A stretch of 64,000 nt of DNA, taken from assembly GCA_002011235.1 (NCBI GenBank), contig MTMO01000055.1:1-64000 (forward strand), read 5' to 3'. Below the pieces are notes generated by a model. The model searched no databases. It was not told where the DNA came from and was given only the letters and a program-made list of their open reading frames with translations. Position 1 is the first letter of the stretch, and each line of letters starts with the position of its first letter. The translations under genes and the position numbers were made by a program. This stretch comes from Archaeoglobus sp. JdFR-27. GTDB lineage: Archaea; Halobacteriota; Archaeoglobi; Archaeoglobales; Archaeoglobaceae. Below are positions 1 to 64,000 of this stretch, piece by piece.

Positions 1-501
1 ACCGGAGCTTATGTGTACAACTGTTCCACCAGCAAAGTCCAAAGCCCCTAGTTTCGCCAACCATCCACCTCCCCATAACCAATGAGCAAAGGGGTTGTAA
101 ATAAGAGTAGTCCAGAGCAAGCCGAAAAGTAAGAAAGAGCCAATCCTTACCCTCTCTGCGATTGCCGATGTTAGAATCGCAAGAGTTATCGCTGCAAAAA
201 CAAGCTGAAAAGCCATGAAAGCAAGGTGTGGAATTCCATTCAGTTCTCCCTGAACATTTCTCAATCCTAAAAAGTCTAACCCTCCAACAAACCCTCCAAC
301 GTCTGGAGCGAATGAAAGGGAGTATCCTATCAATATCCACTGGATGCTAACGATTGCCAGAGAAATGAATGAGAGCGAGATTATTGAAACAACATTCTTC
401 TCTCTCACCATCCCTCCATAGAACAACCCCACTCCCGGTGTCATCAGCATTACCAATGCAGTTGACACGAGTATCCATGCCGTGTTTCCAGAGTCTATCA
501 T
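1..501 (-). CDS. amt: Ammonium transporter (Amt family), N-terminal part, truncated by window edge
   Basis: Reverse-strand translation from ATG at 501: [39 protein letters not shown]...[32 protein letters not shown], open to the window edge; Amt signature motifs. Confidence 0.95.
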
Positions 502-638
502 TTTACCACCTCACGTTCGGAAGAATCCCCGTGGTTTTAAAAAATTTTTTAACAAAATGGGTTAATTGCTGATAAAATTTCACAAAAGCTGTGAATCAAT
601 CACAAAATTTTTAAATCGGTCTGGAAAATGAAATTCAC

Positions 639-1163
639 ATGAAGAACCCTATACGGACAACGATAGCCTTTGATGAGGAGACAGCTGAAATATTTGAGAA
701 GCTCAAGGAGGAAAGACTTTCTCAGAGTGAGATAGTTCGAAATGCCCTGAAGTTTTACCATCTTTTCCGGGAGTTTGAAAATTATGATATGGATAGATTA
801 AAGGTTTACGTGGAGATGTTGGCCGAAGGGGAGCATGTAATCTTAGATCTCGATCACTTAGTTATCTTGCTTGACATTGTTGAAAAGCATAAGGATGAAA
901 GGTTTTGGAAATTACATAAGGAAATAGCAAGAAATCATGCAGAGCAGTTTTCGGGAATGGAAGTTGAAGAAATTCTGAAGAGATTGGAGACATGTAACTT
1001 TTTTAGGCTGGGAAAAAGTAGCAGTGAATACGTTCTGGTTTTTGGAAGTGATCACATTAAAAAATTCATGAGAGTTTTCTTGGAAGAGATTATGAGGGGA
1101 TTGAATAAAAAAGTTGAGATGAAGGAAAACCTGACCAAAATAAGGATTAGGCTAAAAGATTAG
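639..1163 (+). CDS. Ribbon-helix-helix (CopG-like) DNA-binding protein with C-terminal domain
   Basis: N-terminus RTTIAFDEETAEIFEKLKEERLSQSEIVRNALKFY fits the RHH fold. Confidence 0.75.
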   Translation: MKNPIRTTIAFDEETAEIFEKLKEERLSQSEIVRNALKFYHLFREFENYDMDRLKVYVEMLAEGEHVILDLDHLVILLDIVEKHKDERFWKLHKEIARNHAEQFSGMEVEEILKRLETCNFFRLGKSSSEYVLVFGSDHIKKFMRVFLEEIMRGLNKKVEMKENLTKIRIRLKD

Positions 1164-1263
1164 AATTTTAGTAAAGGGTGAATAAAATAGACAAAAACCC
1201 TTTGCTCAACTTTAGCAATTAATTATTTCAAATAAGAACGTATAGTAAAATTGTGGTGATAAA

Positions 1264-2637
1264 ATGGATTTCTGGATAAGTGCTTCTGAGCTTGTTGAGA
1301 GGTTAAAAAGCGATTTAAAAGCTAGTGAAGTAGTTGAAATGTATATTGAGAGGATAAGAGAGCTAAATCCAAAGATAAACGCTTTTATAACCATTAACGA
1401 AAATGCTGTGAAGGAAGCCAGGGAAGTTGAGAAGGAAGACAAACCCCTAGCAGGTTTGCCTATAGCAGTCAAAGACAACGTTGAAACGAAGGGAATTCGA
1501 ACCACCTATGCATCCAAGCTCTATGAGAATTACATACCTCAAGAAGATGCTGTCATAGTTGAAAGACTTAAAAAAGCTGGAGCAGTGATGATAGGTAAAA
1601 CGAATCTGCCTGAGCTAGGATTAATAGCTTATACGGACAGCCCACTTTTTGGTCCAACAAGAAATCCATGGGATCTGGAAAGAACCGTTGGAGGATCGAG
1701 CGGTGGAAGTGCTGCTGCAGTGGCAGCGGGAATGATCCCTGTAGCAACTGGAAATGATGGGGGAGGCAGCATAAGAATTCCTGCAACGTTCTGCAATCTT
1801 TTTGGGTTGAAACCGACTTTTGGAAGGATTCCATGTCATCCATCAATGCCGATTTTCATAGGTTTGCATTCTGAGGGCTTTTTAACAAGGTATGTAGAAG
1901 ACACAGCTTTACTTCTGGATCTGACCGCTGGCAGAGATGAAAGAGATATGCATTCTCTGCCAAAGCATACAAGTTATGTCGAGGCCATAAAGGATCCTGT
2001 TGATGGTTTGAGAATCGCATTCTCACCCAATCTGGGATTTGCAGTTGTCGATCCGGAGGTTGAGGGGATAGTTAGAAACGCAGTCTCTAAACTGGAAAAG
2101 TTTGGAGAGGTTGAGGAGGTTGATATAAACGTTCCAAATTTGGAGATGGAGCTTATAACAAAGGTCGTCCTTGAAGTAACCACGATGATGGGAGAAAAGA
2201 TAGAGGAATGGAAAAAGATTGCCTATCCCCCATATCTCGGTTTTATGGCTTTAGCAGAGTCCTTAAGTTATAAAGAATACATAAAGATTGAAGAAAGAAA
2301 AATGGAGCTGTGGAAGGCCTTGAACATAATCTTTAAAGAGTACGATTTCTTGGTTACGCCTACGGTTGCGGTACCACCCTTCAAGCTTGGCGATATAGGA
2401 GTTTCGGAGATAGATGGGAAACCTGTAACTCCTCTAGGCTGGATGCCATTCACATATCCATTTAACTTCACATCGCAGCCAGCAGCATCTCTCCCAGCAG
2501 GATTTACGAAGGATGGCTTGCCTGTTGGAATGCAGATAGTCGGTAAGCGTTTCAAAGATGCCGACGTTTTGAGGATCTCAAAAGCTTATCAGGACATAAA
2601 CCCATGGCAGGATAAAAAACCGTTTGATCAGCCTTAA
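1264..2637 (+). CDS. Amidase (amidase signature family)
   Basis: [48 protein letters not shown] amidase signature; 457 aa. Confidence 0.92.
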
Positions 2638-2849
2638 ACTTTATATTTTATTCCCTTTCTCCTAATTATCCGGTAAATGGAATTTTATGTTACATTTAAA
2701 ATCAGATGTTAATTGTGAAAATAGTCACGAGATCGTTTCTTACAAAGCATATAACACCAAACGGCTATTTTATCTCCTATTCTCATTCATATAATCTGAA
2801 AAATAGAATCTAACATCAGCACACTTATCAACCCATGATGCAAACGTTA

Positions 2850-3428
2850 CTAATCTATAACATCCTCAAACTCTTTAAGAAGTTTTATATGCCTCTCCAA
2901 AACATCCGTTTGGTTTGAAAATTTCTCCTTTACAGCCTTTAGGTATTCCTTCTTTCTCAGAACCTTCCGGTTTGAAACAAGATTGTCTGCAAGAGCTACG
3001 ATTTTTTCCTCTACTGTCTTGGGGATGTAGTCTTTCTCCAGCAGGCCGAAGCTTTTTGCCTCCTTAGCAGTTAAACCAGCACCTATATGGCGTTCCACGA
3101 TTTTAGCGATTCTCTCATCAAATCCATCTTTCCTAAGCATCTCGGCCCCAATTACAGCATGATCCATTCCATGACTCTTACATCTTCCAACATCGTGGAG
3201 CAAAGCCCCTATGAGCACGAGCTTTCTACTTTCTTCGTTAAGGTTTAGCTTCTCGGCTATCTTTTTTGCAACGTCAGTTACAATAAGAATGTGTTTGAAA
3301 ACCTCCTCCTCAACTTTTTCTTTGAGGTAATGGGTTAAAACCTCAACTATCTCGTTCTCACTCTTTTTGAGCAGTCTGGAATATGGGCTCTCGCTATTTG
3401 CAGAATTTGAACTTGATTCAAAGCTCAT
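2850..3428 (-). CDS. HD domain metal-dependent phosphohydrolase-like protein
   Basis: HILIVTDVAKKIAEKLN...LLHDVGRCKSHGMDHAVIGAEML HD motif; starts 13 bp after the fwdC stop on the same strand. Confidence 0.85.
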   Translation of the reverse strand: MSFESSSNSANSESPYSRLLKKSENEIVEVLTHYLKEKVEEEVFKHILIVTDVAKKIAEKLNLNEESRKLVLIGALLHDVGRCKSHGMDHAVIGAEMLRKDGFDERIAKIVERHIGAGLTAKEAKSFGLLEKDYIPKTVEEKIVALADNLVSNRKVLRKKEYLKAVKEKFSNQTDVLERHIKLLKEFEDVID

Positions 3429-3441
3429 AGGATTAAAAAAG

Positions 3442-4146
3442 TTAAAATTGGGTGATTTTACCCTTTCCTCCTACATTAACGTCTCCCTCAAAGCCATCCT
3501 CGACCTTCTTGAACCCTGGAACAACCTCAAAGTTTCCTTTTACTCTGATAATCCCACCTTTCATGTCTCCACCAACGAATCCACAGCTTCCATGGATTAT
3601 TATTGTTCCATCCTTCATCTCAGTACCTATGAAATCTCCCGCATCTCCAAGTATCTCGATTTCACCACCACCCATCTTTTCTCCAATGTAGTTGAAAACG
3701 TTGCCCTTGATCGTTATCTTACCACCACTCATTCCAGTCATATTCCCCCAGTAAGCACAGCCTACGTAATTTCTCGCGTCTCCTTCAACAACGATTTCTC
3801 CCCCTTTCATCTCTGCTCCAAGCCAATCTAAAGCATTTCCTTCAACAACGATCTTTCCTCCCGCCATGTATGCGCCAAGATGATCGCCAATGTCTCCCTT
3901 TACAACGATTTCTCCATCGTCCATCCTTGCACCAACCCATTTCACCTTGCTGAAATCTCCTTCAAGGATTAATTTTGCATCTTCTCCTTCCTTTGAAATC
4001 TCGAAAAGATCACCGAGCTTTGCTTTCTCCTTTCCGTAATAAACCTGGAAGTTTGAAATCTCGTCTAAGCTCAAGGTGGCAAGCTGAGGTGTAATTTCTG
4101 CTTCTACACTAACCTCAAAATCCAACTTTGGTTTAAGAATGAGCAT
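3442..4146 (-). CDS. fwdC: Formylmethanofuran dehydrogenase subunit C
   Basis: Repeated GGxIxVxGxA beta-helix motifs; position in the fwdDBAC cluster. Confidence 0.93.
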   Translation of the reverse strand: MLILKPKLDFEVSVEAEITPQLATLSLDEISNFQVYYGKEKAKLGDLFEISKEGEDAKLILEGDFSKVKWVGARMDDGEIVVKGDIGDHLGAYMAGGKIVVEGNALDWLGAEMKGGEIVVEGDARNYVGCAYWGNMTGMSGGKITIKGNVFNYIGEKMGGGEIEILGDAGDFIGTEMKDGTIIIHGSCGFVGGDMKGGIIRVKGNFEVVPGFKKVEDGFEGDVNVGGKGKITQF

Positions 4147-4150
4147 ATCA

Positions 4151-5839
4151 TCACCTCATCACAAGTCTTTCAGGTTTTCTGAGCCATGATTCTTCCACAC
4201 CGTAGTTCTGTCTTTCAAGGCTGTAGTAGTTTGCGAACATCTCGTTCAAATCACTTTCAATTGCCTCCATTGAAACCTTAGATCTTGCGTCAACCCAGAA
4301 GGTTCTTCCCCATACTTCTTTTATAAGCTCCCCATCTTTCGCAATTACTTCTCCACCCTTTATTGTATATGCTGCCGTCTTAAAGGCCTTGTAAACAACT
4401 TCGTAATTATTGGAGAAGTCGGTCTCTGTGGGATTGAGATTGTAAATGGCTATGTCAGCATCCGCGCCGACACCGAGATGACCTTTATTCTCCATTCCCA
4501 TGACTCTAGCTGGTAGACTTCGGGTCATTTGAATTACTTCGTAAAGGGTTTTCTCCCTATCGATGGAAGCAAGCCCGGTAGCTTTCTGAACATATGGGCT
4601 CACCCTTTCCAACTCCTTTCCCCTCATCGGGTTGCTCATTAGCATTGCCATGATGTATGGATACTCAGTGAAGGGCCCACCATTCGGATAGTCAGTTGAA
4701 AGGACAACCTTGTCGGAGTCAATGAGTAAGCCGAGCTCCAGTCCAATCGCCCATTGCAAAGCATGAACCGGATTTTTCGGTAAATAGCCAATAGGAACTA
4801 TCCCGGCTCCACCCTCAATCTCGGAATCCTTATTGCACCATCTCGCTCCGGTAAGCTTATGCAGTGTGAACTGGAATGGGGCATCTCCGGTCATCGCTGT
4901 CGCATGCCCGAATATTGGCTGACCCATATCAATTGTAACGTTATCGACGCTGTTCACGTATTTGGCTATCTCAGCAGCTCCGCTTGCAACATCTCTCCAC
5001 GAGCTTCCAGCATATGCGTTGAACTGAACATGAGTTACATGCAGCACTTGTCTCTTATCATTCTTGAATTTTGAAGCAAGCTTCATACTTTCAATCGTGG
5101 TTTCGTAGTTGCCAGGGGTGCCAAGGTTGTTACAATGAAGGTGAACGGAATGAGACAGGTTGAGATTTTCAGTTTCCTGGATAAGGGCTGTGATTATCTC
5201 TCGTGGCGTCACAGCGAAGCCAGGAACCTCGTCATCCAAGCTTTTGCAGTTCCCACCATACATCCAAGCTTCAACCCCACCAGGATTGACAACTTTTACA
5301 CCAAAACCTTTCGTTCTTTCCAAAGCCCAAGCAATAAAAGCTCTTAGCTTTTCCCAGTCTTTTTCTGCTACGTATTTAAGAACAAAATGCCAGTTTCCGA
5401 ATACTGGCAACGCAGCCTTATCGATCATCGGAATTGCATCAAGCTCCTCGTGAGTATGTAGAGATCCCACAGGTGGCTGGGCAGCCTCAAAGGCACTGGT
5501 GTAGCCCATTTTAGCATATTCGTATCCTATTGCAGGAGAAGTAAGCAAAACCCTTCCTATTGATGTCCTGAATTTTCCTGCAATAAGCCTTACGGTCCTC
5601 ATCTCCTCCGGCCTCATCTCCCTGCCGGTATTGATTTTGCTGCCAGCTATGTGGGCGTGCATGTCAAATCCACCAGCAACCACTAGTTTGTTGCTTGCAT
5701 CGATGACTTTAACCTCTTTAACCTCTTTTATCTCAGATTCTTCAACGATCTTCCCTTCTTTGACGAAAATGTCCATTTTTTCTCCATCAATCTTATTCTT
5801 TGGATCAACAACAATTCCATTCTTAATATGGAGCATCAT
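4151..5839 (-). CDS. fwdA: Formylmethanofuran dehydrogenase subunit A (amidohydrolase)
   Basis: GGFDMHAHIAGSKINTGREMRPEEM and amidohydrolase features; 562 aa. Confidence 0.95.
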   Translation of the reverse strand: MMLHIKNGIVVDPKNKIDGEKMDIFVKEGKIVEESEIKEVKEVKVIDASNKLVVAGGFDMHAHIAGSKINTGREMRPEEMRTVRLIAGKFRTSIGRVLLTSPAIGYEYAKMGYTSAFEAAQPPVGSLHTHEELDAIPMIDKAALPVFGNWHFVLKYVAEKDWEKLRAFIAWALERTKGFGVKVVNPGGVEAWMYGGNCKSLDDEVPGFAVTPREIITALIQETENLNLSHSVHLHCNNLGTPGNYETTIESMKLASKFKNDKRQVLHVTHVQFNAYAGSSWRDVASGAAEIAKYVNSVDNVTIDMGQPIFGHATAMTGDAPFQFTLHKLTGARWCNKDSEIEGGAGIVPIGYLPKNPVHALQWAIGLELGLLIDSDKVVLSTDYPNGGPFTEYPYIMAMLMSNPMRGKELERVSPYVQKATGLASIDREKTLYEVIQMTRSLPARVMGMENKGHLGVGADADIAIYNLNPTETDFSNNYEVVYKAFKTAAYTIKGGEVIAKDGELIKEVWGRTFWVDARSKVSMEAIESDLNEMFANYYSLERQNYGVEESWLRKPERLVMR

Positions 5840-5843
5840 AAAA

Positions 5844-7136
5844 TCACCCCAATCCTAGTTTCTCGTTTACCTTTTCAAGCATCATCTCGAGTATCTTCTC
5901 ATCGCTCCAGTACTCCGTATCTATCACCTTCCTAACCCTGAATGGAATACCGTCCATTCTGTAAGCGGTGCCCTCAGCTTCCAGTCCTGCCATTGCTGAT
6001 GGAATTACAACCTTGCTGATTAAGGTCGTCATGTTCGGAAATGGATCGATCTGGATAACCGGAATCTTCTTGAGATGTGCAACAGATGCCCTCGGAAAGT
6101 GAGCTACTGGGTCTGAGGCTATTACCAAAGCTGCATCACAATCTTTTCTTTGCAAAACCTCATTTGCAGCGAATTCACCGGGAGAGAATCTTGGATATCC
6201 TCTGCTGAAGTCAATCGCATAAGTATAACCAACTTCCCATGCTGGAACTTCTCCTGCCCCAACAACGTTGTAATGTCCTCTCATCGGCCAGATTATCCAT
6301 CTTGTATGGCGATTAAGAAGCTTGATCAGCTTTATAGCATTTTCAACATTCCTGTCTCTTCCTCTGGACTGAGTCACTCCCAAACCGTAAAGTAATGCAC
6401 CATATTTTGCGTTTTTCATGATCTCTGCAAGCTCTCTCAACTGCTCTTTTTTGACTCCTCCAACCTCGGCTGGGACAGCCTCCTCTTCTCCTTTGATAAG
6501 AGCCCTCAGAGCTGAGATCACTGGATAGTCGTATCCTGGTTTTATCTGGATGAATATATCTGCCATATTTGCTGATTTTGTTTTCCTCACATCGACAACA
6601 ATCACTTTTCTATCCTTCCTGTGTTTTATAAGCAATCCTTTTGCTCTAACGGAATATCTCATCGGATGTCTTGGATGTGCCTCCATTGGGTTGCTTCCCC
6701 AGAAAACAACAACGTCAGCCCTGTTTTTCACCTCACCCAAAGTTCCACCTGGAACTCCTTCCTCAATCAAAGCCAAAGTCCCTGGGGCATGGCAAACACT
6801 GGCACATTGGTCGTAGACGCCACCAACCTTTTCTGTCAGAATAACCCCAAGCCTTATTGCCTCATTAACGGTTGACGCCCATCCGTAGAGGAGGGGTCTT
6901 TTCGCATTTACGAGGATCTCAACAGCCCCTTCTATTGCCTCTTCATAACTTACTTCCTTTCCATCGATCATCGGGGCCTTTATCCTCTCTTTCTTGGAGA
7001 ATTTTGCATTCCCAAGTTTACAGAACTTCTTTCCTTTGTACTTCTCAATGTCGAAAAGTACATCATCGCAAACACTCCCACAAAAAGTGCAGATAATGTT
7101 GGTTAGTTCGGCTTCTTGTTTAGCTTCCTGCATCAT
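5844..7136 (-). CDS. fwdB: Formylmethanofuran dehydrogenase subunit B
   Basis: CTFCGSVCDD N-terminal Fe-S motif and YDQCASVCHAPG (Cys-type W/Mo ligand region, no in-frame UGA). Confidence 0.95.
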   Translation of the reverse strand: MMQEAKQEAELTNIICTFCGSVCDDVLFDIEKYKGKKFCKLGNAKFSKKERIKAPMIDGKEVSYEEAIEGAVEILVNAKRPLLYGWASTVNEAIRLGVILTEKVGGVYDQCASVCHAPGTLALIEEGVPGGTLGEVKNRADVVVFWGSNPMEAHPRHPMRYSVRAKGLLIKHRKDRKVIVVDVRKTKSANMADIFIQIKPGYDYPVISALRALIKGEEEAVPAEVGGVKKEQLRELAEIMKNAKYGALLYGLGVTQSRGRDRNVENAIKLIKLLNRHTRWIIWPMRGHYNVVGAGEVPAWEVGYTYAIDFSRGYPRFSPGEFAANEVLQRKDCDAALVIASDPVAHFPRASVAHLKKIPVIQIDPFPNMTTLISKVVIPSAMAGLEAEGTAYRMDGIPFRVRKVIDTEYWSDEKILEMMLEKVNEKLGLG

Positions 7137-7507
7137 ATCACCTCTACAAGCTCCTTTACCGTTAAAACCTTTTCATCTGTCTTTTCTACAGTACCCTTTA
7201 TTCCTTTGAACTGGGGCATTCCGGTGCCATCGGTATTGGGATCGATGATCATGTTTGCATATGGACCCATTGGTATGAACACCATACCCTTTTGTAGATT
7301 TTTGTTTTTAACGGCAAAAACGACAACTTCTCCAAATTCAGTCTTTATCTTGATTCTGTCACCATCACCAAGCCCAAGGGAATTGAAGTCATCCTCGCTA
7401 AGTTCGCAGTAGTTCACGGCATTGAAGTACTCACCGGTCAGCTTCTCTTCCACCGTAGCACCCTGTTCGAGAGTCCTACCAGAAATGATCTCTACTTCTA
7501 CACTCAT
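7133..7507 (-). CDS. fwdD: Formylmethanofuran dehydrogenase subunit D (molydopterin dinucleotide-binding)
   Basis: 124 aa; overlaps the fwdB start by 4 bp; LGLGDGDRIKIKTEFGEVVVFA. Confidence 0.9.
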   Translation of the reverse strand: MSVEVEIISGRTLEQGATVEEKLTGEYFNAVNYCELSEDDFNSLGLGDGDRIKIKTEFGEVVVFAVKNKNLQKGMVFIPMGPYANMIIDPNTDGTGMPQFKGIKGTVEKTDEKVLTVKELVEVI

Positions 7508-7629
7508 ATTACATCACCGCACAGATAATTGACAATAGGTCTATTAGTTACTATTTAACGATTTGTTTTTTTAACGGGTTTTAGGCTAAGGGCGTTATTA
7601 CTAATTGTGCATAACCAAAAAGATGAATT

Positions 7630-8490
7630 TTAACGTTCCTTTGAGTAAAGTTCTTTCCTCCTCGCTTCGAGGAGCAAATCTTTCCTCCCTAAAAATTCGG
7701 CTGCTGAGATCACCTTAGCACCAGCCCCTTCTCCACGCTGAATAACTTCTTTTATTCTGTCTTTGTAGTAGATATCTCGAGTGAGATGGTGATCTACAAC
7801 AATTGTTTTCGCATCAGTCTTGTCTATAAGCTCTATCAGGTTGTTTATCGAACTATCCATGCTTTTCGCTGAGAATCTATATCCCAGCATGTACGTCATT
7901 GGACCATCGATGAATACAGTTTCAGCGTTGCTAGCGATCAGAAACTCGAGCTGCTCTTTATGAATCGGCCCCTCTACATCTGATGAGAATGTAAAGGTAT
8001 CTCCATCATCGATAAAGACTTCTATCACGTAGCCTAGTCTTGGATTTGCTCCGTGAAAAACGGGTTTTGAGATTGAGATGTGGATGTCATCGAATTCATA
8101 GCTCTTTCCATCTGCAAAATCTATGTCAACATCTAGTTCATTTAATCTTTCGAGAAAATATGCAGCCCTCTCCATCTGACTTCTGTTTATCTGGTTTTTC
8201 GGATGTTTGAGCAGAAGCTTTTTCCCTCTGAGCAAGTCTGCATCATCTGGATTGTGGTGGTCGTAGTGGTAGTGAGTAATTATGACGATGTCGCTAATTT
8301 CTATGCTTCTTCTAATCTCATCCATCAGCTCTGCCATCTTCCGAATCTCAAGCTCGTGAGGTGGCAAGCCGTATCTTCTCGGTCCTAAAGCAACACTGGG
8401 ATCAATCACTACATTGACATTTTTGGTTTTAACAAAGGTACACATGCTTCTCGCTCCAAGAGAATCGAAAGCAAGGGGGATTATCTCCAT
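7630..8490 (-). CDS. MBL-fold metallohydrolase (UPF0282-like)
   Basis: ITHYHYDHHNP metal-binding motif; IDPSVALGPRRYGLPPHELE. Confidence 0.85.
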   Translation of the reverse strand: MEIIPLAFDSLGARSMCTFVKTKNVNVVIDPSVALGPRRYGLPPHELEIRKMAELMDEIRRSIEISDIVIITHYHYDHHNPDDADLLRGKKLLLKHPKNQINRSQMERAAYFLERLNELDVDIDFADGKSYEFDDIHISISKPVFHGANPRLGYVIEVFIDDGDTFTFSSDVEGPIHKEQLEFLIASNAETVFIDGPMTYMLGYRFSAKSMDSSINNLIELIDKTDAKTIVVDHHLTRDIYYKDRIKEVIQRGEGAGAKVISAAEFLGRKDLLLEARRKELYSKER

Positions 8491-8597
8491 AACACCACCT
8501 TAAATATATCTGAGTTTTTTGGATTAAAGGTTTATCCTTCCAGATATTCCTTTTAAATTAAAAAAATCGATATCTATTTAGTATCTTAAGCCCATGA

Positions 8598-8993
8598 TTA
8601 CCAAGTCTCAACCTCTAATCCCCTCACCCGACTGAAATGTTTATGGTTTCTCGTCAAAACCTTCTCATTGTGAGCAAGAGCTATACTAGCAATAAGTGCA
8701 TCCATCACCCCTATTTGTTCTCCTTTACTTTCTAATTCTACTGTTATTTGTCCATAGGTTTCAGACGCTGTAAGGTTGAATTCCAGCAATCCCAGTCTGC
8801 TAAGGATGCCCTTAACCATTTTTAAGTTTTCGTCAACCTTTCCTGACCTATATGCTCCCTTGAAAAGCTCAGCAGCATTTATCGGTGTGGTTGTGAGGTT
8901 TTCTCCGTTCTCAACAAGTTCCCTCAATTTTGCTATGGCATCAGGGTTTTTTCTTATTATGCCAATAAGGAAATCCGTTTCTAGGCAGACCAT
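8598..8993 (-). CDS. vapC: PIN-domain ribonuclease toxin, VapC family
   Basis: CLETDFLIGIIR, INAAELFKGAY, IGVMDALIASIAL acidic PIN residues; paired with the antitoxin upstream. Confidence 0.9.
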   Translation of the reverse strand: MVCLETDFLIGIIRKNPDAIAKLRELVENGENLTTTPINAAELFKGAYRSGKVDENLKMVKGILSRLGLLEFNLTASETYGQITVELESKGEQIGVMDALIASIALAHNEKVLTRNHKHFSRVRGLEVETW

Positions 8994-9002
8994 TTGCTCA
9001 CC

Positions 9003-9224
9003 TCATAGGTTGATATCTCTCTCTTTCATCGTCTCTCTCGATCTGTACACGTCCTCCACTGCATCAGCTAATTCTTGTAGAAAATCAGTTGATTCTATAA
9101 AATCCAACAAGCTTCTACCCTTTGTTATTCTCAGAATCACATCGCTGAATGATTCTCTTTCCTTTTTCAATCTCTTCAACGCATTATATGCGTCCTCGGA
9201 TATTGTTAGGGTTTTGTGTGCCAT
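9003..9224 (-). CDS. vapB: VapB-type antitoxin
   Basis: MAHKTLTISEDAYNALKRLKKERESFSDVILRITKG; directly upstream of vapC. Confidence 0.88.
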   Translation of the reverse strand: MAHKTLTISEDAYNALKRLKKERESFSDVILRITKGRSLLDFIESTDFLQELADAVEDVYRSRETMKERDINL

Positions 9225-9318
9225 ACTTTTAAGTGTATTTAAGTGTATTTAAAAATTTCTAATAAAATTGCCCCTCAATTTTAAAGATTTTTAAATCTCA
9301 CCCGCAAAAACCTTAAAC

Positions 9319-9708
9319 ATGCGTTTAAGAACCCATCACCTCATTTGCCTCCACTTCTTCAAAGGAGAGGGTTATACCAAGGAATATATAGAGAACCTGA
9401 AGAGTATTTTAGAGAGGGCGAAAAGAGAAAAGCAAGAAGAAATTGAAGTTGTTATGGGAGCTGATGACGTCTGCAAGCCTTGTCCCTATCTCAAGGACGA
9501 GATTTGTAGGAAAGGAGAAGAGCGGATAGCAGAGTTGGATTTGCTTGCGATGAACCTAATTAAAATTAAACCAGGAGACAGAATAAGATGGGAATACACT
9601 GAAAGTAAACTACCTGAGATTATTGGGGTATGGAAAAAGTATGCATGCTTTGATTGCGAGTATGCCGAGATTTGTAGTAAGGATGAAAGATGGAAGGGTG
9701 GAGGTTGA
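9319..9708 (+). CDS. DUF1284-like Cys-containing protein
   Basis: MRLRTHHLICLHFFKGEGYTKEYIENL and conserved cysteines. Confidence 0.75.
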   Translation: MRLRTHHLICLHFFKGEGYTKEYIENLKSILERAKREKQEEIEVVMGADDVCKPCPYLKDEICRKGEERIAELDLLAMNLIKIKPGDRIRWEYTESKLPEIIGVWKKYACFDCEYAEICSKDERWKGGG

Positions 9709-9757
9709 AGTTCAAGGGGAAGTTTAAAGGAAGTTGTATAGTAAAAGGAGCTGATAT

Positions 9758-10183
9758 ATGGCTAGAATCATTGAAGAGATAATTGCTAGAGGACATCCGA
9801 ACGTAACGGCCATGCATAAAACGACACTTGAAATTACGAAAGAGAGAGAACTATCTAAGAGGGGAGATTGCATAATCGGCGTTAGAGCTGAAAAAAGTAT
9901 TTCCGAACTCTCAGAAAATATTAAAAATCACCTAAAAAGGGGTGGGATTGCCAAGATATCCATTCTCCTTCCTGAGTATGGATTGAAGGAAGAGATAAAG
10001 GGAGTTGGTAGTAGGAAGATGTCTTTTAACCATCCAACAGACATAGTAGTCAGAAAAAGCTCATTTATTTGCGGGAGAACTTTGTTAATCAAAGCTGACA
10101 AAGCAGCGATAGACCTTAGCAGAGAGATGGTTGAACTCCTCAAATATCCTTCAACATTTCTGGTGTTTAGAATTGAAATTTAG
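9758..10183 (+). CDS. DUF371-like protein
   Basis: RGHPNVTAMHKTTLEITKERELSKRGDCIIGVRAEKS; ...GRKMSFNHPTDIVVRKSSF-type motif. Confidence 0.8.
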   Translation: MARIIEEIIARGHPNVTAMHKTTLEITKERELSKRGDCIIGVRAEKSISELSENIKNHLKRGGIAKISILLPEYGLKEEIKGVGSRKMSFNHPTDIVVRKSSFICGRTLLIKADKAAIDLSREMVELLKYPSTFLVFRIEI

Positions 10184-10429
10184 TAAAATTTAGTTTTGTT
10201 AGGTATTTTTCTCACTTGAGATTAAATCAGGTAAGCTGAATTGTGGATACACCCTACGAAATTACATATTCTTTGGAATATGGAAGAAACACCTCTTTTA
10301 TCCAAATTTAATGATTCAATTGAGAGGTAGATAACGTATATTCTCGTGATAATATTGATATATTATTTGAGGAATACAGAAGTAATATTTTCCGAAAGTT
10401 TTATATCTCGGTTCGAAATAAGTGGAAGG

Positions 10430-10594
10430 ATGCCGAAGGTCAGCGTGGACATTCCAAAGGAGCTGTATGATGATCTGATGGAGCATGTAGGTGAGAACAA
10501 GAAGTTCGTTAATCTAAGCGAGGCTATAAGGACTGCCATAAGGAAAATGCTCGATCAGCTTGATGAAATTGATAGACGGCATGGAAGGATCTGA
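10430..10594 (+). CDS. Short ribbon-helix-helix protein
   Basis: From the internal ATG at 10430: MPKVSVDIPKELYDDLMEHVGENKKFVNLSEAIRTAIRKMLDQLDEIDRRHGRI. Confidence 0.75.
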   Translation: MPKVSVDIPKELYDDLMEHVGENKKFVNLSEAIRTAIRKMLDQLDEIDRRHGRI

Positions 10595-10647
10595 GAGACT
10601 CTGAAAGGATCGAGAAATCAGAATCTTAGCCTAAAGGGGGTGATTGG

Positions 10648-11376
10648 ATGATAGTTTCGGAATTCGTAATGTGGGTTGCTGCAACACTGGGTATCATCAC
10701 CCTAATAGCGATCCTGGCGGAGAGATTTGGTGTGGAAATAGCCATTGGCATATACGCTGCTTTAACAGTCATAGCGAACATAATTGCCGTTAAGGTAATA
10801 GCAGTGGGAGAAATCCCCTACTTCGGAATGATAATTGGGCCTGCTGGTGTTATCGTTTATGCTACAACTTTCCTTGTTACAGATATTCTCGGGGAAATAT
10901 ACGGGAAGGAGTATGGTAAAAAGGCCGTTATAACAGGTTTGGCTGCAAACATCGTAGCCATAATCTCAATCCTCATCGCATTAAAATGGACGCCAGCTCC
11001 ATTCGTTTCCCAAGAGTTTCTGAAGAGCTTTGAGAGAGTTCTTGGCTTAGCGCCGAGAATTGTTATCGCTTCTATAATAGCCTATGCGATCTCTCAGACC
11101 CATGATGTTTACGCATTCCACTTCTGGAAGCAGAAAACGAACGGAAGGTTCCTTTGGTTTAGAAACAATGCCTCTACAATGGTATCTCAGCTAATCGATA
11201 CGGTGATTTTCATCACAATCGCCTTTTACGGAGTCTTCGAGCCTAACGTAATCCTTTCGATGATCGCCGGGCAGTACATCCTGAAACTAATTATTGCAGC
11301 GATAGATACGCCGTTCATGTATATTGCAGTCCAAGCTTGGAAGACGATTGGGAAAGATGTGAGGGTGGAAGTTTAG
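10648..11376 (+). CDS. Queuosine-precursor transporter family (YhhQ/VUT-like) membrane protein
   Basis: SQTHDVYAFHFWKQKTNGRFLWFRNNASTMVSQLIDTVIF signature. Confidence 0.9.
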   Translation: MIVSEFVMWVAATLGIITLIAILAERFGVEIAIGIYAALTVIANIIAVKVIAVGEIPYFGMIIGPAGVIVYATTFLVTDILGEIYGKEYGKKAVITGLAANIVAIISILIALKWTPAPFVSQEFLKSFERVLGLAPRIVIASIIAYAISQTHDVYAFHFWKQKTNGRFLWFRNNASTMVSQLIDTVIFITIAFYGVFEPNVILSMIAGQYILKLIIAAIDTPFMYIAVQAWKTIGKDVRVEV

Positions 11377-11404
11377 TTTTATTGTGACTTTTGGATATTA
11401 ATCA

Positions 11405-11768
11405 AAAGTATGAAAATATATAAAAATATATAATATATGTTTGTATTATCCCTTCTTGACCTATGATAAAGTAAAATTGCTAAGGCAAATATTATCGTTG
11501 CAATTTGAGGTAGAAGTTAAGGTCCTTCGGTTCAGATGTTGTAGGTTCAGACGTCATAGTTATTTGTGGAGCTGAGGTGGGAGTTGGATTGGGGGTTAAG
11601 GTGGAAATTAGAGTGGAAGTTGGAACAGAGAGTTACAGCTTCAACCACCATAATTGAGAAGATGTTGAAAGATTCAAGATTAAAGTAGTAATAGTTTTCA
11701 TCTTCACAAGTTAATTCAACTTGATGTTGCTGCAGTTCCAGCATAGTCCTATCAATTGAAATACCCAT
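11405..11768 (-). pseudogene. Remnant of a surface protein: Pro/Thr-rich linker plus C-terminal TM/basic tail in different frames
   Basis: Minus-strand frames read PTSTLISTLTPNPTPTSAPQITMTSEPTTSEPKDL and, in another frame, LPQIATIIFALAILLYHRSRRDNTN; stops and frameshifts between them. Confidence 0.5.
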
Positions 11769-12144
11769 AAAACACCGACCTTAACTCCACACACACAATC
11801 GGTAGAGTGAATCTGGGTTTTGAAGCGTTATATGTTTGGTTTGCACCAAGTATTTGCATTGAGTTAGAAAATCAATAGTGTAAGAGAGACCACGTTTTAT
11901 AGAATTTTATCTTAAAATTTTTACTATATTACAATTAAAAACTACTTTGAGTCAACTCAACAATGCGAAAAATTCACTGAGTTTAGTTAGCCTGAGAATT
12001 ACGTTTTTACCAACTTTCTCATTTTCAATAAGCCTCTTGCTTCAAGCTTACTGATAACTCGCCTATTGATTTTGTTTAACAGATAAGAAAGATAATGAAA
12101 ATACTCATACACCATACTTTAAATAAAAAACTTAACCTCATTAA

Positions 12145-14103
12145 TTAATCTTCCCACTCCTTTATCCTAGACTTCCCAGGAGGTAAAAACTTCATAACCT
12201 CATCAGGTGTTGCTATTGCTCTAATGAGACGCTTTTCCTCCTCTTTCGCTATAGAAACGAGCTTTGACGCCATCTTTACGGAGATCTCATTCGGACTTTC
12301 ATTTCCGATTTCAAGCTCGACAAAATAATCACAATATTTTTTAACAGCATTCAAAGGCCCGCCAAAAACCCTCAAATTTTTCAAATCTACTCCTACAGCA
12401 CATGAAACCGATGCGGTGACATAATTCCTTTTTCCCTCGATGTAAAAGCTCCCTTTTGGCAAATATTCTCCTGGCTTCGCACTCCTCTTCACTTGCTCCG
12501 GAGTAACGTAATAAACCTCTCCACTGTACTTTCCGTCCTTCCATAAGCTCGAATAGGTTGCAGCAAACTGTGCTGCTTCAAGCTTGCTTTCGTCTCCAGC
12601 TTCAACTCCCCTCTTCAAAACCGTAACCGGAGCACCTGGAACCTGAGTATGGAAAAAGAGATCTCCCTTCTCCATGTACTTTGAGACGATCTCCTCATTC
12701 ATCTTCGCGTTTCTGCCTGCTATAACAAGAAATCCCTCCGAAGTAAAGAACCATCTGAATCTTTCGTACCACTCCCTCTTTCTTGATACCTTTATGCTTT
12801 TCACGAATTTAACCTCATCACTCGCTTTCTCAATCTCCTCTTTTGTTTTCTCGATCGCTTTCAAAACACCTTCGTACTTCTGCCTTATTTTCTTGGCTTT
12901 TCCGTAGTACAAATCGGCAATCTGCGGAATGCTCTTATCAAGGAAGAGATCGATCTGGAACCCATTTAGTTGAATTACTACGAGGCTTTTTGCGGGATCT
13001 ATCCTTTTCACGAGCTTTGAAAGACTTTCATTTTCCTTCACAATCTTTTTTATCTCATCCCAAGATTTCTCCTCCCTCGCTCGCCTGAAAGATTCTATGA
13101 TCTCTTCGATTTTGGTGTAATTCTCGTATATGAAATCTCCTGTCCTCTTATATAAGCCCATCTCTCTCTCGAACCTTTCTTTAGCATTCAACTGATCTTC
13201 AAGTCTCTTTTTTATCTTTTTAAGTCTCTTATTCTCTTTTTCTTCAATTTCAGCCTTCTCGATAATCTTTTTTGAATAAAAATCGTCCAAAGCCTCATTA
13301 AAACTATCGAAGTATTTCTTCTTAAAATCCTCATATATTTTTAGTTCAACAGGCAGAACATCAACGTAATCTCCCTTCTTCAGCAGAATATGGGGTTTAA
13401 ACTCTCCTCTTTCAACCGGCCCGAATATTGATTTTATTGCTTCCATCAAGGCCTTTATCTCATCTTCTTGCAGCTCTGAAACCTTCTTTTTCTTTTCGAT
13501 TCCTGCTCTAAAACAAATCTCCTCAGCATACTGCCCGCCAATGCTCAACCGGGTGGCAAGAAATCTCACTACTTCTGTTTCATTCCTGAAACCCTTAAAA
13601 TCCTCAGCTTTAACATCAAAGGGACTGAGCTGGGGTTTAGGAAGTTTGTAAACTTCACCAATCTTGAAAAAAGGTTTCAAAGGCATGATTATCTTGAAAT
13701 CTGAATTACAGAGGATTACGTTCCCCTTCTTGAAAAACTCTCCGACGAGTATCTTTTCCTCCTCCCTCTCAACATGAATGAAAACTACCCTGTCGAAGTC
13801 ATGCTGTTTAATCGCTTTTATCCTGCCTCCCTCTAAATGTTTCCGTAAAAGCATTGCAAAGCTTGAGGGGAATCTTGGAGCCTCCTTCGGAAACTTCGTG
13901 AGATGAATTCTCTTTCCTGACTCGAGAATTAAATCAAACTTTTCACCGGGCTTTCTCAGCCTTATCCTGATCTCATCGGGAGGATTGTGATAGATCTTGT
14001 CGATTCTCGCACCAACGAGGTCTTGTAATTCCTCCACAACAGCCCTGATGTCAACGGCAGAGATCTGTTTCATGGTTATACGATATTTCGCTAAGAAAAA
14101 CAC
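12145..14103 (-). CDS. rqcH: NEMF/Rqc2/RqcH-family ribosome quality-control protein
   Basis: N-terminal MKQISAVDIRAVVEELQDLVGARIDKIYH; C-terminal FRWFFTSEGFLVIAGRNAKMNEEIVSKYMEKGDLFFHTQVPGAP. Confidence 0.93.
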   Translation of the reverse strand: MFFLAKYRITMKQISAVDIRAVVEELQDLVGARIDKIYHNPPDEIRIRLRKPGEKFDLILESGKRIHLTKFPKEAPRFPSSFAMLLRKHLEGGRIKAIKQHDFDRVVFIHVEREEEKILVGEFFKKGNVILCNSDFKIIMPLKPFFKIGEVYKLPKPQLSPFDVKAEDFKGFRNETEVVRFLATRLSIGGQYAEEICFRAGIEKKKKVSELQEDEIKALMEAIKSIFGPVERGEFKPHILLKKGDYVDVLPVELKIYEDFKKKYFDSFNEALDDFYSKKIIEKAEIEEKENKRLKKIKKRLEDQLNAKERFEREMGLYKRTGDFIYENYTKIEEIIESFRRAREEKSWDEIKKIVKENESLSKLVKRIDPAKSLVVIQLNGFQIDLFLDKSIPQIADLYYGKAKKIRQKYEGVLKAIEKTKEEIEKASDEVKFVKSIKVSRKREWYERFRWFFTSEGFLVIAGRNAKMNEEIVSKYMEKGDLFFHTQVPGAPVTVLKRGVEAGDESKLEAAQFAATYSSLWKDGKYSGEVYYVTPEQVKRSAKPGEYLPKGSFYIEGKRNYVTASVSCAVGVDLKNLRVFGGPLNAVKKYCDYFVELEIGNESPNEISVKMASKLVSIAKEEEKRLIRAIATPDEVMKFLPPGKSRIKEWED

Positions 14104-15170
14104 TTCCAGTACTTCGAATGCACCTTTTTCACATCCTCTATGTTGTCTTTAAGCTTGTAAAGGGCTGCTTCCTTCTTTCTATATCTTAGCTCAGGGAGGT
14201 AGTTCATTGGTTCTCTTATGCACGAGATGTCCATTCCTGCCATCGCAGCTATAATCCCGAGGTTTGTGTAGGGCAGAGCTGATTCAACACTATAGCCGCC
14301 TTCAAGAATGGCCACAAGTCTTCCCTTACAATATTTCTCTGATAACCTTACCGCTTCATTCATAAGCTCTGCATAACCTCTTGCAGTCAAAGCTAAACCC
14401 GTTATGGGGTCGGTAAAGTGATTGTCTTGGCCCGCAGAGACAGCGATGAACTCAGGTTGGAACTCCTCAGCCACAGGCCGAATTATCTCTTCAACGACCA
14501 TCATATACCCCTCATCCGATGTACCGGGAGGCAGAGGCACGTTTATCGTGAATCCTTCTCCATTCCCACTACCGCACTCGTAAGGAAAGCCTGTTCCTGG
14601 ATACAGAGGCATCTGGTGCGTGGAGATGAAGAGAACACTGTCATCATCGTAGAAGATCTCCTGCGTCCCATCTCCGTGGTGGGCATCCCAGTCGAGAATC
14701 AAGATTTTTTTTATGCCTTTTTTCTTCAACCACTTAACCATTATCGCCATGTTGTTCAGATAGCAGAAACCGGCTCCGATATAAGGCTTCGCATGGTGGC
14801 CCGGGGGTCTTATCATAGCAAAACAGTTCTTCACCTCTTTTTCAAGCACAGCCTTCGCAGCCCTTATCGCTCCACCTGCCGAAAGTAATGCTATCTCAAA
14901 AACACCTACAGGAATATTCGTATCCCAGTCGATAAATCCTCCTTTCCTACTCTCTCTTCTCAAAAATTCCACATATTCCCTCGCATGTACTTCTAACACG
15001 TCATCCATACTTGCTTCAAAGGGTTCGAGGAGTTTGATCCTTGGATCCTCAAAGATTCCTTCTTCCATGAGCTGATCCATTGTATATGCTAACCTCTCCT
15101 TCCTCTCCGGATGAGTTGGAGATTGTTCATGCTCCAAATACTTTTTATGATAAACTATCCCGGTTTTCAT
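14091..15170 (-). CDS. Histone deacetylase/acetylpolyamine amidohydrolase family protein
   Basis: IRPPGHHAKPYIGAGFCYLNNMAI, LDWDAHHGDGTQEIFY, ILEGGYS. Confidence 0.93.
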   Translation of the reverse strand: MKTGIVYHKKYLEHEQSPTHPERKERLAYTMDQLMEEGIFEDPRIKLLEPFEASMDDVLEVHAREYVEFLRRESRKGGFIDWDTNIPVGVFEIALLSAGGAIRAAKAVLEKEVKNCFAMIRPPGHHAKPYIGAGFCYLNNMAIMVKWLKKKGIKKILILDWDAHHGDGTQEIFYDDDSVLFISTHQMPLYPGTGFPYECGSGNGEGFTINVPLPPGTSDEGYMMVVEEIIRPVAEEFQPEFIAVSAGQDNHFTDPITGLALTARGYAELMNEAVRLSEKYCKGRLVAILEGGYSVESALPYTNLGIIAAMAGMDISCIREPMNYLPELRYRKKEAALYKLKDNIEDVKKVHSKYWKCFS

Positions 15171-15210
15171 CTCATCATCTCATCTTAACTTTTATCTTTA
15201 TTCTTATCTT

Positions 15211-16701
15211 TCATAACAATTCCCTGCTTATCCCGGGCCTTATTTGCACTATAATATCAGCGATTTTACCCCTTTTAATCCCTCCCCTTACAACGGTGTA
15301 GGAGTTGAAATATATCGCACTGACATCCTCCTCTGTATATCCCCCAGCCAAAGACAGAACCTTTCTCTTTGCCTCTTCGATTATCTCCTCATCTGAAGGA
15401 AGACTTCCAACACCAAAAGGACTTTCCTCAACGATTCCATTGAAAACCGCTTTCCCGCTTTCAGTATCAAATCTGGCATACATAGTCAAGCTCACCCTTG
15501 ACACAGCCACACCCACAGCATTCACAGCCTCGCTATGTTCAGGAACTATCACATTTATCTTTGCCTTTTTGGAGATCATATCAGATAAATGCTTACCGAG
15601 AAAACCAGCAGCAACAACCCTTTCTACGTTGACGGATTCTATAGCTTCAGCGATCATCGTAATGAAGTTTTCAATTATCTTTCCACTATCGATTTTCATC
15701 TCTTTGGCGAATTCCTTAGACTTTTTGTAGTCTCCGATCTCAAATTCCTCCAGATTCAGAACATCGGTCAGCGTAAAATGATTTCCACCAAAAGCTATGG
15801 GTTTTCCCTTTCTGCCAGGATACAATTTTCCATTTTCAACCGGTGAATCTCCACCGAAAGGAATTGAAAAGGAGTCAACACATCTAACGAGAGTTTTCTC
15901 GCCGAGTATGTTAACGTTTTCAATTATTTTTGGCAGGCCATCTTCAACGATTACAAAATCTGTAGTCGTGCCTCCGATATCTATAACAAGAGCATTTTTT
16001 TCTCTTGTAAGAAAGTAAGCTCCTATGGCAACAGCGGCAGGACTGGAGTTATAAAGCTCAGATGGATTTTCTAAGGCAATCTTATAAGGGATTATCCCAC
16101 CATCACCTTTATAATAAAAAAAATCTCCTACAAAATTCTTTATTGTGTTCGTAAGATCGAAAACTGTTTTCTTTATTTTCGCATTGACGACCGTCGTATT
16201 TATTCTATAGAGATAATTCATACCCCCGGCATAATGTGAGAGTGCTATGGAATTCTCATCAAAATAGCTCGAAGCTATGGAAAAAATCCTCTTTTCGATT
16301 CCAGCATTTCTGACGCTGAATTTTGATGCAATTGCAATGTTCTGAAACTTTTCTCTCCTTAAAATCTCTAAGATCTCCTCTTCATCTATCTCTTCGACTA
16401 TATCTCCCCTATGATTTACAAAACCTTTAACAATTCTGCCTTTTTTCTCATAATTAAGTCCTGGTCCTGGAATCAGGATTGTAAGGGTTGGAAACTCAGA
16501 AGCTCTGCTGAGAAGGAGATTTAGAGGTAAAGAAGTACTCACAACAACTCTACTCTTTTCTAACCTTCCTTTCTCCACCTCTATGCTTCTGAAAATTCCT
16601 GCAAGGCCCTCTTCATTTGGAACCTTTATCGTCGTTATCCCGTCATCACCTATAACTGCTGCATCGGTATTTGTGCCTCCGACATCTACTCCTATGAACA
16701 T
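15211..16701 (-). CDS. Hydantoinase/oxoprolinase (HyuA-like) ASKHA-fold protein
   Basis: MFIGVDVGGTNTDAAVI; ALVIDIGGTTTDFVIVEDG. Confidence 0.88.
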   Translation of the reverse strand: MFIGVDVGGTNTDAAVIGDDGITTIKVPNEEGLAGIFRSIEVEKGRLEKSRVVVSTSLPLNLLLSRASEFPTLTILIPGPGLNYEKKGRIVKGFVNHRGDIVEEIDEEEILEILRREKFQNIAIASKFSVRNAGIEKRIFSIASSYFDENSIALSHYAGGMNYLYRINTTVVNAKIKKTVFDLTNTIKNFVGDFFYYKGDGGIIPYKIALENPSELYNSSPAAVAIGAYFLTREKNALVIDIGGTTTDFVIVEDGLPKIIENVNILGEKTLVRCVDSFSIPFGGDSPVENGKLYPGRKGKPIAFGGNHFTLTDVLNLEEFEIGDYKKSKEFAKEMKIDSGKIIENFITMIAEAIESVNVERVVAAGFLGKHLSDMISKKAKINVIVPEHSEAVNAVGVAVSRVSLTMYARFDTESGKAVFNGIVEESPFGVGSLPSDEEIIEEAKRKVLSLAGGYTEEDVSAIYFNSYTVVRGGIKRGKIADIIVQIRPGISRELL

Positions 16702-16927
16702 TCAACCCTTTCTTGTTTCTAGAAACATATAAAGGTAATTAAAAACGGTAATTTAACATTATTTAACATTATAAGAATCTTAAAAAATCCAAGAAAATCA
16801 GACCGTAAATTAGACTGTCCTTTAGGGCTGACGCTTGCCAAAAACCGAAAGTTTTAAAGTTTAGTGTTATTAATCATGTGGTGGCATCCATTGAACATGG
16901 TTTTACAACTTTAAAGGAGGTACAAAG

Positions 16928-17455
16928 GTGGGGAAGAGAGGTTTTAGAGGTTTTAGCCTTCTAATTTCTTTCGTTGCGTTATATTTATTCTGGATTTTAA
17001 ACTCGGGAAGGATTGAGCTACTCTATCTTTCGATGGGGGTGATATGTTCATTTGCCATAGCCTATATCTTTCATGAAATTTTCGTACCACTCAAAGAGCC
17101 AAAAGTTGTTTTCAGAACGGCTGTTCGTTTCTTACTTTATATTCCATGGTTGTTTTATCAAATCATCCTAGCGAATCTGGATGTTGCCAAAAGAGTGTTG
17201 CATCCCAAAATGCCCATAGATCCAATTATAATTTCATTCCCCTCCAGGCTAAAATCTGAACTTTCCATGACCACCCTTGGAAACTCGATAACATTGACCC
17301 CCGGAACGATTACGGTTGATATAGATCCAGATGGTACTTTCTATGTCCACTGCCTTGCAAAAGAGCCAGCAGAGTTTCTTTTGAGTGAGGTTCCCTGCGA
17401 AATGGCTACAAGAGTAGGATACGTTTTTGGAGAATTGGAGAGGTGGAAAAAGTAA
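16928..17455 (+). CDS. mrpE: Na+/H+ antiporter subunit E (MrpE/MnhE-like)
   Basis: LSMTTLGNSITLTPGTITVDIDPDGTFYVHCL; first gene of the mrp-like operon. Confidence 0.9.
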   Translation: MGKRGFRGFSLLISFVALYLFWILNSGRIELLYLSMGVICSFAIAYIFHEIFVPLKEPKVVFRTAVRFLLYIPWLFYQIILANLDVAKRVLHPKMPIDPIIISFPSRLKSELSMTTLGNSITLTPGTITVDIDPDGTFYVHCLAKEPAEFLLSEVPCEMATRVGYVFGELERWKK

Positions 17456-17718
17456 TGTCCATCTTTGAGATCTTCCTTTACATTCTTCTGGCTACCACTT
17501 TAATCGTTCTTTACAGAGTAATCAAAGGGCCATCAGTTTTCGACAGGATCGTTGGGATAAATGCTATAGGAACTAAGACAATTTTGATGATTGTCGTGAT
17601 ATCCTACGTTTTCGAGAGACCAAGCTTCCTTGATATAGCCCTTTTGTACGCCATTCTGAACTTCATTGGAAGCATAGTGATCAGCATTTATGTTGAGAGG
17701 GGAGGTGTCACGGAGTGA
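17443..17718 (+). CDS. mrpF: Mrp antiporter subunit F
   Basis: RVIKGPSVFDRIVGINAIGTK; LDIALLYAILNFIGSIVISIYVERG. Confidence 0.9.
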   Translation: MEKVMSIFEIFLYILLATTLIVLYRVIKGPSVFDRIVGINAIGTKTILMIVVISYVFERPSFLDIALLYAILNFIGSIVISIYVERGGVTE

Positions 17719-18062
17719 TCGAAGCTGTAAAGTTAGCGATAACAATCGTTCTTCTTTTAGCTGGTTCGTTCTTTTTAATAGCCGGTTCTCTTGGTATCGT
17801 TAGGTTCCCTGATACATATTCGAGAATGCATGCAGCCGGAAAATGTGATACCCTTGGACTTTCACTAATGCTGGCTGGTTTTGTAATCTATCAAGGCTTA
17901 GACTTGGTGTCGATAAAGCTAATTCTGATTATCCTCTTCGTCTTCTTCACAGGTCCTGTGGCTGTCAATGCTATTATAAGGGCTGCAATAAACTCAGGTC
18001 ATAAAATGTGGACGGTTGAAGGGTGGAAAGAGTGGAAGAAAGAAACAGTAAAGAAAAGGTGA
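17715..18062 (+). CDS. mrpG: Mrp antiporter subunit G
   Basis: GSLGIVRFPDTYSRMHAAGKCDTLGLSL motif. Confidence 0.92.
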   Translation: MIEAVKLAITIVLLLAGSFFLIAGSLGIVRFPDTYSRMHAAGKCDTLGLSLMLAGFVIYQGLDLVSIKLILIILFVFFTGPVAVNAIIRAAINSGHKMWTVEGWKEWKKETVKKR

Positions 18063-18069
18063 TAACCAG

Positions 18070-18603
18070 ATGATACTGCTTGTCGATATCCTTTTACTTG
18101 CAATAGCGATAGTTCTAGCAGCCCGAGCAATATTTACAAAAGATATTCTCGAGGCTACAATTCTCTTTGCAGGATATAGCTTCATGCTCGCCGTCATATG
18201 GTTTGAACTGAATTCAGTCGATGTTTCCTTCACCGAGGCTGCTGTTGGAGCAGGAGTTTCCACGATTTTACTTGTTGCAGTGATTGCACTGACTTTGAGA
18301 TTTGAAGAGGAGGAGGAAAAATCAATTCTCAGGAATTACTTTGCTGTTATCGCATGTATTACCTTTTTCATTGTGCTTGCTTTCGGACTTCCTGATTTGC
18401 CGAAAATTGGTGACCCAAATGCTCCTCATAACCTACATGTTGTTCCTAGATATATCAAAGGATCCTACGAGGAGAGTGGTGTCATAAATATCGTAACAGC
18501 CATCCTTGCAAATTACAGAGGATATGATACCCTCGGAGAGGTGACCGTGATATTCACCGCTGGTATTTCAGTCTTGCTTTTGTTAAGGAGGGTTCTGAAA
18601 TGA
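18070..18603 (+). CDS. DUF4040/MbhD-like subunit with MbhE-like C-terminal part
   Basis: VDVSFTEAAVGAGVSTILLVAVIALT; C-terminal VTAILANYRGYDTLGEVTVIFTAGISVLLLLR. Confidence 0.85.
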   Translation: MILLVDILLLAIAIVLAARAIFTKDILEATILFAGYSFMLAVIWFELNSVDVSFTEAAVGAGVSTILLVAVIALTLRFEEEEEKSILRNYFAVIACITFFIVLAFGLPDLPKIGDPNAPHNLHVVPRYIKGSYEESGVINIVTAILANYRGYDTLGEVTVIFTAGISVLLLLRRVLK

Positions 18604-19031
18604 AAGAAACAAGAAGGGGGATCATACTCAGAACGAACGCAAAATTCATGGTTCCTTTCATTCTCCTCTGGGGATTATACGTGCTAACCCACGGCACTTC
18701 AGGCCCTGGAGGGGGTTTTCAGGCAGGAGTGGTTTTGGCTGCTGGGTTCATACTCTATGCTGTGGTTTTTGGATTGCAAGAAACTCAAAAGATTTTTCCA
18801 TTTAGGGCTGTACTCGTAATCGCTAGCTTGGGGGTTAGCATTTACGCTTGGATAGGAGTTTTTGCGATAATATTTGGTGGAAATTTCTTAGAGTACGGAA
18901 AAATACCTCTCGCCCATGATATCGCCGAGTCAAGTAAATTGGGAATAGAGATGGTAGAAATTGGTATCGGATTGACGGTTATGGCAATAATGCTTTCGAT
19001 ATTCTATACCTTCGTTCAGAGGGGGGATTAA
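18600..19031 (+). CDS. mrpB: Mrp antiporter subunit B (MnhB domain)
   Basis: HGTSGPGGGFQAGVVLAAGFILYAV. Confidence 0.92.
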   Translation: MKETRRGIILRTNAKFMVPFILLWGLYVLTHGTSGPGGGFQAGVVLAAGFILYAVVFGLQETQKIFPFRAVLVIASLGVSIYAWIGVFAIIFGGNFLEYGKIPLAHDIAESSKLGIEMVEIGIGLTVMAIMLSIFYTFVQRGD

Positions 19032-19032
19032 G

Positions 19033-19404
19033 GTGGTACTCGATATTATTGATGTTATTCTAACCAAATACAATTATATAATCTATATAAGCCTGATGAC
19101 ACTGGGTTTCTACGGGATGATTGGCAAATCAAACCTCATCAAAAAACTAATAGGCATGAGCGTTTTCCAGTATGCAATCTTCCTTTTCTACATCTCAATT
19201 GCCGACGTTGAAGGAGGTATCGCTCCGATACTCGTTGAAGGAGAAGTGACATACACAAATCCCTTGCCCCACGTTCTGATACTGACAGCAATAGTGGTTG
19301 CCGTGAGCACCCTTGCAGTTGGGCTATCTTTGGTGATTAGGATATACAGGGAATTTGGAAGCGTTGATGAAAACAAAATACTGATGAGGTTAAAGGATGA
19401 TTGA
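19033..19404 (+). CDS. mrpC: Mrp antiporter subunit C (NuoK-like)
   Basis: PLPHVLILTAIVVAVSTLAVGLSLVIRIY. Confidence 0.92.
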   Translation: MVLDIIDVILTKYNYIIYISLMTLGFYGMIGKSNLIKKLIGMSVFQYAIFLFYISIADVEGGIAPILVEGEVTYTNPLPHVLILTAIVVAVSTLAVGLSLVIRIYREFGSVDENKILMRLKDD

Positions 19405-20884
19405 AGAACTAAGCAATCATTTACCGATATTACTCATAGTATCGGGCTTGATTGGGGCATTTTTAACGCCTTTAATCGGGTTGATTAGAAAGGAGTTGTG
19501 CAGTTTCTGGGCTTCGTTTATCACCCTCATCCAATTTTTCATCAGCATCATTCTTTTTTATCAAGCCATTCAGGTGGGAAGAATAAGCTACTGGCTGGGA
19601 GGATGGGAGCCTCCGTGGGGGATAGAATATGCGATCGACATCCTCAACAGTTTCATCTTGGTTGTTGTCTCGACGATTTGTTTGTCGGTGGCGATATATG
19701 GTAGGAAAAGTCTTTTAAAAGAGGTTCCGGAAAAGGAGGTACAGCTATATACTCTCTACATACTTCTCTGTACGGGAATGTTAGGAATAATTATAACAGG
19801 AGATGTCTTCAATCTCTACGTATTTCTGGAAATAAGCTCTTTAGCTGCATATGCCTTGGTTGCTGTCGGAGACAGAAACTCGTTGGTGGCGAGTTTCAAC
19901 TACATGATCATGGGAACGGTTTCAGCCTGCTTCATTCTTCTTGGAATTGGATATCTATATCTCATGACCGGCACATTGAATATGGCTGACCTCTCAAGAC
20001 TTCTGCCTCCTCTCTATGGGAGGCCAGCAATTTTGATAGGTTTAGCTCTTTTAATCGTTGGACTGAGCATCAAGACGGCTCTCTTTCCATTGCACACATG
20101 GCTTCCTGACGCATATACCCACTCACCTTCTGCTATAAGCGCATTGCTCTCCGGTACATTCACCAAGGTAGGAATATACGTCCTCATAAGGTTAATTTAT
20201 TCGATTTTCGGATTGGAATATTTCTTAAGAAACGTTGACATCTTCGTTTTCATCTCTTGGGTTGCCTCAGCAGGAATTATTTTCGGAGCAATTATGGCTA
20301 TAGCACAGGATGATTTCAAGCGAATGCTCGCTTATTCCAGTATAAGCCAGATCGGCTATATCGCCCTTGGAATAAGTCTCGCTAACAACTTCGCCCTTGC
20401 TGGAAGTTTACTACACATCTTTGGCCACAGCCTGATGAAAACGGGCTTATTTATGGTAGCGGGGGCGTTAATCTACAGCAAGGGGATAAAGCGGGTTTCA
20501 CAACTGGAGGGGATGGGGAATGTGATGCCTCTTACAATGGCGGCTTTTCTGATTGGAGCTCTTTCAATGATAGGTATACCACCAACGATCGGATTTGCGA
20601 GCAAATACCTAATCCTGCTCGGGGCAGTTGAAAGTGGCGAATGGGTTTTTGTAGTCGTGATATTGTTCAGCAGCCTTTTGACTGCTGTTTATTTCTGGAA
20701 AGTTTTTGAAAAGGTCTTTTTCGGTGAAAACAAATGGAAAAAAGGAGGTAAAGAGATCCCACTAAGCATGCTTTTGCCGACAATGGCCTTAGCAATTCTT
20801 TCCTTACTCGGAGGATTTTTTGCACCGGTGCTTATCAAAGTCTTTGAACTTTGGATGAGTGGAGTCATTCCAGGAGGTGTCTAA
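19397..20884 (+). CDS. Proton-translocating antiporter subunit D-like (NuoL/M/N family), paralog 1
   Basis: GDVFNLYVFLEISSLAAYALVA; HTWLPDAYTHSPSAISALLSGTFTKVG. Confidence 0.92.
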   Translation: MIEELSNHLPILLIVSGLIGAFLTPLIGLIRKELCSFWASFITLIQFFISIILFYQAIQVGRISYWLGGWEPPWGIEYAIDILNSFILVVVSTICLSVAIYGRKSLLKEVPEKEVQLYTLYILLCTGMLGIIITGDVFNLYVFLEISSLAAYALVAVGDRNSLVASFNYMIMGTVSACFILLGIGYLYLMTGTLNMADLSRLLPPLYGRPAILIGLALLIVGLSIKTALFPLHTWLPDAYTHSPSAISALLSGTFTKVGIYVLIRLIYSIFGLEYFLRNVDIFVFISWVASAGIIFGAIMAIAQDDFKRMLAYSSISQIGYIALGISLANNFALAGSLLHIFGHSLMKTGLFMVAGALIYSKGIKRVSQLEGMGNVMPLTMAAFLIGALSMIGIPPTIGFASKYLILLGAVESGEWVFVVVILFSSLLTAVYFWKVFEKVFFGENKWKKGGKEIPLSMLLPTMALAILSLLGGFFAPVLIKVFELWMSGVIPGGV

Positions 20885-22352
20885 CTTGGAGACGATCACA
20901 TCAGTAACTCCGGCACTTGCCGTTGTTACCTCCCTTATAGCCGCAATCATGATCTTAATCTTCAGAAGAAACCCCAATATCAGGGAAACCTTCTCGATAG
21001 GGGCAGGATTGGTGAAATTTGGGATTGTATGCTCAATGATTCCGGCAATAATGCAGGGAAAGGTCGTTCAGCTGGATATTTTGGAGTTTCTGCCAGGATT
21101 GTCAATTAAATTTTCTGTCGATGCATTCGGACTATTTTTTGGATTTACCTCATCTTTTCTGTGGATTTTCACAACACTCTACTCAATCGGATACATGCGC
21201 TCGCTTGAAGAGCATGCCCAAACGAGATACTTCTTCTCCTTTGCCATTGCCATGTCATCTGCCGTTGGAGTTGCTTTTTCAGGAAATCTCTTTACGCTTT
21301 TCATCTTCTACGAGATTTTAACCGTATCAACCTATCCCCTCGTTGTGCATGAAGAGTCAGAAGAGGCGATGAGCGCTGGAAGAAAGTACCTTGCGTATCT
21401 TCTAACCGCTGGTGTTTTCTTGCTTTTCTCAATCGCCACCGTTTATTACTACACCGGAACAACTGACTTCTCATTCGGCGGGATTCTTGCAGGCAAAGGT
21501 GTACCTGAGGATCTACTAAAGCTGCTTTTCATTACATTCATGATCGGTTGCACAAAGGCAGCGTTCATACCCTTACATTCCTGGCTTCCTACTGCGATGA
21601 TCGCTCCAACGCCTGTTAGTGCTTTGCTACATGCCGTTGCAGTTGTTAAGGCTGGGGTTTTCACAGCCGTCAGGATTATACTGTATGTTTATGGTGTGGA
21701 TCTGATGACGAATACTGGATTAGCGATTCCATTCGCCTATTTCGTTTCGTTTACGATAATAGTTGGTTCCCTATTTGCCCTTTCGCAAGATAATTTGAAG
21801 TTGAGGCTTGCTTACAGCACCGTAAGCCAGCTTTCCTATATCGTTTTGGGGGCATTGCTGCTCACTTCCAGTGGGATGATTGGAGGGATTTTCCACATAG
21901 CCAGCCATGCTTTTGGGAAGATTACGCTATTCTTCTGCGCTGGCTCGATATACGTTGCTTCAGGGTTAAAAAATGTGAGTGAGCTTTCTGGAATTGGAAG
22001 AAAGATGCCGATAACGATGATCTCCTTCGCGATAGCAACGCTAACGATGATAGGCTTACCGCCTGGAGCTGGATTCATAAGCAAATGGTATCTGGCTTTA
22101 GGTACGATTGAGGCGAATCAGCTTGTGTTGCTTTTTGTTCTTCTGATCAGTTCGATACTTAATGCAGCTTACTTCTTACCGATAGTCTATAAGGCGTTCT
22201 TCGAGGAGCCGAATCCGAGTAATATGGATGGAGTAAAGGAGGCAAGTCCCTTCGTTTACATTCCATTGCTTTTGACTGCCATAGGATCCGTTATAATATT
22301 CTTCTATCCCGATTACTTCCTGCAGCTTGCAAAGCTCGCTCTGGGGGTGTGA
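20859..22352 (+). CDS. Proton-translocating antiporter subunit D-like, paralog 2
   Basis: SGNLFTLFIFYEILTVSTYPLV; LHSWLPTAMIAPTPVSALLHAVAVVKAG; the start codon may lie slightly downstream. Confidence 0.9.
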   Translation: MESFQEVSNLETITSVTPALAVVTSLIAAIMILIFRRNPNIRETFSIGAGLVKFGIVCSMIPAIMQGKVVQLDILEFLPGLSIKFSVDAFGLFFGFTSSFLWIFTTLYSIGYMRSLEEHAQTRYFFSFAIAMSSAVGVAFSGNLFTLFIFYEILTVSTYPLVVHEESEEAMSAGRKYLAYLLTAGVFLLFSIATVYYYTGTTDFSFGGILAGKGVPEDLLKLLFITFMIGCTKAAFIPLHSWLPTAMIAPTPVSALLHAVAVVKAGVFTAVRIILYVYGVDLMTNTGLAIPFAYFVSFTIIVGSLFALSQDNLKLRLAYSTVSQLSYIVLGALLLTSSGMIGGIFHIASHAFGKITLFFCAGSIYVASGLKNVSELSGIGRKMPITMISFAIATLTMIGLPPGAGFISKWYLALGTIEANQLVLLFVLLISSILNAAYFLPIVYKAFFEEPNPSNMDGVKEASPFVYIPLLLTAIGSVIIFFYPDYFLQLAKLALGV

Positions 22353-22613
22353 ATGATGAGGTTGTCAGACTTGGTTGAGAGAGAAGAGTACAAGAGAAAA
22401 CTTTGGAGGATATTTTTAATTATGCTCGCCGTAACAGTTATAGCTGATTTCTTCGTTGAAAGACACGTTGAATTTGTTTGGGAACAGATTCCAGGGTTTG
22501 CAGCCTTTTATGGATTCGTTTCATGCGTTTTCATTATAGTCTTCTCTAAGTGGATCGGGCATAAGTGGTTGATGAAAGATGAGGACTACTATGAAAAGGA
22601 GGAGACATTATGA
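22353..22613 (+). CDS. Small membrane protein inside the mrp-like operon
   Basis: Directly abuts the preceding stop and overlaps the next start; two predicted hydrophobic segments. Confidence 0.65.
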   Translation: MMRLSDLVEREEYKRKLWRIFLIMLAVTVIADFFVERHVEFVWEQIPGFAAFYGFVSCVFIIVFSKWIGHKWLMKDEDYYEKEETL

Positions 22614-24505
22614 GCGCTGAGGCTTTTATTTCACTTTTGATTGGTTCGGCCTCAATTTTAGCTCCGTCTCAACCATTCTTTGTACCCCCAGGGCTCATAT
22701 TCATTGTCGCATCATTGCTCATTCCCGTTCTGAGGAACAACAGAATAAGAAACATTTACCTGCTCGCCATTCCTGTTATAGCCTTCTTCGATGTGCTCAG
22801 GATGCAGGAGGGGGTGTTTTACAGAATCGATTTTCTTGGATACGAGCTTGTTCTTGCAAAAGTTGATGAATTGAGCTTGGTTTTTGCCTATGTTTTTGTT
22901 ATAATGGCCTTTGCAGGAGTTCTCTATGCTCTCCATTCAAAAAATAACTTCGAGTTTTTTGCCGCCTTTCTGTATATCGGAAGCTCTCTTGGAGTTGTAT
23001 TTGCAGGAGATCTCTTCAGTTTGTATATCTTTTGGGAGATAATGGCCATATCGTCAGTTTTCTTAATTTGGTTGAACAACGAGACATGGCAGGAGAGAAG
23101 AAAGGCCATCGGAGCTGGATTCAGATATATAATGGTTCACGCAACCGGAGGTGTTATCCTTTTAGGAGGTATAATCCTTTACATTCTGAATACTGGCTCA
23201 ATAGAATTCGGGCAGATTCCCTATGGGGATCTTGCTTCCATTTTCATTCTCTTCAGTTTTATCTTAAATGCTGCCGTTCCTCCGCTCTCTGCCTGGCTTT
23301 CCGACGCTTATCCCGAGGCGAGCGTTACTGGAGCGGTGTACATGACTGCTTATACAACAAAAACTGCTGTATACGTGTTGTTGAGGGCATTTCCAGGAGT
23401 GGAGATTCTGATTTGGTTGGGGGCCATAATGGCGGTCTATGGGGTTATCTATGCTGTTTTGGAGAATGATATCAGGAGGTTGCTTGCTTACCACATAATA
23501 AGCCAAGTCGGATACATGGTTGCTGGAGTCGGCATTGGAACCGAGATGGCAGTCAACGGTTCTGCAAGCCATGCTTTCTGTCATATCCTATATAAGGCAT
23601 TGCTGTTTATGGGGGCTGGAGCTGTTATCCATGTTACTGGCAGAAGGAAGCTTACCGAACTTGGTGGGATCTACAAGTACATGCCTCTGACTTTCTTTTT
23701 GTACATGGTCGGAGGATTCTCGATCTCAGCATTTCCACTTTTCAGTGGGTTTGTTAGCAAGTCTATGGTTATAGCTGCTTCTGCTGAGGCTAAAATGCCT
23801 TTGGTATGGTTGATGTTGACTTTAGCTTCTTCAGGGACATTTCTGCATACAGGGCTTAAGTTGCCTTACTTCACGTTTTTCGGGGAGAACTACGTTGAGA
23901 AGGCGAAAAAGATCGGTACGGGAAAGGTTAAGGAGGCTCCTTTGAACATGCTGCTTGCGATGGGCTTTCTTGCCTTCTTGTGTATATTCCTGGGAGTTTA
24001 TCCAGAAGTCCTTTATAGGATGCTCCCCTATCCTGTGGACTTCGAGCCTTATACCGGACAGCATATAACTGAAACTATGCAGATTTTACTTTTCACAGCC
24101 TTGGGATTCTTCCTTTTGCTGAAATACGTGGCCGGAGAGCCTACTATAAGCTTGGATACTGATTGGTTCTATCGAAAAGGAGCTAGGGTTTTCATGGGGT
24201 TTGTTAAAGGACCTCTGGCCTATGCAGCACAATTTCCAGTTAATATCGCAAACCACGTTATCGCTCGTGTGAAGTGGTTTTCCAAAAGTCCGGTTTCCGC
24301 AACATTCCTCGTAATAGCTACAGGGACCTATAAATTATTCGGAACAATCCCAGGACTTCAGCCAGAACATTCAAAAATTCTCATCGAAGAAGCGTGGAAA
24401 AACTATCCAGGAGAGCCGGTGAGAAGGTCTCCAGTTGGAGACAGTATAATTTTAGTCCTACTTATTATGGCGATTTATGGAGTTATTTCATACCTGAGAC
24501 CATGA
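22610..24505 (+). CDS. Large proton-translocating antiporter-like subunit, paralog 3
   Basis: AGDLFSLYIFWEIMAISSVFLI; PPLSAWLSDAYPEASVTGAVYMTAYTTKTA; 631 aa with a C-terminal extension. Confidence 0.9.
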   Translation: MSAEAFISLLIGSASILAPSQPFFVPPGLIFIVASLLIPVLRNNRIRNIYLLAIPVIAFFDVLRMQEGVFYRIDFLGYELVLAKVDELSLVFAYVFVIMAFAGVLYALHSKNNFEFFAAFLYIGSSLGVVFAGDLFSLYIFWEIMAISSVFLIWLNNETWQERRKAIGAGFRYIMVHATGGVILLGGIILYILNTGSIEFGQIPYGDLASIFILFSFILNAAVPPLSAWLSDAYPEASVTGAVYMTAYTTKTAVYVLLRAFPGVEILIWLGAIMAVYGVIYAVLENDIRRLLAYHIISQVGYMVAGVGIGTEMAVNGSASHAFCHILYKALLFMGAGAVIHVTGRRKLTELGGIYKYMPLTFFLYMVGGFSISAFPLFSGFVSKSMVIAASAEAKMPLVWLMLTLASSGTFLHTGLKLPYFTFFGENYVEKAKKIGTGKVKEAPLNMLLAMGFLAFLCIFLGVYPEVLYRMLPYPVDFEPYTGQHITETMQILLFTALGFFLLLKYVAGEPTISLDTDWFYRKGARVFMGFVKGPLAYAAQFPVNIANHVIARVKWFSKSPVSATFLVIATGTYKLFGTIPGLQPEHSKILIEEAWKNYPGEPVRRSPVGDSIILVLLIMAIYGVISYLRP

Positions 24506-24592
24506 ACGTTAAAAAATAGGTAAAATTATTCAATAGCTAAGGAGAAGCACTAACAGCCTAAACTAAGATATTAAAATCAATAAAATCAAAAG

Positions 24593-24985
24593 TTAGAATT
24601 CTTCTTTCTTTATTTCCTCTGCATGCTCAAAGCCGTATTCTTCTTCAGCTTCCTCGTATTCCTCCTCTTCATACCCTTCTTCGTATTCTTCTTCCTCTGA
24701 GAGTTTCTTTCTCTCTTTGAATAACTTAAAAACATCTTTTATTATAACAATATCGTTGACCGATTTAACAAGTCTGTAAGGAATTATTATACCTGGAGCC
24801 TTAGAATCAATAATGGATTTGTTATAATCTCCAACAGCCAAGCCCTTAATGAGCCTCTGATCTATATCAATGAGCACATCATCGACCTTTCCAACATATC
24901 TACCTTCATCTGTGTATACTCTCAAGCCAAAAAGGGTTGAGATTTCACTGATCATGTTTTCACCATTAACACTCAATACAACCAA
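24593..24985 (-). CDS. PRC-barrel domain protein with acidic C-terminal tail
   Basis: SEISTLFGLRVYTDEGRYVGKVDDVLIDIDQRLIKGLAV; EEEEYEEGYEEEEYEEAEEEYGFEHAEE tail. Confidence 0.85.
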   Translation of the reverse strand: MVVLSVNGENMISEISTLFGLRVYTDEGRYVGKVDDVLIDIDQRLIKGLAVGDYNKSIIDSKAPGIIIPYRLVKSVNDIVIIKDVFKLFKERKKLSEEEEYEEGYEEEEYEEAEEEYGFEHAEEIKKEEF

Positions 24986-25108
24986 ATATATATTTTTTTA
25001 CCTTTACTTTCCCTTTACTTTAAAACCGGAGCTTTGCAATATCTCCCAATATCGTTGCTGACCTAACATGGTTTCATCCATTCTCCACTAAAAAATGAAA
25101 ATTTTTTC

Positions 25109-25130
25109 GGAGAGATTTTTATATCTCTCC
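25109..25130. promoter_or_regulatory. Perfect inverted repeat overlapping a probable TATA box
   Basis: GGAGAGAT-TTTTAT-ATCTCTCC, 15 bp upstream of the ATG at 25145. Confidence 0.55.
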
Positions 25131-25144
25131 AACCAAAACCTATT

Positions 25145-26248
25145 ATGAAATCATCGTTCAGGATCGGAAAAATCGCAGGTATTGAGGTTGATGTTCATAT
25201 TACCCTTTTTATAGTTCTGGTTATTTTCAGTTATGCCCTCTATTACACGCCTTATCCATATGGCTTTCTCGATCTTCCCTATGGAGGCTGGATTAGAATC
25301 GTTCTCTCAATCGCCTCTTCGATTTCTCTTTTCCTTGCTGTTCTCTTCCACGAACTTTCCCACTCAATTATTGGAAGAAGGAGGGGAGTTAAAGTAAAAG
25401 GAATAATTCTCTTCATATTCGGTGGAGTTTCAATGCTTGAGGACATGCCAAAAGAGCCAAAAAAGGAGATTGAAATTGCCTTTGCAGGTCCTTTACTGAG
25501 TATTCTTCTCGGAGTTGTTTTCTATGGGATTTCATTGATTGGAATCCCTGTTTTAGATGAATATTCCAGGGTTTTCTCTACCTATAATTTCGTTCTAGCA
25601 TTCTTCAACCTCATCCCGGCATTTCCATTGGATGGTGGAAGAATCCTAAGAGGGGTGTTAGCCAAAAGGATGGGGTTTGTGAACGCTACAAGAATAGCAG
25701 CCGAGACTGGTAAGATGATGGCATTCATGATTGGTGTGTTTGGCTTATTCGTAAATCCCTGGTTGATTATCATTGCCCTATTCATCTACATGGGAGCAAA
25801 CGAGGAAGAAAAGATCGTTATGATCGAAAATGTGCTTAAGAGGGTTAAGATAATGGATATCATGTCCCACGATCCACTTACAATATCTCCTGAGACAACG
25901 GTGGGAGAGGTCCTAGGGATGATGCTTATCCATAAACACCTCGGCTATCCTGTAGTTGAAGAAGGGAAGCTCGTCGGAATCGTAACCCTTAAAGATGTCT
26001 CCAGTGCATCTGAAGATACACCCGTATCTGAGATCATGACAAAAGATGTTGTCACAATCTCGCCCCTTTCCAGTGCTTTTGATGCCTTCAAGCTTATGAA
26101 TGAGAGAAAAATAGGTAGATTACCGGTTGTTGATGGTGATCGAGTTGTGGGAATAGTTTCAAGAACGGATTTGATGAGGACGCTCGAGATCATAGGCATA
26201 CAAGAGACATTCAAGGAGGTGCGAAGGATTGCAAAACCCTCCGTATGA
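25145..26248 (+). CDS. Site-2 protease family intramembrane metalloprotease with two CBS domains
   Basis: LFHELSHSIIGRRRG (HExxH), LIPAFPLDGGRILRG, C-terminal CBS pair. Confidence 0.95.
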   Translation: MKSSFRIGKIAGIEVDVHITLFIVLVIFSYALYYTPYPYGFLDLPYGGWIRIVLSIASSISLFLAVLFHELSHSIIGRRRGVKVKGIILFIFGGVSMLEDMPKEPKKEIEIAFAGPLLSILLGVVFYGISLIGIPVLDEYSRVFSTYNFVLAFFNLIPAFPLDGGRILRGVLAKRMGFVNATRIAAETGKMMAFMIGVFGLFVNPWLIIIALFIYMGANEEEKIVMIENVLKRVKIMDIMSHDPLTISPETTVGEVLGMMLIHKHLGYPVVEEGKLVGIVTLKDVSSASEDTPVSEIMTKDVVTISPLSSAFDAFKLMNERKIGRLPVVDGDRVVGIVSRTDLMRTLEIIGIQETFKEVRRIAKPSV

Positions 26249-27437
26249 GAACGATGAGAGAAGGCTGATAATTGTAGGCACAGCCCATGTTTCCAAAAAA
26301 TCAATTGAAGAGGTAGAGGAAGTTATTCTCACAGAAAGACCCGATGCAGTTGCGGTTGAGCTCGATCAGAGAAGATATCTGGATCTTGTGAAGCACCAGA
26401 AACCAGAGATTTCACTTGTGGATGTGATAAAAAAGGGAGAAGCCCATTTGATGCTTTTTCAGCTCCTTCTATCCTACTTTCAGAGAAAAATGGGGGAGAA
26501 ATTCGGTGTTAAACCTGGGGAAGAGATGCTAAAAGCAATAGAATGTGCAAAAAAAGTAAATGCTGATGTTTTGCTTATAGACAGAGACATAACAATTACG
26601 TTTAAAAGATTCTGGGATTCTTTGTCAATTTTAGAGAAAATAAAACTCTTTTTTAGCCTGATTGGTGGACTTTTTTCAAAGGAGGAAATCGATGTTGAAA
26701 AGATGCTCGAAGAAGATGTTTTGTCTACGATGGTCTCAGAGTTTCAGAAAGTTTCTCCCAACGCGGCAAGGGTATTGTTGGATGAAAGGGATGCTTTTAT
26801 GGCTGGAAATCTCATGAGGGCTTCTTCAAGATACAGCAAGATTGTCGCAGTTGTCGGAGCCGGACATAAAAAGGGGATCTCAGAATATTTGCTTCATAAA
26901 GAAATTCCGGAGCCGGAAAGCTTATTGGAGGTGAAAGAAAGAAGATTTAACCTTGCAAAAGTCCTGGGTTACAGTATTCTTGCGATCATAATCTTAATTT
27001 TCGTAGCTGTTCTTTCTTCCCTTAACACCCAGCTGATTCTAACAGCATTCTTCTATTGGTTTATGATAAATGGTGTTCTGTCAGCAATGGGGGCTGCAAT
27101 CGCGGGAGCCCATCCACTATCGATTCTAGCAGCTTTCTTATTCGCCTGGCTAACCTCCTTAAATCCTGCGATTGCAGCCGGATGGGTTTCAGGGTTGGTA
27201 GAGGCTTGGATAAGAAAGCCGACTTCAGGCGACTTGGAGAGGCTTTCAGAGGCAAAAACATTCAGAGATTTGATGAAGAACAAAGTATTTAAAGTTCTCA
27301 TGGTTGTCGCATTAACAAACATTGGAAGTATGATCGGAACGTTCCTTGGGATATATGTAGTTTTAAATCTAACCGGAATTGACATTACAGGTGTGTTGAG
27401 AAGTAGAATAAGCGATTTAATCGGTTTTATTTTCTAA
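26229..27437 (+). CDS. TraB family protein with C-terminal membrane domain
   Basis: RRLIIVGTAHVSKKSIEEVEEVILTERPDAVAVELDQRRY. Confidence 0.93.
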   Translation: MQNPPYENDERRLIIVGTAHVSKKSIEEVEEVILTERPDAVAVELDQRRYLDLVKHQKPEISLVDVIKKGEAHLMLFQLLLSYFQRKMGEKFGVKPGEEMLKAIECAKKVNADVLLIDRDITITFKRFWDSLSILEKIKLFFSLIGGLFSKEEIDVEKMLEEDVLSTMVSEFQKVSPNAARVLLDERDAFMAGNLMRASSRYSKIVAVVGAGHKKGISEYLLHKEIPEPESLLEVKERRFNLAKVLGYSILAIIILIFVAVLSSLNTQLILTAFFYWFMINGVLSAMGAAIAGAHPLSILAAFLFAWLTSLNPAIAAGWVSGLVEAWIRKPTSGDLERLSEAKTFRDLMKNKVFKVLMVVALTNIGSMIGTFLGIYVVLNLTGIDITGVLRSRISDLIGFIF

Positions 27438-27504
27438 GAAGGAGATCATTTCCAAGAAAAGCTACAAAAAAGGCTAGAAGAAAAACAACTTAAAATTTAC
27501 ATCT

Positions 27505-27813
27505 TCAACTTTTAATCCTATCTGGGTTGAATCCCTTCTTTATTAAAAGCTCCTTCACCCGATTAACATGATTTCCTTGGAGTTCTATAACTTTGTTTTT
27601 AACCGTCCCGCCACATGCAAGCTTTGATTTGAGATACTTTGCCAGTTCTTCGATGTTAATCTCACCCATGTCAATGCCCTCAATAAGAGTTACCTCCTTT
27701 CCGTAGCGCCTTTTCGATAGTTTTATTAGGATTTGTTGCTGTTCCTTGGCTACCTCTTCACAGACACACAGGTCTTTTGGCAGCCCACAGACACTGCAAA
27801 TTTCCGAACTCAT
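27505..27813 (-). CDS. Translation initiation factor aIF1 (SUI1 family)
   Basis: [29 protein letters not shown]...[22 protein letters not shown]. Confidence 0.93.
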
Positions 27814-27958
27814 CTTCTGCCTATACCTCCGATGTATTCCAGTTTAATTTTAAGATTTTAAAATTTTTGGTTGGTCGTATGGCTTAAAGCCTACCTATCA
27901 CATTTCCAAACTGTTTTTAAAGTTAACCTTTCTCCATCATTAAACAAAAACCTTTTAA

Positions 27959-28819
27959 TCAAACTAGGAAGATGCTGCTCAGCCTTAGGATCTCCTTACC
28001 ATCTTTGAATATCGTGATGTCCCCACCACTCTCTGACACAACTATCGCAATCGCCTCGGTTTCTTGTGATATTGCCGCACATGCCATGTGCCTTGCTCCC
28101 AGTCCAGGTTTGATCTTTAAATCCGATGCGGAAACATCAAGATACCTCCCTGCCGAAACAACAGTTCCGTCATCATCAACAATAAAAACTCCATCGAGCT
28201 GGGCGAACTCCCTTATCGTCTCCCAGATATATGGGTCTTTGATGTTTCTCACCTCAACTGAATGTCCTTCAAAGGGATTTATCACGAGTTGCCGAGATCT
28301 TTTTAGCACTTCTCTCACATCTCCAACAATAAAGGCTGTTCCGATTGTCTTACCCTCTCTGCCTTTTGCTGCAAGACTTACAGCCACGTTCAGGATCGCT
28401 CTTATTATTTCAGGATCTACTCTTTCACTACACTCTATAATCGCATTGTAAAGACTACTCTTTTTTGGGTTAAGGATAAGGATACCTTGGTAAGACTCCA
28501 AGTTTACAAGAATTACAAAATTATCTGAAATAGGAATATTTTTTAAATAAGCTAAAGAAGATACATATTCAAAAGTATGATGCCCTATTATCATCTTCTC
28601 GATGAATTCAGTTCCGAGTATCTTTTCAAGGTCATATTCCTTTTCAAGAGAGAAGACAACCGATTCAATGTAAGTGGAGTACTTCTTAGGCACATTATAT
28701 ATTCTAACGCCGTCAATGACCTCTGAATCAACATAACTATTTGATATTATGAAAATCTGGTTTTCGTTTATCGCCTTTGCAATTCTGACAGCGTTTTTGA
28801 GGAGTAATTCGAGCATCAA
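27959..28819 (-). CDS. dacZ: DisA_N-type diadenylate cyclase (DacZ-like)
   Basis: FAQLDGVFIVDDDGTVVSAGRYL...GLGARHMACAAISQETEAIAIVVSESGG. Confidence 0.88.
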   Translation of the reverse strand: MMLELLLKNAVRIAKAINENQIFIISNSYVDSEVIDGVRIYNVPKKYSTYIESVVFSLEKEYDLEKILGTEFIEKMIIGHHTFEYVSSLAYLKNIPISDNFVILVNLESYQGILILNPKKSSLYNAIIECSERVDPEIIRAILNVAVSLAAKGREGKTIGTAFIVGDVREVLKRSRQLVINPFEGHSVEVRNIKDPYIWETIREFAQLDGVFIVDDDGTVVSAGRYLDVSASDLKIKPGLGARHMACAAISQETEAIAIVVSESGGDITIFKDGKEILRLSSIFLV

Positions 28820-28944
28820 TTATTTCAAATCTTCCAATGAATTTTAATTTTTGCCTTCACGGTATGATGAAATCTTTATTTTTAGTTGAGAAGCAAAAAT
28901 AATGCAGGGTAAAAGATTAAAAAGCAACACACAGAGGTAACCAT

Positions 28945-29424
28945 ATGATTGTCACAACTTCAAGAAAGCCTGGAAGAAAAACCAGGACATTTGTAAGACT
29001 TCTTTCCAGTTATATGAACTGGCATTACATTCCGAGAGGTAAAAAGAGCCTTGAAGATTTCTTTTCTTCATTTCCCGATTTGGTGATAATAGAAGAGATA
29101 AAAGGCAACCCTAGTATTTTAAAGGTTTTTAAAAACTCAAAAGAAATTTTCAGAATTCGATTTAACCTTGTAAGAACGGTAAAATTAAAAATGGATAATT
29201 CTCCAGTTTTCTTTTCAGGAAAACTTGAATTTAATCCTTCAATCCTTGGCGCAGTTCCTTCTAACATCGCAGGAGAAAAAATTAAAAGAAAACTTAAAAT
29301 TAGAAAAGAACTGGTTAAAGAGGTGATTGTTGGGAAGAAAAGAGGGAGAATTTTTTTAGATTTTAGGTACAGAGGAAAGACGATGATGTTCATCTACCTC
29401 AACAGGAAAGGTTATGAACCATGA
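28945..29424 (+). CDS. Brix/Imp4-like ribosome biogenesis protein
   Basis: MIVTTSRKPGRKTRTFVRLLSSYMNWHYIPRGKKSLEDF; upstream of pcc1 and prefoldin. Confidence 0.88.
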   Translation: MIVTTSRKPGRKTRTFVRLLSSYMNWHYIPRGKKSLEDFFSSFPDLVIIEEIKGNPSILKVFKNSKEIFRIRFNLVRTVKLKMDNSPVFFSGKLEFNPSILGAVPSNIAGEKIKRKLKIRKELVKEVIVGKKRGRIFLDFRYRGKTMMFIYLNRKGYEP

Positions 29425-29439
29425 AATTTCAGCTTTCCC

Positions 29440-29673
29440 ATGGAACAATTTACAGGAATCTTCGAATTCAGGTTAAGAGACCCTGTGATCGTTTACGAAT
29501 CTCTTAAACCCGAAGAGGGAGAAGGGATACGAAGTAAGGCAAAAATTTATTTAAAGGGAGATTCGTTATTGCTCAAGCTTGAGGCCGAAGATCTTACTTC
29601 ATTTAGGGCCTCATTAAACACATGGTTGAGACTTATAAAAACATGTGAAGAGGTGTTAGGATATGGGTACTGA
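29440..29673 (+). CDS. pcc1: KEOPS complex subunit Pcc1
   Basis: 77 aa, ESLKPE...LEAEDLTSFRASLNTWLRLI; conserved neighbourhood. Confidence 0.87.
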   Translation: MEQFTGIFEFRLRDPVIVYESLKPEEGEGIRSKAKIYLKGDSLLLKLEAEDLTSFRASLNTWLRLIKTCEEVLGYGY

Positions 29674-30013
29674 ACTTCCACCCCAACTCCAAAATATGGT
29701 CGCTCAACTTCAGCAACTCCAGCAACAGCTCCAGATTGTTGTGAATCAGAGATTACAACTTGATTCTACACTAAAAGAGACTGAGATGGCCCTTGAAGAG
29801 CTGCAGAAAAAAGAGGATACGGTTGTTTACAAGGCAGTAGGAGGAATTCTCGTCCAGACGAGCAAAGATGAAATGGTTAAGGAGCTTGAAGAGAAGACCG
29901 AAACGCTGAAAATAAGGATTAAAACCCTTGAGAGGCAGGAGGAGAAGCTCAAAGAGAGGTTGATGGAGCTACAAAAGAAGGTTCAATCGATGCTGAGCCC
30001 ACAGGCCGGTTAA
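29663..30013 (+). CDS. pfdB: Prefoldin subunit beta
   Basis: LPPQLQNMVAQLQQLQQQLQIVVNQRLQLDSTLKETEMALEEL...YKAVGGILVQTSKDE. Confidence 0.95.
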   Translation: MGTELPPQLQNMVAQLQQLQQQLQIVVNQRLQLDSTLKETEMALEELQKKEDTVVYKAVGGILVQTSKDEMVKELEEKTETLKIRIKTLERQEEKLKERLMELQKKVQSMLSPQAG

Positions 30014-30075
30014 TTGGGTCACAGTTCAATCATAAATTTTTAGATTTTCGATTTGAATTCTTGATAATTCTTGAT

Positions 30076-30906
30076 TTAATTCCCTTCATGATCCAGTTTC
30101 AACCCGAGCCTTTGCATATGCTTTTCGATCATAATCCTTTCAAAATGCCCATACACTCCTTTGGGTTCGGGTAATTTCCTGTATATTATGCCCTTACCAA
30201 CCGGGTCCTCTCCTAACGAAACAAGTTCTTTAATCCTTTCTTCTCTGTTAAAAAACGTTTGTAGATATCCGTCAAGTCTCCTCAGAATCTCTTCATTTCC
30301 ACGAATAACGTCTCCATGGCCTGGAACAGCAATCTCTACCCCTTCTCCAATTATCTTTTTTACTTTTTTGATTGAATTTATGAAATCATCTACATCACAA
30401 TCCAGACAACCATACCAAGGTCCGAAAGAAGAGAGGTCGATGTCAGCAAGATAAAAAATCTTATCGTTAATCAGAAAGCAACAGTGGCCAGCGGAATGAC
30501 CGGGAGTATGTATAACATCAATTCGAGATTTAAACTCGAGAACATCTCCATCTTGAAAAACCTCATGGACCTTGCAGAACTCGAAATTAACAAATATCTT
30601 AACTAATTCACCAAGACCATACCTCTTCTTGAACTCCTCAAAATTTTCAACCCCCTCTGCATCTAGCTCATGGGCAAAGACCTCGTCTGCAATGCAATTT
30701 TTTGCTATGTGATCCTCATGCCAATGGGAGTTAACGATCGTTTCTACCTTAAACCCTTGGAGATTTTTGCCAGCTCCACTGTCCAAAAGACAGGAATCCT
30801 TTATGAGGATGCAATTGCTAAAAGGATAACGCCCACGGTTTTCTCCCTCAACAAGATAAATATTTTTATCAAGTTTGCTGACTTCCACATAAAAGCCTAT
30901 GGGCAT
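30076..30906 (-). CDS. MBL-fold metallohydrolase
   Basis: VNSHWHEDHIAKN; HTPGHSAGHCCFL; VPGHGDVIRG. Confidence 0.9.
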   Translation of the reverse strand: MPIGFYVEVSKLDKNIYLVEGENRGRYPFSNCILIKDSCLLDSGAGKNLQGFKVETIVNSHWHEDHIAKNCIADEVFAHELDAEGVENFEEFKKRYGLGELVKIFVNFEFCKVHEVFQDGDVLEFKSRIDVIHTPGHSAGHCCFLINDKIFYLADIDLSSFGPWYGCLDCDVDDFINSIKKVKKIIGEGVEIAVPGHGDVIRGNEEILRRLDGYLQTFFNREERIKELVSLGEDPVGKGIIYRKLPEPKGVYGHFERIMIEKHMQRLGLKLDHEGN

Positions 30907-30958
30907 CTCTTTATTATTTTTTGCTATCTAGGTAAGCAGGATCTTACGATCTGTAAAC

Positions 30959-31322
30959 CTACCAAGGATTAGATAATTCTTCCGGTAATTCTTCCGGTAA
31001 TTCTTCCGGTAATTCTTCCGGTAATTCTTCCGGAATTAAATATCCGAGACTAGACTCATCTTTTTCAAACACATTGAGAAAAAACTTTCTGTATGGTGAT
31101 GGAGAGATTTCCAGCCTTATATCTTTCTTCAGCCTGTAGTATTTTTTCTCTTTCCTTCAATCTGTGTTCAACCAGTCCTGAACTTTCCAAAATATCGAGA
31201 TGATATTTTACAGTCTTTCCATCAATTCTCAGCTCCTCTACGATCCCTGTGACACACCTCTCACCTCTAGATAACATCTTCAATATCTAAAGCCTTTTCT
31301 TTGAACCCAGCATTTCAATCAT
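30959..31322 (-). pseudogene. Degraded winged-HTH (ArsR-like) regulator with C-terminal PEEL repeats
   Basis: MIEMLGSKKRL*ILKMLSRGERCVTGIVEELRIDGKTVKYHLDILESSGLVEHRLKERE(frameshift)KYYRLKKDIRLEISPSPYRKFFLNVFEKDESSLGYLIPEELPEELPEELPEELPEELSNPW*; total length is 3n+1. Confidence 0.8.
30975..31033. repeat. 12-bp tandem repeat AATTCTTCCGGT, about 5 copies
   Basis: Direct reading; encodes LPEE on the minus strand. Confidence 0.97.
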
Positions 31323-31375
31323 TTATATATAAAATTCCTAAGAAAATTTATATAGTTTTGCTATCCATTCGAGGC

Positions 31376-31654
31376 ATGGCACATCTTCCAATATTGCGAG
31401 ACAAAAAAAGAGTTATAGAAACAGGGGAATTCGAATTTGAGACTTACGTATCAAAAAAAGAGCTTATAAATTTCCTAAAAAACCTGATAGAACAGATGGA
31501 ACATGGAAACGAAGTAACTATAAGTTCTGATGAATGGGAAATAAATTTCAATTTCACAGAGCCGGTTGAGGTGGAGATAGAACTCAACAGCGATGAGAGG
31601 AAACTTGAAATCGAGATCGAATTTAGACAACGATCAAAAATTCAGAGTGGATAG
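31376..31654 (+). CDS. amphi-Trp domain-like protein
   Basis: FEFETYVSKKELINFLKNLIEQMEHGNEVTISSDEWEINF; internal ATG preferred to the ORF-track start. Confidence 0.75.
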   Translation: MAHLPILRDKKRVIETGEFEFETYVSKKELINFLKNLIEQMEHGNEVTISSDEWEINFNFTEPVEVEIELNSDERKLEIEIEFRQRSKIQSG

Positions 31655-31844
31655 GAATTACAATTAACTAATAAAGTCGTTAAATCGAAATTAACAAAAA
31701 CCAATTTCTTTCTCCTTAGTTTAACAAAAAAACAACTTTCAAAAAGAGTGCTCGTTATCTGCCAATTGAAAGGTAAAGGTTTTAATAGATACTAAAAAAT
31801 AAGGAAAAGGTTAAATAAACTCCTCCAACCCAAGTGAAAAATGT

Positions 31845-33254
31845 ATGAAATTTGATGTTATCATTGTTGGAGCTGGGCCAGGAGGGATGTTCGCGGCCCA
31901 TAAACTGGCAGGAAAGCTCAAGGTTGCTGTTTTTGAGATGGGAAGGGATATAAATAAAAGAAGATGTCCAATAGATTTGTCTGAGGCTTTCTGTATGAAA
32001 TGTGAGCCATGTAACATAACTTCAGGTGTTGGAGGAGCTGGAGGACTTTCAGATGGAAAACTTAATTTCGTAAAACCCGAGTATCCTTCGAGCTTCACGG
32101 TTGGTGGAGACTTCTTGGGGCTTATCGATCAGAATTATCTTTTGGAGAAGATGAATGAAGTAGACTCAATTTTTTTAGAAAATGGAGCTCCTGATGAAGT
32201 TTATGGAATGGACAATGGAAAACTGGATGAATTTCTCAAAAAAGCTAATGCAGCTGGAATAGAGTTCGTTCCACTCAAGCAAAGGCATGTCGGCAGTGAT
32301 GAACTTCCAAAGGTGATAAAAAACATTGAAAACTATTTGATTGGAAATGGAGTTAAGATCTTTCCAAAAACATCGGTTGTGGATATCAACCCAGTTGAGA
32401 AAAAAATCGTAACGTCAAAGGGAAAGGAGTATAAGTATGATAAACTGATCGTTGGGGTTGGAAGGTGGGGGGCGGAATGGCTTGAAAAATGGACTGAAAA
32501 GTACGAGCTTGCAGTCAGCAAGGACTCCGAGGCTAGAGCAATAGATGTTGGAGTTAGGGTTGAGGTTCCAGCATCGATAATGGAGGAGATTACATCGGTT
32601 ATTTACGATCCAAAGCTTAAAGTTGTGACGAAGAAGTATGACGACTACCTCAGGACTTTCTGCACCTGTCCATGGGGATGGGTGATAAGAGAAGACTATG
32701 GAGATTTCTGTTTAGTTAATGGACACAGTAAAGCAAAGGAGAGATCGAACAATACAAATTTTGCCCTTCTTGGCCACTACAAATTTACAGAACCTTTCGA
32801 ACACCCAAATGAGTGGGGAAGAGATCTCGCAAGGATTACTACGAAGCTTGGTGGTGGGAATCCAATTGTCCAGAGGTTAAAGGATCTTAGGCTTGGAAGG
32901 AGGAGCACAGAGAACAGAATAAAGAGCAATATTCTCGTGAGACCAACACTTGAGAAGGCAATTCCCGGAGATATAAGCCTTGCTTATCCAGGAAGGGTCG
33001 TTACCGATATATTAGATGCTTTAGAACAGCTGGATCGTGTAATTCCAGGTGTTGCGGATGATTCAACCCTGATCTATGCACCAGAAATAAAATTCTATTC
33101 TTTAAAATTGAAGGTTGATAAGAACATGAGAACGAACATAAAACACGTTTACGCAATTGGAGACGGAGCTGGAATTAGTAGAGGGATTGTTGGAGCTGCT
33201 GTGACTGGATTAATAGCAGCAGAGAGCATACTGGGGGATTTTAAGAAAAATTAG
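31845..33254 (+). CDS. FAD-dependent oxidoreductase/dehydrogenase
   Basis: MKFDVIIVGAGPGGMFAAHKLAGKLKVAVFEMG; C-terminal HVYAIGDGAGISRGIVGAAVTGLIAAE. Confidence 0.92.
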   Translation: MKFDVIIVGAGPGGMFAAHKLAGKLKVAVFEMGRDINKRRCPIDLSEAFCMKCEPCNITSGVGGAGGLSDGKLNFVKPEYPSSFTVGGDFLGLIDQNYLLEKMNEVDSIFLENGAPDEVYGMDNGKLDEFLKKANAAGIEFVPLKQRHVGSDELPKVIKNIENYLIGNGVKIFPKTSVVDINPVEKKIVTSKGKEYKYDKLIVGVGRWGAEWLEKWTEKYELAVSKDSEARAIDVGVRVEVPASIMEEITSVIYDPKLKVVTKKYDDYLRTFCTCPWGWVIREDYGDFCLVNGHSKAKERSNNTNFALLGHYKFTEPFEHPNEWGRDLARITTKLGGGNPIVQRLKDLRLGRRSTENRIKSNILVRPTLEKAIPGDISLAYPGRVVTDILDALEQLDRVIPGVADDSTLIYAPEIKFYSLKLKVDKNMRTNIKHVYAIGDGAGISRGIVGAAVTGLIAAESILGDFKKN

Positions 33255-33258
33255 TTGA

Positions 33259-34401
33259 ATGGGATTCTGGGTGGTTGAAATGATGGAGAAAGCGAAAAAG
33301 ATAGCAGGAGAATATGAAGATGTCACAATAGGTATCTTTGGTTCTCATTCAGCAAAGGAGACAGGAATTTCTGCCAAAAGTTTCGGTCTAAAAACGGTTA
33401 TAATAGTTCAGAAAGGGAGGGAGAAACTCTATACAAATTTTAACAGACACCTCTATGACGAAATTCTTCTCTTAGATTCCTTTAAAGATCTTTTGAATAA
33501 AGAGATTCAGGAGAAACTTGTGGAGATGAACACGATATTCATTCCTAATAGGAGTTTTGCCGTTTATGTGGGATACGATGGAATTGAGAAGGAATTTCTT
33601 GTTCCGATATACGGTAACCGATTCATGCTTAGGGCTGAAGAGAGAAATTTTGAGAGAGGGCAGTATTATCTTCTAAAGAAGGCTGGATTGAGATTTCCGA
33701 TAGAATTTTCCTCCCCTGAAGAGATCGACAGGCTCGTTGTTGTAAAGGTTCAGCAGGCCAAAAACCCGCTTGAGAGGGCATTCTTCTACGCTTCATCTCC
33801 AGAAGATTACTACAAACAGGCAGAAGAACTTCTCAAAGCCGGTGTTATCAACAAAGAAGGATTAAAAAAGGCCAGAATCGAGGAATACATTCTGGGAGCG
33901 AGATTCAATGCGAATTTCCACAGTTATGCTTTAAAGGATGTTTTTGGAAATTTCGATTTTGTAGGATTTTCCGATAGGAGGCAGGTAAACCTTCAGGGCT
34001 TCCTGAATCTTCCCGCAAAGGATCAGCTAAAAATCGATGTGCCAGTTAGGAACGAAGAGATCGGCCATTTTGGTGTTACGATGAGAGAGAGCAAGCAGCA
34101 GATGATCTACGAATATGCCGAGAGGTTCATCGAAACTTGCAAAGAAGAATATCCTCCAGGACTGATCGGCCTCTTCGGTCTGCAAGGGGCAATAGCTTAC
34201 GATGTTAACGACAAACTCGACTTCTTCGTCTTCGATGTTTCTCCAAGAGTGCCAGGAGATCCTGCTATCGGTCCAACCTCCCCTGAGATGAGAAATCTAA
34301 AGCTGAAACATGGTATAAATATCGAAGACCCTCTAGATCTCTCGATGATGGAGATAGCGAAGGCGAAAGAGTTGGGAAGGCTGGATGAGATTGTAACCTG
34401 A
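33259..34401 (+). CDS. purP: Formate--phosphoribosylaminoimidazolecarboxamide ligase family (PurP)
   Basis: IGIFGSHSAKETGISAKSFGLKTVIIVQKGRE; ATP-grasp-like C-terminus; the start may be internal. Confidence 0.88.
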   Translation: MGFWVVEMMEKAKKIAGEYEDVTIGIFGSHSAKETGISAKSFGLKTVIIVQKGREKLYTNFNRHLYDEILLLDSFKDLLNKEIQEKLVEMNTIFIPNRSFAVYVGYDGIEKEFLVPIYGNRFMLRAEERNFERGQYYLLKKAGLRFPIEFSSPEEIDRLVVVKVQQAKNPLERAFFYASSPEDYYKQAEELLKAGVINKEGLKKARIEEYILGARFNANFHSYALKDVFGNFDFVGFSDRRQVNLQGFLNLPAKDQLKIDVPVRNEEIGHFGVTMRESKQQMIYEYAERFIETCKEEYPPGLIGLFGLQGAIAYDVNDKLDFFVFDVSPRVPGDPAIGPTSPEMRNLKLKHGINIEDPLDLSMMEIAKAKELGRLDEIVT

Positions 34402-34514
34402 GGTCATAACCTGAAAGTAGTACAATGATAAATCAAGAGTAATATATACATATATACAACAATTAAACAAGACTTTAAGAAAAAAGCAAGGAAAGTCAGA
34501 TAAAAATCACCAAA

Positions 34515-34892
34515 TCATTCAACAAGAACAGCGTTAATCACGCCTTCCTGAGATGGACGATTGGTAACCCTGGCATTTCCGATGGATGTTTCGATAATAG
34601 CTCCTTTCGTTATAACATTCTTCCTCACATAATGGACATGGGCCTTATTTTCAATGACATTCTTGATTTCAGCCTTGACAACTTTGTTTTGTTTTGGATC
34701 GTAGACGTTAGCGAATTTATCCATGACAAGCTTTATTTTAATGTTTCCCCCCCTGCCTCGCTCTTTCTTAATCTTTCTATCCCCTATCAGGGTTTCAACT
34801 TGCGGTCTCCCAAGCTCATACTTCCTTTTCTTCCTTGCACTCCTTATCAGCTTCCCTGTGAATGTTCTTCTACTTCTTCCCTGCCAAACCAT
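34515..34892 (-). CDS. rps8e: 30S ribosomal protein S8e
   Basis: MVWQGRSRRTFTGKLIRSARKKRKYELGRPQVETLIGDRKIKKERGRGGNIKIKL. Confidence 0.95.
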   Translation of the reverse strand: MVWQGRSRRTFTGKLIRSARKKRKYELGRPQVETLIGDRKIKKERGRGGNIKIKLVMDKFANVYDPKQNKVVKAEIKNVIENKAHVHYVRKNVITKGAIIETSIGNARVTNRPSQEGVINAVLVE

Positions 34893-35018
34893 CTGAACCA
34901 CCTAGCCTGGCAAATTCCCCAACTCTACTTAAATATTTTTCTTATGTTAAAGGTTTGATGAGTCAGGAGTCAAAGATTTGATGAGTCAGGATTGTTTTTC
35001 TAATTTAACATGATCGAA

Positions 35019-35747
35019 CTAAACTACCCCAGCTTCTTCAAGCAGCTTTTCATTTTCCAGAATTTCAAGTCCACCGTCAGCCTTTATTTTCTTGTCGATT
35101 CCTAAAAGAACAATCCTTTCTGCAATTCTCGGAACTATCTCAAGTTCATGAGTTGCTGTTATAATCGTCGACTTGCTTTTCTCTATTATCCCTAGAATCT
35201 TTCTCCTGGTTTTCCCATCAACATTAGCAGTGGGCTCATCGAGGAAAAGAATTCTGGGCTCAAGCATTATCGAGCAAACTATAGATATTTTTTTCTTCTC
35301 ACCACCACTCAGCCTGAAAGGTGGCTTCTCTAAAATCCCCTCAATCTCGAATTTTTTTGCAAATTTTTCGGCAATTTCAATCGCTTCGTCGAAAGGGATG
35401 CCTAACTGGGCGGGAGTATAAAGCAACTCTTCCTTAACTGTTGGATTGAACAGGAAATCATCAGGGTTTTGAAACACCACACCGATATTTCTCCTCAAAA
35501 ATTCAACATTTTTTTTGTTAGGTTTATATCCTAAAATCTCTACATCGCCGGTTGAGGGGGAGATAAGGCCGGATAAGAGCATTATAAGGGTTGACTTCCC
35601 GCTACCATTTGGGCCTAGTAGTACGACTCTCTCTCCATCTTCAATTTGCAAACTAATCTTCTCGATGCCAACCGTTCCATCGGGATATGTGTATGAGATA
35701 TCCTTAGCTACTATCGCTTTCAGACGTGAACCTCCCAGATAAACCAC
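35019..35747 (-). CDS. cbiO: Cobalt/nickel ECF transporter ATPase CbiO
   Basis: Walker A LLGPNGSGKSTLI, signature LSGGEKKKISIVCSIM; next to cbiQ/N/M. Confidence 0.93.
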   Translation of the reverse strand: MVYLGGSRLKAIVAKDISYTYPDGTVGIEKISLQIEDGERVVLLGPNGSGKSTLIMLLSGLISPSTGDVEILGYKPNKKNVEFLRRNIGVVFQNPDDFLFNPTVKEELLYTPAQLGIPFDEAIEIAEKFAKKFEIEGILEKPPFRLSGGEKKKISIVCSIMLEPRILFLDEPTANVDGKTRRKILGIIEKSKSTIITATHELEIVPRIAERIVLLGIDKKIKADGGLEILENEKLLEEAGVV

Positions 35748-36511
35748 CAGACAAATCCAGAGACGAAGGTGATAAAAAATGCTTCGATGGGTCTGAACTT
35801 TAGTGGGAAGGTATATGGCTTATGCCTAAATCCTCCTCTAGAGAGCGAAGAGAGATAAACCCTCTCCGATCTTTCCAGAATCCTTATGAAGAGGACTCCA
35901 AGAGCATTGCCTCCATTTTTCCATACTTCAGAGAAGCTTAGTCTTTTCACTCTTCTACTTTCCCTAGCAAGGAGAATCCTGAGCATTTCTGAGAAGGTCA
36001 GAGTTATGTACCTATAGGTTAAAACCAAAACGGAGATAAATGATTCTGGAACCCTAAAGAACCTTAACGTTGAAATGATTTCAGAAAAAGGGGTTGTAAG
36101 GATTACCAAACTTAGAATGGAAACTGCGATGAAAACTCTCATCGAGAAGATCAACGCATAAATGAGTCCACTTTCAGAGAAGCCTATCCCCCACCCCTCA
36201 AAAAAGAATGCTTTTGGAAGTACAACGATAAAGGAAAAAAGAGGAAAAAGCCAAACCCGCGAAAGGAAGAGTTTAGGTTCAATTTTTGACGAAAGTATAA
36301 AGAAAGCAATCAGAAAAAACATGGGAGATAACTTGAGTGGATCAAATGTGGAGAGAGGAAGAATTAAAAGTACCAACATCCCCGGAATCTTAAACCTTGC
36401 ATCGAGTTTTTGGAGAAAACCATCTCTATATACAATCTTCTCAGTCGCGAAAAAATTATGGAAGAAGTTTGTTGCTTCCTTCAAGCTTTTGTCTATTAGA
36501 TCCATTTCCAC
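35720..36511 (-). CDS. cbiQ: Cobalt/nickel ECF transporter permease CbiQ
   Basis: T-component motif RILLARESRRV...LFIRILERSERVYLSSLSRGG. Confidence 0.92.
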   Translation of the reverse strand: MEMDLIDKSLKEATNFFHNFFATEKIVYRDGFLQKLDARFKIPGMLVLLILPLSTFDPLKLSPMFFLIAFFILSSKIEPKLFLSRVWLFPLFSFIVVLPKAFFFEGWGIGFSESGLIYALIFSMRVFIAVSILSLVILTTPFSEIISTLRFFRVPESFISVLVLTYRYITLTFSEMLRILLARESRRVKRLSFSEVWKNGGNALGVLFIRILERSERVYLSSLSRGGFRHKPYTFPLKFRPIEAFFITFVSGFVWWFIWEVHV

Positions 36512-36526
36512 TCCCTTGTCTTTTTC

Positions 36527-36808
36527 TCATCCCCCATCTTTTGAGATTGCTTTTGCCACACCAAATGTTACCCCCATGGTTATCAGAGTTCCAATTACTG
36601 CAGAGATGAGAGTCCCAGAGAACATATCCAACCCAGGAACAGAATAATCAGGTAATATGCCTTCATAAATTGGATTTTCTTCTACACCAAGCCTTTCTGC
36701 AATGTTTTCAAGGGGTTCTGAATACCCTACAAGCTCGGCTGCGTATGCAAAGAGGGGTGAGAGGATTATTAGAACTCCAAGAACGAACCAGAATTTTCTC
36801 GAGAACAT
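36527..36808 (-). CDS. cbiN: CbiN-like/PDGLE domain membrane protein
   Basis: FGLVLG-type N-terminus; SPLFAYAAELVGYSEPLENIAERLGVEE; located between cbiQ and cbiM. Confidence 0.82.
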   Translation of the reverse strand: MFSRKFWFVLGVLIILSPLFAYAAELVGYSEPLENIAERLGVEENPIYEGILPDYSVPGLDMFSGTLISAVIGTLITMGVTFGVAKAISKDGG

Positions 36809-36812
36809 ACTA

Positions 36813-37442
36813 TCACCCGGAAACCGTTTTTTGTAGTATGTCAGGCCTCGAAGAGGCTATATACCCAACAACTCCAGCCGTTACGAATCCTTCAACAATC
36901 CCAAGCAATCCATGCCAGATTCCCATTACCGGAACCGTCACAGCAATAGAGTAATCAAAGGAACTTGAAAGACCAATCTCCAATCCAGCGAAGATTGCTG
37001 CAAAGGTTATTCCAATCCAACCAGCGATCGCTGAGGCAAGAAAAATACCTCTTTTCTCTAACAACTTATATGTGTAGTACCCAACAAAGACGTTTACAAC
37101 TCCCATGTTCCATATGTTTGCCCCTAAGGCTGTTATTCCCCCATCAGCAAAGACAAGGGACTGTATAACAAGAACGGATGCCATAGCAATGCAGCCAGCA
37201 AATGGCCCAAGAATTATTCCAGCCAAGGCTCCACCAACAAAATGTGCTGAAGTTCCTCCTGGGATTGGCCAGTTAAGCATTTGGGCAGCGAAGATGGATG
37301 CAGCAACCATCCCAACAACAGGAGCTTTCTTATCATTCAGCTCTTTTCTTGCTTTAACAATAGAAATTACGACTACGATTCCAGTTAGGATATAAAATAT
37401 CAGTGCAATATCCAAGTCGAGGAACCCATCAGGTATGTGCAA
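36813..37442 (-). CDS. cbiM: Cobalt transport protein CbiM
   Basis: MHIPDGFLDLDIAL; PIPGGTSAHFVGGALAGIILGPFAGCIAM. Confidence 0.95.
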   Translation of the reverse strand: MHIPDGFLDLDIALIFYILTGIVVVISIVKARKELNDKKAPVVGMVAASIFAAQMLNWPIPGGTSAHFVGGALAGIILGPFAGCIAMASVLVIQSLVFADGGITALGANIWNMGVVNVFVGYYTYKLLEKRGIFLASAIAGWIGITFAAIFAGLEIGLSSSFDYSIAVTVPVMGIWHGLLGIVEGFVTAGVVGYIASSRPDILQKTVSG

Positions 37443-37585
37443 GTTTCCACCCCCATAACATCTTTCGTAACATCTTTATGACTTTGAGTGATACTTGTTA
37501 ATAAAATTTTTCATTTACTGAATAAGTTTTTTGCTGAATAGTTGTCTTTTTTCCGAAATTACTGCCCACTTCAACAAACACATGT

Positions 37586-37723
37586 GTGAAACTTGATGAA
37601 AAAGTGATAAGGTGGACGATCAGAGAGAAGAAGGAGACACCAACAAATGAGATAGCGGAAATCGAGAATATACTCCAAGAATACACTTATGAAAGATACA
37701 CTATGAAAGGGAGCATTCTATAA
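37586..37723 (+). pseudogene. Truncated transposase-type HTH fragment
   Basis: From GTG: VKLDEKVIRWTIREKKETPTNEIAEIENILQEYTYERYTMKGSIL*, resembles N-terminal HTH domains of archaeal IS transposases. Confidence 0.5.
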
Positions 37724-37833
37724 GTTTATAGCATACTGACTGGTTCTATTACAATTGAGGGCCATATTTTCTCAATTTTCAAGCAATTTTCCCAAATTCA
37801 CATAAAAATCGATTTCAGCTAACTTCAGAGTTT

Positions 37834-38240
37834 TTATTCCGAGATTGCCTTAACCCCATTCTTTTCCAACAAAACAACCGTTTTACCATCGCCCTCGATC
37901 TGCCTACCCGAAAAAGAGCCATCGTAGATTTGCCCGCAACCGCAAGATGAGCTTCCCTATTTCATAATTACCTCTTTAACACCAAACAACTCCACCAGCT
38001 TCAAAACCTGTTGTGCTCCTCTTTCAAGATGGGCAGTAACATCTTTCCCGGAAATTGTGATTGCTCATCCTTCTCTTAGCTCTATAGACCCCCTATAGAT
38101 TGGTAAACCGCCAAGCTGCTCTGGACAAACAGGATCTGAGTTTATCTTTTGCCAGCTCGACAATCTTTTCATTAAGACTGCTTTTACCATCGTATCTGCA
38201 TTCTATTCCAAGCAAGCAAGCGCTACAAAACCTCGTAATC
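37834..38240 (-). pseudogene. DUF523 (YbbK-like) gene remnant
   Basis: CSACLLGIECRYDGKSSLNEKIVELAKDK(frameshift)DPVCPEQLGGLPIYRGSIELREG*AITISGKDVTAHLERGAQQVLKLVELFGVKEVIMK*GSSSCGCGQIYDGSFSGRQIEGDGKTVVLLEKNGVKAISE*. Confidence 0.85.
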
Positions 38241-38542
38241 CAGATTTGAGCTCATTTGAGTTAAAATTTGCTAATTTTTGCTTAAGTTTATTCTCGGATA
38301 TTATCCATTGTGATCCCCTGATATAGAGGTAGTAAATTTAAAAATATAATAATTTGAATAATTTGAATAGAAAATAAATCCAAGATTAGAGACCAGAAGT
38401 GGAATTTTATTATTATTTTCGACGAGCCCAGTAAAGATGTGATCATTAAGATACTGGGAGTTTAAAAGAAAGTATGGGTTGAGAAATCCTATCTTACGGT
38501 CTTCATTTAGGAATAGGAAGATACAACCACGATTTTAGAAAT

Positions 38543-39574
38543 TCAGAAATACCAAGTTTTCGGAAGTTTAAGCTTTCTAAGAGAGAGAAAACCACATCCA
38601 TCGAAGCCACCAATAAAAACAAGAAAATCCTCCAGAGCTCTTTTGTGTTCGATGTTACCATCCAACGGGGTTCTGATATTTTTAAGATCGCCTTCATTCA
38701 CAATTTTGTTCACTTCCCTGCCAAAGGTCCATATTAAATCGTCCAAAACGTCAGGAGGAATATTTGATGCTCTTGAAACCATCTCAAACACTTCTCTGGT
38801 TGCATTTCTAAGATATTCAACCTCTTTTTCATTCAGCTGCTCCTTTCTTGCAATTTTCCCTTGCAGTGCATATGCCTCAACAAGCCCAGTTCTCAGCGCT
38901 ACCTCCATCAGGATGTTATCAACCGGAAAGCTGAGATTTTCGATATCAGCAGGCTCAAAATAACCCTGTCTTCGCAAAATCTTGACCAGAAGATAGCTTT
39001 TCTTCGTCAACGGGTCTTTGTAAGCCTGAAATTTTCTCAGTTGCTGGAGAACCCCTATTTTATCCGATCTGAGAAGATATCCCTCCGAGGATTTCAGTAA
39101 ATTTCTGAGATCGCCTTCGTAGCTATCAATCAACCTTTTTGCACAGTCCCTTAAAAGCAACGCCCTCTCGGCAGGATCTTTAATTGTGACATCGCCTACA
39201 CTGAAAATCCTTGCTACGTCTTTTTCAGTAATTTTAATCATTTTCTTAGCGGTAAAAAGATCCGGCTCATTTTCTTGAGCCCTTCTCGCAAGGAAATACA
39301 TCAGATCAGAGCCGTGATAAAATTTTCCTCCAACAAAGGCTTCAAACCTCTTAGGCTCGGGATGGGTTCTATGGTCTATTGCAACGAGAAAGAATACGTA
39401 ATTTGAATAGATGAATTCATCATCTTCGGGAAATAGATCTGGTGAATCGAAGGAGATTGCTTTGTACCCCAATTTTTGGATGATTTTTCCCAACCGCTTT
39501 ACCCTATCCTCGTTTATTTCGATGTTTACTTTGTTTACTCTATTTACTCTGTTTATTCTAACCATCCCAATCAC
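38543..39574 (-). CDS. Conserved archaeal protein, possibly related to queuosine-salvage nucleosidase (Qng1/DUF2419)
   Basis: FFLVAIDHRTHPEPKRFEAFVGGKFYHGSDLMYFLARRA; ...PAERALLLRDCAKRL...LLRSDKIGVLQQLRKFQAYKDPLTKKSYLLVKIL; family assignment by pattern only. Confidence 0.45.
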   Translation of the reverse strand: MIGMVRINRVNRVNKVNIEINEDRVKRLGKIIQKLGYKAISFDSPDLFPEDDEFIYSNYVFFLVAIDHRTHPEPKRFEAFVGGKFYHGSDLMYFLARRAQENEPDLFTAKKMIKITEKDVARIFSVGDVTIKDPAERALLLRDCAKRLIDSYEGDLRNLLKSSEGYLLRSDKIGVLQQLRKFQAYKDPLTKKSYLLVKILRRQGYFEPADIENLSFPVDNILMEVALRTGLVEAYALQGKIARKEQLNEKEVEYLRNATREVFEMVSRASNIPPDVLDDLIWTFGREVNKIVNEGDLKNIRTPLDGNIEHKRALEDFLVFIGGFDGCGFLSLRKLKLPKTWYF

Positions 39575-39648
39575 CTTAAACCAAATTTTGTTGCTTAACT
39601 TTTTAAATTTAAGCCCTAAGCTAAAAGCAAAGGAGGGGTAAAACCAAG

Positions 39649-40677
39649 ATGAGGTTTGAAGAGAGAACCAAAATCGCCTTAAAACTCTCGTTACTCTCAG
39701 CGTTCATAGGAGAAGTCGTCAGCGGTTCATCACCTCCTTTGGAGATAATAAACCCTTTCACATTCCTTTTTATTTGGGCATTTTATGGAAGTGGCGTTCT
39801 TCTGGTTAGAGAACTTTGGGTAAAGTGGGGAAAGAGTTTTACAAGTCTAATGCTCCTTGGAGTGGCTTATGGAATTGCTGAGGAAGGTTTAGCTGTTAAA
39901 TCGTTTTTCGATCCCAATTGGATGGATCTTGGAAAATTAGCCGAGTATGGTAGATTTGCTGGAATGAACTTTGTTTGGGCCGTTTGGCTCTCAATCTTCC
40001 ATGCGGTTTTCAGCATCTCAATCCCGATCTTGCTGATCCAAATTTTGTATCCGGAATATCGTGATGAGGCTCTTCTATCTCCAAAATCATTGAAAAAGGT
40101 CTTTGGGATATTTCTGTTTGTTTCTCTCTTAATATTCGCATTTCTTAACCCATATTCTCCTCCTCCAATCCAGTACCTCCTAACACTCCTACTTTCAATC
40201 TATATCGTTAGGTTGGCATCCCGATTGAAGCCCTCTTGCTCCATCCCACCACCAAAGTTCGATTTTAAATCAAAGAACTTCCAATCGAGAAGGAATTTCC
40301 TCTACGGTTTATTATTCACATTTTCTATGTTCTTTCTTTTTTTCATAATTCCTGAAACTCCTGTTCCTCCAGCAATTCCATGTATTTTAGCAATTTACCT
40401 TTTCCTCAATCTTTACAGAAGATTAGAAAGAATAAATATAGAGTTCAATGCCAAACAGACATTCACCCTGATCTTGGGTCTACTCACCCCCTTTCTTCTC
40501 TTTTTTGATATTATACTCGAAATTAATGGTATTAGAGGAATGGCTGTTGTGGGAATTGCTACATTTATCATCCTGCTTACTACTTTAAAAAGGCTTAGCA
40601 GGTCTGAGTACAGTAGATCTGATAGTAATTCTGAAGATAGTAACTCTGAAAACAAGTCAACAAAAAGATTAGGTTAG
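39649..40677 (+). CDS. Hypothetical multi-pass membrane protein
   Basis: 342 aa, multiple hydrophobic segments, Ser/Asn-rich polar C-terminus. Confidence 0.75.
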   Translation: MRFEERTKIALKLSLLSAFIGEVVSGSSPPLEIINPFTFLFIWAFYGSGVLLVRELWVKWGKSFTSLMLLGVAYGIAEEGLAVKSFFDPNWMDLGKLAEYGRFAGMNFVWAVWLSIFHAVFSISIPILLIQILYPEYRDEALLSPKSLKKVFGIFLFVSLLIFAFLNPYSPPPIQYLLTLLLSIYIVRLASRLKPSCSIPPPKFDFKSKNFQSRRNFLYGLLFTFSMFFLFFIIPETPVPPAIPCILAIYLFLNLYRRLERINIEFNAKQTFTLILGLLTPFLLFFDIILEINGIRGMAVVGIATFIILLTTLKRLSRSEYSRSDSNSEDSNSENKSTKRLG

Positions 40678-40805
40678 AAATGAGAAATTTATAATAAGTC
40701 CAATAACTATTTTGAATTCATGGGAAAATAATTTAGGAATTTTTAAGAAACCAAAAGAAAACTTTTGACCAAAAGGAACTTATAATTTTAAAGCAAATAA
40801 CAAAT

Positions 40806-42251
40806 ATGGCCAGTGAGTATCTGGACTACCTTTTCGAGGATGTCATAGTCACCGAATCTAATGCCCCCAGATTCGTCCTCGATGGTGTAGAGGTAGACAT
40901 CTGGAATGGAGATCTTTCCCATTATCATTCTTTAAGTGTCGCTGATTATATTAGAGAAGGTCTTCTAAGATTTGAAAAAAAGGGGATCGATCCTTTTCCA
41001 GAAATAATTGGAAAGAAACCTGAGAAGGAAATGCTTAAAAATGCTCTTATGAGTGGTTCAAACATTCTTTTTAAAGGAATGAAAGGCTACGGGAAAACCA
41101 CTTTCTCAAAAAGCATAGCTAAGCTTCTACCTGAAAGGATTTTAGCCATTAAGGGCTGCAAGATAAATGATGACCCCACAAGGCCGGTTTGCTTTTCGTG
41201 CAAGAAGGCCGTTATGGAGGAAGAGAAAGTAGAGCTTACCTGGGTCGGCAGGAAATGGGTGAGGATTCTTGGCGATCCAATGATGACCACCAGGCAGCTG
41301 ATAGGTGGCCTTAGTATCCAAAAAATAAGAGAAGGTTATGATATCGATTCTCCAGAGGTTTTCACTCCTGGCAGAATACTGAAGGCTCACAGGGGTATTG
41401 CTTACGTTGACGAGCTTGGAGCGATTCCATCGGCAATGCAAACTCTTCTCCATGAATTGCTTGAAGAAAAGCAGATTACCACTCCTGAAGGCGATATAAT
41501 TCCGCTCAGAATAGATACGATTTTCATATCTTCCACAAATCCCGCAAACTATCGGGGAACTTCTGACATAAAGGAGCCGCTCCTTGACAGAATGGAAGAA
41601 ATATTTATTGGGCCGCCAGATACTCTTGAGGAGGAGATTTTGATCGGATTACGGAATATGAGGTTAAAGGAGGGGCCAGTCTTACCAGATTGGCACCTTA
41701 GAATCCTGGCAAGAACCGTAAGGCTTGCTAGAATGAATAATGGGGGCAAAGTTGCCAGCCGTATAGAGGTTGAGCCGTCTTGCAGGGCAACGATAAAGCT
41801 TTTCGATCATGTAAAAGCTTCAGCCATGAGAGCGGGGAGAGATGTTGTACTTTTCGCCGATTACGGGGAGAATTATGAGAATGTTAAACTTGGATTGAGA
41901 AGTAGGCTCGAACTTGACTATGAAGATGTGTCAAAGGATGAGGTTATTTCCGCCCTCGTAGAGGATGCGATAAATCGAACATCAATGGAGATCTATTCCC
42001 GCATTCCAAGGGATGATTTTGGGGAAATTATTGAAGAAATATCTAGTTTGGGTGTTATCGATATCGAGAGGGCCGAATTTTCAGACAAAACCTATCTATC
42101 ATCTTTCATTAACAACCTATGCTCATCTACACTAGAATTTAACTCTGCATTAGAGATTCTTCTCGAGGCCCTTAGAAGGTGTACTGGGGTAATTTCCAAA
42201 ATTGAGTGTGGAAAGTATGAATATGCTGGAAAGGGAGCCATCAAAGATTGA
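40806..42251 (+). CDS. AAA+ ATPase, magnesium chelatase ChlI-like
   Basis: Walker A GMKGYGKTTFSK; GIAYVDELGAIPSAMQTLLHELLEEKQITTPEG. Confidence 0.88.
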   Translation: MASEYLDYLFEDVIVTESNAPRFVLDGVEVDIWNGDLSHYHSLSVADYIREGLLRFEKKGIDPFPEIIGKKPEKEMLKNALMSGSNILFKGMKGYGKTTFSKSIAKLLPERILAIKGCKINDDPTRPVCFSCKKAVMEEEKVELTWVGRKWVRILGDPMMTTRQLIGGLSIQKIREGYDIDSPEVFTPGRILKAHRGIAYVDELGAIPSAMQTLLHELLEEKQITTPEGDIIPLRIDTIFISSTNPANYRGTSDIKEPLLDRMEEIFIGPPDTLEEEILIGLRNMRLKEGPVLPDWHLRILARTVRLARMNNGGKVASRIEVEPSCRATIKLFDHVKASAMRAGRDVVLFADYGENYENVKLGLRSRLELDYEDVSKDEVISALVEDAINRTSMEIYSRIPRDDFGEIIEEISSLGVIDIERAEFSDKTYLSSFINNLCSSTLEFNSALEILLEALRRCTGVISKIECGKYEYAGKGAIKD

Positions 42252-43467
42252 AAAGCCCGAATGTGGGCTTTGTAAGGAAGATGAAGAATTAAGCAGCGAA
42301 CTCGTTTCGGAGTTGCTCTATTCTTTCTTTAATCCATATTCCAAAAAAGAAGGAAATATAAGCTCGAAAGATTACATCAAACAGAATCTTGAAAATGGCG
42401 AATCCTTAGAGAACTTCGAAACCTTAGATATGATTTTAAAGGATTTAATAGCTAATTTCGGGTACTCGAATTCTTCATGGATTGAGAGGGTCGATGAGTT
42501 TAGAAAAGCGAAACAGAAGGCATGGGAACAAATAAAAAAGGAATTGATGGAAGGTTTGATTACGCAGGAAGATCTCAGTCCGAATGATTTAATAGAGAAC
42601 CTTGGAGAGGAAATCCTTGAGGATCTGATGAAAGAAGGCTATATCGAGGGCTATGAGAGGCGAAGATACAGGAAAATGATACTTTTCAGCAAACAGGCCG
42701 AAAAAATGGTCGGTGAGAAGATTATCCAGCTTGCAGTAGAGGAGTTGCCAGTCAAAAATCCAGGAGAGGAGGAGACTCCCAAAAAGAGTGTTTCCGTATT
42801 CTCAAGTTATTTCCTTACGGATTACGACCCATTTACCCATGTATTTGATAACATCGATTTGTCGGAAACACTTTTGAATTGCGCATTGAAAGACGACTTT
42901 TCTTTTGATGAGAAAAACATTATCGCAAGGGAACCTAAGCATCTCGAAAAAATAATCTACATAATGCTAATCGATGTTAGCGACTCAATGAGAGGGAAAA
43001 AATTCATTGGAGCAATAGAATCTGCAATAGGGCTAAGAGAGGCAATAAAAAGGCGAGATTCTAAAGAACTTAAGGTTATAGCCTTCAACCACAGAGCAAG
43101 AGAGGTTGATAGAGGAGAGATCCTCAATCTATATCCACAGGGGAGAACAGACATCGGTCTCGCTTTAAAAAAAGCAAGGGAAAGTATAAAGAAATCTGAC
43201 GGAACCGGCATAGTATTCCTTATCACAGACGGAGAACCAACCTCGAGCTTCAATCCCTACATCTCTCCTGGAAAATGTGCTGTGAGAGAGGCAAAACTTC
43301 TCAGAAATGTCGACGCAAGGCTCTCGATTATAATGCTCGGAAGGGATGAGAGTTTCAGACGGCTTTGTGAGCATATGGCAAAAGCTTGTGGTAGATCGAG
43401 GATATTCTATTTTTCAGATCCCCTCAACTTGAAAAACTACTTTATAAAGAGTTTTATGAGGGGTTAG
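42202..43467 (+). CDS. vWA domain protein (ChlD/CoxE-like)
   Basis: MIDAS LIDVSDSMRGKKFIGAIESA; TDIGLALKKARESI...FLITDGEPTS; overlaps the upstream AAA+ gene. Confidence 0.88.
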   Translation: MSVESMNMLEREPSKIEKPECGLCKEDEELSSELVSELLYSFFNPYSKKEGNISSKDYIKQNLENGESLENFETLDMILKDLIANFGYSNSSWIERVDEFRKAKQKAWEQIKKELMEGLITQEDLSPNDLIENLGEEILEDLMKEGYIEGYERRRYRKMILFSKQAEKMVGEKIIQLAVEELPVKNPGEEETPKKSVSVFSSYFLTDYDPFTHVFDNIDLSETLLNCALKDDFSFDEKNIIAREPKHLEKIIYIMLIDVSDSMRGKKFIGAIESAIGLREAIKRRDSKELKVIAFNHRAREVDRGEILNLYPQGRTDIGLALKKARESIKKSDGTGIVFLITDGEPTSSFNPYISPGKCAVREAKLLRNVDARLSIIMLGRDESFRRLCEHMAKACGRSRIFYFSDPLNLKNYFIKSFMRG

Positions 43468-43497
43468 TCGTAGATTCAGCGATAAATAACTCAGCTA

Positions 43498-44436
43498 TCA
43501 ATCGTAATGCTCTGGTGAGACAATTATCTCCTCTTCAGTTGGAAGTCTAAAACCAAACCTCTCTTTTATAACGAGATACGCCATCTCTGGCGGTATTGCA
43601 CCTATTTCAGTTATTATCAAGTCTATATATCTTCTAGGAGTTATGTCAAAGGCTGGGTTTCTCACCCTAATCCCTGCAGAAAGCAAGTCCTCTGGAGCCA
43701 CCTCCCTCGGTGATCTTTCCTCTATAACCACTGTCTCGCCGGCGAGGGTTTTCGGACTGAACTTGTAGGTTTCCGCTGCAACCATGAATGGAACCTTAAA
43801 TTCATTAGCGCACAAAGCTATTTGAGATGTGCCTATCTTGTTTATCAGCGCACCGTTAACCGTTATGGCATCCGCTCCAACAATAACATAATCCATTTCC
43901 CTCATGAAATATCGAACGGCTGAATCTACTATGAGCGTTACGGGAATTCCTTCGCTCTTTAATTCCCTGACGGTTATGTGGCCTTGATATCTTGGCCTTG
44001 ACTCGGTTGCAAAAACCTCAATGTCTTTCCCAGCCTCATGAGCTTCCTTAATGATCGAAAGCGCAGCAGAGGAATTACAATGGGTTAAAATTGTTGCAGA
44101 TTGCTTTATCCTCCTAACTCCAATTTTCCCAATCTCTCTTCTAGCAGAATCTACCCAATTGATGAATTCCAATGCTCTTTTAATCAAATCTTCTCTTTTT
44201 TCCTCAACAGTCCTGCCAGAGTACTGCATAACATAATTTATGGCGTTATAGAGACTTACAGCTGTTGGCCTGGTGTTAAGGAGCATATCTGCTGCTTCCT
44301 TTATTTTAACATCAAAATCATCGTCGATTTTCTGGGCAAATTTCAACAGAGATTCAGCAGCAAATCGAGCAATTTTTGCCGCTCCTCTAACTTCCATGTT
44401 GATTATTTTTCTTGCAGCCTCCTCTATCATTTCCAT
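43498..44436 (-). CDS. Ribose-1,5-bisphosphate isomerase (e2b2, eIF2B-like)
   Basis: NTRPTAVSLYNAINYVM; DYVIVGADAITVNGALINKIGTSQIALCANEFKVPFMVAAETYKF. Confidence 0.9.
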   Translation of the reverse strand: MEMIEEAARKIINMEVRGAAKIARFAAESLLKFAQKIDDDFDVKIKEAADMLLNTRPTAVSLYNAINYVMQYSGRTVEEKREDLIKRALEFINWVDSARREIGKIGVRRIKQSATILTHCNSSAALSIIKEAHEAGKDIEVFATESRPRYQGHITVRELKSEGIPVTLIVDSAVRYFMREMDYVIVGADAITVNGALINKIGTSQIALCANEFKVPFMVAAETYKFSPKTLAGETVVIEERSPREVAPEDLLSAGIRVRNPAFDITPRRYIDLIITEIGAIPPEMAYLVIKERFGFRLPTEEEIIVSPEHYD

Positions 44437-44438
44437 TA

Positions 44439-45212
44439 TTATCCCTCCTTGGCAAGCATGGCCGCTCCCTTGGCCACTGCAAGTTCATCGTTTATACTAA
44501 CGATTTTCGGATTGAATTCCGGCATAAGATAGTTTCCAACTTCTTTTTTGACCCTTGCAATATCAAGTCTACTTCCAATTCTCCCACCAATGATTACAGC
44601 TTCAAAATCCATGAGCATGACTGCAAAACCAATAACCCTGCAGAACTCCTTGAATCCTTTTATTTCATAAACCTTGCTCTCATCAAGCTTAAACAATTCT
44701 TTGGCTTCCTTACCTGTTTCCTTTTTTATTGCCCAGCCGCCGAAATACGCTTCAAGATGGTCTTTTCCTCCGCAAACACATTTCCTTCCTGAGCTTCCAA
44801 CGACTACATGCCCTATTTCACTCGCCAAACCTCTTCCTCTATAGATCTTCCCACCTATTACAATCCCTGATCCAATTCCCGTTCCAACAGTGATGCCAAG
44901 CATATTCTCGAAACCCAATTTTTTTGAGGTATAAAAGGCAAAGCAGTTTGCATCGTTCTCCATTAACCAATCAAATTTAGGCACCCTAGGAAGATTTGGA
45001 GCCTTTACGATTTTTCCATCCCTAATCCATGCCGCAACACCAACACAACTTCTTTCTATACCATATCTTCTTTCACAATCTTTTATGATCTCAGAAATTT
45101 CTGAAATTTTATCAGATGTTTTGAAAGATTGTAGGTGCCTGAACTCTCCAGAATCTTCAAGTAAAACGATATCTATGTTAGTCCCACCTATATCGATCCC
45201 GAGAAATGGCAT
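44439..45212 (-). CDS. ROK-family sugar kinase
   Basis: MPFLGIDIGGTNIDIVLLED; GITVGTGIGSGIVIGGKIYRG; CVCGGKDHLEAYFGGWAI. Confidence 0.92.
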   Translation of the reverse strand: MPFLGIDIGGTNIDIVLLEDSGEFRHLQSFKTSDKISEISEIIKDCERRYGIERSCVGVAAWIRDGKIVKAPNLPRVPKFDWLMENDANCFAFYTSKKLGFENMLGITVGTGIGSGIVIGGKIYRGRGLASEIGHVVVGSSGRKCVCGGKDHLEAYFGGWAIKKETGKEAKELFKLDESKVYEIKGFKEFCRVIGFAVMLMDFEAVIIGGRIGSRLDIARVKKEVGNYLMPEFNPKIVSINDELAVAKGAAMLAKEG

Positions 45213-45291
45213 GGGAAGAATAGCCTACAATGTTTTAAAACGTTAACTCTTCCAACGGAAAGAATATATCTTTGCTCGAGAAATTAGAATC

Positions 45292-45900
45292 ATGGTAAAA
45301 TTGCTCAGTTTTGAAGAAGGTGTTAAGGCTGTAAAACTCGCAAGAAGAGCAATAGAGAAATATTTAAACGATAAAATCGTGCTCAAAGAGAGATATGAGG
45401 GTGTTTTTTCTGAGAAGAGAGGCGTTTTCGTAACCCTGAGAAAAGACAAGAATTTAAGAGGTTGTATTGGCTTTCCATATCCCTACAAACGGCTCGATGA
45501 GGCCATAATTGACTCTGCAATAGCCGCAGCTACCGAAGATCCAAGATTTCCTCCTGTTAAACCTAAGGAGATGGATGAAATAACCGTTGAGGTTACCGTT
45601 CTCACACCTCCAGAAAAGATTGAGGCAAAACTTGAAGAGTTGCCTGAACATGTTGAGATAGGAAGGCATGGGCTAATTGTTAGAAGGGGGGCTTTTTCAG
45701 GTCTTCTCCTCCCCCAGGTTGCAATTGAGTACAACTTCGATGCAGAAGAATTTCTTTCCCAGACATGTATGAAAGCTGGACTACCTCCGGATTGCTGGTT
45801 GATGGAGGGGACGGAAGTGTACAAGTATGAAGGGCAGATCTTTGAGGAGAGGGAACCAAGAGGAGAGATAGTAGAGTTAGATGCTAAATCATACTGTTAA
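45292..45900 (+). CDS. AMMECR1 domain protein (TIGR00296-like)
   Basis: [45 protein letters not shown]. Confidence 0.93.
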
Positions 45901-46006
45901 AGGGAGGGAAGCAGATATGAGGAATTTTGGCGAGTTCTGGAAATTTTATGGCATAAAGAAAATTATAAATAATTTCCGCAATACTTCTCACAAACGGTGA
46001 TGCTCA

Positions 46007-46744
46007 ATGGTAGATGTAATTTTGAACGGAGAAATTTTGAAGATGGTCTCAAAAGCGATGGTGTCCCTTGTCAGCGAAGCAAGATTTCACTTCAAGGAGG
46101 AGGGTTTGCATTCAAGGGCAGTTGACCCAGCAAATGTCGCGATGGTTATAGTAGATGTCCCAACATCCTCTTTCGAATCCTATAATGTTGATGGTGAGTT
46201 CATTGCTGGGGTTGATGTAAACCGAATTTTCGATATCTCGAAATCGATAAAGAGTGACGAGATAGTTGAGCTTACCGTTGTTGATGAGACCTCTCTCGTA
46301 ATCAAATTCGGAAGTGTGAGGTATTCAGTCTCACTCATCGATCCCTCAGCGATCAGAAAGGAGCCAAGGGTTCCACAGATAGATCTTCCCGCAAAGATAG
46401 TCATGGATGCCGGAGAGTTCAGGAAGGCCATTATGGCGGCCGACAAAATAAGCGATCACGTTGTCTTCAGAACTAATAGCGAAGGATTCTTTATTGAGGC
46501 GGAGGGAGATGTCGACAAAATAACCTTCCACCTAACAGAGGCTGAACTCGCGGAATTCAATGGAATGGAAGCAAGGAGTATGTTTTCCCTTGAATACCTA
46601 AAAGAGTTCGTAAAAATCGCCTCTCCTGGAGATGTGTTAACGATAAGACTCGGAAACGATTATCCTGGAAGGATGCTTTTCGAAGTGGCTGCGGGGAAGG
46701 TTAAGGTAGAGTATATTCTTGCTCCAAGGATTGAGGCTGAATAA
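46007..46744 (+). CDS. pcn: DNA polymerase sliding clamp (PCNA)
   Basis: LVSEARFHFKEEGLHSRAVDPANVAMVIVDVP; C-terminal AGKVKVEYILAPRIE. Confidence 0.96.
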   Translation: MVDVILNGEILKMVSKAMVSLVSEARFHFKEEGLHSRAVDPANVAMVIVDVPTSSFESYNVDGEFIAGVDVNRIFDISKSIKSDEIVELTVVDETSLVIKFGSVRYSVSLIDPSAIRKEPRVPQIDLPAKIVMDAGEFRKAIMAADKISDHVVFRTNSEGFFIEAEGDVDKITFHLTEAELAEFNGMEARSMFSLEYLKEFVKIASPGDVLTIRLGNDYPGRMLFEVAAGKVKVEYILAPRIEAE

Positions 46745-46760
46745 AATTTCTTTCACCTTT

Positions 46761-47981
46761 ATGCCCGTTCTCACAGCAAAGAAGAAACCATATCTGCCTT
46801 TCTTTCCCTTAATAATAAAGTACCCTTTTCTCAAAATAACAGGGATGTTCTTAGAACACGAATTCGGTAGTATTGAAAACATGTTCAATGCTGCGAAAAG
46901 AAACTATGTTGTGGCTGAAGGGGTTGAAAGGGGTAAGAAGATTGTAAAATCGATTGTGGAAGGAACTGAAATTACGTTTAAAGACATAATTGAGGATTTT
47001 TCTTGTTTTGATTGTGAAATTGGGTGTTATAAAAAATGTGAGATTGGGTTTTTAAGTCACGAATGCTTTTCATGTAGCGAATGTTTTAGGAACTGTTCAT
47101 TTGAGTCGGAGACCGAATTTTACCTTAAAAGAAAGAAAGATGCGATTATTTCTGCGATAGGCTATCTATATTCACGGATTCTATCTTCTAACCTCGAAGA
47201 TTGGGTTTTAAGGAAGTATGCTGTTAAAGAATCAGAGAGGTACGCCAGAATTTTCTTTTCAGAAGGAATTGGCGTATTAAAGTTAATTTCCTCAGATCTT
47301 GGTGTAAAGGTAAGGTATTCTAAAGATTTTAAGGTTCATGTTTCCTCCTACCTAAAGGTTGCTGTTAAGATTAAAGCTCCTACTTGGAGATTGCTGAACA
47401 GGAGATTGAAGAGAGGTTACATACCCTTAAGCAAGAGAGATTTTTTAAGGGTTCTTGAGGAACATCTCAGGAATAAACTGTCTCAGAGAGAAGATTACAC
47501 CTCCATACTCAAATTTGACTTTATAAAAGAGGATATTGGGGAGTTTAAAGTTATTGCTGAGAGAAAAAGGGAAAAATTACCAAAAATCAGCTTTGAAAGA
47601 ATTGAGGTTTCAGATTTTCCACCTTGCATGCGAAAGATTCTTTCAGATCTTCAAGCGGGTGTGAATATCCCCCATACGGCAAGATTTGCCATAACATCCT
47701 TCCTCCTCAACCTCGGGATGGATATTAAGGAGATTATCGATCTTTATAAAACAGCTCCAGACTTCGATGAGGATAAAACGAGGTATCAGGTTGAGCATAT
47801 CGCTGGGGCAAAGGGAACCGAATACGAGACTCCTTCATGCGAAACTATGAAAACGTATCACAACTGCTTTTACGACGAGTCATGCAAAGGAATTTACCAC
47901 CCAATTCAGTATTACTCTGAAAAGATTAAGAAGAATAGAGGTTGGGTAAAAAGCAAGAAGGCAGAGAGACAAGGGAAGTGA
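46761..47981 (+). CDS. priL: DNA primase large subunit PriL with N-terminal cysteine-rich insertion
   Basis: C-terminal Fe-S pattern PPCMRKIL...HTARFAITSFLLNLGM...PSCETMKTYHNCFYDESCK; ATG at 46761 (MPVLTAKKKPYLPFFPLIIKYPFL) preferred. Confidence 0.9.
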   Translation: MPVLTAKKKPYLPFFPLIIKYPFLKITGMFLEHEFGSIENMFNAAKRNYVVAEGVERGKKIVKSIVEGTEITFKDIIEDFSCFDCEIGCYKKCEIGFLSHECFSCSECFRNCSFESETEFYLKRKKDAIISAIGYLYSRILSSNLEDWVLRKYAVKESERYARIFFSEGIGVLKLISSDLGVKVRYSKDFKVHVSSYLKVAVKIKAPTWRLLNRRLKRGYIPLSKRDFLRVLEEHLRNKLSQREDYTSILKFDFIKEDIGEFKVIAERKREKLPKISFERIEVSDFPPCMRKILSDLQAGVNIPHTARFAITSFLLNLGMDIKEIIDLYKTAPDFDEDKTRYQVEHIAGAKGTEYETPSCETMKTYHNCFYDESCKGIYHPIQYYSEKIKKNRGWVKSKKAERQGK

Positions 47982-49021
47982 AGGAGTTGAAGGTAGTAGA
48001 GGAGAGACTAAAGGGAAATGAGGGAGAGATCAAGCTGATTCCAGAAAATCTGGATGATATTTGGCATTTGAGACATATAATCGAACCTGGAGACGTTGTG
48101 TTTGCCCTCACAAAGAGGATAAGCGAGAGCAGCGATAAGTTAAGGAGTGACAAGGAAAAGATCACTGTTAGGCTTGGAATCAGGGTTGAGAAAGTTGAAT
48201 TCCATAGATTTGCGAATAGGCTAAGGGTTTCAGGATTGATAGTTGCAGGAGTTGAGGATTCTGGACATCACACATTGAACATCTCCGTTGGGACAGAGGT
48301 TAGTGTCATAAAGGAGTGTTGGAAGGATGAGCAGCTTGATAGAATTAAGAGGGCGATAGAGGCATCAAAGAGGCCTGAAGTTGTTATCGTGGTGATAGAA
48401 GAGGGTGAGGCAACCATAGGGGTTTTGAGGGAGTGGGGAGTTGAGGAGGTTGCAAGCATAACGAGAAGCTATGGAAAGGGGATGGGAGATTACCGAAAAG
48501 AGTTTTTTGGAGAGATCTTATCCACCTTAAAAAACCTTGATTTTAGATATGCAGTTATTGCTGGCCCTGGGTTTACAAAGGAGGATTTCATAAAGTTCGT
48601 GAGAGAAAGAGAAGCTGAGCTGTCAAAGAAGCTGATTAAAGCGGATGTGTCCTCTACGGGCAGACGAGGGTTTGTTGAAGTTTTGAGGAGAGGGGTTGTA
48701 ACTAGGATTGTCGGGGAGCTAAGACTTGCTGAAGAGGCAGAATACATCGAGAGGCTTCTCGGCGAGATAGCAAAGAATGGCAACGTAGCTTATGGACTGA
48801 ATGAGGTTGAGAAAGCACTGAATTATGGAGCAATAGATGTGTTGCTAATAACGGATGAGTTTTTGATGGAAGAAAGAGAGAAATGGGATGTAGACTCTTT
48901 ACTTGAAGATGTTGAAAAAGGGAACGGGAAAGTTGTAATAATGAGCTCAGAATTCGAGCCAGGAAGACAGTTAAACTCTTTGGGTGGTATTGCAGCCCTC
49001 TTAAGATTTCCCATAGCCTAA
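47978..49021 (+). CDS. pelA: mRNA surveillance protein Pelota
   Basis: IPENLDDIWHLRHIIEPGDVVFALTKR; AGPGFTKEDF; LNSLGGIAALLRFPI; GTG start at 47978 preferred over the ORF-track start. Confidence 0.95.
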   Translation: MKELKVVEERLKGNEGEIKLIPENLDDIWHLRHIIEPGDVVFALTKRISESSDKLRSDKEKITVRLGIRVEKVEFHRFANRLRVSGLIVAGVEDSGHHTLNISVGTEVSVIKECWKDEQLDRIKRAIEASKRPEVVIVVIEEGEATIGVLREWGVEEVASITRSYGKGMGDYRKEFFGEILSTLKNLDFRYAVIAGPGFTKEDFIKFVREREAELSKKLIKADVSSTGRRGFVEVLRRGVVTRIVGELRLAEEAEYIERLLGEIAKNGNVAYGLNEVEKALNYGAIDVLLITDEFLMEEREKWDVDSLLEDVEKGNGKVVIMSSEFEPGRQLNSLGGIAALLRFPIA

Positions 49022-49044
49022 GGGATGGTATCTTATGCCATCCC
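49022..49044. terminator. Hairpin immediately after the pelA stop in a convergent intergenic region
   Basis: GGGATGG-TATCTTATG-CCATCCC, 7-bp perfect arms. Confidence 0.35.
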
Positions 49045-49073
49045 AAGATTAAACTTAATACCTTAATACCTTA

Positions 49074-49700
49074 TTACCTTATTACGCTTTTTCCACCACA
49101 AACAACGTAGCTTCCAGCTTTAATTCCGTAATACTTGTTCTTCTCTTTCAAAGGAATTAAGATTTCATTTTCAGCATCTTCAATCCCCTTTATTCTTCTT
49201 ACCGAAGTAATGCTGAAATTTTTCAACTTCACCGCAAGTATTTCGCCATCTTCAGTTTCCTCACAATCTTTGTCATACAGAATGACTTCCATCAGATTAT
49301 AGCAGCCGTTCTCCTTTTCTACAAAAATTTCCCCATACAAAAGTTCTTGCAGAATTGAACTGAAAAAATACCAGTCCTCTTCGACGAGTCTCTGCCTTGG
49401 AAATCTGCTTAAAGCGATGATAACATCCTCTGCAAATTTCTTATCATGTATCAACCAGCAATCCATGCAACTCCAAACGAATTTGCCTTCAGATGTAAGC
49501 TTAATTTCACCACTCATGTTGTAGTTAAGGCAAGGGTAGAAGGGGCAGTAGCAGAAGGTGCAATCCTGGCCGGAGAAATGGCAAGGATAGTACTTGCATT
49601 CAAAAGATGGGCCATATACACCTTCAAAAGCTGAAAAGAGATCTATGAGGGTTTTTTCCCTGAGGCTTTCTATTTCACCTACTTCTCCCCTTTCATCCAT
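49074..49700 (-). CDS. Cysteine-rich small domain protein
   Basis: YGPSFECKYYPCHFSGQDCTFCYCPFYPCLNY...WSCMDCWLIHDKKFAEDVI. Confidence 0.85.
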   Translation of the reverse strand: MDERGEVGEIESLREKTLIDLFSAFEGVYGPSFECKYYPCHFSGQDCTFCYCPFYPCLNYNMSGEIKLTSEGKFVWSCMDCWLIHDKKFAEDVIIALSRFPRQRLVEEDWYFFSSILQELLYGEIFVEKENGCYNLMEVILYDKDCEETEDGEILAVKLKNFSITSVRRIKGIEDAENEILIPLKEKNKYYGIKAGSYVVCGGKSVIR

Positions 49701-49711
49701 TTTTCATCCCC

Positions 49712-50578
49712 TCAATTTAGCCTCAGCATAGCAACCATGTCTCCTACCTCAACACCTATAGACTTTGCCACCGGCTCGCACTTTGCAGTAAGCAGAAATG
49801 CAATTGGCAGATCTGATTCTGAAAGGCATTCGTAGTTCGCCATTCCTTTAGCAATAACTATATCTGCCTCATAGATTCTTTTCCTAGTCACCTCCGGAAG
49901 TTCTGATTCGATTATTCCTATTGCTCCCTTGCCATTCGTTAGAATTTCATCAGCAACCTCGTCAATCCCGGCAAATATCGCATCCTCGTAGGTTGCATCA
50001 CTAATTATCGGTTTACCTCTCACAACCACAGTAAGCCTTTCGCAGGCTTTCTTGATTTCTTCCATGAAGAGTCGATCCACAACGATTTCTCCGGAGTTGT
50101 CAGTTAGGTAAACAACTTTCCCCTTACACTTTTGTTTTATCACATCAAGGTTATCGATCTTCAAGTTTTCATTAAACTTCTCTCGAAAGTAATCAAAAAA
50201 AGTAGAATCCTTTACCTCGTGGCCCATTACTCCATAATCAAAGGTGTTTGCGATAATAGATGCTTTGGCAGCGGCTTTAAATTTATCTTCACTCTCCTCA
50301 ATCAGCTTTTTGATTTCAGACAAATACTCTTTCGTTATCCTGTTAGCGTAATCTTTCAGCCCTTTGTAAGGATCTTCATCTTCAAGAGCCTCGTAAACTT
50401 TGCGGTGCATCCTAGTAGCTATCATCGCATTTATCCCTTTTTTTGGATATTCATCTGCCAATATCTTCAATGCCTCCTCAATTGCCTTGTCGATCTTTTC
50501 CTGATTATCAGTTGACAGCCTGGCCTCCATATAAACCCTGTTGAGAAGGCATGATGGACATCTCGGCGAGATTCTCAT
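49712..50578 (-). CDS. DUF89 family (ARMT1-like) damage-control phosphatase
   Basis: CPSCLLNRVYMEA; VYLTDNSGEIVVDRLFMEEI; KGMANYECLSE. Confidence 0.92.
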   Translation of the reverse strand: MRISPRCPSCLLNRVYMEARLSTDNQEKIDKAIEEALKILADEYPKKGINAMIATRMHRKVYEALEDEDPYKGLKDYANRITKEYLSEIKKLIEESEDKFKAAAKASIIANTFDYGVMGHEVKDSTFFDYFREKFNENLKIDNLDVIKQKCKGKVVYLTDNSGEIVVDRLFMEEIKKACERLTVVVRGKPIISDATYEDAIFAGIDEVADEILTNGKGAIGIIESELPEVTRKRIYEADIVIAKGMANYECLSESDLPIAFLLTAKCEPVAKSIGVEVGDMVAMLRLN

Positions 50579-50645
50579 TGCTGCACATATAAAGGGAGCA
50601 GATAATAACTTTTCCTTTTTTGATTAGAGTTTTTGATTAGAGTTT

Positions 50646-51410
50646 TTAATCAACTCGTATTTCTAAAGGAGAAGAGAGTAAGCTATCCTTTAAAAGCTTT
50701 TCAAAAAATTTCTCATCCCTTAAAACTGCTCTGGCAGCCGAGACAAGTTTCGCTCCGCTTTCAAGCATCTTTTTAGCTGAATAAACATCGATGACAGAAT
50801 TATTACCTATTGTTAAGATTTCCTTTGAGACTTCATTAATGAGTTCAAAGTCCGCATTACCACCTAGTATCATGGCATCAACGTGGAGCATGAGACATCC
50901 CGCCTCTTTCAACTCTCTAGTAAGTTCACAATAGTCTAAAGGAAGTCCACCTCTTATCTTTACACACGTTGGGCAGATCTTAGATGTTTTTTTAACGATT
51001 GATATCAGTCTGGGACGTTCTTTTAGCAGTTCCTGTCCGCATCCTATTTCCACAAACTCAGGCTGTCTGCAGTGGGCATTGATTTCGATTATTCCTCCAT
51101 ATTCGCTAACAAGCTTTGCTGTTTTCAAGTAACCTTTTTCGCTTGCAGATCTCACATTTACAGCGAAAACTCCATCGTATGCCTTAATCAACCCTTCAAT
51201 CTCAGTTTTTACCCCTTTAAGCGGATCTTCAAAGATGAACTCTCTTCTACCCCTTTTTACAGCTTTCTTTGAGGCTTCCATAGATTCTTCATCCACACTA
51301 AATCCCCCAAGAATAACCATGCCAGCCGGAAATTTCGAGCAGAACTTGTGATCGTTAATCCCAGCCATCGCAGAGAGGACGAGTCTATTTCTGAATTTTA
51401 CCATTTTCAT
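50646..51410 (-). CDS. TIM-barrel protein related to dihydrouridine synthases
   Basis: LVLSAMAGINDHKFC; IIEINAHCRQPEFVEIGCGQELL; VKIRGGLPLD. Confidence 0.8.
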   Translation of the reverse strand: MKMVKFRNRLVLSAMAGINDHKFCSKFPAGMVILGGFSVDEESMEASKKAVKRGRREFIFEDPLKGVKTEIEGLIKAYDGVFAVNVRSASEKGYLKTAKLVSEYGGIIEINAHCRQPEFVEIGCGQELLKERPRLISIVKKTSKICPTCVKIRGGLPLDYCELTRELKEAGCLMLHVDAMILGGNADFELINEVSKEILTIGNNSVIDVYSAKKMLESGAKLVSAARAVLRDEKFFEKLLKDSLLSSPLEIRVD

Positions 51411-51447
51411 AGCTAATTTCCAAATTTACGCCTCAATTTTCAATCCT

Positions 51448-52332
51448 TCAATCAATGCTCTCGAATCTTAGCTCCGATAGTCTAAGCCTACCATCGAAGA
51501 CCCTCGAAGCGCTCCCAGCCATGTAAGCAATTTTGCCATTGAATTCGACGATTAGACCTCCACCTTTCGTGACAACTCTCACAGGTTCCCTAACCAATCC
51601 CAGTTGTACCGAGACAAAAGCAGCAGCAACGCTTCCAGTTCCACAGCTGAGTGTTTCCTCCTCCACACCCCTCTCATACGTTCTTATCTTTATCTCGTTC
51701 GTTGATAGCAGACTAACAAAATTAACATTCGTACCCTCTGGAAAAATCTCATTGTACCTAATTTTCCTTGCAATAGGAACAATATCGAGATTCTCCAGCT
51801 CTTTTTCATCAACAAAGATTACCACATGTGGTACTCCGGAGTTTACCGCGTAGATTTCAAACTCCCTTCCATTCACATCAAATTTATCCCCCCATAATTG
51901 ATGCACACCTACCGCAGGAATTTCTTCAGCTGAGGTTTTAACCTCTCCCATGTTAACCTTAACCATATAACTTTCCGCTTTTTCGACCCAGAGTTCTAAT
52001 ACCCCTACAACAGTTTCGACTCTGATCTTTCCAGGCTTCGCATATCCTTCCTCAACCAGATATCGGGAGAAGCACCTTATACCATTCCCGCACATCGCAG
52101 CCTCGCTTCCATCGCTGTTAAAGTATCTGAACTTGGCATCCGCTATACTGGATTTCTGAACGAACAGGGCCCCATCTGCTCCAACACCAAATCTCCTATC
52201 ACATACAGCCTTAACAAATTCTGGTTTTTTCTTTTCTGGTACCAATTCACCGTCAAATTCATCGAAAAGGATGAAATCATTTCCATTGCCGTGCATTTTT
52301 GCGAACTCGATGGAATCGGCCAAGCTAACCAC
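51448..52332 (-). CDS. dapF: Diaminopimelate epimerase
   Basis: FAKMHGNGNDFILFDE; FNSDGSEAAMCGNGIRCF; ERGVEEETLSCGTGSVAAAF. Confidence 0.96.
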   Translation of the reverse strand: MVSLADSIEFAKMHGNGNDFILFDEFDGELVPEKKKPEFVKAVCDRRFGVGADGALFVQKSSIADAKFRYFNSDGSEAAMCGNGIRCFSRYLVEEGYAKPGKIRVETVVGVLELWVEKAESYMVKVNMGEVKTSAEEIPAVGVHQLWGDKFDVNGREFEIYAVNSGVPHVVIFVDEKELENLDIVPIARKIRYNEIFPEGTNVNFVSLLSTNEIKIRTYERGVEEETLSCGTGSVAAAFVSVQLGLVREPVRVVTKGGGLIVEFNGKIAYMAGSASRVFDGRLRLSELRFESID

Positions 52333-52342
52333 CTCAACTAAA

Positions 52343-52972
52343 TCATTTCAACAATTCATAGATTTTTTTTGCTTCCTTTTTAGGATCTTTAGCCAGGTAA
52401 ATGCTCCTTCCAACGATGATATAATCCACCAATTCTTTAATATCTTCAATCCTACCCCCTTGCACTCCAACACCTGGGCAGATGACTTTCAGATCTCCAA
52501 CAATTTCTCTCAGCTCTCTAACCCTTTCTGGCCTTGTTGCAGGAGCGATTATGCCGTCACAGCCTATATCCTTTGCAAGCACAGCAATAGAGTTCGACAC
52601 CTTTTGGAGGAACTCCACCCCACCAGGACTTGAAAGTTCTGTAACAACATAGACCTCACCGCCATATTCTCCTGCAACATCCTTTACTGCCCTCAATGTA
52701 TCGCTTCCAGCAAAACCATGGCATATAACGGCAAAAGCTCCATTCTCAAAGGCCATTCTTGAAATAAGAGAGCTCGTATATGGAATATCAGAAATTTTAA
52801 AGTCGGCAATTACCTTTTTGAACTTGGAAAGTTTCTTTATTACATCCACCCCTGCAGAAAGAACCAATGGATAGTTTACCTTTATAAGATTGATCCATTC
52901 TGCAGTCTTCTCCGCAATCTCAAAAGCCTTTTTTTCATCCATCACATCGAGAGCTAAAATCAAACCCACCAT
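52343..52972 (-). CDS. pyrF: Orotidine 5'-phosphate decarboxylase
   Basis: [60 protein letters not shown]. Confidence 0.95.
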
Positions 52973-53002
52973 ACGAATCTCCTTATTTCTTAATACCTAA
53001 AA

Positions 53003-54823
53003 TCAAACATATTTCGAATAAATCGTCGGGAAGAGTTGTGGATTTCCTGGAATGGAGAGAGCTGCGTTGTACTCCTCCATGAAGTTCGGATCCGTGCTAA
53101 GATCGAAATACGTCATGATCTTTGCTATCTTCTCCGTTAACTTTCTTTTGCTTTCGGAGGTTAGAGCAATATATGCTCCTGCAAGTGCTCCGTTTCCTAT
53201 CTGAAGGACTTCTGCATTGGGAAATTCTGGGAAAAGGCCAATCGTAAAGGAGTTTTCAATATCAATGTAGTAGCCAAACGCCCCAGCGATGTAAAACCTC
53301 ATGATGTCTTCTATGTCCAATCCCGCTTTTTTCAGCAAAACACTCATACCAGCACAAACGGCAGCCTTGGACATTACCAAGGTGTCTATATCCTTCTGTG
53401 TGAAAACGATGTCCTTACCAGTTGATGTTTTCTCCGCTTCGACGACCAAGTATTCCTTACCATCGTCCCCCTCTCTGACCCTTGGATTTTTCTGAAGACT
53501 TCCTGTAAAGTCCACAATTCCGTTTTTGAAGAGTTCTGCTAAAAGATCAATAAGCCCACTACCGCAGATGCTTGCAGGCTTTACATTCCCGATTACCGTG
53601 TACTCTGGTTCTTCATTTGGATCATTTATTTTAACGTGATCGATCGCTCCTTCTACCGCTCTGCTCCCGTTCTTTATCTCGTATCCTTCGAAAGCTGGGC
53701 CTGAGGCGACGGATGTTGAGATGAACCATCCTTCACTCCCTATGACGATCTCACCATTCGTTCCCAGATCGACCATAAGGGATATCTCGTTGGAATTTGC
53801 GATGCCTGACGTCAGGATGTCCCCAACGATGTCTCCTCCCACATATTTCCCCACAGGTGGAAGTCCAAAAACGTTTGCATTAGGATGTACACTCAACCCT
53901 AGATCCTTTGCCCCTGCAACAAAGGGTTTTCTCTCCAGTTTTGGTTCTGATGTTTCAAAGAGATATTCTACATCCCTTTTGAAGAAAAAGTGAGTCATTA
54001 AAGTGTTACCTGAGATCGCTACGTCGTATATCTTCTCTGAAGGAAAATCACCCATTATCTTACCTATCAGCTTGTTAAGAGTGGATATAATCGATTTCTG
54101 GAGTATATTCAATCCATCTTTTCTGCTTCTAGCAAATTCGACCCTCGAAAGGACCTCCTCACCGTATATTATCTGGCCATTGTAGTCAGAGGTTACATCT
54201 ACAATCCTGCCATCTCTCAGATCGATTAGAGATACTACGACAGTTGTTGTCCCAACATCAACTGCAATTCCAAAAACTTCGTCTCTTGTATCCCCTTCTT
54301 CAACCTCCATCACCTCATTATTCCTCAAAACAAGAGTTAAATCTCCTTCTTCAATCTCAGGATTAAAGATGAGTTTATACCCCTTCTGAGATACGATTTC
54401 AGGAAGAAATGCATCTTCATAAAATTCCTTTCTCACCAATGGCTTTAAGTCCTTCTCCTTCACTATAAACTCTGCGAGAATTTGCTGCTTCTCTAACCTA
54501 GATTCTACAGGAATGAAAACCTGAACATCGGTAAGAATTCGTGATTGACAGGCAAGTATCGCATTTTCACCTTTTTTTATGAATTTCTCATGGGGTTCTG
54601 GATTCTTTTCAACTTCTCCCTTTTCAAGCACCACCTTACACTTTCCACAACTTCCTTTTCCGCCACAAATGCTTCTTATACCTTCTCCAGCCTCTTGGGC
54701 AGCCCCTAGAATTGTAGAATATTTTTTAACCTTCAACCTTTTACCAGAGGGGAGAAAAGTAACGTTCACATTTACAGCATCCTGTGAATCTCCAGAGTGT
54801 TCAGAACTATCACTTTGTGACAT
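53003..54823 (-). CDS. Reductive activator of corrinoid protein (RACo/ASKHA-like) with N-terminal [2Fe-2S] ferredoxin domain
   Basis: ICGGKGSCGKCKVVLEKG...ACQSRI; VDVGTTTVVVSLIDLRDGR; DLGTNGEIVIG; GALAGAYIAL. Confidence 0.92.
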   Translation of the reverse strand: MSQSDSSEHSGDSQDAVNVNVTFLPSGKRLKVKKYSTILGAAQEAGEGIRSICGGKGSCGKCKVVLEKGEVEKNPEPHEKFIKKGENAILACQSRILTDVQVFIPVESRLEKQQILAEFIVKEKDLKPLVRKEFYEDAFLPEIVSQKGYKLIFNPEIEEGDLTLVLRNNEVMEVEEGDTRDEVFGIAVDVGTTTVVVSLIDLRDGRIVDVTSDYNGQIIYGEEVLSRVEFARSRKDGLNILQKSIISTLNKLIGKIMGDFPSEKIYDVAISGNTLMTHFFFKRDVEYLFETSEPKLERKPFVAGAKDLGLSVHPNANVFGLPPVGKYVGGDIVGDILTSGIANSNEISLMVDLGTNGEIVIGSEGWFISTSVASGPAFEGYEIKNGSRAVEGAIDHVKINDPNEEPEYTVIGNVKPASICGSGLIDLLAELFKNGIVDFTGSLQKNPRVREGDDGKEYLVVEAEKTSTGKDIVFTQKDIDTLVMSKAAVCAGMSVLLKKAGLDIEDIMRFYIAGAFGYYIDIENSFTIGLFPEFPNAEVLQIGNGALAGAYIALTSESKRKLTEKIAKIMTYFDLSTDPNFMEEYNAALSIPGNPQLFPTIYSKYV

Positions 54824-54874
54824 GCAAAGACATCTCTACAAAAAATGATATTTAGGAGTTTCTACAAAGAGTGA

Positions 54875-55675
54875 GTGATGAGATTTGCGATCGTTTATTC
54901 TCCAGAGATAAAAGAGACGAATCTAGCGATTTCGAGAAGGCTGATTGGTTTTGAGAGGGCAATCAAAAACTTCAACATTGAATACATCAAACCAGAGACC
55001 TTTGAATTCGATGAAAGAATCCTTTACGAAATTCATAGTAGGGAAATGATCGAAAAGGTAAGGAGATTTTTCGCCTCCTCTTCAACTTTTAGATCTGCCT
55101 GGGCAGTTTATACAGCTGCCAAACTCTTGAGAGATTTTGATTTTGTATTTGTTCCAACATCTGGAACTGGGCACAGCGCCATGAGAGACAGATTCAAAGG
55201 ATATTCATTTCTTAATGATGTTAATATCGCCATCAAGGTTCTTAGAGAATCTGGCTTCAAAAAAATCTCCATTTTAGATACCGACACCCATCATGGAGAA
55301 GGGGTTTTTGAGTATATAACCTACGACCGGGATTCGATGTATTTCTGTTTCTGTGGAAGAACCGGGAGATCTTCTAACGGTAGAAAGATTTGTTTTGGAT
55401 TTGAAAATGAGGAGGAATACTTGAAAAATATCAGAGATGCTTTGAAAGCAATGGAGAATTTTTCGACAGAAGTGCTTATCTGGTATGTTGGCCAAGATGC
55501 ACATGAGGGTGAGCTATCAGATTTAAACCTCTCTACAGAATGCTTCAGGAAAATAACAGAGCAAATCAAGGAGAAGATTGAAAGGGTCAAGACACTCATA
55601 ATTCTATCTGGAGGTTCGAGTGAAGAAGTAACGGAGGAGCTAACTAATGCAATTTTAACGACCTTATCTGAGTGA
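54875..55675 (+). CDS. Divergent histone deacetylase-fold protein
   Basis: ISILDTDTHHGEGVFEYI; WYVGQDAHEGE; GTGHSA in place of the usual GHHA. Confidence 0.82.
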   Translation: MMRFAIVYSPEIKETNLAISRRLIGFERAIKNFNIEYIKPETFEFDERILYEIHSREMIEKVRRFFASSSTFRSAWAVYTAAKLLRDFDFVFVPTSGTGHSAMRDRFKGYSFLNDVNIAIKVLRESGFKKISILDTDTHHGEGVFEYITYDRDSMYFCFCGRTGRSSNGRKICFGFENEEEYLKNIRDALKAMENFSTEVLIWYVGQDAHEGELSDLNLSTECFRKITEQIKEKIERVKTLIILSGGSSEEVTEELTNAILTTLSE

Positions 55676-55811
55676 TGTGGCTCTCAAAAAATCTTTTAAC
55701 CGATTTTATCCAAAAATCTCCATCCTACCCTTTACCATTCATCAGATAAGAATAAAAAACCTTAAATTGCAACATGAATAAGAATTAAAGGTGGCTATGG
55801 GGTAGTCTGAG

Positions 55812-56390
55812 GTGATAGTTCTGACAGGAGAACTAATACTCGAGTTTTTAAAAAACTTAGAGAACCATTTGAGAAATTTAAGGGAGGAATTGGACATTTC
55901 TCAGGTTGAAGAACTCATAACTTCAATCAATTCATCAAAGAACATATTCATAATGGGTGCTGGGAGAAGTGGTTTTGTTGCCAAAGCCTTTGCAATGAGA
56001 CTGATGCATCTTGGCTATTCGGTTTATGTGGTTGGAGAGACAGTTACTCCAAAGATAAAGAAAGATGACTTACTTATTGCCATCTCTGGTTCTGGTGAGA
56101 CGAGTTCTGTGATTAACGTAGCAATGAAAGCGAAATCCATGGTTGGATCCAAAGTTGCAGCCCTCACCAGCAATAAAAATTCGAGCCTTGCCAGGCTCAG
56201 TGACGTTGTAGTGACTCTAAAAGGAAAAGTTAAAACGGAGAAGGATGAGAAAATCTCAAAGCTTGCCCCTCTCGGGACGATGTTCGAGCTAACCTCATTG
56301 ATATTTCTCGACGCTCTTGTTGCAGAGCTTTTGAACATGAAAGGACTCGACGAAGAGGATCTTAAAGAAAGGCATGCGATACTTGAGTAG
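55812..56390 (+). CDS. hxlB: 6-phospho-3-hexuloisomerase (SIS domain)
   Basis: KNIFIMGAGRSGFVAKAFAMRLMHLGYSVYVVGETVTPKI; SGSGETSSV. Confidence 0.93.
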   Translation: MIVLTGELILEFLKNLENHLRNLREELDISQVEELITSINSSKNIFIMGAGRSGFVAKAFAMRLMHLGYSVYVVGETVTPKIKKDDLLIAISGSGETSSVINVAMKAKSMVGSKVAALTSNKNSSLARLSDVVVTLKGKVKTEKDEKISKLAPLGTMFELTSLIFLDALVAELLNMKGLDEEDLKERHAILE

Positions 56391-56401
56391 GAGGTGTTAG
56401 T

Positions 56402-57460
56402 GTGGATGTGAATAACGCAAAGGAGCTGCTCAGGAAGCTGAGCGATTCCCATGGTGTGAGTGGATTTGAAGATGAAATTAGAGAGGTAATAAGAGAGGAG
56501 CTTGAGGATTTTGTGGATGAGATTAAAGTCGATTCGATGGGAAATTTTATTTGCATAAAAAACGGCGGTAACCTCGAGCTAATGGTCGCTTCCCACATCG
56601 ATGAGATAGGATTTATAGTGAAATACATCGATGACAAGGGTTTTATAAGATTTTCAACCCTCGGTGGTTGGTTTGATCAGACTGTTCTGAACCAGAGAGC
56701 GATTCTGCATGGGGAGAAGGGGAAAGTTTACGGCGTTCTGGGATGCAAACCACCCCATCTAATGAAGGATGAGGAGAGAAAGAAGGTAATTGAGCTTAGA
56801 GACATGTTTATAGACATTGGGGCCTCATCCAAGGATGAGGTTATTCAGATGGGAATAGACGTGGGGACTCCAATAACCTTGGATAGAGAATTCAGGGAGC
56901 TCGCAGGAAACAGAGTCACTGGAAAAGCATTCGACAATAGAGCGGGTGTAGCGATGATGATAGGAGCGATAAAGCAAACAAAGAGCGATGCAACGATCTA
57001 TGCAGTTGGAACCGTTCAGGAGGAGGTGGGGCTTAAGGGAGCGAGAACTTCCGCTTTCGCAATAGAGCCTGATGCTGCAATAGCAACAGACGTCTGTGTT
57101 GCTGCAGACTTTCCGGGAGCAGAGTCTGCTTACATGGATGTTAAGCTTGGAGGTGGACCGGCGATAACCGTGGTAGATGCCTCAGGAAGGGGCCTTATAG
57201 CCTCAAAAAAGGTTATAAGCTGGCTTAAAACTTCAGCTGAGAAGTATGAGATTCCCTATCAGATGGAGGTTGCCGATGGTGGAACTACAGATGCCACAGC
57301 CATCCATCTGACCAAATCCGGGATTCCAGCAGGTGTTGTTAGCGTTCCTGCAAGATACATCCATTCTCCGGTTGAGGTTTTGGATCTTAACGATCTCGTG
57401 AATGGATCAAAGCTGGTTGCTGCTTCACTTGAGACAGCAAAAGAATATTTCAGGAAGTAA
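56402..57460 (+). CDS. M42 family metallopeptidase
   Basis: MVASHIDEIGFIVKYID; GKAFDNRAGVAMMIGAI; GTVQEEVGLKGART; TDVCVAADFPG. Confidence 0.95.
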   Translation: MDVNNAKELLRKLSDSHGVSGFEDEIREVIREELEDFVDEIKVDSMGNFICIKNGGNLELMVASHIDEIGFIVKYIDDKGFIRFSTLGGWFDQTVLNQRAILHGEKGKVYGVLGCKPPHLMKDEERKKVIELRDMFIDIGASSKDEVIQMGIDVGTPITLDREFRELAGNRVTGKAFDNRAGVAMMIGAIKQTKSDATIYAVGTVQEEVGLKGARTSAFAIEPDAAIATDVCVAADFPGAESAYMDVKLGGGPAITVVDASGRGLIASKKVISWLKTSAEKYEIPYQMEVADGGTTDATAIHLTKSGIPAGVVSVPARYIHSPVEVLDLNDLVNGSKLVAASLETAKEYFRK

Positions 57461-57470
57461 GTTTTTGAGA

Positions 57471-57517
57471 TTTATTTGAATTTATTTGAGTTTATTTGAG
57501 TTTATTTGAATTTATTC
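57471..57517. repeat. 10-bp tandem repeat TTTATTTGAR, about 4.7 copies
   Basis: Direct reading, 11 bp after the M42 peptidase stop. Confidence 0.97.
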
Positions 57518-57873
57518 CTTTTTTTCTGTTTTTTATATGGGCACTTAATGAGAAGAGTACAATAAAATGAGGATGCTTTCAGAATCATTAATTTTTATCT
57601 GTTTTCTTACAACTTCAAATCATCAACGAACAAAGCTGAACCAACCCCAAATGCGACTTAGCTGATAGTAACAGATTGCAAGCCACTTTTATAACAGATA
57701 TAACCCCTAGTTGCACCTTCTTATTCCACCCTCACATCTTTTTTATAACCTTTTAACTCTTAATTCTTTTAGATGGAACTCTTTCAATAAAATTAGGTGA
57801 GATCTGATGCAAACATCTTGAGTTCATTAAATCAACCACTAAGTTTATTTTTACGTTGATACAAGTTTTAAGA

Positions 57874-58062
57874 ATGAGAATTCTCGTTTGTCCCGTTTGC
57901 AAGTCAACAAATGTTGAGATGGATGCGGGTGGTTACACAGGAAAGTACCACTGCAAGAAATGTGGTTACGTTGGATCTTTAATCTTAGAGATGGATGAGG
58001 GAGAGCTTAGGGAGATCATAGAGGCGGAAAAATTAAAGGATAAAGATGCGAAAAATTTGTAA
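57874..58062 (+). CDS. Small zinc-ribbon protein
   Basis: MRILVCPVCKSTNVEMDAGGYTGKYHCKKCGYVGSLILEMDE. Confidence 0.82.
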   Translation: MRILVCPVCKSTNVEMDAGGYTGKYHCKKCGYVGSLILEMDEGELREIIEAEKLKDKDAKNL

Positions 58063-58125
58063 TGAATTAACATTATTGAGAATCTTCTCAAAAATTATAA
58101 ATACATTCACATTCAACAAACTCCC

Positions 58126-59268
58126 ATGTCATTGCCCGACATTATCGATTCAAAAAGGATTTGCGTGATTACTGACGATCAAAAAGCTGTTCTCTCCTTT
58201 CCTGCAGAAAAAATTGGATCAAATGAAATTGCTTTCCTCATGAAAAACTGTGATGAGTTAAGACTTGCGATCCCTTGGAATACCATTTCAAGACTTGGCT
58301 TGAATAGATTTCGTTTTTATGGTGAGAACTCTATCCCCGTGGATTTCAAAAAAAACGGGGTTTCTGCCGAAGAGAAGGCTTGGTTCATAAGGAACCTCGT
58401 GATGGGGAAGATTGCTATTGAAGATATCGTTTACCCAGGCAGAATCTTTGTAGAAGAGGCAAAAGAGGGTGGAGTTCTCGAAAGACCTGGATTTGGTGAG
58501 GCATCCCTCGACGTTGCGAGGATGTTGGGTTTCATCCCAGCAAGTGTTTATTCAAACCTAATGACTCCTTCAGGAGAAATTGCAAATGTGGAGTATGCTG
58601 TAAGGTTTGCTGATGAACATAACCTTCCGGTGATCAAAATTAAGGACCTCATCTTCTACAGACTTAAAAATGAGAAACTCGTTGAGAGGGCAGTCGAGGC
58701 AACTCTTCCAACCAAATTCTACGGTGTTTTCAAAGCTGTCGGCTACAAAACTCCCATTGGAGAGATAATAGCCCTTGTTAAAGGTGAGGTTTCAGAGGGA
58801 GAAACACTTGTGAGGATCCACTCGGAATGCCTTACAGGAGATGTTTTTCATTCATTAAGATGTGATTGTGGAGATCAACTGGAGAATGCACTAAAAATAA
58901 TCGACAAAGCTGGAAAAGGTGTTTTAATTTACATGAGAGGGCATGAAGGAAGGGGTATTGGGCTGATCAACAAGCTCATGGCATACAGACTTCAGGAGGA
59001 GGGAAAAGACACGGTCGAAGCTAACATCGAACTCGGATTTCCACCTGATTTAAGGAGTTATGGAATTTCCGCACAAATACTAATGGATTTGGGCGTAAAG
59101 AACATAGTCTTGATGACGAACAACCCCTTAAAAATTGAGGAACTCAAGAAATACGACTTCAATGTTAAGAGAATGGAGATAGAGGTTGAACCTTCTTCAG
59201 AAAATCTAGACTATCTAAGAACAAAGAAAGAAAAGATGGGGCATTTGATTTGCAGGATCAATCTTTAG
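58126..59268 (+). CDS. RibBA-like protein: intact GTP cyclohydrolase II domain, degenerate DHBP-synthase domain
   Basis: HSECLTGDVFHSLRCDCGDQL, RGHEGRGIGL, DLRSYGISAQIL, TNNPLKIE; N-terminal GGVLERPGFGEASLDVARMLGF aligns with RibB. Confidence 0.9.
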   Translation: MSLPDIIDSKRICVITDDQKAVLSFPAEKIGSNEIAFLMKNCDELRLAIPWNTISRLGLNRFRFYGENSIPVDFKKNGVSAEEKAWFIRNLVMGKIAIEDIVYPGRIFVEEAKEGGVLERPGFGEASLDVARMLGFIPASVYSNLMTPSGEIANVEYAVRFADEHNLPVIKIKDLIFYRLKNEKLVERAVEATLPTKFYGVFKAVGYKTPIGEIIALVKGEVSEGETLVRIHSECLTGDVFHSLRCDCGDQLENALKIIDKAGKGVLIYMRGHEGRGIGLINKLMAYRLQEEGKDTVEANIELGFPPDLRSYGISAQILMDLGVKNIVLMTNNPLKIEELKKYDFNVKRMEIEVEPSSENLDYLRTKKEKMGHLICRINL

Positions 59269-59271
59269 TGA

Positions 59272-61317
59272 TTAACCTTTAGATTTAACTTTAGATGTAG
59301 TTTTTAAATTTGCTTCCTTCCTATTCTGCCATTCAAGATAGTTGCAGTAAGCACAACCGAGATCCCAGATTCCTTTTTTAGTCCTGATCTTTATTTTTCT
59401 CAGCCCATGCTTTTCGCACTTTTTTGATGTAAGATAGATTGCCCCATTCTGGGGAAGAGGGAGGGTAAACTTGCACTCCGGAAAGCCTGTACAACCGATA
59501 AACCTCTTTGAGTCACGGGACTTCCTTATCACAAGATCTTTCAGGCAGTCAGGACATTTTCCAATAACCTTGTCCTTCCTCACACCTTCTTTCAAGCTTG
59601 CAGAGAAGGATTTCATGTCCACTTCTGAAAGAATCTTCTCAAGGAAGTTTATGGATTCTTCAACAACCCTTCCATCCTCAAGTTTCCCTTCCGCTATCTC
59701 GTCCATCTCTCTTTCGAGCCTTGCCGTCATCTCAGGCAGGGTTATCATCTCAGCGTTGTTTTTCAAAGCCTCTATTACAGCAAATGCGATTTCAGAGGGG
59801 CGAAGAGGATTGCCGAAAACGTATCTCCTCGAGTAAAGCTTGTTGATTATCTCATGTCTTGTTGATTTCGTTCCCAATCCAAGCTTTTCCATCAGCTGAA
59901 TAAGATTTCCAGCAGAGTAGCGGGATGGTGGCTTCGTTTCCTTCTCCTCAAGCCTTTTATCAACCACGTCCAGGATCTCCCCAACCTTGAGGTCGGGAAC
60001 AAATCCCTCTTCAGCTTTGTAATAAATGTAAATTTGCCTCCAACCTGGATCGAGAATCTTTCTAACGCTAAAGGCAAACTTTTCTCCATTCGAATCAAGT
60101 TCTCCACTTTTGTACTCCCAAACAGCATCTGGAGACAGGGTTGCAAGGAACCTTCTAACTACGAGCTCGTAGATTGTCCACTCCTCCTTCTTGAGATCGT
60201 TCTTTGATGCGACAGAAGTGGGATAGATTGGTGGGTGGTCTTTCGTTTCCTTTTTTCCCCTTATAGCCCTTAGCTTCGGCTGGGATAAAACGAGCTCGGC
60301 TTCTTTTCTAAAATCGCTTTCGATGAATTTCCTTGCAATCGATTTCAGGCTGATCGTTTTTGGATACACAGTGTTATCCGTTCGGGGGTAGGAGATGTAG
60401 CCAGCCATGTAGAGGGATTCGGCGATGCTCATAGCTTTGTTCGGACTCATGAATCGCGAAGCTTCTCTAAGAAATTCAGTAGTGTTGAAGGGAATCGGTG
60501 GCCTCTCATTTTTTATCTTTTTTTCGAATTTCAGAACCTTTGCTTTATCACCAACCCTTTTAAAGGCCTTTTCAGCCTCCCTCTTGTCATCAAACCTCTT
60601 AACGTGCTTGCAGGTGAAGATCTTAGAATCCTTCTTAAAATCTGCGTAAATCTCCCAATATTTTCGGGGTTTAAAATTCCTTATCTCTTCTTCCCGCTCA
60701 ACGATGAGGCGGAGAGTCGGTGATTGCACCCTGCCAACGCTCAAAAAGTCCTTTCCAAGCCTTCCCGATGATACAGAAACCAACCGGGTAAGAACCGCAC
60801 CCCATATAAGATCTATCTTTTGTCTGGCTTCAGCAGACTTCGCGAGATTGAAGTCAACCTCCTTTAGCTCTGAGAAGGCCTTTTTTATGTCTGCAGGGGT
60901 TATGGCGGAATACTTCGCCCTGTCAACTTTGACGTTGGGATTTACCTCCCTTATCATCTCCAACGCCTCAACCCCTATCAACTCTCCTTCCCTGTCGTAG
61001 TCTGTTGCGATCGTTACGCGGTCTATCTTTTTCGCCAATTCAGCAAGAATCTTAGCCAGATTTTTCTGAGTGATTTTCTTGACCATTTCAGCTCTTAAAA
61101 GCGATTTTAACGGGATTTTACTCCAGTTGTTGTATTCATCGGGAAAGTCAAGCTGGATTATATGGCCCTTCAGGCCTAAAACATACGTGTGGTTAGCTTT
61201 ATAAACGTTAATTCCGAACTTTCGTGTCCTTTTTACGTTTCCGAAAAGGATTGAGCTTATTCTTCTTGCTGTGTTTTCCTTTTCCGTAATGATTAGCCAG
61301 CCTTTGGAAGCAGACAT
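59272..61317 (-). CDS. topA: DNA topoisomerase I (type IA)
   Basis: TATDYDREGELIG; MAGYISYPRTDN; C-terminal zinc fingers CPDCLKDLVIRKSRDSKRFIGCTGFPECKF. Confidence 0.95.
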   Translation of the reverse strand: MSASKGWLIITEKENTARRISSILFGNVKRTRKFGINVYKANHTYVLGLKGHIIQLDFPDEYNNWSKIPLKSLLRAEMVKKITQKNLAKILAELAKKIDRVTIATDYDREGELIGVEALEMIREVNPNVKVDRAKYSAITPADIKKAFSELKEVDFNLAKSAEARQKIDLIWGAVLTRLVSVSSGRLGKDFLSVGRVQSPTLRLIVEREEEIRNFKPRKYWEIYADFKKDSKIFTCKHVKRFDDKREAEKAFKRVGDKAKVLKFEKKIKNERPPIPFNTTEFLREASRFMSPNKAMSIAESLYMAGYISYPRTDNTVYPKTISLKSIARKFIESDFRKEAELVLSQPKLRAIRGKKETKDHPPIYPTSVASKNDLKKEEWTIYELVVRRFLATLSPDAVWEYKSGELDSNGEKFAFSVRKILDPGWRQIYIYYKAEEGFVPDLKVGEILDVVDKRLEEKETKPPSRYSAGNLIQLMEKLGLGTKSTRHEIINKLYSRRYVFGNPLRPSEIAFAVIEALKNNAEMITLPEMTARLEREMDEIAEGKLEDGRVVEESINFLEKILSEVDMKSFSASLKEGVRKDKVIGKCPDCLKDLVIRKSRDSKRFIGCTGFPECKFTLPLPQNGAIYLTSKKCEKHGLRKIKIRTKKGIWDLGCAYCNYLEWQNRKEANLKTTSKVKSKG

Positions 61318-61332
61318 AGTATCAATCTTAAA

Positions 61333-62766
61333 TTATTCCCCAAGTAGCTCTTTGATAATCATAACACACTCCGCTGGATCCGCCCTTCCACGGGTTGCCT
61401 TCATAACTTGGCCAACTAAAAAGTTTATCGCCACCTTCTTTCCATTGAAATAGTCCTGCACGGCTTTCGGATTTTTCTCAATTACTTCCTTGCAGATTTT
61501 CCTGATCTTTTCTCCTTCCTTTATTGCGAAAAGCCCCTTTATATCAATTATTTCGTCAACCTCTCCTCCTTCATCGAGCTTTGTCCTTATTATCTCAACA
61601 GCCCCTTTTTCAGTTATCCTTTCCTCTTCCAGATACGTAAGAACCTTTGCCAAGTCCTGAGGAGGGAACCTGCCAAAGGCAAATCTGAAGTCCTTTGCCC
61701 GGTAATTCAGCTCTCCTCTGAGAATATCAACCACCCAGCTCGCAGCTTTCTTAGCTTCAATCGAGCTTGCAACCTCCTCAAAATAGTCTGCCATCTTTGG
61801 ATCCAAGACAAGCGTTTTCGCCATTGCGAGATTCAAGCCGTACTGCGAGACGAATCTCTCCCTCTTCTGCTCTGGCATCTCTGGAATCTCAGCTTTTGCA
61901 GCCTCCATAAGCTCTTCAGTATGGATTGGCACAAGATCCGGCTCAGGGAAATATCTGTAATCCTGCTCTTCTTCCTTCGTTCTCAGGGAGACGGTTATGT
62001 TGTTGATTTCGTCAAAGTGCCTAGTCTCCCTCACAACTTCCCTGCCCCTCCTAAGCAGGTTCTTCTGCCTTGTAATTTCATAGGACAAAGCCTTTTCAAC
62101 TCCTTTGAAGCTGGAGATGTTTTTAATCTCAACTCTCCCTCCTCCCTTAAGTGAGATGTTGGCATCGATCCTCATAGCTCCTTCCAAAGAGCCGTCGAAA
62201 ACATCCAAGTATTCGAGAACTATTCTGAGCTTGTTGAGGAATTCTCTTGCCTCCTTCGGCGAATTCATAACCGGTTCCGTTACAATTTCAAGTAACGGCA
62301 CACCCGAGCGATTGTAATCGATGAGCGAATACTTTGCTGTTGTGATGGAGCCCTTGTAAGTGAGTTTTCCAGGATCTTCTTCCATGTGGATCCGTTTTAG
62401 CTTGATTTTCTTTTCTCCTTCCTCCGTTTCGATAGTTAAATAACCCCCCCATGCTAGAGGACGATCGTACTGACTGATCTGAAATCCTTTGGGAAGATCA
62501 GGGTAGAAATAGTTCTTTCTATCGAAAACTGTAAAGGATTGAACTTCAGCATTTAAAGCTAAAGCAACCTTTATCGCTGCCTTAACAGCCTCTCGATTCA
62601 CAACAGGCATTGCACCAGGCATTCCAAGACAAACCGGACAAACATGAGTGTTTGGCTCGCTTTCATGATAGGCTGTTGAGCATGAGCAGAAGAGCTTGGT
62701 TTTTAACCTGTTAAGCTGAACATGAACCTCAAGGCCGATTACTACCTCACTTTCCAGAATTTGCAT
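61333..62766 (-). CDS. gatB: Asp-tRNA(Asn)/Glu-tRNA(Gln) amidotransferase subunit B
   Basis: [25 protein letters not shown]...[34 protein letters not shown]. Confidence 0.96.
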
Positions 62767-62834
62767 ACCCCAAAAATAAGCTGGGGTGTAAAAAAGTTTT
62801 TCTTATCCATGCTAATTAACTGTAGCCATAAGGG

Positions 62835-64000
62835 GTGTTGAATCTGTTGAATCTGCTAGATCGGGATGAACTCGCGAAGAAGCTAAGGAAAATAGACGGG
62901 ATGGGATACAAGAGGTATCAGATCATCAAAGGAAAATATCAGTTTCAGAATTTTGTGCTTTATATAGATAGAGTTCAAGGAGATCCTTTTGCAAACCCGA
63001 GCAACGTTAGAATTAAAATCCCGCAGAGAGTTGCAGGATTTCCTAAGGAGACGTTCAACACTAAGAGCAGAGAAATTGCATTGAGGGATTATTTAACCCG
63101 AGTTCTTTATACTCAGGCGAAAAAACACAGCAGAAAGAGTGGAAGCGGTTACAGCGGGATGATTAAGGTAGAAAAGCCAAGTCAGAAAATTTTGAAGAGA
63201 AATTCTGCTTTTGTAAACGATGAGTGGGTTGAGATAAGATTCAGGGTTGGTTTGCCAGCCCATGGCAGGAGAATTCTTGCTGCAGAGGCTGAAAGAATTT
63301 TTATGGAGGCCATTCCAGCGATTTCAGATGCTTTAAGGTTTAAAAATCTCGATGAGGCTGAGGTTTTCGAGCATGTTTTGATAGCTGAAGATGCGGATTT
63401 CCTTAGAGGTTTGCTACCTTCTTTAAACCTCATAGCATTCGTTGCCGACGGATCCATTTTGCCAAGGAGAAGCGGGATAGATGAGAGGCCCCTTGAGAAC
63501 GCAATTCCCTTCGAATCTCCCCCTTCGCTTAGAGTTTTCGTTGAGCTGCCCAATAAAGGTGAAATTACAGGGATGGGGATAAGGAGAGGTGTAACCCTGA
63601 TCGTTGGAGGTGGCTACCACGGGAAATCTACTTTGCTTAAAGCTCTAGAATCGGGAATCTACAACCACATCCCTGGCGATGGAAGGGAGTTCGTCGTCAC
63701 CAATCCGAATGCGGTAAAGATAAGGGCTGAAGACGGAAGGAGGATTGAAAAGGTCGATATCTCCGCTTTCATACACAACCTTCCTTTCGGCCAAGATACC
63801 AGGGCTTTTTCCACGGAGAACGCGAGTGGAAGTACTTCCCAAGCAGCAAATATCATCGAGGCTATCGAGGCTGGAGCTGAGGTTTTGCTGATCGATGAAG
63901 ACACCTCAGCAACAAATTTCATGATAAGGGATTTCAGGATGCAGGAACTTGTTCCAAAGGAGATAGAGCCAATAACACCCTTCATCGATAGAGTAAGGCA
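62835..64000 (+). CDS. Predicted ATPase of the ABC class, truncated by window edge
   Basis: Open frame to the window end: LLDRDELAKKLRKIDGMGYKRYQIIKGKYQF...TLIVGGGYHGKSTLLKALESGIYNHIPGDGRE...LLIDEDTSATNFMIRD. Confidence 0.85.
   Translation, partial: MLNLLNLLDRDELAKKLRKIDGMGYKRYQIIKGKYQFQNFVLYIDRVQGDPFANPSNVRIKIPQRVAGFPKETFNTKSREIALRDYLTRVLYTQAKKHSRKSGSGYSGMIKVEKPSQKILKRNSAFVNDEWVEIRFRVGLPAHGRRILAAEAERIFMEAIPAISDALRFKNLDEAEVFEHVLIAEDADFLRGLLPSLNLIAFVADGSILPRRSGIDERPLENAIPFESPPSLRVFVELPNKGEITGMGIRRGVTLIVGGGYHGKSTLLKALESGIYNHIPGDGREFVVTNPNAVKIRAEDGRRIEKVDISAFIHNLPFGQDTRAFSTENASGSTSQAANIIEAIEAGAEVLLIDEDTSATNFMIRDFRMQELVPKEIEPITPFIDRVR

Follow-up and report, generated by a model that had tools for sequence, protein, structure and literature searches.

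The large subunit of DNA primase (PriL) in archaea of the order Archaeoglobales contains a ferredoxin-like insert in its N-terminal part. The insert is present in every distinct PriL of the order that was examined, was gained once and was partly lost once. The reading that we prefer, with a probability of about 0.6, is that a ferredoxin module acquired on a single occasion would work as a cluster-stabilised structural domain that serves the stability or assembly of PriL; the type of metal, the pairing of the ligands and the role in assembly and stability are what we infer from the comparison of proteins and genomes.

The gene that led to this finding lies in a window of 64,000 nucleotides, i.e. 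the whole stretch of Archaeoglobus sp. JdFR-27 DNA that was analysed, where priL occupies positions 46761..47981 of the + strand, with an ATG start codon at 46761 and the coding part at 46761-47978. The 406-residue product is identified as PriL by Pfam (PF04104, 1.4e-32) and by the NCBIfam PriL model (1.1e-87); its sequence matches solved PriL chains, and its structure model (mean pLDDT 85) matches the folds of 5of3_B and 1zt2_B, including the helical N-terminal domain. The N-terminal fold and the C-terminal Cys4 cluster are shared with canonical archaeal and eukaryotic PriL (PF04104). In particular, the four canonical [4Fe-4S] ligands, C289, C360, C369 and C375 (47625..47885, + strand), already recognised when the sequence was first read without database searches, were placed by alignment to solved PriL chains and fall in invariant columns, unchanged among the aligned relatives. 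Whereas known PriLs have one cluster, Archaeoglobales PriL adds eight or four cysteines in an insert of about 45 residues. Immediately upstream of priL lies the gene of the PCNA sliding clamp (46007..46744, + strand), and downstream a gene for a pelota/eRF1-family protein (47942..49021, + strand) overlaps it. Farther along, a 208-residue protein encoded on the - strand (window positions 49074-49700) has a cysteine cluster near its N-terminus and is a possible metal-binding protein in the vicinity of priL.

The insert spans approximately residues 71-117 (46971..47111, + strand) between the model helices 49-67 and 118-143, directly before the second of them, and is modelled with a confidence of 64-74; the equivalent linker of S. 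solfataricus PriL has only about 10-15 residues. Its cysteines are found at positions 82, 85, 89, 93, 102, 105, 108 and 112, with the spacing C-x2-C-x3-C-x3-C-x8-C-x2-C-x2-C-x3-C and codons spanning 47004-47096, so the eight-cysteine stretch described in the sequence-only reading was reproduced from the ORF translation in both span and spacing. In 2[4Fe-4S] ferredoxins, C1, C2, C3 and C8 ligate cluster I and C4-C7 ligate cluster II. When this general knowledge is transferred to PriL, motif I (47004..47039, + strand) would supply C82, C85 and C89 as predicted ligands of cluster I and C93 as a predicted ligand of cluster II, and motif II (47064..47096, + strand) would supply C102, C105 and C108 to cluster II and C112 to cluster I.

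The kinship with ferredoxins is best seen in the basal members of the order, whose inserts are recognisable by their sequence as dicluster ferredoxins. One of them reads C-RD-C-EFIS-C-ISV-CPEKAI...C-SG-C-GR-C-LQG-C, with the CPxxAI motif present. Two basal inserts run alone reach Fer4_7 (27.3 bits for a Pfam cut-off of 27, 5e-6) and LdpA_Fe-S-bd (30.0 bits for a cut-off of 27.6, 4.5e-7), the whole protein falling just below these cut-offs. The two-motif arrangement of ferredoxins, C-x2-C-x2..4-C-x3-C followed by C-x2-C-x2-C-x3-C, is found in the insert. Motif II is exact in 48/48 eight-cysteine inserts; motif I has the spacing x4, x3 in the basal members and has drifted elsewhere (x3, x1-x3), including the window protein (x3, x3), in agreement with the initial view that the second half matches a ferredoxin motif and the first half is close to one. 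The window lineage has indeed drifted, with the proline after C4 gone (no CP) and C-x3-C-x3-C in place of the usual C2-C3 spacing. Its insert stays below every Pfam cut-off (best Fer4_9, E 0.12) and, judged on its own residues, would not be recognised as a ferredoxin.

A profile built from 16 inserts and searched against PDB sequences up to E 10 matched 162 of them, with a best E of 9.5e-7, and nearly all of the 60 listed of these 162 matches are of ferredoxin type, led by Fe-S hydrogenase, HycB, Arr and MvhB subunits (about 1e-6 to 6e-6). A control profile with shuffled columns and the cysteines kept matched 12 PDB sequences (best E 0.0059); since this control mostly misses ferredoxins, the resemblance of the insert goes beyond the spacing of its cysteines. 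Modules of the HycB/NrfC/DmsB type, the best profile matches, have C-x2-C-x4-C-x3-C(P) followed by C-x2-C-x2-C-x3-C; they are part of redox enzymes, whereas the PriL module stands alone within a primase subunit. The structure model of a basal insert (pLDDT 58.5) gave 33 PDB fold matches, all 33 of Fe-S ferredoxin type and none significant (best E 0.7), so that a ferredoxin fold is supported, not proven. The initial 'ferredoxin-like' call has thus gained ground from the basal Fer4 and LdpA matches above cut-off, from the profile as compared with its shuffled control, and from a clade with four cysteines that correspond to the ligands of cluster I. The ferredoxin reading is supported by these comparisons, and the insert should hold one or two predicted [4Fe-4S] clusters beyond the canonical one.

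Cys4 sites are also able to bind zinc, and the cysteines might form a structural knuckle around one or two Zn(II) ions. This could be their original state or one reached later in derived lineages, among them that of the window, whose insert has lost the proline behind C4 and the usual distance between C2 and C3; a few weak zinc-finger matches also occur in the profile search (2yvr, 0.017; 4qf3, 0.039). We regard binding of zinc as quite improbable, as ferredoxins dominate the same search by dozens and the zinc matches are much weaker, with isolated zinc-finger matches (E >= 0.017) and no assignment of the insert to the zinc knuckle or zinc ribbon families. In addition, the basal inserts exceed the cut-offs of Fe-S families, and the subset of cysteines retained in the four-cysteine clade fits ferredoxin cluster I, not two CxxC pairs. 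Zinc as the ancestral metal of the insert appears unlikely on the same grounds.

The distribution of the insert was followed across the order and the phylum. PriL is present in 55/55 genomes of the family Archaeoglobaceae, in one of them (G039) as a short fragment only, as well as in two basal members of the Archaeoglobales. All of the 56 distinct Archaeoglobales PriLs examined have the insert, and the carriers among named records are Archaeoglobus, Geoglobus, Ferroglobus and related MAGs. Conservation of the cysteines in close relatives had been set beforehand as a test of the claim, and it held: the complete eight-cysteine pattern occurs in 48 of the 56 proteins, and exactly the same four cysteines (C1, C2, C3 and C8) in the other 8, all from one clade. 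The genome that we take to be that of A. fulgidus (G030) encodes a PriL with eight insert cysteines, and that of presumed A. profundus (G037) one with four. Beyond the order, a profile of the insert and its flanking helices was scanned against 199 genomes of the window's phylum; it found 32 Archaeoglobaceae genomes, missed one (G037, a four-cysteine species with a shorter insert) and gave no insert in 166/166 genomes outside the Archaeoglobaceae. At the same site, the linker is short and free of cysteines in methanogens and other members of the phylum. The insert is therefore not a widespread euryarchaeal feature (0/166 other genomes of the phylum) and is confined to the order Archaeoglobales in the sample examined, in which PriL from outside the phylum was seen through solved structures only. 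In another order of the same class, one genome (G020, locus L023) has a linker about 30 residues longer at the insert site, again cysteine-free.

On a tree calculated without the insert columns, one gain of the insert suffices, and so does one loss from eight to four cysteines, as the four-cysteine species form one clade with a support of 97/99; two independent losses of cluster II are rejected in view of this single clade. In the eight-cysteine species, TGT and TGC interchange freely at the cysteine codons of the insert and the residue is always Cys, which indicates that the residues are under selection. The surface of the insert varies and its cysteines are fixed; they are not there by chance. 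The retention of C1, C2, C3 and C8 is by itself modest evidence for cluster I, because one contiguous deletion can yield the same set; the fixation of four cysteines across eight species on long branches argues for it more strongly than the set itself.

We propose that the ancestor of the Archaeoglobales acquired, in a single event, a 2[4Fe-4S] ferredoxin module in the linker between two N-terminal helices of PriL. In most species the module would still have both [4Fe-4S] clusters, and in the clade that includes presumed A. profundus only cluster I. The cluster-loaded insert would hold the N-terminal helices in place, and the helices so fixed may support the stability of PriL, its pairing with PriS or a contact with another part of the replisome. 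Upon loss of the clusters by iron shortage or oxidation, primase would fail to assemble or would be degraded; in this way the clusters may make the amount of primase, or its assembly, dependent on iron-sulfur supply. In Methanosarcina, removal of the ferredoxin-like domain (FLD) of the RNA polymerase (RNAP) subunit Rpo3, or of its clusters, impairs RNAP assembly with viability kept, and cluster 1 matters more (PMC5300874). Treatment of Sulfolobus with hydroxyurea causes a selective loss of PriL, for which a destabilised C-terminal cluster was the authors' speculation (PMC5134839), and priming in S. solfataricus is independent of the canonical C-terminal cluster (PMC5700102). Taken together, the Rpo3 precedent, the loss of PriL under hydroxyurea and the cluster-independent priming favour a structural role. 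Priming without the canonical cluster also weighs against a structural role that depends on a cluster, and the drift in the window lineage together with the confidence of 64-74 for the insert model weighs against a structural ferredoxin. Moreover, among 20 PriS sequences no Cys-rich or inserted segment is paired with the PriL insert, and this lack of a matching change would count against the structural model.

Dicluster ferredoxins are electron carriers, and electrons might instead move between the extra clusters and a partner, which could be the C-terminal cluster, DNA or a cellular ferredoxin partner; DNA binding by primase, or the start and stop of priming, would thereby be tuned to the redox state of the cell. 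Archaeoglobales are strict anaerobes (PMC5300874), and for the C-terminal cluster of human primase a role as redox switch has been claimed and is debated (PMC6298731; PMC5700102). Such a function appears unlikely to us: one clade dropped cluster II and kept cluster I, which would break a two-cluster relay, nothing places the insert close enough to the C-terminal cluster for electron transfer, and the independence of Sulfolobus priming from that cluster (PMC5700102) speaks against it too. Redox control or electron transfer by the insert is possible but unsupported, and is a matter of speculation. Still less probable, and also less so than binding of zinc, is a three-cluster primase in which the C-terminal cluster or DNA would receive electrons from the spliced-in ferredoxin, with priming gated directly by the cellular redox state.

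The closest parallel to the preferred structural reading is Rpo3 (RNAP subunit D): its FLD (D3) and the PriL insert are both dicluster ferredoxin modules that anaerobic archaea carry in a nucleic acid polymerase, within a subunit that is not catalytic. The FLD has one or two [4Fe-4S] clusters, both of which are listed for the Archaeoglobales, and loss of cluster II is commoner than that of cluster I (PMC5300874), as in the PriL insert. The two differ in host protein and insertion site. With the profile of the insert, Rpo3 of 14 genomes (L182-L195) reaches 16 bits at most and an NrfC/DmsB-like protein from the genome of the window 36 bits. Derivation of the PriL insert from the Rpo3 domain is rejected, Rpo3 not being the nearest protein of ferredoxin type. 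As the PriL insert resembles NrfC/DmsB-like modules more closely than it does Rpo3, the two insertions are apparently independent. A linked loss of cluster II in both proteins is rejected as well, since Rpo3 has its eight FLD cysteines in 14/14 genomes checked, including the lineages tested whose PriL has four.

The module, with any metal, could also offer a docking surface for a partner that is specific to the Archaeoglobales (RPA, PCNA, MCM/GINS or an Fe-S delivery factor), its clusters just holding the fold. The variable surface around fixed cysteines would suit this role, as would the position of priL beside the PCNA gene, which is also found in A. fulgidus (PMC2643942). However, Methanosarcinales share the PCNA-PriL neighbourhood (PMC2643942), yet their PriL is without the insert in our comparison, and the known archaeal RPA contact sits on PriS (PMC11686378). 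We consider docking the most doubtful of these readings.

No published description of the PriL insert was found in the open literature searched; the PriSL of A. fulgidus has been studied and is active, as reviewed in PMC4538821. Whether the iron-sulfur cluster of primase has a redox role or only a structural one is disputed, and the Archaeoglobales primase is a natural case in which control of primase by such clusters can be tested. In particular, predicted natural three-cluster and two-cluster primases occur in cultivated species and would allow a direct comparative test. After Rpo3, PriL is the second instance, apparently of independent origin, in which an anaerobic archaeon has a ferredoxin spliced into a subunit of a polymerase. 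Both share the preference for keeping cluster I, which suggests that it is of general advantage to make the assembly of polymerases depend on iron-sulfur supply.

Three genomes (G000, G005 and G038) gave further PriL-like matches, which belong to separate paralogues and do not contain the insert. In G000, a 342-residue fusion of a PriS-like primase domain and a PriL C-terminal domain is encoded outside the window (C22:24890-25918; L146:1891-2919, + strand; Pfam DNA_primase_lrg 2.3e-15, DNA_primase_S 8.9e-6). It adjoins a 593-residue protein, has a layout like that of the PolpTN2 plasmid primase and probably belongs to a mobile element. Other Archaeoglobales have paralogues that bear a PriL C-terminal domain at L147 (G005), L148 (G038) and G019:C1:62790-63206; the N-terminal parts of L147 and L148 are unlike each other, and both are without the ferredoxin-like insert.
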